A DNA stretch of 64,000 nucleotides, from assembly GCA_023522315.1 (NCBI GenBank), contig JAHCSU010000233.1, positions 37,017 to 101,016 of the forward strand. Direction: 5' to 3'. A program made the position numbers and the translations under genes. Positions 1-64,000 of the stretch are shown one piece after another. The notes beneath the pieces are model-generated. The model did no database searches and was not told the origin of the DNA. It saw only the letters and a list, made by a program, of their open reading frames with translations. The stretch is from Nostoc sp. CCCryo 231-06 (lineage in GTDB: Bacteria; Cyanobacteriota; Cyanobacteriia; Cyanobacteriales; Nostocaceae). Each line of letters starts with the position of its first letter. The stretch's first letter is position 1.

Positions 1-594
1 GCACGAATATACTATAATAAAAATTCTTGCTTTTTAAAAAGATATAAGAAAAATCAAATCAATCAGCAGCAGCATAATCAGGCAATGCGTTGAGTTGTAA
101 ATTAACAGCACTTAGATAATTTTGGTCATTTAAAACTTGTGATGGTAATTTATCTGCATTAACAGCAGCCTTCACCAAATCTTTTGCAATAATATTTCTG
201 TTCTGAGTTTTAACTGAGGCGAGTTGAACATTTATGCAATTTTTAATTCGCTTCTTGAGTTCCTTTAATGGGCAAGAATGCCTGAATATCTGCAAATTTA
301 GTAATATAGGTGTATTTGTATGTATAAAACTAATATTTTATTTTTTAAATATACGTAGTAACGCACCACATAAAGGTTTTGCCATACTCTCAGCGATAAC
401 GTTTATTGGTGAGATGTTATAAAACACAACAGCATTGCATTAAGACAATTGGCAAAATCCACACCTGAAAGTATCCGGTTTTGCTCACTAGCTCTGAAGC
501 TAGCTTGTTAACTTAGAGAAGTGCTCAATTGCAAGCTCAATCTTTACTCACAACAATAATCATCAACAGTTGTAAAAACTATTGTCTTTAGGGT

Positions 595-1521
595 TTGCAG
601 AAAAGTTTAATGCAAAGAAAAAAGTGGCTTTTAAGAACAGGACTTGCTCTCCTTATTTTTATCATGGTTGTAGCGGCAAAATTTATGGATAAAACTCATC
701 CCATCTCAGAACTTTATGTATTTGGGGATAGTCTTTCGGATACAGGGATGGTATTCCGGGCGACAGGAGGAATGTACCCACCTAATCCAACTTACTTTCA
801 GGGGCGTTACTCGAATGGTCGGGTTTGGATTGAGTATCTTGCCGAAAGCCTCCATCTCTCCTCTAAGCAAACTCACAATTATGCTTACGGAGGAGCAACT
901 ACTGGCAGTGTTGGCAACAGCTATGTACCTAGCTTGCTAAATCAAGTGCAGTCGTTTACGCAGACACATCAACAGACGAATCCAGATGCTTTATATGTGC
1001 TGTGGGCAGGCGCAAATGATTATTTGCAAGGGGTAAGCAGTGCAACTATTCCTGTTAAAAATATGACAACGGCAATCAATTCTCTAACTGATGTGGGTGC
1101 AAAAAAGATTCTGGTTGCAAATTTACCAGATTTAGGACAGTTACCTGCCACTAGAACCAGTACAAATTCTGTGAACCTCAGTGCATTAACACAATCACAT
1201 AATCAAGGCTTGAGGCGATCGCTCAAAGTACTTAGTCAACAGCATTCCGATGTTGAGATTGTGCAATTAGATGCTAATGCGCTGTATCGAGATGCGATGT
1301 CTACGACGGGCTACGCCTACGCAAATCCGGCAGCTTTTAACTTTACCAATGTCATCAGTCCATGTTTGTCTGGCGATCGCACCTGCGGTAACCCAGACCA
1401 GTTTTTGTTCTGGGATGGCATTCATCCGACGGCTGCGGCTCATCGCATCATCGGGGAAACTGCTTTTTCAACCATTCAAGAGGCAGGGATGATTAATCCT
1501 CGTTCAATGTTGGTTTCCTAA
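595..1521 (+). CDS. SGNH/GDSL-family lipase/esterase, secreted
   Basis: N-terminal hydrophobic signal; FGDSLSDTG block I, GANDY block, DGIHPT C-terminal block. Confidence 0.9.
   Translation: MQKSLMQRKKWLLRTGLALLIFIMVVAAKFMDKTHPISELYVFGDSLSDTGMVFRATGGMYPPNPTYFQGRYSNGRVWIEYLAESLHLSSKQTHNYAYGGATTGSVGNSYVPSLLNQVQSFTQTHQQTNPDALYVLWAGANDYLQGVSSATIPVKNMTTAINSLTDVGAKKILVANLPDLGQLPATRTSTNSVNLSALTQSHNQGLRRSLKVLSQQHSDVEIVQLDANALYRDAMSTTGYAYANPAAFNFTNVISPCLSGDRTCGNPDQFLFWDGIHPTAAAHRIIGETAFSTIQEAGMINPRSMLVS
1294..1322 (+). repeat. Small dispersed repeat at a HIP1 site (GCGATGTCTACGACGGGCTACGCCTACGC), in frame in the lipase gene
   Basis: 29 bp; removing 21 bp restores GCGATCGC; near-identical to 3742..3770(-) and 34339..34367(-). 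Confidence 0.8.
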
Positions 1522-1767
1522 CTTACTTGATCAGTTTTTGCAGGGATAAAATTCTTTCTATCAAAAATGTTTTAGATTACAGCGTTTTTCATCTAGGGGC
1601 GTACAGCTAGCTGTCCGCCCTTACAGTAGACCTCTTGCAAAAGTCTAAAAATCAGGAATGTCATTCTAAGCAGAACGCAGCAAAAAGAAGAACCTGACCA
1701 GATGTTTCGCTTTGCTCAATATGACAATTGCTCATCTCTTAATCTAAATCTTATTTCTGTTTAGGAG

Positions 1768-1988
1768 AAAATGAATGCGATCGCGGTAATCTCGAAGCAG
1801 CAGAACAGTTTTCTAAACAAGCTTTGGAATTAGCAGAAGAGTTGGGGATGACTCACCTAGTGGCAGAGGTTAACTACGATTTAGCACGGCTAGAGCGTAA
1901 GCGCGGTAACACAGAACTTGCCCAACAGCATTACAACATAGCGCATCAAATTTTAGTTTCATGTTCCCATCTCAACGTATGGAGATAA
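1768..1988 (+). pseudogene. Remnant of a TPR protein
   Basis: Reads ...NLEAAEQFSKQALELAEELGMTHLVAEVNYDLARLERKRGNTELAQQHYNIAHQIL... with no start; TPR-like pattern. Confidence 0.5.
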
Positions 1989-2142
1989 AAGCTCGGTCTT
2001 TCGAGTTCTAAACACGAAGCTTCGAGATAAAAGCTCGGACTTCCGAGTTCTGAACACGAAGCTTCGAGATAAAAGCTCGGTCTTTCGAGTTCTGAACACG
2101 AAGCTTCGAGATAAAAGCTCGGCCTTCCGAGATAAAAGCTTG
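1982..2142. repeat. 42-bp tandem repeat, about 3.5 copies
   Basis: Unit GAGATAAAAGCTCGGTCTTTCGAGTTCTGAACACGAAGCTTC starts at 1982, 2024, 2066 and 2108 (partial). Confidence 0.95.
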
Positions 2143-2280
2143 AGTGATGAGGTTCAGAGGTCGAATTATAGAGAAAAAACCTTAACGCATCGCATTCACT
2201 GCTACAAAAACAAATGTAGAGCAGTGATTTATGATTCCCAAAATGTGTAACGCGAAGTACATTAGCCCATCTGTTCCAAC

Positions 2281-3822
2281 CTACGAACTGTGAACAAGCG
2301 GTTGATAATTAGATATGCGATGTTTAACGATAAGCCGCTCTGTATCTACGCATCCTTTGGAAATATACTTTTTCAGCAACTTACCGACAATCGAAATACC
2401 TTGCTCAATCTCCTCTGGCGGGAGACAGAAAGTTAGACGCATCGCCCGATAACCCTGCTTATCGGGGAAAAATGCCGAACCGCACACCAGGTAGACATTT
2501 TGTGCAAAGGCTTCCTTACGAATTGTCCCAATCGGAATATCATCTGGTAACTGTACCCAGAGAAATAATCCACCCGTGGGAACTGTCCACCGGATCTCTT
2601 CAGGAAAATAACGCTCCAAAGCTTGCAGCATGGTATTACGACTTTGCAGATTATCTGTGCGAAGTCGGCTGAGGTGACGGCGGTAATGTCCTGAAGCGAG
2701 ATATTCGCTAACTATTGTTTGCGAAATACTGGATGTATGCAAGTCATGGAGCAACTTCCGCTCAATAATTGCTTGATAATGCTTACCTGTAACTACCATA
2801 TAGCCCACTCGTAACCCAGGCATTAAAGTTTTAGAAAAGGTGCTTAAGTAAGTCACCAAATTATTTTTATCTAAAGCTTTAATGGGCGCTGGCACAGCAT
2901 CGAAATTTATTCCTTCATAAGCATTATCTTCTAAAATGGGGCACTCATATTTTTCAGCTAATGCCAATAATTGTTGACGATGATTTTGTGTTGTCGTCAA
3001 TCCAGTTGGATTGTGAAAAGTACTAATCGTATAAATTAATTTCGGGCGGTGGCTGTGGAGATATTGCTCTAATAAATCTAAATTCATTCCCTCCCCAGTC
3101 ATGGGAATGCCAATAATCTTAGCTCCTAAGTTTTCTAAGATTGAGATTGCACCATAATAGGTGGGAGCTTCGACAATCACCCAATCACCAGGTTGTACAT
3201 AATAATTCATAGCTAATGACAACCCTTGCTGAGAGCCATTAGTGATAATTAAATCTTCTGGAAAAACCTCTAATCCTTGATGTACTAGCATCTGGGCAAT
3301 TTGTCTGCACAGAGTTAGTTGTCCTTGAGGCATCTCATGAGGAAAGAAAATATCAGCATCATCTTGTCTTAATGCTCGTCTGGCAATAAGGTTAATATCT
3401 TTTGGTGGACGAGGATAACCGTAGCCAAAATTAATCATTCCTGGCTGCGTTTGTGCTTGCACCAGTGGAGTATACATCTCATAAAAAGAACACTTTCCTG
3501 GTTTTGTAATTATGACATTTTGGGCTGGAGCGAATTTAGATTCTAGGTTGGCGCTTTTAAGAGAAACGCTGCTGACAAAATATCCTGAACCTTGACGAGC
3601 AGAAACAATACCATCTGCTTCTAAAACGTTATATGCTTCAATAATCGTGAGTTTGTTAACTTGTAAACTTTCTGCAAGAGAGCGGATAGAAGGAAGGCGA
3701 TCGCCACTTTTGAGTGCGCCAGATTTAATCAGACGACTGATGCGTTAGCGTAGCTCGCCGTAGGCATCGCGGATCTGTAAATAAATCGGTTTTGGTGACT
3801 GCCGTTCTAATAAAATGTTCAT
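2281..3822 (-). pseudogene. MocR-type GntR regulator (wHTH plus PLP aminotransferase domain) with one in-frame stop
   Basis: 398-aa aminotransferase ORF 2281..3477; the same frame continues upstream to an ATG at 3822 encoding a GntR wHTH (PIYLQIRD...ISRLIKSGALKSGDRLPSIRSLAESLQVNKLTIIEAYNVLEADGIVSARQGSGYFV) broken by one TAA inside an inserted repeat. Confidence 0.8.
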
Positions 3823-4038
3823 TTTGGCGCACTCCTCAATGACTAAATAATCATCAATACTGGCAATATAAACTATTTTCACCCAGTTTACCTAGTACAG
3901 TTGCGAGATTTTTTCCTATACCAGTTGGGATGGCGCTTAACTGTACTAGATCAAATTTCCCAAAACTGTACCTTATCAGTTGAAAATTCTTACGTAAAAG
4001 TAATAGTAATAGTTCATTATTCATCAGGTGCTTTCACT

Positions 4039-4254
4039 ATGAATAAATTTAATTTACTGTTAAATTTACGAAAATATTGGCAACATTTTACCATCTGGAT
4101 GGCTAGTGCTTCTGACCTCCAAGTGTGGCAGGAATCAGACTGGCACGGTCACATTTCTTGTTGGCGTGCTTACGATCCAATGACAGGACGTTCCGCCTGT
4201 TTTGGTTCAGAAGAAGAAATGCGAGTTTGGATTGATAAGTGTTATTACAGATAA
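4039..4254 (+). CDS. Small hypothetical protein (71 aa from the internal ATG)
   Basis: ORF 3901..4254; MNKFNLLLNLRKYWQHFTIWMASASDLQVWQ... is the more plausible start. Confidence 0.5.
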   Translation: MNKFNLLLNLRKYWQHFTIWMASASDLQVWQESDWHGHISCWRAYDPMTGRSACFGSEEEMRVWIDKCYYR

Positions 4255-4338
4255 AATCTTTTGCCAATCAATATGAGAAATAGACAGTTCGGAACAAGTG
4301 ATACATTTGGAAACTTTCAATTCAGGAAAATACTGGTA

Positions 4339-5904
4339 CTAGGAGACTTTACCAAATCCCCCTCCCCCAGGAGTTTCTATCACAAAAACATCCCCAGGTT
4401 TCATCTCTACTGTTGCTGTGCTGTCTAAATTTTCTTCAATTCCATTCTGACGTTGTATCCAGTTGCGTCCGACAATCCCCGCTTCCCCACCATTTAATCC
4501 AAAGGGAGGGACAACCCGATGTCCAGAGAGAATATTAGCTGTCATGGGTTCTAGAAAACGGATGCGGCGCACAACTCCATTACCACCGGAATATTGCCCT
4601 TTACCACCGCTATCGGGACGAAGAGTAAAGCTTTCTAAAAGTACAGGATAACGGGTTTCTAAAACTTCTGGATCGGTCAAACGGGAGTTAGTCATGTGAG
4701 AATGAACACCATCGGTTCCATCAAAATCAATTCCTGCCCCAGAGCCGCCGCAGATAGTTTCATAATATTGATATTGCTCATTACCAAAAGTAAAATTATT
4801 CATCGTTCCTTGAGAAGCAGCCATGACACCTAAAGCGCCATATAAAGCATCGACAATGGTTTGAGAAGTTTCGACATTACCCGCTACTACTGCTGCTGGA
4901 TAAGTTGGATTCAGCATACAGCCAACCGGAATAATAATTTCTAGAGGGTTAAGACACCCGGCATTAAGTGGAATATTATCATCAACCAAAGTCCGAAAGA
5001 CATATAAAACTGCGGCTTGAGTTACAGCTTTGGGAGCATTAAAATTACTATTTAGTTGCTCAGAAGTTCCAGTAAAATCAATGGTAGCACTACGAGTTTC
5101 TGGGTAAATCGTCACTTTAACTTGAATTCGTGCCTCATTATCCATTTTATAAACAAATGAGCCATCCTTGAGAAGATTGATAGCCTTTCTCACCGACTCC
5201 TCAGCATTAGCTTGCACAAACTTCATGTAAGCTTGAACAGTCTCAACTCCGTATTGGGAAACCATTTTAATAAGTTCTTGTCCTCCCCGTTCATTTGCGG
5301 CAATTTGTGCTTTAAAATCAGCAATATTTTGGTCAGGGTTACGAGCAGGATAAGTATGATTTGAGAGGTGCTGTCTGACTACGATTTGTCGAAAATTGCT
5401 CTCTTCAACTAAGAGAAAATTATCAAAAATAATTCCTTCCTCTTCTACTGTCGTACTGTGGGGAGGCATTGAACCGGGAGTAATTCCACCGATATCTGCT
5501 TGGTGTCCACGAGAAGCAACAAAAAAGAGGGGAGTGGGGAATAAAGTATTTTCAGGACTCTCTAGAAAAACAGGGGTAATTGCAGTGACATCAGGAAGGT
5601 GGGTTCCACCATTATAGGGGTTATTAGATAGATAGACATTTCCCGGTTTTAGGGTGTCGCGTTTTTCGTTAATTAAACTGCGGACACTTTCACTCATTGA
5701 GCCTAAATGTACAGGAATATGGGGAGCATTTGCTACTAATAATCCAGAAGAGTCGAAAATGGCACAGGAAAAATCTAGTCTCTCTTTTATATTCACAGAT
5801 GTTGCTGTGTTTTGTAACACAATTCCCATTTGTTCGGCGATAAACTGATAGAGATTTTTGAAGATTTCTAAGCGGACTGGATCGGGTTGAGTTGTTGTGT
5901 ACAT
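4339..5904 (-). CDS. Hydantoinase B/oxoprolinase family protein
   Basis: 521 aa; typical HyuB sequence (ERLDFSCAIFD, GNVYLSNNPYNGGTHLPDVT, C-terminal GGGGFG). Confidence 0.92.
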   Translation of the reverse strand: MYTTTQPDPVRLEIFKNLYQFIAEQMGIVLQNTATSVNIKERLDFSCAIFDSSGLLVANAPHIPVHLGSMSESVRSLINEKRDTLKPGNVYLSNNPYNGGTHLPDVTAITPVFLESPENTLFPTPLFFVASRGHQADIGGITPGSMPPHSTTVEEEGIIFDNFLLVEESNFRQIVVRQHLSNHTYPARNPDQNIADFKAQIAANERGGQELIKMVSQYGVETVQAYMKFVQANAEESVRKAINLLKDGSFVYKMDNEARIQVKVTIYPETRSATIDFTGTSEQLNSNFNAPKAVTQAAVLYVFRTLVDDNIPLNAGCLNPLEIIIPVGCMLNPTYPAAVVAGNVETSQTIVDALYGALGVMAASQGTMNNFTFGNEQYQYYETICGGSGAGIDFDGTDGVHSHMTNSRLTDPEVLETRYPVLLESFTLRPDSGGKGQYSGGNGVVRRIRFLEPMTANILSGHRVVPPFGLNGGEAGIVGRNWIQRQNGIEENLDSTATVEMKPGDVFVIETPGGGGFGKVS

Positions 5905-5959
5905 ATTTGACTCCTATTATTTGCTAAGATTATCTACTAAAGTGATTGGAACTAGTTTA

Positions 5960-6442
5960 ATGAAGATTCGATCTGCTACATCTGATGACGTATTGCTAAT
6001 TTTTTCCTTCATCCAAAAAAAGTCTGAGTTTGATAGAAAGATTGGTGCTTATTCTGGTGTACTTCCAGTTACTGAAGATAAAATACGTAAAACAATTTTT
6101 GGAACAGTACCTTTCTCTTACGTTTTATTTGCAGAAACTTCAGAACGTGTAGTTGGGTTTGCTTTATATGGATTCAGATATTCATCCTTTGTAGGGCAAC
6201 CGAGTATCTGGCTTGATGATTTGTATGTGGATGAAGATATGAGAAGTCAGGGAGCAGGAGCCGCGTTAATGAGTTATTTAGCTCAAGTAGCAAAGGACAA
6301 TGACTGTACCCATCTTGCTTGGAATGCTGATGTTCGCAACAGTCGCGGACTTAGTTTTTATGATAGGCTAGGTGCAAAAGTTACGGAGCAGAAAGGTAAT
6401 CGCTGTTTTTTAACCTGGACACCACAAATACTTGCTGTATAA
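5960..6442 (+). CDS. GNAT-family N-acetyltransferase
   Basis: ORF 5897..6442; acetyl-CoA loop region DLYVDEDMRSQGAGAALMSYLA; start chosen at the MKIRSATSDD ATG. Confidence 0.88.
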   Translation: MKIRSATSDDVLLIFSFIQKKSEFDRKIGAYSGVLPVTEDKIRKTIFGTVPFSYVLFAETSERVVGFALYGFRYSSFVGQPSIWLDDLYVDEDMRSQGAGAALMSYLAQVAKDNDCTHLAWNADVRNSRGLSFYDRLGAKVTEQKGNRCFLTWTPQILAV

Positions 6443-6447
6443 GCAGT

Positions 6448-8538
6448 TTATAGACGCTGTAAAATTAAATGATTACGTTCAGTTAAACTTGCTTGCCAGT
6501 TAGGTTCAACTACAATTGTGCTAATTTTTTCTACAACGATCGCAGGCCCATTAATACTATCTTCTGGTTGTAAATCTTCCCGTCGATAAACAGGCGTATC
6601 ATACCATCTATCAGCAGTAAACATCCTTACTATCTCAACAGCTTCGGGGGCTTCATCTATAGAACGTGTACGAGTAATTAAGGGTTCTTCGGGAGTCTCC
6701 ATTTTCTGAATAACTTCTACTGAGGCTGATTCGACAACTAAAGTTTTCTCTAATTGAATGAAACCATAGCGGGATTTATGTTCATCCTCAAATTCTTGCC
6801 GCATCAATACCACATCATCGGCAAAATTAACGGTTAAACTAGAGTTAGTTCCTTCATATTTTAAGTTAACTTTTCGGACTATTTCTACTTGAGTACGCGC
6901 TTCAAGTATTTCACTTCTAGCTTGAGTTTCTAAATATTCCATTAACTGCTGTAATTTAGGGATTAATGCTTGGGTTAAAGGCTGTTCTACTCCTGCTTCT
7001 CTAATCGCCCGGACATCAGCTAATCCCATTCCATAAGCAGAGAGAACACCAGCATAAGGGTGGAGAAATATCTTTTTCATTCCCAATGTATCGGCAATTA
7101 AACAAGCAACTTGTCCGCCTGCGCCGCCAAAACAACAAAGCATATATTGGCTGACATCATAACCCCGTTGCAGACTGATTTTTTTAATTGCGTTCGCCAT
7201 ATTTTCCACTGCGATCGCAATAAATCCAGCCGCTACTTGTTGGGGAGTAGAATGATTTAATGTAGCAGCTTGAATATCTTGGGCTAATTGTGTAAATTGC
7301 TGAATGACAGTATCTTTATCTAAAGGTAAATTCCCATCAATTCCAAAAACCGAGGGAAAATATTGCGGGTGGATTTTGCCTAACATCACATTGGCATCAG
7401 TAACCGCTAATGGCCCCCCGCGTCGGTAACAAGCAGGACCAGGATTTGAACCAGCAGATTTAGGGCCAACACGATAACTAGAACCATCAAAAAAGAGAAT
7501 TGAACCGCCTCCAGCCGCAATGGTATTAATTGCTAATACAGGAACTCGCATCCGCGCCCCAGCAATTTCCGAATCTAGTTGTCGTTCATACTCTCCTTTA
7601 AAGTGGGCGACATCTGTACTTGTCCCTCCCATATCAAAGGTAATAACTAACTCAAAACCTGCTCTTTTGCTACTTTGAACTGCACCGACAATACCGCCAG
7701 CCGGGCCACTCAAAATGCTATCTTTGCCTTGAAATTGTTCGGCTGCAACTAAACCGCCGTCAGATTTCATAAACATTAATTTGACTCCAGGTAACTGACT
7801 CGCTACTTGGTTGACATAACGGCGTAGAATCGGAGTTAAATAAGCATCGACTACTGTTGTATCTCCTCGGCTGACTAATTTCATTAACGGACTAACTTGA
7901 TGAGATACAGATATTTGTGTAAAGCCAATTTCTTGAGCGATTTGGGAAATTTTTTTCTCGTGTTCAGCATAGCGATCGCTATGCATCAAAACAATAGCAC
8001 AACTCCGAATTTCTGTGTTGTAAACTGCTTGTAAGTCATTTTTGACTTGTTGAATATTTACAGGAATTAATTCATTCCCATGAGCATCATAACGTTCATC
8101 AATTTCAATCACCTGCTCATAAAGCATGGTTGGTAAAATGATATGACGAGCAAAGATGTTAGGACGATTTTGATAGCCAATTCGCAATGCATCTTTAAAA
8201 CCTTTGGTGATGAGAAGAACGACGCGATCGCCTTTCCTTTCTAACAGTGCATTTGTTGCTACTGTTGTCCCCATTTTTACTACTTCTATCGCTTTAGTAG
8301 CAATCGGTTCGTTGCTGGAAATACCCATGATATCCCGTATACCTTGAATGGCTGCATCTTGATATTGTTCGGGATTTTCTGAAAGTAGTTTATAGACTAT
8401 AATCCATTGCTGATTAGGCAGAGTCACAATTAAAAAACGTTCAGGATGTCTTGATAGTCCGTCTATCATTACCTGATTATTAGTAACAGCAACAATATCT
8501 GTGAATGTACCACCTCTATCAGCAAAAACTTTCAACAT
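6448..8538 (-). CDS. Hydantoinase A/oxoprolinase family protein
   Basis: 696 aa; DRGGTFTDIVA, MGTTVATNALLER, DMGGTSTDVAH, GAGGQVACLIAD motifs. Confidence 0.92.
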   Translation of the reverse strand: MLKVFADRGGTFTDIVAVTNNQVMIDGLSRHPERFLIVTLPNQQWIIVYKLLSENPEQYQDAAIQGIRDIMGISSNEPIATKAIEVVKMGTTVATNALLERKGDRVVLLITKGFKDALRIGYQNRPNIFARHIILPTMLYEQVIEIDERYDAHGNELIPVNIQQVKNDLQAVYNTEIRSCAIVLMHSDRYAEHEKKISQIAQEIGFTQISVSHQVSPLMKLVSRGDTTVVDAYLTPILRRYVNQVASQLPGVKLMFMKSDGGLVAAEQFQGKDSILSGPAGGIVGAVQSSKRAGFELVITFDMGGTSTDVAHFKGEYERQLDSEIAGARMRVPVLAINTIAAGGGSILFFDGSSYRVGPKSAGSNPGPACYRRGGPLAVTDANVMLGKIHPQYFPSVFGIDGNLPLDKDTVIQQFTQLAQDIQAATLNHSTPQQVAAGFIAIAVENMANAIKKISLQRGYDVSQYMLCCFGGAGGQVACLIADTLGMKKIFLHPYAGVLSAYGMGLADVRAIREAGVEQPLTQALIPKLQQLMEYLETQARSEILEARTQVEIVRKVNLKYEGTNSSLTVNFADDVVLMRQEFEDEHKSRYGFIQLEKTLVVESASVEVIQKMETPEEPLITRTRSIDEAPEAVEIVRMFTADRWYDTPVYRREDLQPEDSINGPAIVVEKISTIVVEPNWQASLTERNHLILQRL

Positions 8539-8845
8539 TGCTCTGTTTCCTTAATAGTCTATAGATAGAGTAACAGTTGGATTTAGGGAGTTTCTACTTC
8601 AAGTGTGAATTTTTTTTACGACAGGTGTGCATTATTCAATGGGAGTTAAGACTATTTCTTTAGGAAGACAGTAATTAAAAGGCAGTAGGCTTTGTTGGGT
8701 TTTACTTCGTTCCACTCAATCGATGCAAACTACAAACTTTACGTTAACTTGAAAAAAGTAGCAAAATTAATGTTAAAACTTTTACAGTTCATGCAGCTTA
8801 TTAATGTAAATACTTATTCGGAAATTTCCGATGACATTTCAGATA

Positions 8846-8951
8846 TATAGCGGTTCTCAATTGAGTGAGGTACAAAAACCCCACCCCCAACCCCCTCCCC
8901 GCTCTTCGATAGGGGGCTATGATGTATATCATGTGATTAGGAAACGCTATA
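8846..8951. repeat. Divergent member of the TATAGCG...CGCTATA dispersed repeat family
   Basis: Terminal TATAGCG/CGCTATA and a GAGGTAC block shared with 37859..37958 and 56453..56559. Confidence 0.55.
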
Positions 8952-9184
8952 CATACTTTAGCTTGGTACAAAGTACGCTCAGGATTTGAGCTAGGTACTT
9001 GGAAATAATAGAACTGTGACTTATGGCTCCTTATAAAGATGCATTTGATGGGTTTACTGATAGTTTAGATGGACAGGATAAATCGGCAAAAAAGGCTGTT
9101 AATGCTGGCATCCAGACTGCTGCTACTGTAGGAATTTCTGTTGCTTCTGTGGCATCTTCTTAATACAGTACAAAATGCGGCACT

Positions 9185-9589
9185 TTAGGATTTTGGGCTT
9201 TTGCCTCGTTCTAAAGCTCTTGATGCTGGTGGCGGAGGTTCGGGCGGCTTTTGAAGGATTTCAATAATTGCAGTAATGACTTCATTGATTTTTTTATTCC
9301 TCAGTTTCCCTATATATCGAATAACATTACTTTTATCAACCGTAGCAATAATGTTAGGACGAATGTAGCAAGGATTTAAGTTTAATTTACCAACTCTGAA
9401 GTCTTGGTCTTCTAACTTAATTTCATAGTCTCTACCTACTTTACTAGTGATAGGACAGACGAGCATATTATTACTATCTGATTCTGCAATTACTAAAGTA
9501 GGTCGTCTTTTAGTGGTTGATGCATCAGAAAATGGGAAAGGTATTGAGATGACATCACCTTTGCCAAGATTTTCTATAGATGTTTCCAA
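9185..9589 (-). CDS. PemK/MazF-type toxin-like protein
   Basis: GDVISIPFPFSDASTTKRRPTLVIAES...CPITSK pattern. Confidence 0.85.
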   Translation of the reverse strand: METSIENLGKGDVISIPFPFSDASTTKRRPTLVIAESDSNNMLVCPITSKVGRDYEIKLEDQDFRVGKLNLNPCYIRPNIIATVDKSNVIRYIGKLRNKKINEVITAIIEILQKPPEPPPPASRALERGKSPKS

Positions 9590-9855
9590 GCTTCATCTTC
9601 CTCTGCATCAAGCCAAATTTTGTTAAGCGATGACTCACTTAATTCCTGAAAATCTTTCACTAATATTTGAGAATTATGTTCATTACTGTCTGGCAAATTC
9701 TTAACTATTTCAAGTGGTAGTCCGGTTAGTTTTGCTACTAAAGCTAAATCAATACCTTCGTGCAGCATGTTGAGTGCAACTTGGGTTAATCCCTGCTGCA
9801 AACCTTGCTCCCATGCTTCGCGTAAGGTTTGAGATTGAATTGCAAAGTCATGCAT
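9574..9855 (-). CDS. Putative antitoxin paired with the PemK-like toxin
   Basis: 93 aa, overlaps the toxin start by 16 bp; acidic C-terminus (LDAEEDEAWKHL). Confidence 0.6.
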   Translation of the reverse strand: MHDFAIQSQTLREAWEQGLQQGLTQVALNMLHEGIDLALVAKLTGLPLEIVKNLPDSNEHNSQILVKDFQELSESSLNKIWLDAEEDEAWKHL

Positions 9856-9985
9856 GATTTTCAGTTCGTATTATACTCTACTTTAATAATACCTCGAATA
9901 TTAAGCTTATCGTTGTGTAAGTTATTTCTGTATGAATATTAAATTTTCCATTTTGGCTGTTGTACATTCCATTTTTAAACCACTA

Positions 9986-12841
9986 TTAGATAGCTTGCTG
10001 ATTTAGCGGAATTACAATTACAAATTCTGTACCTTGCCCAGGAGCAGAAATACATTGTAATGTTCCCCGATGTTTTTGAGTGATAATCTGATAACTAATA
10101 GATAAACCTAACCCAGTACCTTTACCAACTGGTTTAGTAGTAAAGAATGGTTCAAATAAGTGTTTTTGTACCTTTTCTGGAATGCCTGTACCATTATCAG
10201 CAATGCTAATAACTATTTGATTTTCGCTAGTGAGTTTAGTATGAATGCGTATCTGGGGAGTAGCAAGCGCTTTTTCCCCTACTCCCCACTCCCGTTCGGC
10301 TTCTCTACGAGACGCTACGCGAACGCTCACGGCAAGCCCATTCCCCACTGCCTCTTCTAAAGCATCGATCGCATTTGCCAGAAGATTCATAAATACCTGA
10401 TTCAGTTGTCCAGCATAACATTCTACTAATGGCAGGTCGCCGTACTCTTTGATCACCTCAATTGGTAGATTGTTAGATTTAGGCTTGAGGCGATGTTCCA
10501 GAATCAGCAACGTACTATCGATACCCTCATGGATATTCACAGCTTTCATCTCTGCTTCATCTAAGCGAGAAAAGTTTCGTAGAGATAGAACGATTTCTGT
10601 AATTCTTTCAGCACCAACTGTCATAGAAGTTAGCAAGTTTGGTAAGTCTGCCATCAGAAAATCTAAGTCGATCGCTTCTGTTTCTTTTTGAATTTCAGTG
10701 ACTGGATTAGGATAGTTTTTTTGGTATAATTGCATCAGTCTCAATAAATCTTGGATATATTGATTGGCAAAAGTGATATTGCCATAGATAAAGTTAACTG
10801 GGTTATTGATTTCGTGCGCTACACCTGCTACCAACTGCCCCAAACTGGACATTTTTTCACTCTGCACCAGTTGAGATGCTAGATGCTTTGCTTCTTGGCG
10901 CAATTGTGCTTCTGAGTATTGCAATATCTGCTCTGCTTGTTTGCGCTGGGTAATGTCGTGGAGAATGACAACATACTCCTGAAAATCCTGATGGGGTCGG
11001 TCTGAGATGGAAATTTCTAGGCTTTTGTTTTTTCCATTGTGCAGTAGGGTTTGTTCGCTGCGCTTTGTCCACTCGTCTGGATAGTAGACTAATGCAGATA
11101 GCCATTTGTTGAGGTGATTTCCCCGCAACTCAGATGGTTTGACACCAAAGAAAGATTCAGTTGCTGGATTAGCTTGCTGGATAATGCCTCGATCATCCAC
11201 GACTAAAATACCATCCTGGGCGACAGTAAACAGGTGTTCGGCAGCTTCTCTTGCTTCTGCGATCGCCACCACTTGAGGTAAACTTGTCCAACAAGCGATC
11301 GCTACTCCCACAAATGCCACACTCATCAGTAACACCACAAATAGATTTTCACCCGCCGAAGTTGCAACTTTGTTAAGTTTGACACCAAATAACCAGCCAA
11401 CTCCGACTGCGCTGCACAGTAAAAATATCAGGATGCTCACCTGGAGAACTACTGAGTCTTTGATAATTACCACAGGGCGCGATTTATATCGCCGCATCCA
11501 CCAATTGGGATGGAATGGAGGGAAGTTCACACGGCGAATCACTGCATCTATTCCCATGACACCAATGGGAAATAATAGCCCAATTAGCAAGTTGAGCCAA
11601 CCCCAGGCAAGTCCGCCCACCACTAGCACCACAATTTCTAACAGCAGAATGGCCAGAGATATGCGAGGGAACAAAACTTCCGGGCGATCGCGCCGCAGCC
11701 AAAGCCCCAGATGTAATAACATAAAGGAGACAAACCAGCCAACATTTGCAACGGCCACGATTCGCGCTACATCTCCCCAAATTAGATAGATTAGGCATAG
11801 CACCAGTGTCAAGGTTAGCGCTGGGACAAACACACCCCGGCGTGATACAACGGAAAATACTGGTGAAATGTGTTTGTCTAACGCCAACTGATACAAAATT
11901 CTAGGACAATTAGAAACGACCGTTGCCGAACCTAAAAGACTTGCAGCCACCAGCAAAAAGGAAACACTTATAGCGGCTGATTTTCCCCAGAAGGGCTGAG
12001 AAGCCGCCACAAGATTCAGAAAAGCATTATCTTTGAGGCTTGAATCTGTTGCTAACCGCATCATTACCCAAGACCCCCCTAAAAAGATGGGTGGCATCAT
12101 CCAAGCCGCAACGTCTAGAAAGCGCAGCGTCTGAGTGGGTTGGCGGCTATCGGCGACAAAAGAAGAAGCTGTTTCACAACTGTAGGTTGCATAAGTGACG
12201 AAAAAGAACCACTTTGCCCAATCTACAAAGCTCAAAGATGACCAATTGCTAGGAAAAAACCCAGGACTATCACTAGAGAACGTTAACCAGCCAAGACCCT
12301 CTACACAAAAGATGATTAGCAGTCCAAAGGCTGGAATTGCAAAAAACAAATGTAAAATACTTAGGGCGCGAGTCCCACTAAACGCCACGATAAACGGCAA
12401 CAGTGTAAAGCCAATATCCAGAAATATTTCTGGACAGGCTATACCCAGCGCCTCCATATTCACCTTAATTAAATCTCTGAGTACGATGGTATTAACTGCT
12501 AAGTAGGAAACCCAGTTGAGGAGGTATCCAATTGCGGCATAGCAAGCTAGTCCTGGGTAGTTTTGCAGCAACTTGGTAGCATAATTAGGTGTTCCTCCAG
12601 CGACATTCATAAAATGCATACCCAAGCGTTTTACCTGATAATTGAGCAGCATTCCGAAAATCACCGCAGGTATCCAGACAAAAATAGCTTGGGAACCGAG
12701 AGCAGCATGAATTGCTGGAACCAATGCTGTCCAGGAAATATGAGCTGTCAAGCCAAAGCCCCAACTTTCAACAGCACTCAGGCTTCTAGTCAAGCGAGGG
12801 TAAGAAGATTGGCCCAAAGTGGCATGAGCAGGATGGGACAT
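9986..12841 (-). CDS. APC-type permease fused to a PAS-HisKA-HATPase sensor histidine kinase
   Basis: 951 aa; multi-TM N-terminus; PAS (AEHLFTVAQDGILVVDDRGIIQQANPA); H-box LVAGVAHEINNPVNFI; N-box MNLLANAIDAL; G-box GKGTGLGLSIS. Confidence 0.88.
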   Translation of the reverse strand: MSHPAHATLGQSSYPRLTRSLSAVESWGFGLTAHISWTALVPAIHAALGSQAIFVWIPAVIFGMLLNYQVKRLGMHFMNVAGGTPNYATKLLQNYPGLACYAAIGYLLNWVSYLAVNTIVLRDLIKVNMEALGIACPEIFLDIGFTLLPFIVAFSGTRALSILHLFFAIPAFGLLIIFCVEGLGWLTFSSDSPGFFPSNWSSLSFVDWAKWFFFVTYATYSCETASSFVADSRQPTQTLRFLDVAAWMMPPIFLGGSWVMMRLATDSSLKDNAFLNLVAASQPFWGKSAAISVSFLLVAASLLGSATVVSNCPRILYQLALDKHISPVFSVVSRRGVFVPALTLTLVLCLIYLIWGDVARIVAVANVGWFVSFMLLHLGLWLRRDRPEVLFPRISLAILLLEIVVLVVGGLAWGWLNLLIGLLFPIGVMGIDAVIRRVNFPPFHPNWWMRRYKSRPVVIIKDSVVLQVSILIFLLCSAVGVGWLFGVKLNKVATSAGENLFVVLLMSVAFVGVAIACWTSLPQVVAIAEAREAAEHLFTVAQDGILVVDDRGIIQQANPATESFFGVKPSELRGNHLNKWLSALVYYPDEWTKRSEQTLLHNGKNKSLEISISDRPHQDFQEYVVILHDITQRKQAEQILQYSEAQLRQEAKHLASQLVQSEKMSSLGQLVAGVAHEINNPVNFIYGNITFANQYIQDLLRLMQLYQKNYPNPVTEIQKETEAIDLDFLMADLPNLLTSMTVGAERITEIVLSLRNFSRLDEAEMKAVNIHEGIDSTLLILEHRLKPKSNNLPIEVIKEYGDLPLVECYAGQLNQVFMNLLANAIDALEEAVGNGLAVSVRVASRREAEREWGVGEKALATPQIRIHTKLTSENQIVISIADNGTGIPEKVQKHLFEPFFTTKPVGKGTGLGLSISYQIITQKHRGTLQCISAPGQGTEFVIVIPLNQQAI

Positions 12842-12990
12842 AATTTGCAGTGCTGGGTGCGATACTGTAATTAAGGTTATTAGCTAGAGTTCCCATCTCT
12901 TAAATGTTCTGAACAGAGACTTTTTGCTCGGAATCATAACATATTCACAATGCCAGCATTTCTTAACGGTGCAGCTTAAATAAGCTATCT

Positions 12991-14559
12991 TTACTCCCAC
13001 TCCATACTTTCAGGAAGTTTCTTATTGAGAAAGCGATCCATGCACCGCTCCGCCAAAGCCGCGATGGTTAGCGATGGGTTAGTGCAGGCAGTCGAACCAG
13101 GAATGAGAGAACCATCAACAACAAATAAGTTAGAATAGCCGTGGACTTTGCCGTAAGTGTTACATACAGCACCTATAGTTGCACCACCAAGGGGATGTGC
13201 TGTAGCGCTAAAGTCAATCTGTGCCCCAAAAGTAGTACCATTAGCTTGGTTGAGCCGTTGGTAAGTATACTGGTTAGCCTGGGTAATTTTCTGATTGTTG
13301 GCTGAGTTTTTCGGCCAGAACAGATTAGCTGATTGCGTAGAAGTATTGTAAGTCAGATAGCCCTCTGGCTTGGCGATCGCTAGGCTCAGAGGAGCTAAAA
13401 CACCTTGTGGAACTATCGGAAAAGGAAGTTGCTCGATTACTAATGGAGCGATGGGATTGTCCAAGTCCTCAATTACTACCGATGCTGGCCCGCCCAGCGT
13501 AGGATTAGTTTGACCAGAGGTGACGATCGCAGTCACTCCATCACCGTTAGTTCCCCACAATTTTCCGACTTGATTGTTCAGGCGGCGCAATGTCCCATTG
13601 TGCTTGGCACGTAAAAGCAATTCGGTGGTGCCAATGGAACCGGCTGCTAAAAACAGATAGCGACAGATAAAGGATTTTTTAGCTAGTACAACTCCTTGCT
13701 CATTGATTTGATTGCAGGTAACTCGGAAACGCCCAGCATGATATTCTTCGATCGTGTTTACTACGTGTAGGGGTCGGATTTCCACCTTTTTAGTAGCTTC
13801 TGCTATGCTGAGATAATTTCGATCTAAGCTATTTTTTGCACCACTGTTAAGACCATAGTAAACTTGACCTGCGATCGCAGAAGGAACCTTCTTACCGGCG
13901 ATTTCTTGTCGAACGATATCCCAATCAACAGCGATATCAAGCTTCCTAGCTCTTAAACCAGCTTTGGCTGCTTGCTCTAATAAAATGCGGCTTGCTAAAT
14001 AGTAGTCAGTCTGTAAAATCTCATCCGGTATAGGAGATGGTTTGATGATGGAACGCACCCTTGGATAGTAAACTTTATCCAATTCCTCATATTTGATGCT
14101 GCGTGGAAAGACTTGATAAAAAAGTTCTTTAGTTGGCTGATAACTGACAGCATTGTAGACTAGCGAACCGCCTCCCACCCCCGCCCCACGATAAGCAATA
14201 ATGCCATCGCCTACCTTAACATCAAGGACACCAGTGTATACATCAATCGGAACTTGGTTGAATATAACTGTAGTCGGACTTAGCCAAGTAGACCGACCAT
14301 CGGGGTTTTGATATGTGGAGAAAGTATTACCTGCGGCAGTAATTGGCCATCGTCGTCCTCGCTCTAATACTATGGTTTTAATTCCAGCTTCACCAAGACG
14401 CAATGCTGCAACTGCTCCGCCAAAACCGCTACCAATCACCAGCGCTTCTACACATTCTTCACCACGATAGGAGGCAGAAGCAATGTTAGGCACAGCTATA
14501 CTTGCAGTTGCTGCCAGTGTTGCCTGAATAAATTGACGACGTTTAATTACGCCTGACAT
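12991..14559 (-). CDS. GMC-type FAD-dependent oxidoreductase, Tat-type signal
   Basis: KRRQFIQATLAATASIAVP; VIGSGFGGAVAALRL; C-terminal HPLGGATIGAV and NPSLTIAALAER. Confidence 0.88.
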   Translation of the reverse strand: MSGVIKRRQFIQATLAATASIAVPNIASASYRGEECVEALVIGSGFGGAVAALRLGEAGIKTIVLERGRRWPITAAGNTFSTYQNPDGRSTWLSPTTVIFNQVPIDVYTGVLDVKVGDGIIAYRGAGVGGGSLVYNAVSYQPTKELFYQVFPRSIKYEELDKVYYPRVRSIIKPSPIPDEILQTDYYLASRILLEQAAKAGLRARKLDIAVDWDIVRQEIAGKKVPSAIAGQVYYGLNSGAKNSLDRNYLSIAEATKKVEIRPLHVVNTIEEYHAGRFRVTCNQINEQGVVLAKKSFICRYLFLAAGSIGTTELLLRAKHNGTLRRLNNQVGKLWGTNGDGVTAIVTSGQTNPTLGGPASVVIEDLDNPIAPLVIEQLPFPIVPQGVLAPLSLAIAKPEGYLTYNTSTQSANLFWPKNSANNQKITQANQYTYQRLNQANGTTFGAQIDFSATAHPLGGATIGAVCNTYGKVHGYSNLFVVDGSLIPGSTACTNPSLTIAALAERCMDRFLNKKLPESMEWE

Positions 14560-15081
14560 AATTAATTTCCTGTATGAGTTGATTATGCAGCGACACCTTT
14601 ACATCCCAGTTGAAATAACTAGCTGGGTTGATGTCTTCAACGAATTACAGAAGTAACTTAAAAATATCGAGCACCTGGTTAGAGCGACTTCTGCTACACT
14701 CGTTGCACAATACCCAAAATACCAGTATCAAAAATAGTTGATCTGCCAAATTGCCAAAAACTTGTTTTTGTGTATTTATAGACTTCCAAATAAAAAAATA
14801 TCCAACTAGTACAGGTTGGCGGAAATAAACCTACCACTTCATTACAGCCAGAAAACCCAAACTTACAGCCTGCGTAACTTTTTAACGCCAGTTATTTGCT
14901 ACCTGCAAGAACGCTAAGAACGTAGCTTGCTTCCTCGTAAGAATAGAAGTTGGCAGAGCTGCAAGGGCACACTGGCTCCTTTTGAGTATTTGACTTCCGC
15001 CTTGCGGTACGCCCGTAACACTTCACGGTATTCTTGATCAAACGTCAGCGAACAAGTTTATTGCAGCGAACTTTAAAAAGC

Positions 15082-15741
15082 ATGAATGGCAAATTAATTG
15101 TATTTGAAGGGGTAGAAGGCTGTGGCAAAACCAGCCAAATGCAGCTTTGTTCTGAGTGGTTGGAAAGTCTGGGTGTTTCTGTGGTTGTTACTCGTGAACC
15201 AGGTGGAACAGAGTTAGGCTTACATCTTCGCCGCTTGCTATTAGAGAAGCCAAAGGATAAACTCTTCGGCACCGCTCAGGGCGAGCCAGTTGCACAAGTG
15301 ACAGAACTTTTGTTGTATGCTGCTGACCGATCGCAACACGTTGAACAAGAACTCAAACCAAATCTCGCAGCAGGGAAATATATTTTATGCGATCGCTACA
15401 CTGACTCTACCATTGCCTACCAAGGATATGGTCGTGGTCTTAACATGAGTTTAATCAATCAGCTTAATCATATTGCCACTGCTGGTTTAGAGAGTGACTT
15501 AACTATTTGGTTAGATGTCGATGTCGAAGTAGGACTAGCCCGTAAACGCAAAGATGGAATAGGGTTAGACCGCATTGAACAAGAAACAATCGCTTTTCAT
15601 CGCCGCGTTCAGCAAGGATACGCAGAGTTAGCAGCATCCTATCCCTCAAGAATTGTGCGGGTAGATGGCAGCTTGAGTAAAGAAGCTGTACAACAAGTAA
15701 TTCAAGGAATTTTGCGCGTACACCTGAAGGAGTTACCATAA
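15082..15741 (+). CDS. tmk: Thymidylate kinase
   Basis: FEGVEGCGKTSQ P-loop, TREPGGTELG, DRYTDSTIAYQGYGRG; start at MNGKLIVFEG. Confidence 0.95.
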   Translation: MNGKLIVFEGVEGCGKTSQMQLCSEWLESLGVSVVVTREPGGTELGLHLRRLLLEKPKDKLFGTAQGEPVAQVTELLLYAADRSQHVEQELKPNLAAGKYILCDRYTDSTIAYQGYGRGLNMSLINQLNHIATAGLESDLTIWLDVDVEVGLARKRKDGIGLDRIEQETIAFHRRVQQGYAELAASYPSRIVRVDGSLSKEAVQQVIQGILRVHLKELP

Positions 15742-16049
15742 ACATCACCTCAAATTTTGAAGGCGAAATTTTTTTAACTATCTACCTAACTGTCCTTGCA
15801 TCCTTGGTTTAAATGGTCAGCTTTCAGATTTTTCAACCAGGTTTTTGTACTCAAAGTGACTACTTGATTAGATGAGCAAATTTATACAAAAGCCCAAATG
15901 CTCCTATAGCAGTTGATTGTTATTAGTCATTTGTCCTTTTATAAATGACTAATACTTCTCTACGAGAGGCTGCGCCAACGACTTCTCTACGAGACGCTAC
16001 GCGTAGCTTGCTTCCCCGCAGGGGTACGCTCAGTACAAGTGACCAATGA

Positions 16050-16352
16050 TTAACCAACCCGCTTAACTTCAAATCCCCGCAACCCTTCTGGTTCTTCGTA
16101 CTCAACCACAACATCTTGAACTACAGCAGCAGGTGGCCCAGAGTGACACCAGCGAACCATATTATCTACAACATCTCGCGCCCCTTCAAAGACTGCTTCT
16201 ACTCGATTATCGGGGAGATTTCGCACCCAGCCAGTTAATCCCAACTGGGTAGCTGTATCCACAGTTGAATAGCGATAGCCGACTCCTTGGACTCGGCCAG
16301 AAATGAATACATGGGCGCGGATGATCTTTGGCAGTGCTGTGGAATTCTGCAT
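16050..16352 (-). CDS. Acylphosphatase
   Basis: ISGRVQGVGYRYST and GWVRNLPDNRVEAVFEG. Confidence 0.93.
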   Translation of the reverse strand: MQNSTALPKIIRAHVFISGRVQGVGYRYSTVDTATQLGLTGWVRNLPDNRVEAVFEGARDVVDNMVRWCHSGPPAAVVQDVVVEYEEPEGLRGFEVKRVG

Positions 16353-16809
16353 AGACTGGTATAATCTTTACGATTTCCAGTCTACCTAGTTTGTGTATAC
16401 ACAAGCTGTTTTTAACTCCAACTACCGAACTTAATCCTGGTCTTTGTGATCGTCGTCATTGCTGCGATGTTTGTACTGGCGATCGCGATTATCTCATTCT
16501 TTATCACGTTGTTTCTACTTGCCACCGACATTCCCATAATTTTCCTCCTGAGTTAGCGAATCTCGTTATTCAGAGTCACTTTAGTAATTTGTCTATCTTT
16601 GGGAGTGTAGCAGAGTAGTGATAAAGTATTTATGAACTACCCAAACCTACTTCTAGCGCTTATTATTTCTGCTGCTACCTTATGTACCCAGTTTTGACGT
16701 TGATTACCAACTTTGCGTGTTAGTTTAGTAATCTTTAACTGAGCTTTTTTAAATCTTCTAGAAGCCTTAATCAGTAGTCAGTTTTTAAACTTGGAATTTT
16801 GAATTGCTT

Positions 16810-17187
16810 ATGTCTAACTTGCCACCACTCAATACAGAAACAATTTGGGCAATTATTGACGAAAAACTTGATGATGCCACAGTCAACCAGTTGCTATGGC
16901 ATTATTTAGGCTATCGCTATGATTCCTCAACTGCACAATGGGACACTAGCCTAGTTGCACCAGAATGGCAAGATGATTACCCCCAACCACCAAATTTTAT
17001 TGAATCTCGCCCCGCAACAGTCAAGTTGACTCGTTCCATTCCTGTTGAAAATAAACAACTTCTCAAAGAAAAACTGGGTTTCAAAGGTTACAAAATTGGG
17101 GAATTTGGGCCTCGGCAAACTCGCAGGGCGACAGCAGCAGGTTGGTTGTTAAGTTATCTGCAACAAACTAACGGCAAAATTGAGTAA
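16810..17187 (+). CDS. DUF1823-type conserved cyanobacterial protein
   Basis: Full-length resemblance recalled (ATVNQLLWHYLGYRYD, SRPATVKLTRSIPVENKQLLKEKLGFKGYKIGEFGPRQTRRATAA). Confidence 0.7.
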   Translation: MSNLPPLNTETIWAIIDEKLDDATVNQLLWHYLGYRYDSSTAQWDTSLVAPEWQDDYPQPPNFIESRPATVKLTRSIPVENKQLLKEKLGFKGYKIGEFGPRQTRRATAAGWLLSYLQQTNGKIE

Positions 17188-17484
17188 TTTTATACAGCAG
17201 ATATTTAGCAATAACTATTTTAGTTTTACTTAATATCTGCTATTTAAGAACTTGATAAAAACCTTTAAATTTTAGTATTATAGGCAGTAAGTGTACTAAA
17301 TACAATCTGGATATTAGTTAAAAAATAAATTCTAAAAACAGTCAAAAATAGCCAAATATTAGTAATTTTTATAAATAATTTATAAAATCATCCTCAAGAT
17401 AGAAGCGCTAGTTATATAATTATTTCTCTAGAGCGATTTGAAAATTCAATTAATTATCCGAGAATACTTCTATCAACCCTTGAT

Positions 17485-19158
17485 ATGACAAACAGTTCTA
17501 TGGCAAAGCCAATTGAATTTAATTTATTTGCACCTTACAACAAAGGAGCGGCATTAATTGGTTCTTTTTCTGATTGGCAAGAAATTCCAATGCAGAAAGG
17601 TGATGATGGTTATTTTCGTACAAGTGTTGAACTAGAAGACGGCGTTTATAATTATAAATTTCGCATCCAGTCAAATTCATGGTTTTTTGAACCAGAACAA
17701 TGGGTTGATGTTACAGATCCTTATGCAACTGATATAGATGAACTGAGTGGAAAAGATGATGGTGTTATCCGGGTCAAAGATGGCAAAAGGATTACCGATA
17801 CTTATGTTTGGCAACATGATGATAAACCTTTACCTGCTGACCGCGAATTAGTAATTTATGAATTGCACGTCGGTGATTTTTCTGGTGGCGAGGATGACCC
17901 TTATGCACGAGGCAAGTACAAACACGTCATTGAAAAGTTAGATTATCTATGCGAACTAGAAATCAACGCGATTGAGTTGATGCCACTTAAAGAATATCCT
18001 GGTGATTATAGTTGGGGTTATAACCCGCGCCACTTCTTTGCAACAGAATCTAGTTATGGTTCTACTGCTGGTTTGAAAAAATTGATTGATGAGTGTCATG
18101 GCAAAGGTATTCGTGTAATTCTTGACGGTATTTATAACCACTCAGAAGCATCTGCTCCTTTAACACAAATTGACCACGATTATTGGTATCATCACGAACC
18201 CCGTGACCCTGATAATAACTGGGGGCCTGAGTTTAATTATGAACATTATGACGAAAAATTAGATATTCATCCAGCGTGGAAATTTACTGGTGAGGCAATC
18301 CGTTTTTGGATATCAGAATATCATCTTGATGGGATTCGCTATGATGCAGCGCGGCAAATTGCCAATTACGATTTCATGCACTGGATTGTTCAGGAAGCCA
18401 AAAAAACTGCTAGCATGAAGCCTTTTTACAACGTTGCTGAACACATTCCTGAAACTACCAGCATTACCAATGTAGATGGCCCAATGGATGCTTGCTGGCA
18501 TGATAGTTTTTATCACTGCATTCTAGAACATATCTGCGGTGATACATTTGATTTAGAGCGTCTCAAAGATGTCATTGACTGCAAGCGCCAGGGCTTCTTG
18601 GGTGCTACTAATGTAGTGAATTATCTCACCAACCACGACCATAACCATGTCATGGTTGAATTGGGAAACCGTGAGATTTTTAACGAAGAAGCCTTTAGAC
18701 GGGCTAAATTAGGAGTAGCCATCCTAATGACTGCTGTTGGCGTACCTTTGATTTGGATGGGAGAGGAATTTGGCGAGTATAAACCTAAACAACCTGAATC
18801 ATCAAAAATCGATTGGACGCTGTTAGGTAATGATCTAAATCGTAGTTTATTTGAATCATACAAAGGCTTAACCAACCTGCGTAAAAGTAATCATGCCCTA
18901 TACACTGAAAATATTGATTTTATCCACGAAAATGCAGAGGCAAAAGTATTAGCTTATACTCGTTGGAATGGTGAAGGTTCTCGTGTAGTTGTAATAGCAA
19001 ATTTCTCAGAAAATTTCCTAGCAGGCTATCATGTTCCTAACTTTCCTAGCGTTGGTACATGGCACGAATGGACAGGCAATTATGATGTCGAAGCTGGTGA
19101 TGATGGCATCCTAACTGACTTGGGGCCATACGAAGCCAAAGTGTTTGTATGGCAGTAA
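17485..19158 (+). CDS. GH13 alpha-amylase-family protein with N-terminal CBM48-like domain
   Basis: YNKGAALIGSFSDWQ; YELHVGDFS; DGIYNHS; DGIRYDAARQI. Confidence 0.9.
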   Translation: MTNSSMAKPIEFNLFAPYNKGAALIGSFSDWQEIPMQKGDDGYFRTSVELEDGVYNYKFRIQSNSWFFEPEQWVDVTDPYATDIDELSGKDDGVIRVKDGKRITDTYVWQHDDKPLPADRELVIYELHVGDFSGGEDDPYARGKYKHVIEKLDYLCELEINAIELMPLKEYPGDYSWGYNPRHFFATESSYGSTAGLKKLIDECHGKGIRVILDGIYNHSEASAPLTQIDHDYWYHHEPRDPDNNWGPEFNYEHYDEKLDIHPAWKFTGEAIRFWISEYHLDGIRYDAARQIANYDFMHWIVQEAKKTASMKPFYNVAEHIPETTSITNVDGPMDACWHDSFYHCILEHICGDTFDLERLKDVIDCKRQGFLGATNVVNYLTNHDHNHVMVELGNREIFNEEAFRRAKLGVAILMTAVGVPLIWMGEEFGEYKPKQPESSKIDWTLLGNDLNRSLFESYKGLTNLRKSNHALYTENIDFIHENAEAKVLAYTRWNGEGSRVVVIANFSENFLAGYHVPNFPSVGTWHEWTGNYDVEAGDDGILTDLGPYEAKVFVWQ

Positions 19159-19573
19159 TTATATACACTACTACTGAGTAAGTAGTCCAATAGTAGAGAA
19201 AAAGGGGGAAAATATTTCCCCTTTTGCTGTTATTATGACTTACCCATTGACAAGAAATACCAAATATGAATAAGTTTAAAAACTACATATTTCGTAAGGG
19301 TAAAGCAATGCTGTGTCTTTACAACGTGGTCTATTTGCGTAGTTTACCGCCGTAGGCATCGCAGGATAATTAAGAAAAGCCTGAAAACTTCCGGGAGCAT
19401 CGTTAATTGACATCACGATGCATTTGTACAGTGCGTAAGTTATAGTTATTACCTTATTCATTTACAATTTAGTGATAAATTTGTCAAGCAAAAACTCAGC
19501 TATTTTAATATTTCATTGGTTTGTGTTACACTTTTTATTTGAAGTGCGTATATAAAATTGCCAGAGCATCCCC

Positions 19574-20629
19574 ATGCACAACAAATTATTTAATAGTAAT
19601 ATCGACAACGCTAACATTGAGAACGATCGCATTTTATTAACTCCCAATGAAGTTAAATCAAAATTACCTTTAACACAATTAGCCGAGCAAAGAGTTTTAG
19701 CATATAGGCAGGAAATAGAACAGATCCTAGATTTTCAGGATCGCAGAAAATTTATAGTAGTTGGCCCATGCTCAATCCATGACCCAAAAGCAGCACTTGA
19801 ATATTCTGAAAAGTTGAAAAGATTGGCCGAGCAAGTCCAGGATAAGCTACTACTAATTATGCGAGTGTACTTTGAAAAACCAAGAACAACTGTAGGCTGG
19901 AAAGGGTTAATTAACGATCCAGATATGGATGATTCTTTCCATGTAGAGAATGGGTTATTAATTGCACGGGATCTATTATTAAAGATTACAGAATTGGGAT
20001 TACCTGCTGGTACAGAAGCACTAGATCCAATCATACCTCAATACATTAGTGAACTAATTACGTGGTCTGCCATTGGCGCACGCACAACTGAATCACAAAC
20101 TCACCGCGAAATGGCAAGTGGACTTTCGATGCCTGTAGGTTTTAAAAACGGTACTGATGGCAATATTCAAGTAGCTTTAAATGCCTTACAATCAGCTAGA
20201 AACCCGCATAATTTTCTGGGAATTAATCAAAACGGACAGGTCAGCGTCTTTCAAACTAAAGGTAATGGCTACGGTCACGTAATTTTAAGGGGTGGTAGTC
20301 AACCCAACTTTGATGCAGTAAATGTCAAACTGGTAGAAGAGAAATTAAAACAGGCAGATTTACCACCGAGGATTGTTATTGACTGTAGCCACGGTAATAC
20401 CAATAAAGATTACAAATTACAAGGTGCTGTCTTAGAAAATATTATTCAGCAAATAGTAGATGGTAATACATCAATAGTTGGCATGATGCTGGAATCGCAT
20501 TTGTATGAAGGTAGTCAACCAATTACTGGTAAAGGAGAATTAAAATATGGGATTTCTGTAACTGATAAATGTATTAGTTGGGAAGAAACCGAAAAAATTA
20601 TTTTAGCTGCTCACGAAAAACTTAAATAA
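19574..20629 (+). CDS. 3-deoxy-7-phosphoheptulonate (DAHP) synthase, AroFGH type
   Basis: VVGPCSIHDPKAALEY, MRVYFEKPRTTVGWKGLINDP, IDCSHGNTNKDYKLQ. Confidence 0.95.
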   Translation: MHNKLFNSNIDNANIENDRILLTPNEVKSKLPLTQLAEQRVLAYRQEIEQILDFQDRRKFIVVGPCSIHDPKAALEYSEKLKRLAEQVQDKLLLIMRVYFEKPRTTVGWKGLINDPDMDDSFHVENGLLIARDLLLKITELGLPAGTEALDPIIPQYISELITWSAIGARTTESQTHREMASGLSMPVGFKNGTDGNIQVALNALQSARNPHNFLGINQNGQVSVFQTKGNGYGHVILRGGSQPNFDAVNVKLVEEKLKQADLPPRIVIDCSHGNTNKDYKLQGAVLENIIQQIVDGNTSIVGMMLESHLYEGSQPITGKGELKYGISVTDKCISWEETEKIILAAHEKLK

Positions 20630-20776
20630 ATACCATTGTCTAGGTTTTCAGAGGCTTTTAATTTTACTCGCCAACGCTAGTAGAGCTTGTCATTACCTAT
20701 ATGTGACAAGCTTGTTTACTAGATGCTGCGCGTAGCTAGCTTCTTGGTGGGGGTATGCTAAAGCCAAGCAAATCTA

Positions 20777-21280
20777 CTAAGCCTGTAATGCCTTAAACCA
20801 CTTATTCAAAACAGTGCTGATAGTTTTCTTAATCTGATGATTACGGTTCCACTTTTGGAATGCGATTTCATACTCTTCGCCTTTCATTTGAAAGGTATTC
20901 CAGACATCCAGTCCTACAGGTAATCCGCAGAATAGCAAAATGTACAGCGACCCAGAAATTCCGCCACCAGTGATTAAATCGACTAGTATAAAAAAGCCGT
21001 TAAAAATTGCATAATTCCCTAGACGCTTCTGAAATCTTCTGATGCGGTAAGCGTCAAAAGCCTTTCGCTGTTGAACTTGCCCCTGTTGTATTACCCAATC
21101 GCGTTCTGCTAATTTTAAAGAATCAGGTGAAATTTCTAACTCAGCAGCAATTTCTAATATCTGCTCATAATAAAATTCTGTATCTTTGTCGTCAGCTTGA
21201 CGAGCGATCGCTAATTGCAGAATTTGTTGGACATCTTCTTGGCTATACGAGCGGATGCTTTGAGGTTCAAACGCCGTCAT
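20777..21280 (-). CDS. 2TM-domain-type membrane protein
   Basis: 167 aa with two adjacent hydrophobic segments. Confidence 0.65.
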   Translation of the reverse strand: MTAFEPQSIRSYSQEDVQQILQLAIARQADDKDTEFYYEQILEIAAELEISPDSLKLAERDWVIQQGQVQQRKAFDAYRIRRFQKRLGNYAIFNGFFILVDLITGGGISGSLYILLFCGLPVGLDVWNTFQMKGEEYEIAFQKWNRNHQIKKTISTVLNKWFKALQA

Positions 21281-21532
21281 AATTTTTTCTCTTATATTAC
21301 TTTTAATAGAAATTTGCTGCCCGACAGATTTTAAGCAGCTATGCCAGTACTATTTCCATTATTCTTACATTAACAAATCTATTAGTCATTAGTCATTAGT
21401 CATTAGTCAAGAGTTGCTCTCCACTGCCTCCCCGCTCCCCACCAATATAAAGACTCTCCAAATATCCAGATATTATTAAGATGCAGCAGAGGATAATAAC
21501 GAAGTAACAAGCAGTAAGAAGGATGTAACTCA

Positions 21533-22249
21533 ATGTTTAACGAAAATGGATCGATTCGTACCCTATCCGTTGATATTGGCGGTAGTGGCGTTAAGGCTAT
21601 GGTTTTGGATATTACGGGGAATCCTGTAACGGAAAGGGCGCGTTTAGATACACCCCAACCTGCTACACCAGAAGTTGTAATTAATGCAATTGTTGTGTTA
21701 GCAGCCGCTCACGGTGAATTTCATCGCGTTTCGGTCGGTTTTCCCGGTGTAGTGAGGTGTGGAGTCACGGAAACTGCGGTAAATTTACATCCAGATTGGA
21801 TTGGATTTGATTTAGAAACAGCATTATTAAAACACTTAAACAAGCCTGTACGGGTAATTAATGATGCAGACATGCAGGGGTTTGGGGCGATCGCAGGTAA
21901 AGGTGTCGAACTGGTGATTACTCTGGGTACGGGGTTTGGTTCGGCTTTATTTGTAGATGGTAAGCTGGTGCCAAATATGGAAATGGGGCATCATCCGTTT
22001 CGCAAAGGACAGACTTTCGAGCAGCAGTTGAGGCGTGCAGAGTTAGATAAAATTGGTGATAAAAGATGGAATAGGCGTTTAGAAAAAGCGATCGCATCCT
22101 TGCAACATCTGTTCAATTATGATTACCTTTACATGGGCGGCGGTGAAGCTGTGAGAGTGAATTTGCAGCTACCGTTAAATGTAAAACTCATCCCCAATAT
22201 CGCTGGTTTATTAGGTGGTATTGCTTTGTGGCGAGATGAGAAAAAGTAA
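21533..22249 (+). CDS. ROK-family polyphosphate glucokinase-like protein
   Basis: LSVDIGGSGVKAMVLD, VINDADMQGFGAIAGKGVELVITLGTGFGSALF. Confidence 0.85.
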   Translation: MFNENGSIRTLSVDIGGSGVKAMVLDITGNPVTERARLDTPQPATPEVVINAIVVLAAAHGEFHRVSVGFPGVVRCGVTETAVNLHPDWIGFDLETALLKHLNKPVRVINDADMQGFGAIAGKGVELVITLGTGFGSALFVDGKLVPNMEMGHHPFRKGQTFEQQLRRAELDKIGDKRWNRRLEKAIASLQHLFNYDYLYMGGGEAVRVNLQLPLNVKLIPNIAGLLGGIALWRDEKK

Positions 22250-22460
22250 AAACTTTTTCAGTATCGACAACTGAGCGTACTAAGCGATGTCTAAGGGCGG
22301 GCTATTTTACGTCGCACTTTTTATTAAGGTGCTTCTTTCTCAATATTTAAAAATGATATAAAAATTAACATAGGTTAGGTAAAAAAATTGCACGCACTAT
22401 CCCAGATAGCAGTAATGTTGTTGCTTAAAAGAAATATTGGTTGAATTAAAATGAACTACA

Positions 22461-23015
22461 ATGACTGAAATCGGCCTGATGATGACGGACGTGTTAACAA
22501 TAAAACAGGCATTTGGGGTCAATTTGCCACAGATGCAATTAGTTCAGATGGAGAATGACGTAAACCAGTCAAAACAGAGTCAGTTAGAGATAACTGCTCA
22601 AGTCACACCACCTGAATTCATGCAGATAGATGGGATTTCTCAGGCTTCTTCCTCAGCGATCGCACCAGAAAAAAAACATATACTTAAGAAAATCACCAAA
22701 CAGAATCCGGGACTAGCTTCTTCTAACTTAGGTGAGTCTAATAAGTATTCTCAGTCTGGAGATCAAATCCGTGCAAAGGCTACAGGACGGTTCCAGAAGT
22801 TTAGTAGCCAACCTATGCCGACTCTTTCTTTCGGTAGCTCTGGTCTTGCTGTCAGAGCCTTACAACGGCTGTTAGTGTCCAACGGTTATGCCGTTAGAGT
22901 GGATGGGGTTTTTGGGGCATTGACAGAGACTGCCATCAAAGCCTTTCAAAATCAGCAGAATTTAGCAACCGATGGAGTAGTTGGTCAAAGAACTTGGAGT
23001 GCGTTGACAATTTAG
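22461..23015 (+). CDS. Protein with C-terminal peptidoglycan-binding domain
   Basis: LSFGSSGLAVRALQRLLVSNGYAVRVDGVFGALTETAIKAFQNQQNLATDGVVGQRTWSAL. Confidence 0.88.
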   Translation: MTEIGLMMTDVLTIKQAFGVNLPQMQLVQMENDVNQSKQSQLEITAQVTPPEFMQIDGISQASSSAIAPEKKHILKKITKQNPGLASSNLGESNKYSQSGDQIRAKATGRFQKFSSQPMPTLSFGSSGLAVRALQRLLVSNGYAVRVDGVFGALTETAIKAFQNQQNLATDGVVGQRTWSALTI

Positions 23016-23236
23016 TTAGGAGTTAGGAGTTAGGAGTTATGAGTTGGAAGTTAGGAGTTAGGAGTTGGAAGTTAGGAGTTATACCGATTATCTGTGAGCT
23101 TGCTCCAGAACAAGGAGAAAATACCAAGTCTTACCAAGGTTCATTTTGTGCATCTTCCCAATGAACTGGTCTTAGGAGTTAGGAAAATTTGTTATTTTTA
23201 TAATTCCTAACTCCTCACTCCTAACTCCTAACTTAA
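23016..23236. repeat. Heptamer STRR (TTAGGAG) followed by an inverted block (CTCCTAA)
   Basis: TTAGGAGTTAGGAGTTAGGAG from 23016; CCTAACTCCTCACTCCTAACTCCTAAC near 23205-23233. Confidence 0.9.
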
Positions 23237-23252
23237 TTTCACTTCTAACTTA

Positions 23253-25703
23253 TTATCGGTGCTTATGCTGCTCTAATAGCTGTTGCGCTCTTGGCTTGTA
23301 AATTAAATAGAACAAAGCCTCAAGATAACGTAACAAATCTTCCCGATTCTCCTTCGAGGTGAAATTCCAGAAGCCATAAATTCGTGATAATGATAACAGC
23401 TTGGTAGTGTGAATTTTCCAAGTATAGGTGCTGTAAACTCGGTCAATTCCTCGCTGCGAAATTTCACTCCAGTAGTTAGGATTCTGTTCGCATTTTGTGA
23501 TAAACTCGATAATTTTTGTGGCTGTCTCGTCTAACTTTGTTGGGTTAATTAAAAAGCCATTCACCTTATCTTGAATAATCTCCAACGGCCCACCAAACTG
23601 TGTGGCAAAAGTCGGTAATCCTGAAACCATCGACTCTAAAATTGTCAAACCAAAAGCTTCAAATAAAGCTGGTTGTACAAAAATTCCCTGATGATCGGCA
23701 ATGACTCGATAAATTTCACCAGAATCGGTTTTAGTCAGGCGCACACCCAGCCAACGAATTTTACCGTGGAGATTGTACTCCTCAATTATTTGGTAGAGTT
23801 TGATAATTTCGTCACGTTCTTCGTTGTCGCCTGATTCTTCGACGCGTAATTTACCGGCTACCAAAATTAAGTTGTAATGCTCTTGTAATTCTTTACTTTG
23901 ACCATAACATTCAGCTAAACCTGTGAGGTTTTTGATGTGGTCAAGACGCGCCATTGAGAAGAGAGGGCGCTTGTTAGGATCGTCGAGTTTGCCAAATATT
24001 TGCGTGGGGTCTTCAAGAGTAAAGAGTGTTTCTGCAAGGCGTTGGCGATCGCTCTCTACCCGGTCTTTAGTTCGGGTGTAGGGGAAGTAATTATTTTCGT
24101 TTACTCCAGGTGGTACGACATTAAATTTAGGACTAAATAATTCAATCCCATTAGTCACATGGTACAACTCCGGCATGGTGAAGCACTTATAAGACTCGTA
24201 CTGTCCCACACTATCCGGTGTCCCCACAATTTCTTGATAGGTGCTGCTGACAACAAAATTGGCAGCATTCATTGCAATCAAGTCAGCTGTGAATTGCAAT
24301 GAAAAATGATATTTCTCCTCTAATTCTTGCCAGTAGAGGTTACTGAACAAGTATTTAGATTTTTCCAGAGCATGGGCAATATTGCATTGGGTAACTTTCA
24401 GCCGTCGCGCCAGCAAAAATGCCACTAAATTCCCATCAGTATAGTTTCCAACTATTAAGTCAGGTGTACCTTGAAATTCTGCCCGTAGTTCTCTTTCTGA
24501 ATCAATGGCGAAAGTTTCTAGATAAGGCCAAAACTCAAACCGGGAAATCCAGTTTTGAGTCATGTTAGGATTAAATTCCCGTAAAGGCACTCGCAAAATC
24601 CAGGCATTTTCGGTATCATGGACTTTTTCTAGCCGTTGATTACAAAGGGTACCATCACTATTGGGAATCAAGCGGGTGAGAATAATTACCTTTGGCTCGA
24701 CATTCAATTTCTCTAAACCCGCAAGCAGAACATCTTCTTGTAGCTGCTTCTCTAGGCTCTTTGCCTGGTCGAGGACGTAAACTACCTGACCGCCGGTATC
24801 GGGACGCCCCAACACTCCCTCTTGCCCAAACCAACCGTGAGCTGACACCAAGACGATTTTAAAAATCATCGGGACACGAGAAATGAAGGCTTCTAGGGTC
24901 TGGGGATCGGCAGAATCAATCAATTCATCGAGAATATTTAAAGTTTCGCGCACTCGCCCTGCGGTGTTACCCCAACCCGGTTCAAAACCCATTGACTGCA
25001 ATTGGAATCGGAATTGTTCGTAAGGTTCCTCTTCGGGACGATTATTAACAAAACCGATAGCTTTCTTAACTTGCTCGGAAAGTTGCTGCTGTGATTGAAT
25101 GCGATCGTTAATCAGCAGTTGCACACCGTTGTAGTGGTGCAGGCGCAAGAAATTAAATAAGCTGTCCAGCAATTGTTTGGAGTCTTGAAAGATTTTGCTG
25201 GATAGATAGCGGTTGAGAAATTGTACTCCCTTACCAATATTTTTGGGGTCGCGGATGATTGGGGTGTAGTCATAAAACGGGCCGAAATCCAATTCTAACA
25301 GGTCGCCCTCGTTGGGATGATATTTATTCACCAAGCGATCGCGCAAATCCAGCAAATCCTGCACCGTCATCGGCTCAATGCTCAAGTCTGATGTCAACCA
25401 ATAAACTTCTTGGCTGGCAATCTTAGAACGGATGATCAAACAGAAGTTTGAGTCCTCCTGAATAATTTCCTGAGTATAGTAAATCAGTTTGCCTAACTCA
25501 GAGGTAGTATAAAATTCGTCGGGTTTCTGCGACTTTGAGCAATACTCACTATATACATTCAGTATATCGTTCCGCAGCAAGTACTTCTTTTCTTGTTGGC
25601 GTAATTCACTAAGAAAGGAACGCAAATCACTTCTTTCTTCACTATCTAAGACTGCTTGAAGCAATTCAGACATGGCAACTCCATTAGATGACGATGTTTG
25701 CAT
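23253..25703 (-). CDS. Sucrose synthase
   Basis: 816 aa; VSAHGWFGQEGVLGRPDTGGQVVYVLDQ; PGVNENNYFPY; EAFGLTILESMVSGLPTFAT. Confidence 0.95.
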   Translation of the reverse strand: MQTSSSNGVAMSELLQAVLDSEERSDLRSFLSELRQQEKKYLLRNDILNVYSEYCSKSQKPDEFYTTSELGKLIYYTQEIIQEDSNFCLIIRSKIASQEVYWLTSDLSIEPMTVQDLLDLRDRLVNKYHPNEGDLLELDFGPFYDYTPIIRDPKNIGKGVQFLNRYLSSKIFQDSKQLLDSLFNFLRLHHYNGVQLLINDRIQSQQQLSEQVKKAIGFVNNRPEEEPYEQFRFQLQSMGFEPGWGNTAGRVRETLNILDELIDSADPQTLEAFISRVPMIFKIVLVSAHGWFGQEGVLGRPDTGGQVVYVLDQAKSLEKQLQEDVLLAGLEKLNVEPKVIILTRLIPNSDGTLCNQRLEKVHDTENAWILRVPLREFNPNMTQNWISRFEFWPYLETFAIDSERELRAEFQGTPDLIVGNYTDGNLVAFLLARRLKVTQCNIAHALEKSKYLFSNLYWQELEEKYHFSLQFTADLIAMNAANFVVSSTYQEIVGTPDSVGQYESYKCFTMPELYHVTNGIELFSPKFNVVPPGVNENNYFPYTRTKDRVESDRQRLAETLFTLEDPTQIFGKLDDPNKRPLFSMARLDHIKNLTGLAECYGQSKELQEHYNLILVAGKLRVEESGDNEERDEIIKLYQIIEEYNLHGKIRWLGVRLTKTDSGEIYRVIADHQGIFVQPALFEAFGLTILESMVSGLPTFATQFGGPLEIIQDKVNGFLINPTKLDETATKIIEFITKCEQNPNYWSEISQRGIDRVYSTYTWKIHTTKLLSLSRIYGFWNFTSKENREDLLRYLEALFYLIYKPRAQQLLEQHKHR

Positions 25704-25974
25704 TGTTGACTTTCAAGGCGAGGCAAATAAGCCTCAACCTTTTGTTAGACCACATATAAACACGAAATAACACAGATAAATTGTATTTATCTGTGTACCT
25801 ACAAGTATCAACTTTTCAGCAGACACTTAAACCGTGTTCTTCTTTACCTAAAGTATCTATGACTCAGTATTTTTTGCTCTAACTAAAGGAATACAATTTT
25901 TATTTATTTTGATATATGTTAGGAAATAACTGCATAATAATATTGGTTGCGGGCACAATCAATCATGCCCTGAA

Positions 25975-26682
25975 ATGGTTTATTTAATCATAAAGACACA
26001 AAAACATCTAGAAAAGAATATCCAGATTATGAAAGCTAAATATACCATCAATCTCCATAAAGGACTAACATTCTTTTTTGTACTCGGACTTATGTTTTTT
26101 TACCAGAACTTCACTCTTGGTGCTTGGGTGTATTTAGCACTTCATAGTACTTATGGCTTTCTGTGGCTACTAAAAGACCAGCTATTTCCAGACAAACAAT
26201 GGGAGCAATTCGTTTCTATTCCACAGAGCATTTTCGGCTTTATTCTGGTGAGCTTATATTGGATAGCACCCTTTATTCTGATTAGTAGTGGCACAGTACC
26301 ACCACTACCACTAGTGGCAGTAGCCATTTCCTTGAACATCTTTGGTGTTTTTCTACACTTTGCTAGCGATGCCCAAAAGTACTATACCCTTAAGTATCAG
26401 AAGGGATTAATAACAGAAGGATTCTTTGCTCGTTGCCGCAACACAAATTATCTGGGAGAAATATTTATTTATACTGCCTTCGCTATGCTCACTCAACACT
26501 GGCTGCCATTCTTGATTCTCGGAGGTTTTATCAGCACGGTGTTTATTCCAAATATGCTTAAGAAGGACTCTTCTTTATCTCGTTACTCTGAGTTTGATGA
26601 CTACAAAAATCGCTCTGGGCTTTTATTCCCAAAACTGTTTTTAATGCCAGGTTCTAAGCAACAAGAAAAGACTGTCATTTAG
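25975..26682 (+). CDS. Multi-TM protein, ICMT/DUF1295 steroid-reductase-like
   Basis: 235 aa, several TM segments; C-terminal TEGFFARCRNTNYLGEIFIY. Confidence 0.7.
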   Translation: MVYLIIKTQKHLEKNIQIMKAKYTINLHKGLTFFFVLGLMFFYQNFTLGAWVYLALHSTYGFLWLLKDQLFPDKQWEQFVSIPQSIFGFILVSLYWIAPFILISSGTVPPLPLVAVAISLNIFGVFLHFASDAQKYYTLKYQKGLITEGFFARCRNTNYLGEIFIYTAFAMLTQHWLPFLILGGFISTVFIPNMLKKDSSLSRYSEFDDYKNRSGLLFPKLFLMPGSKQQEKTVI

Positions 26683-26999
26683 AATTAGCTAGTTAGACAG
26701 CATCTGGATTCACGGCAGGAGCAGTCCAAACTCTTACTTGTTAAATTTTTTATACTATCAGGTTGCGTAGAGAAGTGGCTTGTCCTCAGACATTGCACAT
26801 CTACTTATTTTCATTTAGAAAGTAGATTTGCTTATATACATCAGATTCTTGATAAGATAATCTAATTAATTATTGTGGATTTGCAACCCTTGCAAATCCA
26901 TGAACTTGTAGACGGCAGATCCTTGCTAAAGTAATGGTTATGAATATTCACAACCACCACCATCTTTATATAGGAATATATCAATATGAAATTATATAG

Positions 27000-27073
27000 G
27001 GCGAACGATGGGAATTGAACCCACGAATGGTGGTACCACAAACCACTGCCTTAACCACTTGGCTACGCTCGCC
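27000..27073 (-). tRNA. tRNA-His (GTG)
   Basis: Minus strand GGCGAGCGTAGCCAAGTGGTTAAGGCAGTGGTTTGTGGTACCACCATTCGTGGGTTCAATTCCCATCGTTCGCC; encoded G-1 opposite C73, U8, A14, anticodon loop TTGTGGT. Confidence 0.95.
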
Positions 27074-27187
27074 ATTCAACAATTTCGATTATAGCAATAA
27101 TTTGGCAAGTGATCAAGAGTTTTTCTTCAAGGAACGGACTTAGTTGATTTAGAGTCTCTGGAATCTAACAATTACAATGAATTTTAC

Positions 27188-27580
27188 TTGGCAAACATGA
27201 AACCCTTAACGCTCATTGCATATACTGGAGCAGCAGCAGGACTCGCCGCCTTGGGTGTGGCAATGGCGAAGACGAATCCCAGTCAGGTTGAGTATGAAGA
27301 ATATGCAGTGCAACGGCTGACAGAATACTTAAAAACCGATGTGTGCAAAAAAACCACCAATCTCATAGAAAATTTAATTCGTTTTAATTGTGATAAGTTG
27401 GTTGACTCGGCTAACCCGCAAATACAAGAAATTCTTGCCAGGACTACAGAAAGACAAAATTATATTATTTTTAGCATTTACCGTACAGATTTAAAAATAA
27501 ACTCTTGGATACCTTCTTACAAATTTGAAACTGTAGGAGCTTTTGATCAATTTTATACTTACACTGCCGAAGAACAATAA
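27188..27580 (+). CDS. DUF4359-like protein
   Basis: 130 aa, N-terminal TM segment; family assigned from memory. Confidence 0.55.
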   Translation: MANMKPLTLIAYTGAAAGLAALGVAMAKTNPSQVEYEEYAVQRLTEYLKTDVCKKTTNLIENLIRFNCDKLVDSANPQIQEILARTTERQNYIIFSIYRTDLKINSWIPSYKFETVGAFDQFYTYTAEEQ

Positions 27581-27649
27581 GGCAAGGAGCAGGGGAAGCG
27601 GAAGCTGATAGTCGTCTTGGATGTAGGAATTGAGTAATTTAATTTTTGG

Positions 27650-27957
27650 AGCGGTTCCCATTCACATGGGGTACAACATTATATTGCGAAGTGTAAGGGC
27701 ACGGCAGTGCTCATTGGTGTCAACTTAAGCTAAAAGTCTTTTCAAATCTCGTTTCCAGCCTCTGGCTGGAAATGCTGCTCCTGGCGGCTCTGCCGCCAGC
27801 AAGGGAGGCGGAGCCTCTAGAACAGCATTCCCAGTCTCCGACTGGGAATGAGACAGTCTCTAAAAGCTAGTTATAGACTGGCTTTCACGTTAATTTGACA
27901 CCAATGGGCAGTGCTCTGCCCCTACGGGTGTACCTCACGTAAACGAGAAACGCTATA
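27650..27957. repeat. TATAGCG-family dispersed repeat split by a later insertion
   Basis: GCGGTTCCCATTCACATGGGGTACAACATTATATTGCGAAGTGTAAGGGCACGGCAGTGCT ... CTGCCCCTACGGGTGTACCTCACGTAAACGAGAAACGCTATA; intact relatives at 37859 and 56453. Confidence 0.85.
27712..27906. mobile_element. 195-bp MITE-like element, TIR CATTGGTGTCAA, 9-bp TSD GGCAGTGCT
   Basis: Perfect 12-bp terminal inverted repeat; GGCAGTGCT at 27703..27711 and 27907..27915; internal hairpins; no ORF. Confidence 0.85.
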
Positions 27958-28245
27958 TTACCACCAGCTTAATATTAATTGACATTTACCCGATGCCTAA
28001 AGCCAGGTTAATCTAAGAAGGCAACTTATTAGATTTTCTCTTTCTGCGACTCGACTTACCCGGAGGAGTTTCCCCACACGTGTGATTTATCGCAAGTTTT
28101 GACACCCTGCAATCTCGACAATTGATTTTATTTTTACCTCTAATTAAAGTCTGCTTAAACTCCTGATTCTAAAATAGGGTGGCTCCAATTAAAACAATTC
28201 GCAATTCGCAATGACGCTCGATGACTCGCTACCGCTGCGCTAACG

Positions 28246-28342
28246 CAATTCGCAATTACGTTTTGTAACGGGGATTTAACCCCGACACAAAACGTGCTGC
28301 CTATAGAGGCAGGGGACTTAAACCCCCAAAGTTTGTTAAAAC
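28246..28342. repeat. 97-bp dispersed repeat, identical to 45916..46012
   Basis: CAATTCGCAATTACGTTTTGTAACGGGGATTTAACCCCGACACAAAACGTGCTGCCTATAGAGGCAGGGGACTTAAACCCCCAAAGTTTGTTAAAAC in both. Confidence 0.93.
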
Positions 28343-28447
28343 CTGATTTTGGTAAGGGAATTATTTACGAAGGTTGTTTACGATTACCCTGCTTCTTTGT
28401 GTTAGCTGTTGCTGTGCTTTAACTTACCTGTTAGCCAGGAGTAAAGA

Positions 28448-30037
28448 ATGGTAGATTACCGGAATTTTGAGCAGTTCCTGCACAGTCGAATGAAACGACG
28501 CAACTTAATTATCGGGGCAGGAGCATTGTCTGGTTTAGCGATCGCTAACCAATTTTCTCATCAAAGAGCGATCGCCATAAGCAGATTTTCAAATTATCCT
28601 TTCACTTTAGGTGTGGCGTCGGGTGAACCCTATCCTACCAGCGTAGTAATCTGGACTCGTCTCGCTCCTGAACCCTTAAACGCAGGTGGAATGCCACCTG
28701 TTAATGTACCAATTCGCTGGGAAGTAGCAACTGATCCCGACATGAGGCGCATTGTCTCTAGAGGTACGGTACTTGCAACTCCAGAACTAGCTCACTCAGT
28801 ACGAGTTGTAGTAGAAGGACTCCAACCTGATACCTGGTACTGGTATCGGTTTCTTGTCGGCCAAGACGCTAGCCCCATTGGTCGCACTCGTACAGCGCCT
28901 TTAGTAAATAGCTACTTAAGTAAATTTAACTTTGCCCTTGTCTCTTGTCAGCACTATGAGCAGGGGTACTTTACTGCCTACAAATATCTGGCCAAAGAAG
29001 ACCTCAGCCTAGTAGTGCATGTTGGCGATTACATCTACGAAGGGGGAATCACAGAAGATCGCCCTAGAAAACACAATGGTTCAGAAATTTTTACTTTAGA
29101 AGATTACCGCAACCGTCACGCCCTCTATAAAACGGATACCAATCTACAAGCAGCTCATGCAGCGTTTCCCTGGATTGTTACCTGGGATGACCATGAGGTG
29201 GAAAACAACTACGCCAACAACATCTCACAAATTGATACTGAACCAGATCAAGACCGAGCAATTTTCCTCCAACGGCGGGCTGTTGCTTATCAAGCTTACT
29301 ACGAACACATGCCACTGCGCCCCTTCTCGCGTCCCGTTGGCCCCGATATGCAACTTTTCCGTCGGCTCTCCTTTGGCAACCTAGCCACCTTCCATGTCCT
29401 AGATACCCGCCAATATCGCACCGATCAGCCCTGTGGTGATGGCACTAAAGAACGTTGCCCAGAAAACTTAGATCCGAATGCAACAATCACCGGTAAGGCG
29501 CAGGAGAATTGGTTATTTGATGGTTTAAATAGTTCAGAGTCGAAGTGGAATGTTTTGGCGCAGCAAGTTCCGATTGCTCAAAGAGATATGACACCAGGAG
29601 AAGGCGGAACTTACAGCATGGATAAATGGGATGGTTATGTGGCTTCGCGCGATCGCCTGATGGCTTTCCTCGGACAGCGCCAGCCCTCTAATCCAGTATC
29701 CTTGGCAGGCGATGTGCATTCCCACTGGGCGATGAACTTGAAGGCTAACTTTGATAACCCAGAATCCGCCACCGTTGGTAGTGAATTCGTATGTTCCTCA
29801 ATTAGCTCCGGTGGTGATGGAGCAGATACTAATCCCACTGTTGAAGCTTACTTACCTGATAACCCACACATTAAGTTTTTCAACAGTCAACGGGGATATG
29901 TTCGCTGTGCGCTGACTCCTACAACCTGGAAGTCAGATTATCTAGTTATGTCAAATGTCACAACCCCATTTGGCACAATTAGTAAACGCGCTTCATTTGT
30001 GGTTGAAGATGGTCGTCCAGAAATACAACAAGCTTAA
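28448..30037 (+). CDS. phoD: Alkaline phosphatase PhoD-family, Tat-type signal
   Basis: MKRRNLIIGAGALSGLAIA; GVASGEPYPTSVVIWTRL; VVHVGDYIYEGG; TWDDHEVENNYANN; SLAGDVHSHW. Confidence 0.92.
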   Translation: MVDYRNFEQFLHSRMKRRNLIIGAGALSGLAIANQFSHQRAIAISRFSNYPFTLGVASGEPYPTSVVIWTRLAPEPLNAGGMPPVNVPIRWEVATDPDMRRIVSRGTVLATPELAHSVRVVVEGLQPDTWYWYRFLVGQDASPIGRTRTAPLVNSYLSKFNFALVSCQHYEQGYFTAYKYLAKEDLSLVVHVGDYIYEGGITEDRPRKHNGSEIFTLEDYRNRHALYKTDTNLQAAHAAFPWIVTWDDHEVENNYANNISQIDTEPDQDRAIFLQRRAVAYQAYYEHMPLRPFSRPVGPDMQLFRRLSFGNLATFHVLDTRQYRTDQPCGDGTKERCPENLDPNATITGKAQENWLFDGLNSSESKWNVLAQQVPIAQRDMTPGEGGTYSMDKWDGYVASRDRLMAFLGQRQPSNPVSLAGDVHSHWAMNLKANFDNPESATVGSEFVCSSISSGGDGADTNPTVEAYLPDNPHIKFFNSQRGYVRCALTPTTWKSDYLVMSNVTTPFGTISKRASFVVEDGRPEIQQA

Positions 30038-30219
30038 TCATTTAATTCCCAGGTATTGAAACCAGATAATTACAGATGGATACAGATAAATCTTTAGTCT
30101 TTAACTGTATCCATCTGTGTTTTGATTTTCAGAAAAATGTTGCATTTTTTTAAACATCTGTTACATTACTTTACAGACAGTTACAACTGCTACAACACTT
30201 GAACTTTGGAGTTTTACTG

Positions 30220-30399
30220 ATGACAGGTTTTAAGAATCCTGCGCCTATTGTTTCAGAAGATCCTAATGCTGTGCGTTTTGGCTTCACTCCTCAGAGTGAA
30301 AACTGGAACGGTCGTCTTGCGATGATTGGTTTTCTATCTGCGATTTTGATTGAAGCTTTTTCTGGTCAAGGCTTACTCCATTTCTGGGGCATCATCTAA
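30220..30399 (+). CDS. High-light-inducible / CAB-ELIP-HLIP protein
   Basis: [38 protein letters not shown]. Confidence 0.92.
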
Positions 30400-30572
30400 A
30401 TTGATCCTAAGAGGGTAGCACAGCCGTGCTACCCTTAACTGTCAGTCCACGCAAGTAATTTGTTTCTAACCGATGGTAGTTGTTGGAATTGGTGCAAAAT
30501 ATCAGATTTTTCCGGTTTAGCCAAAATATAAGTGAATAATTACTTTACATTGAATATGTATAGCTAAAACTC

Positions 30573-30896
30573 ATGGAAATACCCCAACGCGTATCAGTCC
30601 GCTACAAAGACGCGTCCTTCAACAGTAATGAAATCCGTTTGAGAACTCTTCGGCTTGGGTTACAGATATGGGAAGAACAAACCAAACCTAGAAAAACAGA
30701 GCTTTATCAGTTTATATCGTCTTGCTTGAAACAAGTTGACCGCCAAGATCGTTTTATGTTTTCTCTGCTGTTCATAGAATTAACAGACCTCATACGCAAT
30801 TCTTCGCTGGAAAGGGAAACGAAAGAGGTTTTGATTAAAACAGCTTTTAGGGAGTTTGCTTGTGCGATAACAGACTTTGAAGACGTTGCCAAGTAA
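30573..30896 (+). CDS. Hypothetical protein (107 aa)
   Basis: Intact non-overlapped ORF with protein-like composition. Confidence 0.55.
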   Translation: MEIPQRVSVRYKDASFNSNEIRLRTLRLGLQIWEEQTKPRKTELYQFISSCLKQVDRQDRFMFSLLFIELTDLIRNSSLERETKEVLIKTAFREFACAITDFEDVAK

Positions 30897-31212
30897 GGTT
30901 AGCCAGCCAACCTAATTAAGTAGGATATTTATTAAGTAAGCAGCTAAGTAAGCAGCTTTTCCATTAGATTATTTTTTTCGCTGAATGCGCGGATGGGTAG
31001 GTGTTCGGGAAGGAGTGAGTACAACAATGGCTGAATTGCCCTATATGCAAGAACTTGAGAGCGTTAGTATTTCTAAACCATCCGCGCACTTTATGGGGAC
31101 TAGTTTTCAGCCATTTGCCTCTAGCCAAATCACAACTCCTCGTGTTATGATTTTTGCATTCGCGCAACCGAACCTTGAAAACCAAATAGAGCGAGACTTT
31201 CAGAAGCCAGCT

Positions 31213-31658
31213 ATTGCAATTACCTAAAATCCCTATTAGGGATTGAAACTACCCGCAGGTGGCAACTATCTCAGGTATCTTTATTGCAATTACCTAAAAT
31301 CCCTATTAGGGATTGAAACTTTGCGCAGACTACTACAACTACCAGCCCTGCTGGGGATTGCAATTACCTAAAATCCCTATTAGGGATTGAAACCAATTCC
31401 CCCCAGAGGATTACCTCTGGGGGGAAATTGCAATTACCTAAAATCCCTATTAGGGATTGAAACGTATCGGAAAAAGACGATATTTTAACTCCTCTGATTG
31501 CAATTACCTAAAATCCCTATTAGGGATTGAAACGAAATTATTAGACGATATGAGCCTGACGCAGAGATGGCTGTAATTGCAATTACCTAAAATCCCTATT
31601 AGGGATTGAAACTAGCTTTTTGGGAACTTGACGGTCAAACAGGATTGCAATTACCTAA
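31213..31658 (+). CRISPR. Orphan CRISPR array: six complete 37-bp repeats plus a partial seventh
   Basis: ATTGCAATTACCTAAAATCCCTATTAGGGATTGAAAC at 31213, 31283, 31357, 31427, 31497, 31576; partial at 31644..31658; spacers 33, 37, 33, 33, 42, 31 bp; no cas gene in the window. Confidence 0.97.
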
Positions 31659-31777
31659 GCGCTAGCTGCAACGGGCAACTCTTGGAGACGCTACGCGATC
31701 GCATCAACAAAGTAAAATCCCCACACTTGAGGCAGGGACTACAGGCTGACTCTAAGCAACTATTAATACAAGATCAA

Positions 31778-32041
31778 CTAAGATACTTTCGGTTGTTGCC
31801 ATAGGATGAGTTTCAATTCAGAGCAGTAGCAACCCCCACCATTAATTTCTCCTTCGTGATCAGCTAGCCAATCATAAATTTGTGTAGCTTTTGCTAATGC
31901 CACTTTTTCTGATCGATAAAGCTGAGGAGTAGGACAGTAGGCTTGTCCATTGATGTGTATAGCTGCAATTTGCCAATAATCGCTCTCTGGTACAACTTCT
32001 AAAAACCCGTTACTGTAAGGCTGGATTATTCCTATGTTCAT
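31778..32041 (-). CDS. Hypothetical protein (87 aa)
   Basis: Intact ORF with plausible composition. Confidence 0.5.
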   Translation of the reverse strand: MNIGIIQPYSNGFLEVVPESDYWQIAAIHINGQAYCPTPQLYRSEKVALAKATQIYDWLADHEGEINGGGCYCSELKLILWQQPKVS

Positions 32042-32315
32042 CTACAACCATCAAACTTTAAAATGAAGACCATAACAAAGTCGATACCAGCCAATTCTTC
32101 TAAGTCAAAGCTGGAATCACCAGGAAATGCAGTAGCAACCCCTGCTAATGATTGTGGGTTCGTAGTCAATGAAAATCTGAATGATTAGTCACTTTTTGGC
32201 TTGATTCCGCTATTGGCAGCAATAATGGTAAGAGAAATAGCACAAACTGGGCTTTAAACTTTCAGTTACCCTGAATGACTCAAGTATGGTTACACTACCG
32301 ACATAGTAATCACTG

Positions 32316-33659
32316 TTGGTGGAATACCGAGCGATGTATAGAAATGCTAAAAGATTGACTGCTATTTTTCTGTTGGTTTTTCTGTTGATTGTTTCTATCA
32401 ACTTTGCAGTAATTGCTCAAGATAGTTCAGATGGCCCTTCTGTAAATTTTGCGCCTCAGCTATGTTCAGTGCCTCCTGGACTGAAAACTCAACAAGTCAT
32501 TGCCGACAATCGTAGTAACGAAGTTAAAATGGGCGATCGCATTAGGATAAAAGTTGAAGGATTATCAGCAGCGACCAGAAAAGCAACGCCTAATGCCACC
32601 AATTCATTTGATCCTCGACAATTAGTGTTGTACCTGGATGGCTATGAACTAGAGGATGTCCACGGAGAACCAGTCATCGTTAAGGTTGTGGGTAAAGATC
32701 AAAAGACAGTTCTTCAGGATGATTGGTTAGCCTTTCGACTTGAACGCACCGACTCGTCTCAAGCTGCATGGAATGCGCTTCTTGGTAGACCAAGCAGATA
32801 CAGTATTAACGTGATAGCGGGAGTAGGCTGTCCCAAAAAGCTTGCAATTCCGGTGAGCGATGGTTTCCCACTTCCTCAATTAACAATAGTTCTGTTTTCG
32901 TGGCGATTTTGGCTATGTCTGCTTTTACTTGTGGCTATTGTATTAATGTTCGTTAGGTATTGCCGAAACACTCTTCGTAGCTCTGGAATAGAAGGCGTTT
33001 ACTGTCAAAAAGAGGTGATTGGTGGCCAGGAACTGTTGATTACAGAAAAGGCTAATCTTAAAAACGAATATCGTAAAAGTCGAATTGCTCAATTTTTTCT
33101 TGGCAGAAAAAAATTGAACAAAAACCCGTTCAGTCTATCGATATCTCAACTTGCTTTTTGGACATTTCTGATTTTTGGTTCTTACCTGATTATCTATGGC
33201 ATAACAGGAGACTATACGAATATTTTGACTCAACAATCACTAATATTATTGGGAATCAATTCTGTAACTACCGTTGGTACTTCGTTAATTGATGGGCAGG
33301 GGAATGAGAAGAAGAAAAAAGGTAGTCAACGCGTTTCTGAAGGTTTTTTCTACGATATATTATCGGACATTAATGGAGTCAACTTTCATCGGTTCCAAAC
33401 ATTTATTTGGACACTTGCGCTCGGACTATTCTTTGTTTGGGAAGTCCTTAAAAATCTGGCAATGCCGGAATTTGATGAAACACTTCTTACACTACAAGGA
33501 ATCAGTGCCGCAACATATCTTGGGCTTAGAGGGCAAGAGCAGCATGGTATGATAAAAGAGCCAGAATCTACATCCACAGAAGATAATTCATCTGAACAAC
33601 CGCTTCTACCAGAACAAGACAATCCACCACAGAGCGATTCATCGATTCCTGTTCGCTAA
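32316..33659 (+). CDS. Uncharacterised membrane protein with N-terminal signal/TM and TM pairs
   Basis: 447 aa; signal-like RLTAIFLLVFLLIVSINFAVIAQ, extracytoplasmic-like region, TM at WRFWLCLLLLVAIVLMFV, then SLSISQLAFWTFLIFGSYLIIYGITGD...SLILLGINSVTTVGTSLID. Confidence 0.75.
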   Translation: MVEYRAMYRNAKRLTAIFLLVFLLIVSINFAVIAQDSSDGPSVNFAPQLCSVPPGLKTQQVIADNRSNEVKMGDRIRIKVEGLSAATRKATPNATNSFDPRQLVLYLDGYELEDVHGEPVIVKVVGKDQKTVLQDDWLAFRLERTDSSQAAWNALLGRPSRYSINVIAGVGCPKKLAIPVSDGFPLPQLTIVLFSWRFWLCLLLLVAIVLMFVRYCRNTLRSSGIEGVYCQKEVIGGQELLITEKANLKNEYRKSRIAQFFLGRKKLNKNPFSLSISQLAFWTFLIFGSYLIIYGITGDYTNILTQQSLILLGINSVTTVGTSLIDGQGNEKKKKGSQRVSEGFFYDILSDINGVNFHRFQTFIWTLALGLFFVWEVLKNLAMPEFDETLLTLQGISAATYLGLRGQEQHGMIKEPESTSTEDNSSEQPLLPEQDNPPQSDSSIPVR

Positions 33660-34238
33660 ATCCTAGATGTTGAATCTTTAGCTGCGTACCCGGCCAATCT
33701 AAGGAATGTGAATTAAATAAAATGCAAAACTTCATTCTGTATCTAGCTTCCCTCTCCTTTATAAAAAGAGGGATTGAGGGTGAGGTAAGCCAAGGAGATA
33801 AATTGTATGTTATTTAATTCTTATTTAGGACTTACACAAAATACCTCTCAAACTCTTATTCCTCCGTGTTCTCTGTGTCTCTGTGGTAGCCTGCGGCAAG
33901 CCGCTTTGCGTCTACGATTTTCCGTTACCTGTGCGTAAGTCCTATTATTCCTAAGCGATCGCACTCGCACTCGCACTATCTTGTTATCCCTTTTCTTTAT
34001 GAAGCTGCGCCAAATCTCTTAATTTTTTATTTCTTGGCGTACTTGGCGCTCTTGGCGGTAGCCTGCGGCAAGCTGCTTCTCTACGAACGCGAACAGCCTG
34101 TCGCAGACAGACGCTCTCGCGTTTGCCTCTACGTTCTTTATTCCTTGCACTATCGGCGCATCTTCATACAGAATTGGTATTTAGCAAAGGCAATAATTTC
34201 ATACATCACGATCAACTAGATTTACAATCATACTTTGT

Positions 34239-35933
34239 ATGGTAGTTCACCACACACTTTCAGATTTCATCGACTGCGATTTTCCAATAAGTAGCTCATC
34301 TCCTAGTTATTGGTACGAGGGGCGTTGTCTCCAAAGTGGCGTAGGCGCAACCCGTCGTAGACATCGCCTAAAATTACCCCGCACCTCAATATCCGAAGCG
34401 ATCGCTCACGGACTCATGCAACAACTTGCCAAAAATGACTGTTATTCTCATGAAGGCAAGATGTATGGAATACTATTAGTTGAACTGCCTAATGGCGAAC
34501 AAAGGGTACTCAAAGCCTTCTCCGGTCTTTTGAATGGTTGCAGTGTAGTTGAGGGTTGGGTTCCACCAATTCCAGGACGAGACGAAGTTGCTTTGGAGGA
34601 AGCCCGGACTTTGGCACAGTTGGACGCGATTAAGCAGGAACTCTTTACCTTAAGGCAACTAACCGAACGCCAGCAGTATGAAACCCTGTCTAATGAATTT
34701 GAGCAACAATTGCAAGCAATGAGCGATCGCCATCGCCATTGCAAACATCAACGACAGGAAAAACGTCAGCAAATCTGCAATACACTTACAAAAGAAGCAC
34801 TCACGATTGGCCTTGAACAACTCGACGAAGAGAGTCGTCAGCAGGGAATTGAGCGGCGACAACTTAAACGCCAGCAAAATGCCGTATTACAGCCTCTTCA
34901 ACAGTTAATTGCAGCAACAGATGCGCGAATTAGCGAACTGAAACAACAGCGTAAAGCACTGTCCCGTCAATTACAAGCTCAGATGCACGCTACCTACAGC
35001 CTGACTAATTTTTCCGGGCGATCGCTATCATTACAGCAATTGATGCCAGGAGGTTTGCCCACTGGCACAGGAGACTGTTGTGCCCCAAAACTGCTCCATT
35101 ATGCGGCAACACATAATCTAAAACCACTGGCAATGGCAGAATTTTGGTGGGGTGCGTCTTCAGTAAATCAAGATAAAATCCAGGGAAAATTTTATGGAGC
35201 ATGTGCCGAGCGATGCCAGCCATTGATGGGGTTTTTGCTCTCAGGCTTGAAACCTAAACCCTCAGCCCTCTCCCCTGCTAGGGGAGAGGTTGGGGGAGAG
35301 GTCACTTTACCCATTATTTATGAAGATGAATGGCTGATTGCTGTGAACAAACCTGCTGGATTACTTTCGGTGCCTGGTCGTTATAGCGATCGCCAAGATA
35401 GTGTTTTGAGTCGCTTACGTCATCTGTTACCTGATGGGATGGCGCTTGCATCTGTGCATCGCCTAGATCAGGAAACTTCTGGGATTTTGTTGTTAGCACG
35501 CGATCGCCAAACCCATCGGCAAATTAGCCAGCAGTTTCAGCAACGCCAGGTTCACAAGGTTTATGAAGCCATACTTTCCGGTGCTGTGACAGTTGAGCGA
35601 GGTAAAATTGAACTGCCATTGTGGGGAGATCCTGAAAATCGTCCTTATCAAAAAGTAGATTGGCAGCACGGTAAACCCAGCTTGACACACTTCCGGGTAA
35701 TGGCAAGAGGACAAGATTGCACCCGCCTAGAATTTACGCCGCTAACAGGGCGCACTCATCAATTAAGGGTTCATGCGGCTGATGCGCGAGGACTTGGGGT
35801 AACTATTTTAGGCGATCGCCTTTATGGATGCTGTGCAGTTACCAGTCGCTTACATCTGCACGCTAGGGAACTTCGCTTCGAGCATCCGCAGTCAGAAAAA
35901 ACCCTTCATTTACAAGCAATTACACCTTTTTAA
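34239..35933 (+). CDS. RluA-family RNA pseudouridine synthase with long N-terminal region
   Basis: VNKPAGLLSVPGR, ASVHRLDQETSGILLLAR, PLTGRTHQLRVH. Confidence 0.92.
   Translation: MVVHHTLSDFIDCDFPISSSSPSYWYEGRCLQSGVGATRRRHRLKLPRTSISEAIAHGLMQQLAKNDCYSHEGKMYGILLVELPNGEQRVLKAFSGLLNGCSVVEGWVPPIPGRDEVALEEARTLAQLDAIKQELFTLRQLTERQQYETLSNEFEQQLQAMSDRHRHCKHQRQEKRQQICNTLTKEALTIGLEQLDEESRQQGIERRQLKRQQNAVLQPLQQLIAATDARISELKQQRKALSRQLQAQMHATYSLTNFSGRSLSLQQLMPGGLPTGTGDCCAPKLLHYAATHNLKPLAMAEFWWGASSVNQDKIQGKFYGACAERCQPLMGFLLSGLKPKPSALSPARGEVGGEVTLPIIYEDEWLIAVNKPAGLLSVPGRYSDRQDSVLSRLRHLLPDGMALASVHRLDQETSGILLLARDRQTHRQISQQFQQRQVHKVYEAILSGAVTVERGKIELPLWGDPENRPYQKVDWQHGKPSLTHFRVMARGQDCTRLEFTPLTGRTHQLRVHAADARGLGVTILGDRLYGCCAVTSRLHLHARELRFEHPQSEKTLHLQAITPF
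34339..34367 (-). repeat. Small dispersed repeat at a HIP1 site, in frame in the pseudouridine synthase gene
   Basis: Minus strand GCGATGTCTACGACGGGTTGCGCCTACGC, 2 mismatches to 1294..1322; removal restores GGCGATCGCC and reads LQSGDRLKLPRTS. Confidence 0.85.
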
Positions 35934-35936
35934 TGT

Positions 35937-37487
35937 CTATAAAGGTGGAGCTGGAAGTGGCTTTGCTGCAACTGCCAAAGGTGAGCGTCCGCCCCGTCCC
36001 ACTTCAAACTGATTCATCATATCGTGGTCTTCGTGAACCGCATTGTGGCAGTGTGACATATATTTACCTGTATTAGCGCCAAACTTGCCAATTACTCGTA
36101 CAGTCTCGTTTTCCCCAATATAAAAGACATCTTTCAACCCACGCTCGTAAGGAAAAGGTGGTTTACCATTACGGTCAAGCATTAGGCAATCAATTAGGTG
36201 AAGGTGGATAGGATGAAACGCACGACCTGATGGGTTAGACAATTTCCAGATTTCAACATCGCCTAATTTAGGATTAGCATCAATTCGGGTGTTATTCCAG
36301 GCTTTGCCATTGATCACCCACAGAGCATTAGAGCGCTCATACTTAAATTCTCTGGTTCGTACTGCTGAAGATTCTGGGATAGGCTGGATTGTACGTAACC
36401 TGGAGGGAATAGAGCTATTATCTGGTTCACGCCGCACAACATCAAAGCGCATAATTTGATTCGTACCGTCGTAATTCGTGTTGTTAGGAAGTCCGAGATT
36501 TCGCAGCACTACCTGAGAACCGACTGGGTATTTAGAAAAGTCAATAATAAATTCGTAACGTTCTGCTGGCGCCAACCGGAAATTTTTGACTTTAACTGGT
36601 GCGCTCATTAATCCGGCATCAGTGCCAATCATAATAAAATCATCGCCGTTGCTCAGGGCAAGATTATAAGAGCGCGAAATCGAACTATTCAAGATCCGGA
36701 AACGGTACTTACAGGTATCTACCTCCATGCGCGGCCAAGGCGCACCATTGACCAAAATGACATCACCATATTGACTAATTTCACCTTGGGTATTAAAGAC
36801 TAACCTGCCAGTATTAGTAAACTGCTTATCTTGGATAAACAGTGGTACGTCGTATTTACCTTTGGGTAAAGGTAGTCCAAGCTCAAAGTCATCTTGAACA
36901 AGGTACATGCCTGCCAAACCCATATAAACATTACGTGCAGTATTATGAATGGCGTGGTCGTGATACCATAACGTAGCCGCGCGTTTGTTCGGATAGACGT
37001 AATCTTTGTAGAAACCCGGTGGTGTCAAATCTTCAGCATAGCCATCGTACTGCGGTAACGATGCCATCCCATGCAAGTGAACTGATGTTGGTGTATCGAC
37101 ACTGTTATTGATAAAGCGAATAATTGATTGTCGCCCTTGACGTTGCTTAATTGTGGGGCCAGGAGCAATACCGTTATAAGCCCATATCTGCGTTGTTAGC
37201 CCAGGCAAAATATTAACCTGAGCTTTTTTCATCGTTATCTGGTAGTAATCTGTGGTCGCATTACTCCGCACTGGTTTAAGTACTGGCGGTATGGGAAGTT
37301 TAACACTAAAACGAGTAGGCTGAGGACTACCAGCAGTTGCTGCTTGTCCACGAGATATCAAGCCTATAGGAATCAGCAAAGAACCACCTGTAAGCGCTCC
37401 TAGCTCCAGGGCTTTTCGTCTAGTTATTTTTATCACTTTTATTTCTTTATTGGTGTATTGCGAAATTGGTCTGAATGGCTCTAACAA
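35937..37487 (-). CDS. Multicopper oxidase, Tat-type signal
   Basis: HLHGM, YHDHAIHNT, HPIHLH, MSHCHNAVHEDHDMM; TRRKALELGALTGGSLL. Confidence 0.95.
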   Translation of the reverse strand: MLEPFRPISQYTNKEIKVIKITRRKALELGALTGGSLLIPIGLISRGQAATAGSPQPTRFSVKLPIPPVLKPVRSNATTDYYQITMKKAQVNILPGLTTQIWAYNGIAPGPTIKQRQGRQSIIRFINNSVDTPTSVHLHGMASLPQYDGYAEDLTPPGFYKDYVYPNKRAATLWYHDHAIHNTARNVYMGLAGMYLVQDDFELGLPLPKGKYDVPLFIQDKQFTNTGRLVFNTQGEISQYGDVILVNGAPWPRMEVDTCKYRFRILNSSISRSYNLALSNGDDFIMIGTDAGLMSAPVKVKNFRLAPAERYEFIIDFSKYPVGSQVVLRNLGLPNNTNYDGTNQIMRFDVVRREPDNSSIPSRLRTIQPIPESSAVRTREFKYERSNALWVINGKAWNNTRIDANPKLGDVEIWKLSNPSGRAFHPIHLHLIDCLMLDRNGKPPFPYERGLKDVFYIGENETVRVIGKFGANTGKYMSHCHNAVHEDHDMMNQFEVGRGGRSPLAVAAKPLPAPPL

Positions 37488-37858
37488 TCAGTACATTTGA
37501 AAAAGTTTGAAATACTAAGATTTACCTACTGGACAAACACATCATCTTATGTATTAAGGTAAATAGATTGTTTGAGCTTTTTACAAACCATCTTTTATCA
37601 GTTGCATAGTATTTTTTATTTTTTTGTAAATTTTTCTTGGTTTGTTAAATTTACAAATATATTCACAAAAAGTCAACCAGTTAGTAATTCAATGGAACCT
37701 CATAAACCTACAAATGGCTTGATTTATGCTTCACTGTTTACATCCGTACTTTTTTTAAGTTTAGGAAAGCCAACACCTTGTTTACTGAATTTTTAAGTCA
37801 GTAAACAAGTTTTTGTACGCTGTCTCTAAATTATTAAGTGAGTTATGGAGAGCAAACT

Positions 37859-37958
37859 TATAGCGTTTATCGTTTACGTGAGGTACACCAATGGGCACTG
37901 CCGTGCCCTTACACTTGGCAATATAATGTTGTACCTCATGTGAATGGGAACCGCTATA
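37859..37958. repeat. 100-bp TATAGCG...CGCTATA dispersed repeat, intact copy
   Basis: Terminal inverted TATAGCG/CGCTATA with centre GGGCACTGCCGTGCCC. Confidence 0.85.
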
Positions 37959-38056
37959 TCTACAATATTGAGCTATTCAATGTCTTTCTTGAGTACAGTT
38001 AATTGCTAACTATAAGCATTATAATTTAATCTTTTTCCTTCACTTGTATATAACTC

Positions 38057-38263
38057 TTACGTCATCTGTTGCTGGATGGGATGGCGCTTGCATCTGTGCA
38101 TCGCCTAGATCAAAAAACATCTGGGATTTTGTTGTTGGCACGCGATCGCCAAACCCATCGGCAAATTAGCCAGCAGTTTCAGCAACGCCACGTAAAATTA
38201 CTTCGCTTCGAGCATCCGCAGTCAGAAAAAACTCTGCATTTACAATCAATTACGCTCTGTTGA
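38057..38263 (+). pseudogene. Truncated duplicate of the RluA-family pseudouridine synthase
   Basis: LDGMALASVHRLDQKTSGILLLARDRQTHRQISQQFQQR fused to LLRFEHPQSEKTLHLQSIT; near-identical to both ends of the 3' part of 34239..35933, middle deleted. Confidence 0.92.
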
Positions 38264-38657
38264 CGCTCAACTCTCACCTGAGAAGGAGGAAACGCACTAC
38301 TTTCCTTTAATCTCCTCCCCGAACAGTTAACCTATTGCTTTTTAAATTTGTATGTGATAATTTCTGCTTGTAGTTGATTGCACGGTTATCCGACCAATTT
38401 ACCGTATTTAAGGAAATTGATATCACACCTAAGAGACTTCCCAAAAAAACATTCAAGGAAATCTCTAATGAGCGGTAAAGAATTTTGCCAAAATCCAAAA
38501 TACTACTGACTGGATGCTGAAGCAAAAGATTCTACCAACAAGGTATAGATGTTGCTGCTACTATTTGTCCCAAAATTCACAATTATAGGACTCCTATTTG
38601 ATTTTTGAACAAAACCAAGAGATAATACGGAGATGGATACAAGTCTAACAGGAAACA

Positions 38658-39227
38658 ATGATAAGTCAGCATTTACAAGCTGCTACACTCGCAGTGCAAG
38701 TATCGCAGCAATATCTAAAAGAGGGAACTGCACTTGATGCGATCGCTGAACTACAAGATTTTATAGATATGCGTCCAGATGCGCGTGAAGTAAGGAAAGC
38801 GTTGGCAGTCAAGCTGGTTTATCAAGGTTACTTGTATGATGAAATCGAAACAATTCTAGACGTATCACGAGGGTCAATCACGGGTTGGAAGCAAGCCTAT
38901 GAGGAAACTGGAATTGATGGGCTGCGACTGAACTACAAAGGGAGAAAAAGCTATCTGAATGCCGAACAATTTCAAGAGGTCTTAAGTTGGCTGCAAACAC
39001 AGGATTGTTGGGAGCTTGGGGAACTAGAGTATCAATTAGCCTTTGAGTATGACATAGTTTATGACTCAAAACAAAGCTACTACGACCTGTTCGATAAAGC
39101 AGGAATCAGTTGGAAAAAAACCACAAAGCTAAATCCTAAAGCTGACGAGAATGCTGTTGCTGTAAAAAAAAAGAGATTGAAACATTGCTGGCAAACCGCC
39201 GGGAGGAAATTGAAACAGGAAAATTAA
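38658..39227 (+). CDS. IS630 transposase, N-terminal ORF (HTH)
   Basis: EIETILDVSRGSITGWKQAYEETGIDGL; out of frame with the next ORF near A9 at 39164..39172. Confidence 0.88.
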   Translation: MISQHLQAATLAVQVSQQYLKEGTALDAIAELQDFIDMRPDAREVRKALAVKLVYQGYLYDEIETILDVSRGSITGWKQAYEETGIDGLRLNYKGRKSYLNAEQFQEVLSWLQTQDCWELGELEYQLAFEYDIVYDSKQSYYDLFDKAGISWKKTTKLNPKADENAVAVKKKRLKHCWQTAGRKLKQEN

Positions 39228-39769
39228 GAGTACTGCTAATTGATGAGTGTCATTTAATGTGGGGAGATTTAAGTGGCTACGTATGGGGAAAAAGTGATCA
39301 AGAAATAGCGGTGAGAGTGATTAATGAACGAGAAAAGCAGACATACTATGGAGCAATTGACTATCTTGAGGGAAAATTAGTTCTCAAAGCTTATGATGCG
39401 GGAAACTCAAAAAATACCATTGACTACCTACAATACTTGCTAGCCGACTCTCCCGACCAGCAATTACTAATTTTTTGGGATGGTGCTAGTTACCACCGTT
39501 CCAAAGAAATTCGAAGTTTTTTGGACTCTGTTAATCAAAGTTTGCCAACCGAGCAATGGAAAATATATTGTGTTCGCTTTGCCCCCAATTGCCCAATACA
39601 AAATCCAATTGAAGATATCTGGTTACAAGCCAAGACATGGGTTAGACGTTTTTGTGCTTTGGTTCCAACATTTTCTCATTTAAAGTGGATGTTTGAGTGG
39701 TTTATTAGACACACTACCTTTGATTTCGACACTTTACAGATGTACGGAGCTTATTCAAAAATCAAATAG
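39185..39769 (+). CDS. IS630 transposase, C-terminal DDE ORF
   Basis: LLIDECHLMWGD, LLIFWDGASYHRSKEI, APNCPIQNPIEDIWLQAKTWVR. Confidence 0.9.
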   Translation: MLANRREEIETGKLRVLLIDECHLMWGDLSGYVWGKSDQEIAVRVINEREKQTYYGAIDYLEGKLVLKAYDAGNSKNTIDYLQYLLADSPDQQLLIFWDGASYHRSKEIRSFLDSVNQSLPTEQWKIYCVRFAPNCPIQNPIEDIWLQAKTWVRRFCALVPTFSHLKWMFEWFIRHTTFDFDTLQMYGAYSKIK

Positions 39770-39948
39770 GATTCCTATAGTACGCCACGACGGAAATAGG
39801 ACAACCATTTAAAATCCCTAAAAAGCTGATTCCATAATGCTTTTTACTTTTGAATGCGTGACTTCCGCCTTGCGGTACTAGTACTATTGTCAGCAAAGAT
39901 AAAAAAATTGGTATTAATCTTAGTCACCTCGCAAACGGAGGAATATAG

Positions 39949-40623
39949 ATGACAAACCACACCATCTTAGAACCATTGCCAGAAGACCAATGGTTTATTG
40001 AGAGCCGGGAACTACGATCCTTTGTGGCAACAGTGTGTGAAATTAGCGCTAACACTGTTGACGATCGCACACAAACTCTCGCTAAACTAGAACCCTATTT
40101 TCAAGAACTGCTTGCCCAACAGGAATGGCTACCCCAAAAGTTTGCCCAAGCCAATCCCGAAAGCAGGATGGGTGGAGGTATTGGTCAGTGGCTACTTTAT
40201 CGCGCCAAAGACCGTTCCCTGTCAATCTTTAGTTTGGTAATTCCCCCAGGTTCATGGACTCCCGTCCATGACCATTTGGCCTGGGGATTAATTGGTTTAT
40301 ACAAAGGCAATCAAAAAGAAACAGTCTATCGCCGTGTAGATAACGGCGATGCTGAAGGACACGCACAATTACAAATAACTGAAGTGCGATTGCTTCAACC
40401 AGGGGATATCTACCGTCTGTTACCCCCAGATGGTGATATCCACGCCGTCAAAACTACATCCCAGAGCGCATCTGTATCCATCCATATTCTGGGTAATGAT
40501 ACTGGTTGCATCTTGCGTCACCAGTTCATCCCAGAATCTCACAGCGTTAAATCCTTTCGCTCTGGATATTCCAACGCTCCCTGTAAAGAGGAAGAAGAAA
40601 AAGAACATGCCCAGGTACAGTAG
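39949..40623 (+). CDS. Cysteine-dioxygenase-like cupin protein
   Basis: VIPPGSWTPVHDHLAWGLIGLYKGNQKETVY; LLPPDGDIHAVKT. Confidence 0.82.
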   Translation: MTNHTILEPLPEDQWFIESRELRSFVATVCEISANTVDDRTQTLAKLEPYFQELLAQQEWLPQKFAQANPESRMGGGIGQWLLYRAKDRSLSIFSLVIPPGSWTPVHDHLAWGLIGLYKGNQKETVYRRVDNGDAEGHAQLQITEVRLLQPGDIYRLLPPDGDIHAVKTTSQSASVSIHILGNDTGCILRHQFIPESHSVKSFRSGYSNAPCKEEEEKEHAQVQ

Positions 40624-41368
40624 ACCACAACCCCCCGTATTCGAGCGAGTTGAAGACGAACGGCTGCACCGCAAGCAACGCCTAGCCGCAGCTTTTCGCC
40701 TGTTTGGTAAGTTTGGTTTCAGCGAGGGAATCGCCGGCCATATTACGGCTCGTGATCCAGAATTTACAGACCATTTTTGGGTCAATCCATTAGGAACATA
40801 CTTCGGTCATATCCGAGTTTCTGACCTGCTCTTAGTTAATAGAGAAGGTGAGGTGGTTAAAGGCGATGCTGAAGTGAATCGAGCTGCTTTCGCCATCCAT
40901 TCTCAGATTCATGAAGCTCGAACTGATGTAATCGCGGCGGCTCATGCCCATTCACTTTATGGTAAAGCCTGGTCTAGTTTAGGTCGTCTTCTTGACCCCT
41001 TGACTCAAGATTCCTGTGCTTTTTACGAAGATCATGCCCTGTTTGATGACTTCACGGGTGTTGTTTTAGAAACTTCTGAAGGTCAGCGACTGGCGCAAAC
41101 CTTGGGGCCAAACAAAGCCATAATCCTGCGTAACCACAGCATTTTAACTGTGGGACATACAGTAGATGAAGCTGCCTTTTGGTACATTAGCTTAGAGCGA
41201 TCGTGCCAAGCCCAACTACTGGCAGAAGCTGCGGGTAGACCTACTATTATCAAACACGAAACAGCCCGTTTAACACAAACTCAAGTGGGGTCACGTACAA
41301 GTGGGTGGTTCGGCTTCCAGCCCCTTTACGATAGAATTGTGCGCGAAGAACCTGATTTGCTAAATTAG
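40607..41368 (+). CDS. Class II aldolase/adducin-family protein
   Basis: GFSEGIAGHITARDPE, AAHAHSLYGKAWS, LRNHSILTVGHTVDEAAF; start overlaps previous CDS by 17 bp. Confidence 0.9.
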   Translation: MPRYSRPQPPVFERVEDERLHRKQRLAAAFRLFGKFGFSEGIAGHITARDPEFTDHFWVNPLGTYFGHIRVSDLLLVNREGEVVKGDAEVNRAAFAIHSQIHEARTDVIAAAHAHSLYGKAWSSLGRLLDPLTQDSCAFYEDHALFDDFTGVVLETSEGQRLAQTLGPNKAIILRNHSILTVGHTVDEAAFWYISLERSCQAQLLAEAAGRPTIIKHETARLTQTQVGSRTSGWFGFQPLYDRIVREEPDLLN

Positions 41369-41602
41369 TGTTGTGTTTTGTGACACTGGGATAATAGGCT
41401 TTGAATTTTAAATTTTGAATTCAAAAAGGTCAAACCTATTTGGCGTGGATTGCGACGATTATATGATATTGTTCGGAATCAAAGTCCTCCAATTTATCGG
41501 GGAGCCAGCTACCATCTCAATTAACCAGACAACAAGGGGCAAAATCTCCTTGTTAAAGGTAAGCAAATTTCCGCCAAATTGTACTAGCTTCCAGTTGCCA
41601 GT

Positions 41603-43099
41603 TCAATTTATCTGCAATAAATTTTCGCCACGTTGATAAATTTCCCGCGCATAATCAGTCCAAGCACCTTGTCCCCAATAACGAAAACAACTGGTTTGCA
41701 ACAAAAGGTTATGCAAAAGAACGTTACAGTAATGAGATTGTCTGGTAACAGGTTCTGCTGACTCAACTTGCTGTAATGGATCAAATTTTTGATGGAATAA
41801 ACTGCTTAGTTGATACATGGGAGACAACACATTTTCATATCCTTTTACCCAACTGATATGATTTGTCCACGAGGCTCCATCCAGATGAAAATTAGAGTTT
41901 GTTTGCTTTAATTCTTGAATGACATTCTCTACAGCTTCAGGTTGAATATTATCTGATGAAACTCGCTCCCAAATCTGATGTTGTCCCACTGGCTGACAAG
42001 TTGGATAGTCTTCAGGTTTGCATCCAGCAGCTTCAATTAATTCTAAATATTCTGTACCACACATCCCGACTACGCGTGATTTACCTCCGCCGTTATTGAC
42101 CATATCCCACCAAGCTTGTTTAAAGGCGCTAGGAAATTCATTCATCATCACGCCACCATTTTCACCATCTCCAATTTGGCTAACTATTGGTGGTACAAAA
42201 ACACTGCCAATTTTTTGTTTTGATAATGTTTTTGCTTCATAATAAGGCTGCATTTGTGCGACTAATTTAGTATCCGAACCTTGGGTTTTAATTAAGGCTG
42301 TAATGCTAATTGTTTCGCCTTGAGAATTGCGGGCAACTAAACGATGCGGCAAATGTTTGTTGGTAAGAGATTGACCGCTAATTGTTTCTACAGAATGTTC
42401 TTGAACGAGTAACCAGCGATATCCACATTCTTTGAGCGCTTTCACAAATTCAAAGAGAGCATCAGGATGATTTGGTAGGTGCATTTCTGGGGGCGAAAAT
42501 CCTTTAACTCGCGCTAATGCCTCCCAGCCAAAAATTGCCGCAAAGTGATGTTGCCATGCGATGATATGCAATTTAATATCTGCTATTGGTGTGGAAGGAA
42601 TAACTGCATGACCCCACATTGTACCCAGCCATTCTACATAAGGTTGGTAGGTGCGATCGCAAGTGATGCGTTTAAGATTATCGAGAACATCACCGCGTCC
42701 CATTTGCCGCAGTCCCCACAGAAGATTACCTGAGTAATCCAACATCACACGGGGATTGCAACCTTGACTGACGAGTTCGGGGATCAAGTCTCCCATGCGG
42801 CTGTAACAATGGGCAAAAGGATCTGCATTGTGGTTATCCCCTTCATGAGGATGTTCAAACATATATTGCAGATTGCTGATGAGTGTACCACCATTTCCAG
42901 CAGGTATAGTTGGCTGGTGCATGTGTAAGGCGATCGCAAACACAGCATTTACATCTTCTAAGCGGATATTTGTTGTTGGTAAAAATACTGGCTGATTATA
43001 GTTAACTACAGAGAGAACCTCTGTTTCCCAACCAGATATATTCGGCAAGCCATCAATGATTTCGGGCAAAGGAGTAAGAGTTGTGGGGAAGGAAAGCAT
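41603..43099 (-). CDS. Glycoside hydrolase family 57-like protein
   Basis: VFAIALHMHQPTIPAG, FSPPEMHLP, VQEHSV. Confidence 0.8.
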   Translation of the reverse strand: MLSFPTTLTPLPEIIDGLPNISGWETEVLSVVNYNQPVFLPTTNIRLEDVNAVFAIALHMHQPTIPAGNGGTLISNLQYMFEHPHEGDNHNADPFAHCYSRMGDLIPELVSQGCNPRVMLDYSGNLLWGLRQMGRGDVLDNLKRITCDRTYQPYVEWLGTMWGHAVIPSTPIADIKLHIIAWQHHFAAIFGWEALARVKGFSPPEMHLPNHPDALFEFVKALKECGYRWLLVQEHSVETISGQSLTNKHLPHRLVARNSQGETISITALIKTQGSDTKLVAQMQPYYEAKTLSKQKIGSVFVPPIVSQIGDGENGGVMMNEFPSAFKQAWWDMVNNGGGKSRVVGMCGTEYLELIEAAGCKPEDYPTCQPVGQHQIWERVSSDNIQPEAVENVIQELKQTNSNFHLDGASWTNHISWVKGYENVLSPMYQLSSLFHQKFDPLQQVESAEPVTRQSHYCNVLLHNLLLQTSCFRYWGQGAWTDYAREIYQRGENLLQIN

Positions 43100-43585
43100 T
43101 TCTGGTTGCTCCGAAATAAGTTATATCTATAAAACTTGCCTAAGTATCTAATAGTGCTTGACTCAGTATAAATACAGCAAATATCCTGAGCCATAACATT
43201 TTTAGGTGATTTTCAGTAACTGCGAACTTAGGCAAGTCTAGTAATCATCAGTGCAGTCTACCCAGATATTCGCATCTTTGTGTTCTACTGATTGATAAAG
43301 TTTGTTTACCGCCTGCTAATACCCAAATTTAGTCAGAAATTTATGATCAGCATGATTCAGCGCTTTTGGGGAAATAATAGTGGCGTTGATTGGGATGCTG
43401 ATTGCCCATGTTTGGAGTTAGAAGCTGATTGAGTTCGGTTGGGTAAGGATTGCTGATTGCAGTCAATCTAGTTAATTTGGTCGGGTACTCTCGTTTTTAC
43501 CCTAAAGGTAAAGTTAATTGACAGCAGAAGAAGAGGCGATCGCCTCAAAAAATTTAGAATTTACGCGCAGACACGCCATAAATCA

Positions 43586-44413
43586 TCAAAAATTCAGTTT
43601 CGGCATCAGCTTTTTCAGTTTTTGACTCGGCTGTTCTTTTGTTGCTGCTGGCGGAGTTGCTATTCGTAAAATTAGCTCTAGCAACCAGGGAGCAAGGCGT
43701 TGACACCATACAGCTAAATGACTTTGCCATCCGACTAAAATTTCTGATGAATCATTTTGCATTCCGGTGACAAGTGCTTTAGCCACTTGCTGGGGAGTCA
43801 TGGGGATCACCCAGCGAAATAATTTTAAGTCGCGCACCATATCTGTGTCTGTGAGGGAAGGTAGTAATGCAATGACTCGGATATTGTAATCAGCTAGTTC
43901 CTGACGCAAGGCTTGGGTAAATCCTAAGATGGCAAACTTGGTAGCTGAGTAAGTCGCCATTGTCGGTGCAGCCACCTTCCCCATCAGACTTGATACATTG
44001 ACGATTGTTCCTTGCCTTTGGCTGGCCATGCGTCGAGCTATCAGACTAGTGAGGTTGTACATTCCGAACAAGTTTACCGAGAGTTCTTCTTGAACTTGGG
44101 GCATTTTAGATTGCAAAAACGAGCTTTGGTATGCGACTCCCGCACAATTAACCAGCAGGTGAATCTGTCCGTAATTGCGCCACAGTTGGGCAACAGCGAT
44201 ATTTACTTCAATTGTCTGCGTCAAATCTAAGGGCACGATCGCAGTTTCTGTTCCCATCGCCTCGATTTCGTTAGCTACCTCGACTAACTTTTGGCGATCG
44301 CGTGCTACCAATATCAGCCGCTTGATGCCGATTTGAGCTAGTTCGAGTGCGATCGCTCGTCCAATCCCACGAGAAGCCCCTGTAATTAGAGCAACTTTCC
44401 CTTGAATCTCCAT
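43586..44413 (-). CDS. Short-chain dehydrogenase/reductase
   Basis: ALITGASRGIGRAIA, LLVNCAGVA, YSATKFAILG; start at MEIQGKVALITG. Confidence 0.93.
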   Translation of the reverse strand: MEIQGKVALITGASRGIGRAIALELAQIGIKRLILVARDRQKLVEVANEIEAMGTETAIVPLDLTQTIEVNIAVAQLWRNYGQIHLLVNCAGVAYQSSFLQSKMPQVQEELSVNLFGMYNLTSLIARRMASQRQGTIVNVSSLMGKVAAPTMATYSATKFAILGFTQALRQELADYNIRVIALLPSLTDTDMVRDLKLFRWVIPMTPQQVAKALVTGMQNDSSEILVGWQSHLAVWCQRLAPWLLELILRIATPPAATKEQPSQKLKKLMPKLNF

Positions 44414-45630
44414 TGGTTTTATCCTCCAAAATTTAAGTCTTACTAAACTCTTCGTTATTGCCAAAACACACAATTAAGAGCTACTCGCTTGTCGGCACAA
44501 GGTAAGACAAATAATCAATTGCAATCCAAATCAAACTGAAACTAAGCCTTTAGCAACGAGATATTTCTTGGTTAATCTGCAATCCCTCATAATTGTCTAT
44601 ACGAGGCAGAAATTTCTCCTTTTTAACCCGTCAAAGCCTAACAGACTTGGCTGAATACATATAGCTCATAATTTTACTTCTCCTAGATCAGAGCGCTCAT
44701 CAGCATCGTTGTCATACACACGCTAGCAATTAAATCAAGCTATTGCAATATTCTTTAATCAGAATTTCTTAATACTTCTTAACGACAGGTATATATATGG
44801 AAAAGATTTTATTAAATAAGTTTTTATGAATACCTAAGTACAAATATCTTACTTTCCTGACAATTAAGACTTGTTTTGGGAAATTGTGATATCTCAGTCA
44901 TAGCTAAGAAACAAAAAAGACATATAGGTTTTGGTCATTGTTGCAATACCTTAGTTTTTCAGCTAGTTCACAGAGTTGCATCAGCATATTTACTGAGTTA
45001 TTTAAAATTGGTGTTTTTTATTTTTATCTTTTAAATAATAGAATAAAGAGAGTTAAATTATTATTTTTAATGCGAATTAGAATGACATATTTATCCCCAA
45101 AAACTTCAGAAAAAATGGTAACTTGTTTGGCTTTAGCTTTGAGTTCATCAAAGGAATGCTTGAGACTTACCTGGTGTGTGACAATTCATGCCATCTGGAA
45201 AAGCTAAAGATTAACCTAATCCCCTTGCCGATCCTGTAAGATACAAGGTTGGGTTAAGCAAAGCGCAATCCAGCAAAGCACTCGAAATGTTGGATTATAC
45301 CATTTCACTTTACTGATGATATAAATACGCTGGTAGGGGCTTGTCTTTGCCCATTCGTGTCAACTTAAGCTAAAAATCGCTTATCTGTTGGCTTCCACGC
45401 CCGCCCAGAAATGAATTTCAGAGGCTCATAGCTAAAGTCTACTGAAGTAGACTAAAGATTTTTCAGATTATTTAGTCATCTTTAGATGACTTTAGCTATT
45501 AGCAAGTAACTTCAGTTCCTTGTGGGACATGAGTTTTAAGTTAAGATAAATCTTGCACTGCGTTTCTATCCCGCCTCAGAATGAATTCCGAGTCTCATAG
45601 CGAAAGTCCACTCAAGTGGACTAAATAATT

Positions 45631-45742
45631 GGCGTTGCTGATTTCATGTATGAAAATGATTCTGCATGATATCGAAATCCTTGTAGAGACGTTGCATTGC
45701 AACGTCTCTACATCTGGATTCATACCGCAATTAGGCAACGCC
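45631..45742. mobile_element. 112-bp MITE-like element, TIR GGCGTTGC, 8-bp TSD AAATAATT
   Basis: GGCGTTGCTGATT...AATTAGGCAACGCC; AAATAATT at 45623..45630 and 45743..45750; internal palindrome GTAGAGACGTTGCATTGCAACGTCTCTAC; no ORF. Confidence 0.85.
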
Positions 45743-45915
45743 AAATAATTAATTCAGTCCACTTGAGTGGACTTCAGCTATCAGCCCTGAACTGAAGTTC
45801 AGGGCGGGCTATCGGTTACTGCGACTAGATTTTTAAGCACTGAAGCACTTACTACAAACTGATCAAATTTAATGAGACAGACCACTAATTAAAACAATTC
45901 GCAATTCGCAATTCG

Positions 45916-46012
45916 CAATTCGCAATTACGTTTTGTAACGGGGATTTAACCCCGACACAAAACGTGCTGCCTATAGAGGCAGGGGACTTAAACCCCCAAA
46001 GTTTGTTAAAAC
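45916..46012. repeat. 97-bp dispersed repeat, identical to 28246..28342
   Basis: Identical on manual comparison; lies 9 bp beyond the stop of the C39 ABC exporter. Confidence 0.93.
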
Positions 46013-46021
46013 TGGAAGCAA

Positions 46022-48166
46022 TTAAGGGGTTAAAAAGTCTAAATGGTTTCCTGGTTGGGCACGCAAATCCTCTACTGTCCCCTGAATTTGTAACTTGCCT
46101 TGATTAAGTAAAACAATCCAATCAGCACGGGTAATTACTCTAGGACGGTGGCTAATCAGGATCGTGGTTTTACCTTGGCGGTGCAACAACAGTTGATCTA
46201 AAACTTGAGCTTCACTAACTGGATCGAGTCCAGCAGTTGATTCGTCTAAAATCAAGATTGGTGGATCGTTAACAATAGCTCTTGCTAAAGCCAGCCTTTG
46301 CCGTTGTCCACCAGAAATATTTGACCCAAATTCACCTAATACAGTTTGATATTTTTCAGGTAGTCTACTAATAAAATCATCTGCGTCAGCAATTTGGCAA
46401 GCCTTGACAATTTGATCAAAGGTGAGGTGAGGAGAACCTAAGCGGAAGTTTTCAATAATTGTGCGACTCCAAAAATGAGCGTCTTGAGGAACCAGAGCAA
46501 CTTGTTGCCGCAAACAATCAAGAGCTAGGTCTTGCATATTATAAATGCCAAAGCGAATATTACCAGAGTTAGGTGTATATAATCCGGCAATCAGTTTGGC
46601 AAGAGAACTTTTTCCACAGCCGGATGTACCAATTAGGGCAACAACTTTACCGCCAGGAATTGTAATGGAAAAATCTTCCAGTAGCTCTAGCCTGCCGGCG
46701 TAGTGAAAGTTTAGGTTTTTGCAAATAATATCACCATCACTAGGAATTTTAGCAAAGGGTTTGGTACTATCGCTTGGAGTTTCAGGTGTGGAATCGATAA
46801 CTTCTGTTAAGCGTTCCGTGGCAGTTTTGGCACGCATGAATTCATCTATAAATCCAATCACAGTACCGATTAATGCCAAAAAGTTCCCATTCATCCCGTT
46901 AAATGCTAGCAGTTGACCGATGCTGAGTTCTTTACCAATAACTAGGACGCTGCCGAAACCGATCAAACTAACGCTGCCAATAGCATAAACTAACCCAGAA
47001 AAGGTGCTATTAATAATTCCAATCTGAACTGTGCGAAATGTTATGTTTGAGAGCCGACCAAATCTGTTCTGAAATTCTTCCCAAAATTGAGGAGCAGCAG
47101 TAGTAGTTTTGAGTGTCAGCGCTCCTTTAAAGCTTTCAACGAGAACACCCTGGTTTTCCGCGTCTAAGACCAACATACTTCTGATTTTTTGTTGAAGTGT
47201 CGGCAAGAAAACCACCGTAGATAAACTCATGACAATAGCAACAACGACGGCAACAAAGGTGAGTTTCCAGCTATAGAACACCATGAAACCTAAAGAAATC
47301 AGTCCGATAAAGAATTGGCTAGGCAGACTGATAACTGCTTGAGCAACTAGCTGATTAATTTGTTGAATATCTTGCAATCTGCTAACAATCTCGCCACTAC
47401 GACGTGATTCATAGTAAGCCAGAGGCAACCGCAAGATTGCCCTGGCAAATTCTAGAATTAGCCCTAACTCAAGCCGTTGAGCAAAATTGGCAATCAGGTT
47501 AGATTGAACTAGTTGCAGACTACTTGACACCAAATTCATCACCACAACCGCAATAATTACACCAGCAAGAAGCTGGGTATCACCTCGAACTAGTACATCA
47601 TCCGTTAGAATTTGAACCAGGAAAGGAGAGGTTAACGAAAGCAGACCGATAAATATAGCACAGAGAAAAGCCTCGAATATTATGCCCCCATAAGGCAATG
47701 CCCGCCGCGCAAAGCGCCAAAGACCATTGACTTTATCATCAGGTTGAGCATAAAAGCGAACCGAATCTGGCTCTAGTAAAAGCATGACTTGATCTGACCA
47801 AGCCTCTATTAATTCATTTTTAGAGACATAACGGATGTTAAAGGCTGGGTCAGCAATTACATATTTTTTGCCTTTCTGACCATACAAAACAACCCAGTGG
47901 TAGCCTTTCCAGTGAATGATTGCTGGCAGTGGTGCTTGGTTCATTCGGTCTAATATTTCTTTTGATGCCCTGACCGAACGGGCATTGAAACCAAGTGCCT
48001 CGGCTCCTCGCCTCAATCCCAACAATGTTGTTCCAAGTTGCCCGGTGCCTACCGCTTCCCGGATGCGATTTAGTGTAAAGTTACGTCGATAATGTTTAGC
48101 CACGGAAGCAAGACAAGCAGCTCCACAATCTTCTTCACTATGTTGTGCAACAACTTGGTATTTCAT
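46022..48166 (-). CDS. Peptidase C39-containing ABC exporter (PCAT)
   Basis: EDCGAACLA catalytic Cys and GYHWVVL His; TM domain; Walker A GTSGCGKSS; signature NISGGQRQRLALARAI. Confidence 0.95.
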   Translation of the reverse strand: MKYQVVAQHSEEDCGAACLASVAKHYRRNFTLNRIREAVGTGQLGTTLLGLRRGAEALGFNARSVRASKEILDRMNQAPLPAIIHWKGYHWVVLYGQKGKKYVIADPAFNIRYVSKNELIEAWSDQVMLLLEPDSVRFYAQPDDKVNGLWRFARRALPYGGIIFEAFLCAIFIGLLSLTSPFLVQILTDDVLVRGDTQLLAGVIIAVVVMNLVSSSLQLVQSNLIANFAQRLELGLILEFARAILRLPLAYYESRRSGEIVSRLQDIQQINQLVAQAVISLPSQFFIGLISLGFMVFYSWKLTFVAVVVAIVMSLSTVVFLPTLQQKIRSMLVLDAENQGVLVESFKGALTLKTTTAAPQFWEEFQNRFGRLSNITFRTVQIGIINSTFSGLVYAIGSVSLIGFGSVLVIGKELSIGQLLAFNGMNGNFLALIGTVIGFIDEFMRAKTATERLTEVIDSTPETPSDSTKPFAKIPSDGDIICKNLNFHYAGRLELLEDFSITIPGGKVVALIGTSGCGKSSLAKLIAGLYTPNSGNIRFGIYNMQDLALDCLRQQVALVPQDAHFWSRTIIENFRLGSPHLTFDQIVKACQIADADDFISRLPEKYQTVLGEFGSNISGGQRQRLALARAIVNDPPILILDESTAGLDPVSEAQVLDQLLLHRQGKTTILISHRPRVITRADWIVLLNQGKLQIQGTVEDLRAQPGNHLDFLTP

Positions 48167-48506
48167 TTCAGACTCCAGTACCCAATAGTATCGTAAAAAA
48201 ACTTAAAAAAATAGCAGGGTTTCATCCCTGCGTGGTTAATAATTTGACCAACAGTTTAATTTTACTAAGTAACGGAGCAAAAAAAAAATCAAACTATGTT
48301 ATGTAATGTAAAATTGATTAAATTTGCTAGTAGTAAGCGGCTCCAACCGCTTACTACAAAACTTTAATTATTCACGCCTGCTTACTTATCACTACAAATC
48401 AAATTTTAGCAGGGAGGATAGGTTTATTCCCAGGCTCTTTAACAGTCCTGACACTGAACTTGTTCCTACTTTGATAGTATTCGTTTTCCCAACTTTTGTA
48501 GTTGAT

Positions 48507-48653
48507 TTAATTGTTTGTTTCTTTCTTTGCTCCTTTTTTATCAATTGTCACTCGACTATAAGAATAAGAAACCTTGCTTTCACCACCACACAGGGTTACT
48601 TCTTGATCTTCAGTCAGGGATATAAACATTGGGAAGATTTGAGTGCTTTTCAT
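48507..48653 (-). CDS. Candidate double-glycine leader peptide (48 aa), not in ORF track
   Basis: MKSTQIFPMFISLTEDQEVTLCGG/ESKVSYSYSRVTIDKKGAKKETNN; just upstream of the C39 exporter on the same strand. Confidence 0.72.
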   Translation of the reverse strand: MKSTQIFPMFISLTEDQEVTLCGGESKVSYSYSRVTIDKKGAKKETNN

Positions 48654-49310
48654 GATTCTAATTAACCTCAGATGTTAATTAACAAGTTTTCAAATTGATG
48701 GGAAGGTGCATTAACTGAAAGATAAGCAGAGGTAGCACCTACCAAAATGGCTATATCTTTTCAGCTATTTTTTGCAAAATAGTAAATTTTTATCCATATT
48801 CCTCTTTAATCACTCTCGAATGAAACAATTACAGCTTAGAGCTAAATGCCGAAAGTTCAGATATAGCTAGGGATTAGATACCCGTATATTGATATAAACC
48901 CCGAAACTAAGGCAAATAAACAGAACCCTAAATATAAAAAGTTTTGAGTTTTACTATCTATGCCGAGAGTGATTAAACATGGATATGAGCGATTTCTCAA
49001 ATAGCAGCGCTTAGTTCTCTACTTTACTGTTCAAGGTGAGCAGTATCTTTGGCAAAATTATTAAGTAAGTCCATCAACAGTTGCCTAATAGGAACCGTTG
49101 ATAGACTTTATTAACTTTGTTCAACAAAAGTATGCGGTAGGAATAAACGTAATGCTAGAATAACTGCGATAAGCAACAAAGCTAATGTCTTGCTAGAAAA
49201 TAAACTACCCTGTTGGAGCAGGTTAGTTTGTCTAAGACATTTTACCTCCGTAAAGACGCGGTTGATCGTGTCTTTACGTTTATTCTTCCCCTTCTACTAA
49301 ACCTCATTAT

Positions 49311-49571
49311 TTACTTGGTAGCAGTAAAAACGTTGACAGCGGTTTGGGTGACAGTAGCGCCAGCAGGAGCACCTTCAGCAACGTTGAGAGCTACTTGGTC
49401 TACTGTAGAGCCAACAGGAGCACCAACAAGAACGTTAAGGGCTAGTTGGTTGAGAACGAAGGGCTTAGGCTTAGCGGGGGGTTTGGCGGGCTTGTGCTTC
49501 TTAGGATGAGTACCACCAGACAAACTAGCTTCTTCGGTAACGGTTAAGGTAGTGAACAATGTGCTTTCCAT
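49311..49571 (-). CDS. Candidate double-glycine leader precursor with repetitive core (86 aa)
   Basis: MESTLFTTLTVTEEASLSGG/THPKKHKPAKPPAKPKP then LNQLALNVLVGAPVGSTV-DQVALNVAEGAPAGATV-TQTAVNVFTATK. Confidence 0.75.
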   Translation of the reverse strand: MESTLFTTLTVTEEASLSGGTHPKKHKPAKPPAKPKPFVLNQLALNVLVGAPVGSTVDQVALNVAEGAPAGATVTQTAVNVFTATK

Positions 49572-50524
49572 AATCTTAGTTCTCGCTTGATTGTTAAGGT
49601 TAAAACTGCGTCACTTGAAAGTAATTAATATAAACGTTTAAAGAGTATATTTGATTACTTTTTTGTCCCGCTAAAAGTATTATACGACTCTTGCTCAATA
49701 GGTCAAGCAATTAATTTTTTAAGAAATATGTATTACACCTCTTCAAAAAAGATACTACATAGTTCTTCTTTATACAAATTTAGTTAGAAAAACTTCAATT
49801 ATCAAAAAATAGCAAATAGCGTCAATATTCATATTCATATAAAGATGGCGAACTAAAAGATGTATTTTTTCCGAAAATGCATAAGTTAAACATATTTAGT
49901 ATTAATACTGACGAATCACGCAAATAAGCGCATTTCAAGAAAAACTTAGTAAAGTCGGTATATTTATTATACAAACTGTGCCTAAGTAAGAAATAAATTT
50001 CACAAATGGGGTTCTGCATTTCCAAGTAAGTGATTTTACGTAAATCTACTTTATGCAAAATTTTTATATACAAAGCTAAAATGAATTTATATAAATTATT
50101 TTAATATAGAACAGCGTAAATTCACTTAATCTTTGATAAATGAGAAATAGTTTTAAAAAAGTTGTAGACATTATACCATTTTTTTGAAAATAAATAAAGA
50201 AAAGATAAATTTTTAGATGAATATTATAAAGATTTGATATTCTTACTAAGATGCCTAATTGTTATTTAGAGTTAGCTGTATAGAAACCTTGTATTTACAT
50301 ACTAACTATATACAGGTAAGGGACTTATCAGTAATAAAAGTAAAAGCTGTTGCTTTGGCTCTGAAAGGCGAAAGCGCCAAAATTATGAGATTTTTGCCAA
50401 AAATATTCTTGAAATAGAAGAGAGCTTTTATTTTTAGTATCTCCCTAAATCTTGATCATCACGCTAACGCTAGGTAGATTTTTTTGCTAGATTATTTACG
50501 TAACCAAAATGTTTTTTAGCCTTC

Positions 50525-51859
50525 ATGCTCATAGACCCCCAACCAGACTTTCTCCGCCTAGTCCAAAACGACGAATATCTTCCCTCAGTCAGTATATGGA
50601 CGAGGTTGGGAGGAATATTTTTAATTGGAAGTGTTGGCGCTGCCTTCAGCCTTGCCAGTGTCTTTCAATACAATGTAATAGTAAAAGCTGATGCTACCGT
50701 CCGCCCAACTGGAGAAATCCGGTTAGTGCAAGCAGCAGCTGAGGGAACGGTGACAAGCATCAAAGTGAAAGAAAATCAGGTTGTGAAAAAGGGAGATACG
50801 ATCGCTCTCATCGACAATTCCCAATTGCAAACTAAAAAAAGCCAAATACTCGGAACCATCGAACAGAATCAGTTACAACGATCGCAAATTGATGCACAAC
50901 TAAAAGCGCTAAAAAATCAGATGACTGCTGAGTCTAATGCAATCGGACAGGCAATGACATCTGCCAAAGCAGACTTGAGTCGAAACAAAAGAGATTATCA
51001 AGATAGACAAATCACTAGTCTGGCACAAGTACAAGAAATAGAAGCGGGTGTTGAATTAGCCAGAGAGGAACTGAAGCGATATCAGCAGCTGGGAAATACG
51101 GGGGCGATCGCTGCTCTCCAAATTAAAGAAAAAGAACAAGCTTTTAAAGCTGCTACTGCTAGACTCGATAATGCTAAAGCTGCACTCAATCCCAGCGATG
51201 CGAATGTAGCGATCGCACAAGAACGTATTTCCCAAGAGTTGACGAAGGGTGAGTCTACTATTGCTCAATTGAACAAAGAGAAAGAAGAACTCATCAGGCG
51301 TCAAGTTGAAATCCAAAATCAAATTAGCAGCGCTCAACAAGAACTTAAACAAGTTTTTATGGAACTGCAAAAAACTGTAATTCGTACCTCTGAGGCAGGT
51401 ACTATTCTCCAACTAGTATTAAGAAATACTGGACAAGTTGTCCGTGTTGGGGATGCGATCGCTCAAATTGCTCCCAGCGCTGCCCCTGTTGTAATCAAAG
51501 CTCGTGTTTCCTCCTCAGATATTAGTAAAGTGCAGGTGTGTAAAGTCGCACAAGTCGCAAAATGTTTAGAGGGGCAAGTACAAATGCGGGTTTCTGCTTA
51601 TCCGTATCCAGATTATGGCATCCTCAAAGGTGCTGTCAGAGGCATTAGTGCCGATGCCATTACATCTCAGGGTAACGGTAACATTCCAACTGCGCCTTCC
51701 TATGAGGTGACAATTGAGCCAGATAAACTTTATTTAAAAAAGGGCAATAAATCATATTCTATTAAAGCAGGGATGGAAGTTACAGCTGAAATCATTTCCA
51801 AAAAAGAAACCCTACTGACATTTATTCTGAGAAAAGCAAGGCTGCTAACAGATGTGTAG
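50525..51859 (+). CDS. HlyD-type membrane-fusion/adaptor protein
   Basis: Single N-terminal TM, VRPTGEIRLVQAAAEGTVTSIKVKENQVVKKGDTIALID, coiled coil, IAQIAP. Confidence 0.93.
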   Translation: MLIDPQPDFLRLVQNDEYLPSVSIWTRLGGIFLIGSVGAAFSLASVFQYNVIVKADATVRPTGEIRLVQAAAEGTVTSIKVKENQVVKKGDTIALIDNSQLQTKKSQILGTIEQNQLQRSQIDAQLKALKNQMTAESNAIGQAMTSAKADLSRNKRDYQDRQITSLAQVQEIEAGVELAREELKRYQQLGNTGAIAALQIKEKEQAFKAATARLDNAKAALNPSDANVAIAQERISQELTKGESTIAQLNKEKEELIRRQVEIQNQISSAQQELKQVFMELQKTVIRTSEAGTILQLVLRNTGQVVRVGDAIAQIAPSAAPVVIKARVSSSDISKVQVCKVAQVAKCLEGQVQMRVSAYPYPDYGILKGAVRGISADAITSQGNGNIPTAPSYEVTIEPDKLYLKKGNKSYSIKAGMEVTAEIISKKETLLTFILRKARLLTDV

Positions 51860-51972
51860 ACTTCTTGTTTCCTGTATTCCACGCCATTGAGAACCACGAT
51901 AACAATTCTAAATTCAAAATTCACCCGTTGTTCGCGCAGCTTATGGTAGAGAAGAGAGTTACATAAGGGAAT

Positions 51973-52560
51973 TTAAACCCCGACTGTAGCTTTCTTCCCG
52001 CAGGGTAACTGAGCAAAGTCGGAGCCATCAAAACTCCGAGTTAATAATTGTTTAATATTATATTCTTCAGCATAATTAACAAGCATATCTACTAAGGCTG
52101 TAAACAGTTCAAAAATTTTATCAACTAAGGCAGCAGGCAGAAGGCAGTTTTCCTGCTGCCTTCCTCGATAAATGGGATTAACTTGAAAAGTTCGCCGATA
52201 TAGTTCATAAATTATTTGTCTACAAATCAATGTCTGATCACTCCAATTAAATTTTAGAGAGTCGGTGAAATTTAAAAATAAGTTAAAATTAAAGTATTCT
52301 AAATCTTTTAAAAACCATATCCAATTATTCTCTTCTTCACGGATTTGTTTGTTAAGAATATATTGAATTGGGTGAACTGTTGCTTCTTCTAACCAAACAA
52401 ATTTGTTTAAATTTCCATATCCCATTACAAAAACTGCAAAATAATGAACAAAAGATAATCTTTGTACAAAAGCAATGCTTTGATTTCCTAAAAACTCAAA
52501 GAAGGGTAATTGAGCAAATTTTGCTGATTCTTTTTCAATTAATGTAGACACTTTTTTCAT
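51973..52560 (-). CDS. Uncharacterised protein, possibly haem-oxygenase-like helical fold
   Basis: 195 aa; all-helical-looking sequence; family suggested from memory only. Confidence 0.5.
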   Translation of the reverse strand: MKKVSTLIEKESAKFAQLPFFEFLGNQSIAFVQRLSFVHYFAVFVMGYGNLNKFVWLEEATVHPIQYILNKQIREEENNWIWFLKDLEYFNFNLFLNFTDSLKFNWSDQTLICRQIIYELYRRTFQVNPIYRGRQQENCLLPAALVDKIFELFTALVDMLVNYAEEYNIKQLLTRSFDGSDFAQLPCGKKATVGV

Positions 52561-52649
52561 GTTGAACTTTCACCTAGAATCATTAGTTGTTTACTATTGA
52601 AGTTCGTCAAGCTAGTAGCTGTTTACTCTACGTTGGGCGCATAAGTTTG

Positions 52650-52788
52650 TTTTATGCAGAGCCAGCCGATTCTTTACAAAGTTCATAAAAAAATCCTGCC
52701 TGATAAGTGGACAGGGTAGTGTTCGTTGATTTATCAGTTCCCCCTGATAGTTTTATGCAGAGCCAGCCAATTCTTTACAAAAGTTCAC
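52650..52788. repeat. Direct repeat TTTTATGCAGAGCCAGCC(G/A)ATTCTTTACAAA(A)GTTCA, two copies
   Basis: Copies at 52650..52685 and 52752..52788. Confidence 0.88.
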
Positions 52789-53198
52789 AAACTGCGTTAC
52801 AGCCAGCGTTTTGTTTTGGTCACTTGGGCATGGTGGTATTGGTTTGATACTCCCTACGGCTAAAGCCGAGGGATTCTTAAAGAGTCCACAGTCGGACTTT
52901 TAAAGGCGCTATCAGGGTCAAAGAAGAAGAAAAGGGGCAGGGGGCAGGGAGCAAGGGGGAGAACCCCATAAATAAATTTACTTGCTCTGAAAACGGACGC
53001 ATTATTTCTCCTGCTACGCATCGACGCTCGATAGCGTAGCGTTAGCGACGTAGGAGCGTCTGACTCGCTCTTCCGCCGGCGCTATCGAAATAAACATTTA
53101 AGATTCGGGCATAAATAAATTTAGGGGCTTGAAACCCTTGATTGCTGGGGAATTCCAGAATCTTTCTCCCCCTGCCCCCTGCTCCCCTGCCTCTTTGG

Positions 53199-54929
53199 TC
53201 ACCGATGGGTAGGGGTAGGTTGAAGATTTGATGGTTTGGCTGATTGGGCAGTTGACCCATTCCAAATTTGATTGAATTGATCTGCCGACAACGACTGTAA
53301 AATACTGAGATTAAGCGGTTCTTTACTGATATATGTGGCGTAGGAAGGCTGCAAATAGGAACGGTATTCAGGGCGGTTGAGAAGATGGGTTTCCAAAAAA
53401 GCGACGCTGAGGGCGTTGAGATAGGAATAAACAGGAGCAGGATCAGGGCCTAGCAAGGCAGGTGGCACAGGTAAGACACCATTTTGAGAAGTAGGTTCTG
53501 CGATCGCTGAAAAGTGGGTGGCGTTTTCAATTAAAGCTAGGTACTTATTAGAGTCAGAAAGCCAGGTAAAGGGGCGAATCTGCTCAAATACAGGTGGGGC
53601 AAAAATATCTTGACTACCTGCTACCAGCATTACTGGACTTTTGATTTGACTCACTCCGGCCTCACCTAAAACTAAGCTGTCAATTGGATTAATCGCAATT
53701 ATTGCCTTGATCCGATCGTCTTTGATATTGTAATTTCTTCGGGGTAATTTATTTGCTTCACACTGCAACAAGAGCGACAAATTAAAAGATGAATAATTAG
53801 GATTACAGTTTTGCCTCAGTTGCTCAAAGTTAATATTTGCTCCTGCTAGAGCCAAAACGGTATAACCACCAAGGGACTGACCGATCGCGCCAACTTGCTG
53901 AAAATTGAGTTTTCCTTGGAGGGTAGGATCAGATTTGTCCAGACGTTCGAGTTCATTGAGGAGATATTTGATATCCAAAGGTCGGTTGATAAATTCTGCT
54001 GGGTTTGGTGGCCCGGCCAAACCCGCAAAATATAGTTGAAAGCGTTCGGCATTACTACCAGGGTGTTCCAGTACAGCAACAGCAAAACCATAGGATGCTA
54101 GATGTTCAGCCAGGTAGACAAAGGTAGAGCGGTCTGAGGCGAGACCATGAGAAATTACAATCAGGGGAAAGGGAGCCGAAGGTAGTTCTTTAGTGTTTTG
54201 TGAACCAGCTTCTGGCAGATAGATATCCACCGGTAGACGGCGTGAGCGAGAAAAGTCATTTAACTCCAGGCTTTTTTTCTGCCAGCGAAATTTTCCTGGC
54301 GATCGCAAATCTGGCTGTTGTGAGAAGTCAACCGTTGAATTGGCTGCTTGAGCGATCGCTTCTTTTTGAAGAGAGGCAACAACTTCATCCCTTCTCTTGA
54401 GCAATTGTGACAAGTCATCGACTATCCTTAATCCCTCTGTAAAATTCACCCGGATAGTATTGCTAGGAAATTTCCGCAGCAAATTCACAACTGTTAAACC
54501 TTCTCGATCGGCAGCAGCCAAAATCAAAGAGGCACGTATGGCATAGAAGCCGTTCTGTCGAGATTCAGTGAGGAGGAATTCTCCCAGCTGTTGTACCACT
54601 TGTTCGCCTATAGGTGAGTAGGTAACTTGAGATACTAATGTAGGAGTAACATTGAACCTTTGCTGGAGCAGATCCCGCAGTTGAGCTAGTTGTTGGGGGT
54701 TAGCACGGCTAGCATAAAATGACAAATCTTGATCAATTTTGCCAACTTTCGCAAAAGTTTCCAGCGAGTCCACAGACAAGGAGAATTCGCCGAAGGGAGG
54801 GTAATAAAAGCTAATGCGTTCAGCTCCCAATCCGGGAGTTGCAGTCAAAAACGTAGATAGCAAACCTAAACCCAGGTATCTCAAAAATTTTTTCATTAGA
54901 AAAACCCACTGTCTAACCCTGCCAGACAA
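53199..54929 (-). CDS. Alpha/beta hydrolase with DUF1400-type N-terminus
   Basis: FYYPPFGEFSLSVDSLETFAKVG; PLIVISHGLASDRSTF; GQSLGGYTVLALAG. Confidence 0.87.
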   Translation of the reverse strand: MSGRVRQWVFLMKKFLRYLGLGLLSTFLTATPGLGAERISFYYPPFGEFSLSVDSLETFAKVGKIDQDLSFYASRANPQQLAQLRDLLQQRFNVTPTLVSQVTYSPIGEQVVQQLGEFLLTESRQNGFYAIRASLILAAADREGLTVVNLLRKFPSNTIRVNFTEGLRIVDDLSQLLKRRDEVVASLQKEAIAQAANSTVDFSQQPDLRSPGKFRWQKKSLELNDFSRSRRLPVDIYLPEAGSQNTKELPSAPFPLIVISHGLASDRSTFVYLAEHLASYGFAVAVLEHPGSNAERFQLYFAGLAGPPNPAEFINRPLDIKYLLNELERLDKSDPTLQGKLNFQQVGAIGQSLGGYTVLALAGANINFEQLRQNCNPNYSSFNLSLLLQCEANKLPRRNYNIKDDRIKAIIAINPIDSLVLGEAGVSQIKSPVMLVAGSQDIFAPPVFEQIRPFTWLSDSNKYLALIENATHFSAIAEPTSQNGVLPVPPALLGPDPAPVYSYLNALSVAFLETHLLNRPEYRSYLQPSYATYISKEPLNLSILQSLSADQFNQIWNGSTAQSAKPSNLQPTPTHR

Positions 54930-55386
54930 GTTTAAGCAGGGAGGAAAGCGGGGCGGGATCTATAACCGCTTTCCTGTTTACTTGGTTTAGGTATATGAAA
55001 CAGGTTACAAGCACAAGAAGCAAGTACTTACAGCCAAAGTTTTCCATATACGCTTTAAATCGCCGACTTTCAAAGCGAGGTATGTACCAAAAAACAATCA
55101 TCAATGATTATGAGTAGCAAATTTTTCAGCCAAACAGCATCAGTAAGGCGATAATAGATATAGAGATCAAAATATTTTATATGTCCTTCTCCTGTAGCGC
55201 CTGTTGTGTTGTCGTCCTCAATCAACAACAGGAGCAAAATATCTCTCACCAAAAGCAGTGCCAGGATGTGTCAGTTAACCCCAGCAAGAGCATGGTTAAA
55301 AGTTGCACTGTAGTTGAAAATGGTCGGGTTGTCGTTAAACCCTTACAAGCTCCACTCAATTAGACTTTGGAGTAACTTTGAGGCAT

Positions 55387-56358
55387 TCAAAGCATTTCAT
55401 CTAAAGGTAAAACATCGTGGAAGCGGTTGTAATCAATGTAGCGATCTCCATCGGGTGTGTGATGGAAGATATCGACAAATTGATTGTTCCACAAAATCTC
55501 ATTAGCACCATAAGTATGACGGGCATGGACAACCTGTGCAACCGTTTCATCAATGCCACTCAAAGAGACGATCAGTATAGTATTTGTCTGGGTTAACAAT
55601 TCTGGTGTCATCCCATACAGAGGACTAAACTCATCAATGACATGCATCACTGACCAGCTTAAGGTGAAGCTAGGTGTTTGGTTCCTCAGCAGTTTGAGGT
55701 CGTAGAACCGACGCATGAACTGCCCTTCTGAGGTTACATCGTCGCGCATTAAGTAGACTCGCATCTGCGCCTCCAAAATCATATTGCGACGCTGATTAGC
55801 ACTGCGAAATATGAGAGTCGGCATTGCATTATGAGGTGTAATTACAGCAACACGGCTAAATAGCACACGGGCTGTAGGTCGAGAGAATCGAGCAAACGCT
55901 AGTCCCGTCATCACAGCAATCCCCACCAAACCGATCATTGCTTCAATGGTGACAATAATGTTGGCGTAAATTGTTTTAGGATACATTGCCCCATAGCCAA
56001 TGGATGCTAGGGTTTGCACGCTAAAGAAAAAGACATCTAAAAAAGAGCCAGGTCGGGCGTTGGCAATACAATCTCCTCCTATCAAGTAAGCTAGGGCAAA
56101 TAGAGCATTAATAGTTATATAGAAAGTACAAATCAGGATCAGAAAGCCAGTCCAGGGAATCGTTAGCAGCAGATGGTAAGGATCACGCCAGTAAGAATGC
56201 CATGCACCCATACCCATAATCTCAAATTTTCCATCTCGAACTTGAATCTGAATAGGTTGGATCAGACGCTGTTTTTTCTTCGGTGAAAGTCTCTTCAGTC
56301 GAAATTTCATTGCAAGTAGCCAAAAGAACGGCAACTGCTTAGTATTTTGACATTCCAC
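55387..56358 (-). CDS. Inward-rectifier-type (KirBac-like) potassium channel
   Basis: FFFSVQTLASIGYGAMYP filter; C-terminal LIFRSANQRRNMILEAQMRVYLMRDD. Confidence 0.92.
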   Translation of the reverse strand: MECQNTKQLPFFWLLAMKFRLKRLSPKKKQRLIQPIQIQVRDGKFEIMGMGAWHSYWRDPYHLLLTIPWTGFLILICTFYITINALFALAYLIGGDCIANARPGSFLDVFFFSVQTLASIGYGAMYPKTIYANIIVTIEAMIGLVGIAVMTGLAFARFSRPTARVLFSRVAVITPHNAMPTLIFRSANQRRNMILEAQMRVYLMRDDVTSEGQFMRRFYDLKLLRNQTPSFTLSWSVMHVIDEFSPLYGMTPELLTQTNTILIVSLSGIDETVAQVVHARHTYGANEILWNNQFVDIFHHTPDGDRYIDYNRFHDVLPLDEML

Positions 56359-56452
56359 TTACCCCCAAGGGAACGAAAATTTCAACTTTATTTTCTTAAA
56401 TCAGCAAAAAAAATAGGGTGTGCAATGCCCACCCTAACAATCAGCGAGAAAC

Positions 56453-56559
56453 TATAGCAGTTGCCATTCACATGCGGTACAACATTATATTGCCAAGTGT
56501 AGGGGCACGGCACTGCCGTGCCCCTACGGGTGTACCTCACGTAAACGAGAAACGCTATA
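56453..56559. repeat. TATAGC...CGCTATA dispersed repeat copy
   Basis: TATAGCAGTTGCCATTCACATGCGGTACAACATTATATTGCCAAGTGTAGGGGCACGGCACTGCCGTGCCCC...CGCTATA. Confidence 0.85.
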
Positions 56560-56561
56560 AC

Positions 56562-57473
56562 TCATTTTTCAGGGTTTGGTTGCTGACCTTTAGAACACCG
56601 GTCAAACCACTCCTGGTATTTTTTATGGTGTGACTCATCTTCAACAGCAATGGTCACTCGCACCTGGTTGCAACCGTGATTTTGCTCTAGTGCGATCGCA
56701 TTCAACAATAAACTAGCAGTTTTAGGTGAGCTAAATTCACCGCTTATCATTAAACCTGTGCCAAAATGCTGAACTTCAAGTCTTTCTACTTGGGTTAAGT
56801 CAATGCCAGAAATTTCCTCTTCTCCTAAATCAATTTCTGCAAGTTGTTTGTGTTCTGGGCTAATTTGTTCCACAATCAACTTTTCACGCCGGACAGGAAC
56901 TTGTATCATCCGGGTTTCGATTTCTTTGCGAACAATCACTTCACCAACTTTACGCTTACTGCTTTTAACAACTAGTCGTTCTTCTAGTAAACGAATAATC
57001 TGTTCTTCGGTAGCCTCTTCTAAATTTACTGGCTCAACTGGGCTATTTGTAGTTTGATAATTCGCTAGTTGTTCAGTTGAGTTTTCTGATAGTGTGCCCT
57101 CGCCTGGTGTTTCGGTTTCTAAATATTCAGGCATATACTCTATTTCTGATTTATTTAAGTCTATGAAAACAGATTTAGTTGGCTTGTCTATTTTTTTTAT
57201 TCTCAGGCTCTGTAACCGAAATAAAGAAGGATGTTTATCAGCTAACTGCTGACCATATTGTAGAGTTTTTTGATTCGCCTGCTTTATAACTAGGTTTAAT
57301 CGACGATTAGCATCCACAATTAAATCATGTACTACTCCTACTAGCTCACCTTGCTGATCGAACACAGCAAAATTATTCACCTTCTTTTTTAAATCTGCTA
57401 ATGAGGTGCTAGTCTGAGAGTCAGAGTTTGCCTGTCCAATGTTTTTTGTCATCGGTTGGCTATTCATACGCAA
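56562..57473 (-). CDS. DUF2382 (YsnF/AvaK-type) protein, divergent paralogue
   Basis: IIRLLEERLVVKSSKRKVGEVIVRKEIETRMIQVPVRREKLIVEQI. Confidence 0.82.
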   Translation of the reverse strand: MRMNSQPMTKNIGQANSDSQTSTSLADLKKKVNNFAVFDQQGELVGVVHDLIVDANRRLNLVIKQANQKTLQYGQQLADKHPSLFRLQSLRIKKIDKPTKSVFIDLNKSEIEYMPEYLETETPGEGTLSENSTEQLANYQTTNSPVEPVNLEEATEEQIIRLLEERLVVKSSKRKVGEVIVRKEIETRMIQVPVRREKLIVEQISPEHKQLAEIDLGEEEISGIDLTQVERLEVQHFGTGLMISGEFSSPKTASLLLNAIALEQNHGCNQVRVTIAVEDESHHKKYQEWFDRCSKGQQPNPEK

Positions 57474-57708
57474 AGTTTTTGAGCTGTTTTCTACTTAGCT
57501 AAATTAAATGTATTGATCATCTAAATACTATTTAGAAAATGTTTGCGACAGATGTATTTATTTAACTCATATTCAGAGTAATATTCGCAATCCAAAATCT
57601 AAAGTTGTATTAGTTATTGGAAGCACAGGTAAAGCTAATTTTACAGCCTCACCTGTACTGTGTCGAATTAATTATTAGTCATTAGTTACTAACTAATGAC
57701 TCTGTTAG

Positions 57709-58605
57709 TTAGCGTTCTTCAATCGGAAGATTACCAGAGTTAATATCTAACTCTTCACGACGCACGGTTTCTTGAGTTTCAACTGTCTCTTGATCCACCA
57801 CTTTTCTGACTCTGACTTCTTCACGCAAAAATGCTTCTTTGCGAACTTCAGGAGTTTCTTCATAGATTTCTACGCGAGCAACTTCGCCTTCACGGAAGTC
57901 TGCTTCGCGCCCAGAAACGGCAGTACCTGCATCTGCTGGGGTTACACGCTCAATAACAACTCGTTCTCTTTCTATTGGCACTGCAACCCTTGCAATATCA
58001 GTCTCAACGTGCTTACCAATCGCTACTTCTCCAGTTTTTTGGCGACGCTTGCTGGCAATCAGCCGTTCTTCATACAATCTCAGAGTTTGATGATCTTGCT
58101 CATTTAACCCGAATAAAGAAGGCTCTTGTTCGTAATTGTAGCTATCACGATTGTAAGTTGGGGTAGCTGTCGCTGCTTGATAGTTTGTATCTACAGGGAT
58201 TGTTGCTTCTACAGGTGCTGATGCATCTAAAGGAAGGGTGGAGCCTGTGGGTTGGCGATATACCCCACGCACCCGTTCTTCATAATCATAATCAAGCGCT
58301 TCGCGTTCACTGAATTCAGGTAAATCTTCTGCTTGCTCTCTAGTCAAGCCAATTGTGTAGACGCGATCAATATTATAGTCGATACGGGCACGACCAAGTG
58401 GTAATAACACTTTTTTACCAAAAATCCAGAAGCCTAAATCAACGACTAAATAGCGGAAATGACCTTCTTCATCCACTAAAACATCGCTGACAGTACCAAT
58501 TTTTTCATCAGTTCCTTGGGCATAAACGCCAAGTCCATTAATGTCATGGCCTTCAAATGTATCACGATAGTTAGGCTCAAAATCTTGTAATTTGTAAAGT
58601 ACCAT
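57709..58605 (-). CDS. PRC-barrel plus DUF2382 (YsnF/AvaK-type) protein
   Basis: IGTVSDVLVDEEGHFRYLVVDLG; LRLYEERLIASKRRQKTGEVAIGKHVET. Confidence 0.9.
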   Translation of the reverse strand: MVLYKLQDFEPNYRDTFEGHDINGLGVYAQGTDEKIGTVSDVLVDEEGHFRYLVVDLGFWIFGKKVLLPLGRARIDYNIDRVYTIGLTREQAEDLPEFSEREALDYDYEERVRGVYRQPTGSTLPLDASAPVEATIPVDTNYQAATATPTYNRDSYNYEQEPSLFGLNEQDHQTLRLYEERLIASKRRQKTGEVAIGKHVETDIARVAVPIERERVVIERVTPADAGTAVSGREADFREGEVARVEIYEETPEVRKEAFLREEVRVRKVVDQETVETQETVRREELDINSGNLPIEER

Positions 58606-58966
58606 TATATTTTCCTCAAAAATTTTCTTCCCATCTCTTAATAACCAAATTAGCCATTTAATTACTTATTTACCTCCTTCTGGCGAATGAATTATTTCAA
58701 AAGTTAAATAATCAAAAGTTATACATGTTTTATGATGGCAGAGCAAAGAATTAAGTAGAGACACAAAACCATTGCTGTATGAAGTGCAATTTCGGATCTC
58801 TACATGCTTTATCAAAAGGTAAATTTTTCGACAACAAGATTCTCGATTCCTTTAAGAAGTTGGGAATCTTGTTGTTTAATACAAATACACAGACAGAGAT
58901 AAAAATTAACTTTGCCTGCATGATTATTTCAGATAAATCTACCAAAGAAACTTATTGACCAGCTAC

Positions 58967-59809
58967 TTAAATAGCTTCATGTGTAGTGGTACCATGCTCT
59001 TCAACCTGTAAATTCCCCTCAGTATCAACATCTAACTCTTCTCGACGAATGGTGTCTTGTGTTTCCACAGTTTCCCGTTCTACTACTTTCTTTACCCGGA
59101 CTTCTTCACGTACAAAGGCTTCTTTACGTATCTCAGGCGTTTCTTCGTATATTTCTATGCGTGCTACTTCCCCTTCTTGGAACTTAAGTTCATTGGGATC
59201 TACAACCTTTCCTGCTTCTGTTGGCACAACTCGCTCAATCACAACTCGTTCTTTTTGAATAGGTACTGTAACGGTTGCAGTTTCTGTTTCAATGTGTTTA
59301 CCAACTGTTACTTCTCCAGTTTTGATGCGCTGTTTGCTGGCAATTAATCGTTCTTCATACAATCTAAAAGTTTGATGATTTTGATCATTCAACCCGTATA
59401 AAGCTGGTTCTGTCTGGTAATTGTATGTATTGCGATCGTAAGCTACACCACTGCTTGGGGAACGAAATACACTACGGACATTTTCTTCGTAATCATGATC
59501 AAGGCTCGCGTCTTCTTTGTACTCGACTAAACCTTCTACTTGCTGTCTACTTAATCCATCAACATAGACACGTCTTGCAGGATAATCGATCCGGGAAAGA
59601 CCAATTGGTAGTAATATTTGTTTCCCAAAAAAATCTGAGCTTGTATCAATAATTAAATACCGGAAACGACCATCGTCATCAACTAAAACATCACCCACTG
59701 AGCCAACTTTGTCTCCTCCCTCAGTGTAAAGATCCAGGGCTTTAACGTCGTCTTTGCCAAAAGTTTCTTGATAGTTTGGGTCAAAATGTTCAAGTTTGTG
59801 AAGAGGCAT
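58967..59809 (-). CDS. PRC-barrel plus DUF2382 (YsnF/AvaK-type) protein
   Basis: Highly similar to 57709..58605 over its length. Confidence 0.9.
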   Translation of the reverse strand: MPLHKLEHFDPNYQETFGKDDVKALDLYTEGGDKVGSVGDVLVDDDGRFRYLIIDTSSDFFGKQILLPIGLSRIDYPARRVYVDGLSRQQVEGLVEYKEDASLDHDYEENVRSVFRSPSSGVAYDRNTYNYQTEPALYGLNDQNHQTFRLYEERLIASKQRIKTGEVTVGKHIETETATVTVPIQKERVVIERVVPTEAGKVVDPNELKFQEGEVARIEIYEETPEIRKEAFVREEVRVKKVVERETVETQDTIRREELDVDTEGNLQVEEHGTTTHEAI

Positions 59810-60039
59810 ACACTGTTACCAGGTTGTTTATCAGGTTTATTTTATAGTGTAAAAAAAAAATTGCTGACTTTCCTCCTGCTGGCGACTGAATTTAATTGAG
59901 ATATTTTGATATTTTATGGTTTATAGTTCATACCTTATTAGCTAAATACTCAAGTTGAACACTCTTGATAATCAATAGGAATACAACTAAAGTTATACAA
60001 GACTGTAGCTTATGCTGGGAGAAAAATTTTTTACTGTAG

Positions 60040-60175
60040 ATGCTCTCGAATCATGATCATTTCTTAATCCATGACAATGGGCTTTATGACACCAAGACCA
60101 ATTAAATTCAGGCTCAAGTTTTAAGGCTCTATCATAAGAAGCGATCGCCTGATGATATTGTTGTTTACGCCACTT
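60040..60175 (-). pseudogene. TPR-like fragment at the 3' end of the caspase-family gene
   Basis: KWRKQQYHQAIASYDRALKLEPEFNWSWCHKAHCHGLRND, out of frame with the caspase ORF. Confidence 0.55.
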
Positions 60176-62378
60176 GAAAACTAAAGCTAATACTTGCCCA
60201 ATTATTTACATCCAAGATATATGAGTCGGCTGCTGTGCCGTTCATCTCCGCTTTGAGGGCGCTGGCGTTATGCAAGTCTTGTAGCAAGGCTTGTGCAACG
60301 TCTAAGGGATTCAACAATAAACCAATCGGCCGTTGTTCGGCTGTGGAATACTTAACAGTGCTCAAGGCAGCAAGAGTTTCGCTAAAGGGGGCAGTACTAA
60401 AAATTAGTTGTTGTTCGCAAAAGCAAGCTGGCCCTGAAATCAGCCATTCGGAAGCACTATTAGTTTGGGGTAGGGTGAGGGTTTCACCTGGGGCGATGAC
60501 GACTTGTTTGAGGAGGGGCTTGGTGTCCGCAGTGTTCGGCTCTTGAGGGGTTTCCCAAGAATAGAAGGCAACTCCTGTATGATTATTGTTTAATCCCAGC
60601 AAGATTAAATATACTGGGCGATCGCTCTGGTTTTCCACTCGATATTGCATTCGACTACCGATAGGCACAATCGGAGTGGGGAGAGACGCAATTAATCGCG
60701 TGTGTAGTGATTTTTTAATCGAAGTTTCAGGTTTGAAAGTTCGTATTGTTTCACGCTGCATCACCACCTGCGGTGATATACCGCTAATTATTTCTAAGGT
60801 TGCCTTGAGAGGCAAGCGGGAAGAACCTTGATTTTCTGTAAGTCGCCATAACTTGGCTGCAAACAGGGTTGATAACTTTGGCGCTAACCTTTGCACTGTT
60901 AATTTTACTGCTTCTCCTACTTCCCCCGTGGTATTGGGAATTAGCTCACCACCAAGAGAAAATAGACCATAACGACTAGGAATTTCTTGTAGCTTGGCAA
61001 ATACATAATCAGCCGGTTTTTCTCCTGCTACTACGGTGGATACATGGGAAAATCCAGCAAAGGCACTTGTGGCGTCTACCCGCTCAATTCTTTCCAATCC
61101 AGTATCCCAAGCTATTGTTAAATTAATATTTCGGGGTAAAACCCGCACTGCTTCTTGGACGAGTTGCCCGACTTGTAGGGGATTTGCACCTTCAATTTTG
61201 GAAATTTGCGCTTTTGCAGTTAACCCAGTGCGCGATCGCAATACTAATTGCTCTGTTGTTTCTAAGGTTAATCGAGAATTCACTCCGTAGTATAGCAGCA
61301 CTTGTGGTGGTAATCCTGCCAACCACAGATGGATTGTTTTACCGTCTTCTTCAATAGCACTCACCACGCCTTCTGCACCAATAATATTGTCTGGCAGTAA
61401 CTGATTTTTCAGATCATCTGGAAAACCTAACCCCCCAGCCCCCTTCCCTACAAGGGAAGGGGGAGAATTCAAAGCCTCTCTCCTCTGAGGAGAGAGGTTT
61501 GGAGAGAGGTTTTCCAGATTCCCTGGTTGCTGTTTACTACCCAATTTGTATAGAGAATTTTCCATACACGAGAGGGCGACTTGAATTTTGGTAGGTGGGG
61601 TGAATTCCCACAAATACTGTGTCAAGGCGTAGGTAAATAACCCGGCACTAAAACCAGAAAATAGTCCTTCCCTTGCAGACTGGTTTGGTTCTGAGGTAGC
61701 TGCTAAAACAATCGGAGTGCTGGATAACTTCTGAGTTTTAAGTTGTTTGAGAAAGTCGAGTTCTTCTGCTGCTAGCTTTGCTACTGACTCCTGAAGGGCG
61801 CGAACTTTTAATCCTAAGACTGTGCTAGGAGCATAATAGCTAGTATCCAATATTGCTGTTACTCGGTCTGTGGGGAGCGATCGCAATAATAGCAGTAGAG
61901 TTTCTTCTAATATATAATTGACTATTTTATCATTTTGTGCATACTCACCCACATTAACTGGTACCAGAGCATTTTGCATTGTATCTGGTGATGTTTCCAA
62001 TTTGACACGGCTGCCATAGCCGCTAAAGTGGAAGACGACAACATCATCGGGTTTAGCTTGCTTGCCCAGGTGATCTAGAAAAGCTGCCTCAATGAATTCC
62101 CTGCTAGCTTGTTCCTCAGTTAAGGTTAAAATATCTGACCCTTGGAAACCAAAGCGGTGAATCAAAAGTTCTCTTTGTAATTCCACATCCGTCAGACAAC
62201 CACTGAGGGTTGGAATTTGTGGGTATTGGTTAATACCTATTAACAATGCCAACTTACGCGGACTAGGTTGTGCCAAAGCCTGATAATAGCGATTTCCCAA
62301 AGACAACCACTCAGTTTCAGCTACCCCCAATACCGCGAGTATTGAGCCAATTCTGTTTAAAAACGTGCGCCGTTCCAT
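60165..62378 (-). CDS. Caspase-family (peptidase C14-like) protein, probable pseudo-enzyme
   Basis: KLALLIGINQYPQIPTLSGCLTDVELQRELL; VVFHFSGYGSRV; TAILDTSYYAPST. Confidence 0.85.
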   Translation of the reverse strand: MERRTFLNRIGSILAVLGVAETEWLSLGNRYYQALAQPSPRKLALLIGINQYPQIPTLSGCLTDVELQRELLIHRFGFQGSDILTLTEEQASREFIEAAFLDHLGKQAKPDDVVVFHFSGYGSRVKLETSPDTMQNALVPVNVGEYAQNDKIVNYILEETLLLLLRSLPTDRVTAILDTSYYAPSTVLGLKVRALQESVAKLAAEELDFLKQLKTQKLSSTPIVLAATSEPNQSAREGLFSGFSAGLFTYALTQYLWEFTPPTKIQVALSCMENSLYKLGSKQQPGNLENLSPNLSPQRREALNSPPSLVGKGAGGLGFPDDLKNQLLPDNIIGAEGVVSAIEEDGKTIHLWLAGLPPQVLLYYGVNSRLTLETTEQLVLRSRTGLTAKAQISKIEGANPLQVGQLVQEAVRVLPRNINLTIAWDTGLERIERVDATSAFAGFSHVSTVVAGEKPADYVFAKLQEIPSRYGLFSLGGELIPNTTGEVGEAVKLTVQRLAPKLSTLFAAKLWRLTENQGSSRLPLKATLEIISGISPQVVMQRETIRTFKPETSIKKSLHTRLIASLPTPIVPIGSRMQYRVENQSDRPVYLILLGLNNNHTGVAFYSWETPQEPNTADTKPLLKQVVIAPGETLTLPQTNSASEWLISGPACFCEQQLIFSTAPFSETLAALSTVKYSTAEQRPIGLLLNPLDVAQALLQDLHNASALKAEMNGTAADSYILDVNNWASISFSFQVA

Positions 62379-62434
62379 AATTAGCTATCAGCCCTCAGTC
62401 ATCAGTTAGCAGCTTACAGGGCTGAACTCTGTGT

Positions 62435-62478
62435 TTTGACATACTCCCCGACCGTCGCGGACGGGGATTCTAATTCAT
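62435..62478. repeat. Hairpin resembling an IS200/IS605-type end
   Basis: TGACATACTCCCCGACCGTCGCGGACGGGGATTCTAA; no transposase nearby. Confidence 0.45.
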
Positions 62479-62767
62479 GGTTCACAGAAATCCGCTTGCT
62501 ATATCAGGTTTCCCATCAATAGTATTGGCGGTCTTCTCCCCATTCTTTCCATCTTTCGATGCTGACACCATAATGCCGTAAGGCAGATACGTGGTAGGGG
62601 CAATACCCTGCGGGAAGCCGCTCCGCGTCTACATGAATTGCCCCTACAGTAAAATCAAGGTTTGGGCTATTTTTTGCGTAAGTCCTATCTTTGTTTCCTA
62701 GCACCAGCATTTTGATAAGTTGTACATAATCTGAAACAATAACAGTAAAAGCAAAGAGGGGATTACA

Positions 62768-63946
62768 TTGAGTCACAATCCAGATGCCATAGCCCCGCAC
62801 GGTGGACAGTTGGTTAACCGTATCGCCACACCAGAACAAAGAGCAGAGTTTCTCTCAAAAGCTGACTTTTTGCCGCGAGTGCAACTAGACGATCGCGCCG
62901 TTTCTGATGTAGAAATGATTGCGATCGGTGCTTTTAGTCCACTCACGGGTTTTATGAACCAGGAAGACTACGATCGCACTGTTACAGAAATGCGATTAGC
63001 TAATGGTCTTGTGTGGTCAATCCCGATTACACTATCAGTCAGCGAAGAAGTAGCTTCCCCGTTGCAAGAAGGCGGCTTAATCCGTCTGGATAACTCCAGA
63101 GGTGAATTTATTGGAGTTTTACAACTTACGCAAAAATATCACTACGACAAAACCCGCGAAGCAATAAAAGTCTACCGCACTGATGATGCTAAACATCCAG
63201 GCGTGCAGGTACTCTATAACCAAGGTACTGTACATCTGGCGGGTGATATTTGGCTGTTGCAACGCGAACCTCATCCCCAGTTTCCCACTTACCAAATCGA
63301 TCCAACTGCCTCACGGCAACTATTTAAAGACAAGGGTTGGAAAACCATCGTTGGCTTTCAAACTCGCAACCCCATCCACCGCGCCCATGAATATATTCAA
63401 AAGTGCGCTTTAGAAATCGTTGATGGTCTATTTTTGCACCCATTAGTCGGGGCGACAAAAGAAGATGATATCGCTGCTGATGTGCGGATGCGTTGCTATG
63501 AAATTTTGCTGGAACATTACTACCCCTTAGACCGGGTAAGTTTAGCAATTAATCCAGCCGCAATGCGTTATGCTGGCCCTCGTGAAGCCATATTCCATGC
63601 TTTAGTCCGCAAAAACTACGGCTGTACTCACTTTATCGTCGGCCGAGATCATGCCGGCGTTGGTGACTATTATGGCACTTACGATGCTCAATACATCTTT
63701 GATGAATTTGCGCCAAGTGAATTAGGCATTGTGCCGATGAAATTTGAACACGCTTTCTACTGTACGCGCACTAAGCAGATGGCAACATCTAAAACCAGTC
63801 CCAGCAAGCCAGAAGAACGTATTCATTTATCGGGGACAAAAGTTCGAGAAATGCTGCGGCGCGGTGAATTACCTCCTCCAGAATTTTCCCGTCCCGAAGT
63901 GGCGGCAGAGTTAGCGCGGGCAATGCAGATAGAAGTACCTGTTTAG
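62768..63946 (+). CDS. sat: Sulfate adenylyltransferase
   Basis: TTG start; [55 protein letters not shown]. Confidence 0.95.
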
Positions 63947-63947
63947 G

Positions 63948-64000
63948 GCATTGGGCATTGGGCATTGGGCATTGGGCATTGGGCATTGGGCATTGGGCAT
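63948..64000. repeat. Heptamer STRR (GGGCATT), running off the window edge
   Basis: Perfect GGGCATT repeats downstream of sat. Confidence 0.97.

Follow-up and report, generated by a model that had tools for sequence, protein, structure and literature searches.

A probably decayed double-glycine precursor gene beside an intact C39 exporter in Nostoc

Group III of the cyanobacterial 'bacteriocin' clusters combines a short-type C39-ABC exporter, an HlyD protein and multiple double-glycine precursors, whose cores vary and many of which lack annotation (PMC3140520). Frameshifts and truncations are frequent in the cyanobacterial clusters (Wang, Fewer and Sivonen 2011, PMC3140520). In the EbfG1-4/PteB system of Synechococcus elongatus, small double-glycine proteins leave the cell through a C39 exporter and serve in biofilm formation; amyloid is formed by some of them (PMC4997328, PMC9981879). 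The group III clusters are the nearest described class to the locus analysed here, and EbfG/PteB is the nearest experimentally tested system. The locus lies in a 64,000-nt stretch of DNA (the window) from Nostoc sp. CCCryo 231-06.

The window contains a frameshift-truncated 48-aa open reading frame with a double-glycine leader, termed pep1 (48507-48653, minus strand). The translation given in a preliminary description of this DNA was reproduced exactly, and the gene was absent from the open reading frame track because of its small size. The leader comprises residues 1-24, with a predicted cleavage site after LCGG, and follows a pattern conserved among Nostoc homologues (MKSTQ..PMF.SLTE..E..LCGG). 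The hydrophobic spacing originally claimed for this GG-terminated leader held at -4 (L), -12 (L) and -15 (F) but not at -7, where the residue is E; pep1 was counted as matching the double-glycine pattern (hydrophobic at -4, -7, -12 and -15) with three of the four positions. Its identification as a double-glycine leader peptide was borne out by the conservation of the leader in Nostoc homologues and by the adjoining C39-ABC exporter. CTGAGG, upstream of the pep1 ATG (48666-48671, minus strand), is conserved in DNA alignments and is a possible ribosome-binding site. Neither the window pep1 nor pep2 (the second precursor, below) could be assigned to a family by searches of Pfam, NCBIfam and PHROGs, and an Rfam scan of the pep1 region gave nothing credible. 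AlphaFold models were of low confidence (pLDDT 59 for pep1 and 50 for pep2), the only interpretable element being a leader helix at pep1 residues 15-21. The 113-aa open reading frame reported antisense to pep1 is present at 48324-48665 (plus strand) and is spurious; it has a TTG start, and stops break its frame in both closest relatives (G031 and G016).

The first homologue search covered 60 related genomes. As the preliminary description had anticipated for a genuine gene, homologues with a conserved leader were found in the corresponding position: an 82-aa open reading frame in Nostoc sp. FACHB-892 (G031; 87% identity, E 9e-19) and a 79-aa one in G016 (72% identity, E 1.3e-14), both adjoining the exporter gene as pep1 does in the window. 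A dozen or so Nostoc loci have a homologue in this position. With presence defined by a strong score and an E value below 1e-10, pep1 was found in 20 of 54 Nostoc genomes; weaker matches in four more were to pep2-like leaders. Outside Nostoc, the 391 sampled Nostocales genomes yielded one weak fragment only. The pep1 precursor family appears to be small and restricted to Nostoc. Within it, pN was lower than pS for the leader in most pairs and the tail was under weaker constraint, both on small numbers. The leader appears to be under purifying selection.

The frame that follows the stop was also correctly described as open (48392-48544, minus strand), and the suggestion that a frameshift conceals a longer core agrees with the intact homologues of close relatives, which are 78-84 aa long and have tails matching that frame. 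In a DNA alignment with six relatives, a single 4-nt tandem duplication (48518-48529, minus strand) accounts for the frame difference, the relatives having AAAGAAAC and the window copy AAAGAAAGAAAC. The disconnected 3' piece (48392-48526, minus strand), which reads KQTIKSTTKVGKTNT...SGLLKSLGINLSSLLKFDL in the ancestral frame, can be aligned with the tail sequence conserved in intact homologues and terminates near the relatives' stop codons; the stretch KQTIKS...SGLLKSLGINLSSLLKFDL matches the relatives' tails. Next to the duplication, 12 nt encoding part of QTIKS are missing in five relatives and match KKQTVKS of the more distant G018. This segment is probably ancestral, since it is common to G018. 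The C-terminal tail scored no higher for amphipathicity than shuffled sequences did, so we do not propose an amphipathic pore-former.

We consider it likely that pep1 is a cargo gene that has decayed within a still working Nostoc double-glycine export cassette, its frame having been broken by the 4-nt duplication. The main uncertainty is whether the duplication belongs to the organism or to the assembly. The draft genome consists of 720 contigs and the window tail is still largely relative-like, as would be expected if the strain truly encoded a full-length pep1 of about 90 aa and the break were an assembly or sequencing error. We regard such an error as unlikely: a 4-nt tandem duplication is atypical of base-calling errors, the long neighbouring genes are intact, and the tail has further changes (W to L at its end, one extra codon and a pN/pS above that seen among relatives). 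Read as a separate piece in the ancestral frame, the window tail shows weaker constraint than its counterpart in the relatives, on small numbers. A real mutation is more likely than a base-calling error. The overlap of the two frames falls on a short AAAG AAAG AAAC repeat, where programmed +1 frameshifting, or reversible slippage in the AAAG repeat (phase variation), might restore the frame; with two repeat units only, no recognised slippery motif and relatives that are plainly in frame, we find this hardly credible.

The exporter with a C39 peptidase domain expected beside a double-glycine precursor is present at 46022-48166 (minus strand), with pep1 directly upstream of its gene and the same synteny in relatives. 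This C39 peptidase-ABC exporter (PCAT) is intact at 714 aa (PF03412, E 4e-36), its C39 domain spans residues 2-134 with no N-terminal extension, and Ka/Ks values of 0.13-0.27 indicate that it is conserved. Between pep1 and the exporter gene lies a hairpin with an 11-bp stem and a 6-nt loop (48330-48357, minus strand; GTAGTAAGCGG-6 nt-CCGCTTACTAC), which is single copy in the genome, keeps its stem and varies in its loop across six genomes, and is a candidate mRNA processing or stability element. The second double-glycine precursor, pep2 (86 aa; 49311-49571, minus strand), has 17-aa QxAxNV repeats in its core, encoded by a 51-nt tandem repeat at 49329-49430. The two precursor genes are separated by a region holding a 24-nt inverted repeat (48795-48818 and 48964-48987, 145 nt apart) with a genome copy number of one; a multi-copy MITE at 48795-48987 was unsupported, as the inverted repeat is single copy. 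A 444-aa HlyD-type periplasmic adaptor (50525-51859, plus strand) is divergent from pep1, pep2 and the exporter gene. Many Nostoc loci show the same order: divergent HlyD, an array of one or more pep2 genes, one pep1 and the C39-ABC exporter. A 195-aa open reading frame (51973-52560, minus strand) is a conserved neighbour of HlyD in at least eight Nostoc loci; several relatives have a segment of about 40 aa that is absent from the window version, and a Pfam search with this open reading frame gave no match. Farther away, two overlapping open reading frames with helix-turn-helix and DDE_3 domains (38658-39769, plus strand) make up an IS630-like transposase in two frames.

The exporter clade was present in 26 of the 54 genomes, including all 20 that have pep1, a co-occurrence with a Fisher value of 7e-10 when phylogeny is ignored and one frameshifted exporter (G020) is counted. 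In the pep1 genomes the clade is represented by a copy with at least 86% identity, except that G020 has the frameshifted version, which is that genome's only exporter of the window clade (L033 5122-7264). Ten exporter loci are without pep1. The gene has been cleanly deleted in G008 (about 364 nt), has a nonsense codon inside the leader in G217 and carries a 4-nt insertion at the C terminus in G430. The pep1-lacking slots of G028, G025 and G033 contained no alternative precursor, only an apparent decayed pep2 leader fragment. Independent damage and loss of pep1 elsewhere therefore show that it is dispensable, while the exporter, HlyD and pep2 persist.

The same losses bear on whether the 48-aa form could function as a short variant whose core has 24 residues. 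Its leader and exporter are intact and the leader matches that of G031 residue for residue, but the gene has been damaged or lost outright in other lineages and conserved tail residues are gone from the 48-aa form. Five tail positions (K, V, L, S and L) are invariant across 11 homologues; four invariant positions (K and V of KV; the L, S, L group) lie past the break in every homologue and are therefore missing from the 48-aa product. The 24-residue core could still be active, a counterpoint to decay, and we judge a functional short variant to be quite improbable.

The core is collagen-like in a second subtype of pep1, with Pfam Collagen above the cut-off in the G033 copy. Collagen-like pep1 loci were found in 11 genomes, including the window's own; their exporter genes are fragmentary or missing and the precursor is intact, and each of these genomes keeps an intact window-type exporter elsewhere. 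The orphan in the window's own genome (contig C29; L030 839-1456) has a collagen-like core beside out-of-frame exporter remnants corresponding to residues 1-30 and 668-714. Because orphan loci are without an exporter while the genome has an intact one, the simplest reading of this gene content is that the orphan collagen-like precursors would be exported in trans.

In intact relatives, the pep1 leader is expected to bind the exporter, whose C39 domain would cleave behind the GG and let the 54-69 aa core exit via the exporter and HlyD. These cores have a Lys/Thr-rich middle and, in nearer relatives, a hydrophobic SLLxFDW end. In the window strain, the duplication would swap the conserved second half of the core for an early stop, and the product, if any, would consist of the leader and about 24 further residues and would probably lack function. 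The exporter presumably stays intact because other cargo remains, namely the adjacent pep2 and, probably, the collagen-like pep1 paralogue on C29, which is intact. The decayed-allele status of the 48-aa form, the wider family and the cassette are additions to the preliminary description. The pep1 locus illustrates decay of a cargo gene alongside conservation of its exporter, and it provides an opportunity to test whether a single C39 exporter handles orphan precursors elsewhere in the genome, some with collagen-like cores.

An apparently undescribed precursor family thus joins a known cyanobacterial export system. The window cassette has the short-type C39 exporter without an N-terminal cNMP domain and the HlyD that define group III, and it shares with these clusters multiple double-glycine precursors, the precursor families being likened by description only; it differs in the divergent placement of HlyD and in having E, not a hydrophobic residue, at -7 of the pep1 leader. 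The cargo may be antimicrobial or, like EbfG, matrix-forming; an immunity gene was not found. The leaders of NHLP and Nif11-type (N11P) precursors resemble that of pep1 in ending in GG, in their E-rich spacing and in the adjacent exporter, but the pep1 leader has just 24 residues, and the NHLP and N11P leader-family models of NCBIfam and Pfam had no match to the window open reading frame or pep2 at E values up to 10. With intact pep1 homologues, the same search matched only models of collagen-like adhesins and, weakly, one RiPP model. Like EbfG/PteB, the cassette pairs small double-glycine proteins with a C39 exporter, a likeness of description rather than homology. A matrix role for the cassette peptides is plausible by analogy, since pep2 cores carry QTAxN repeats; these are amyloid-like by eye, and no Pfam curlin match was found. 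A tentative and rather doubtful extension is a Nostoc-specific secretion of matrix peptides (collagen-like pep1 and QTAxN pep2), in which exporter-less satellite loci would use a single C39 exporter in trans and resident cargo would be repeatedly switched off by small mutations. In contrast to EbfG, pep1 cores are Lys/Thr-rich or collagen-like.
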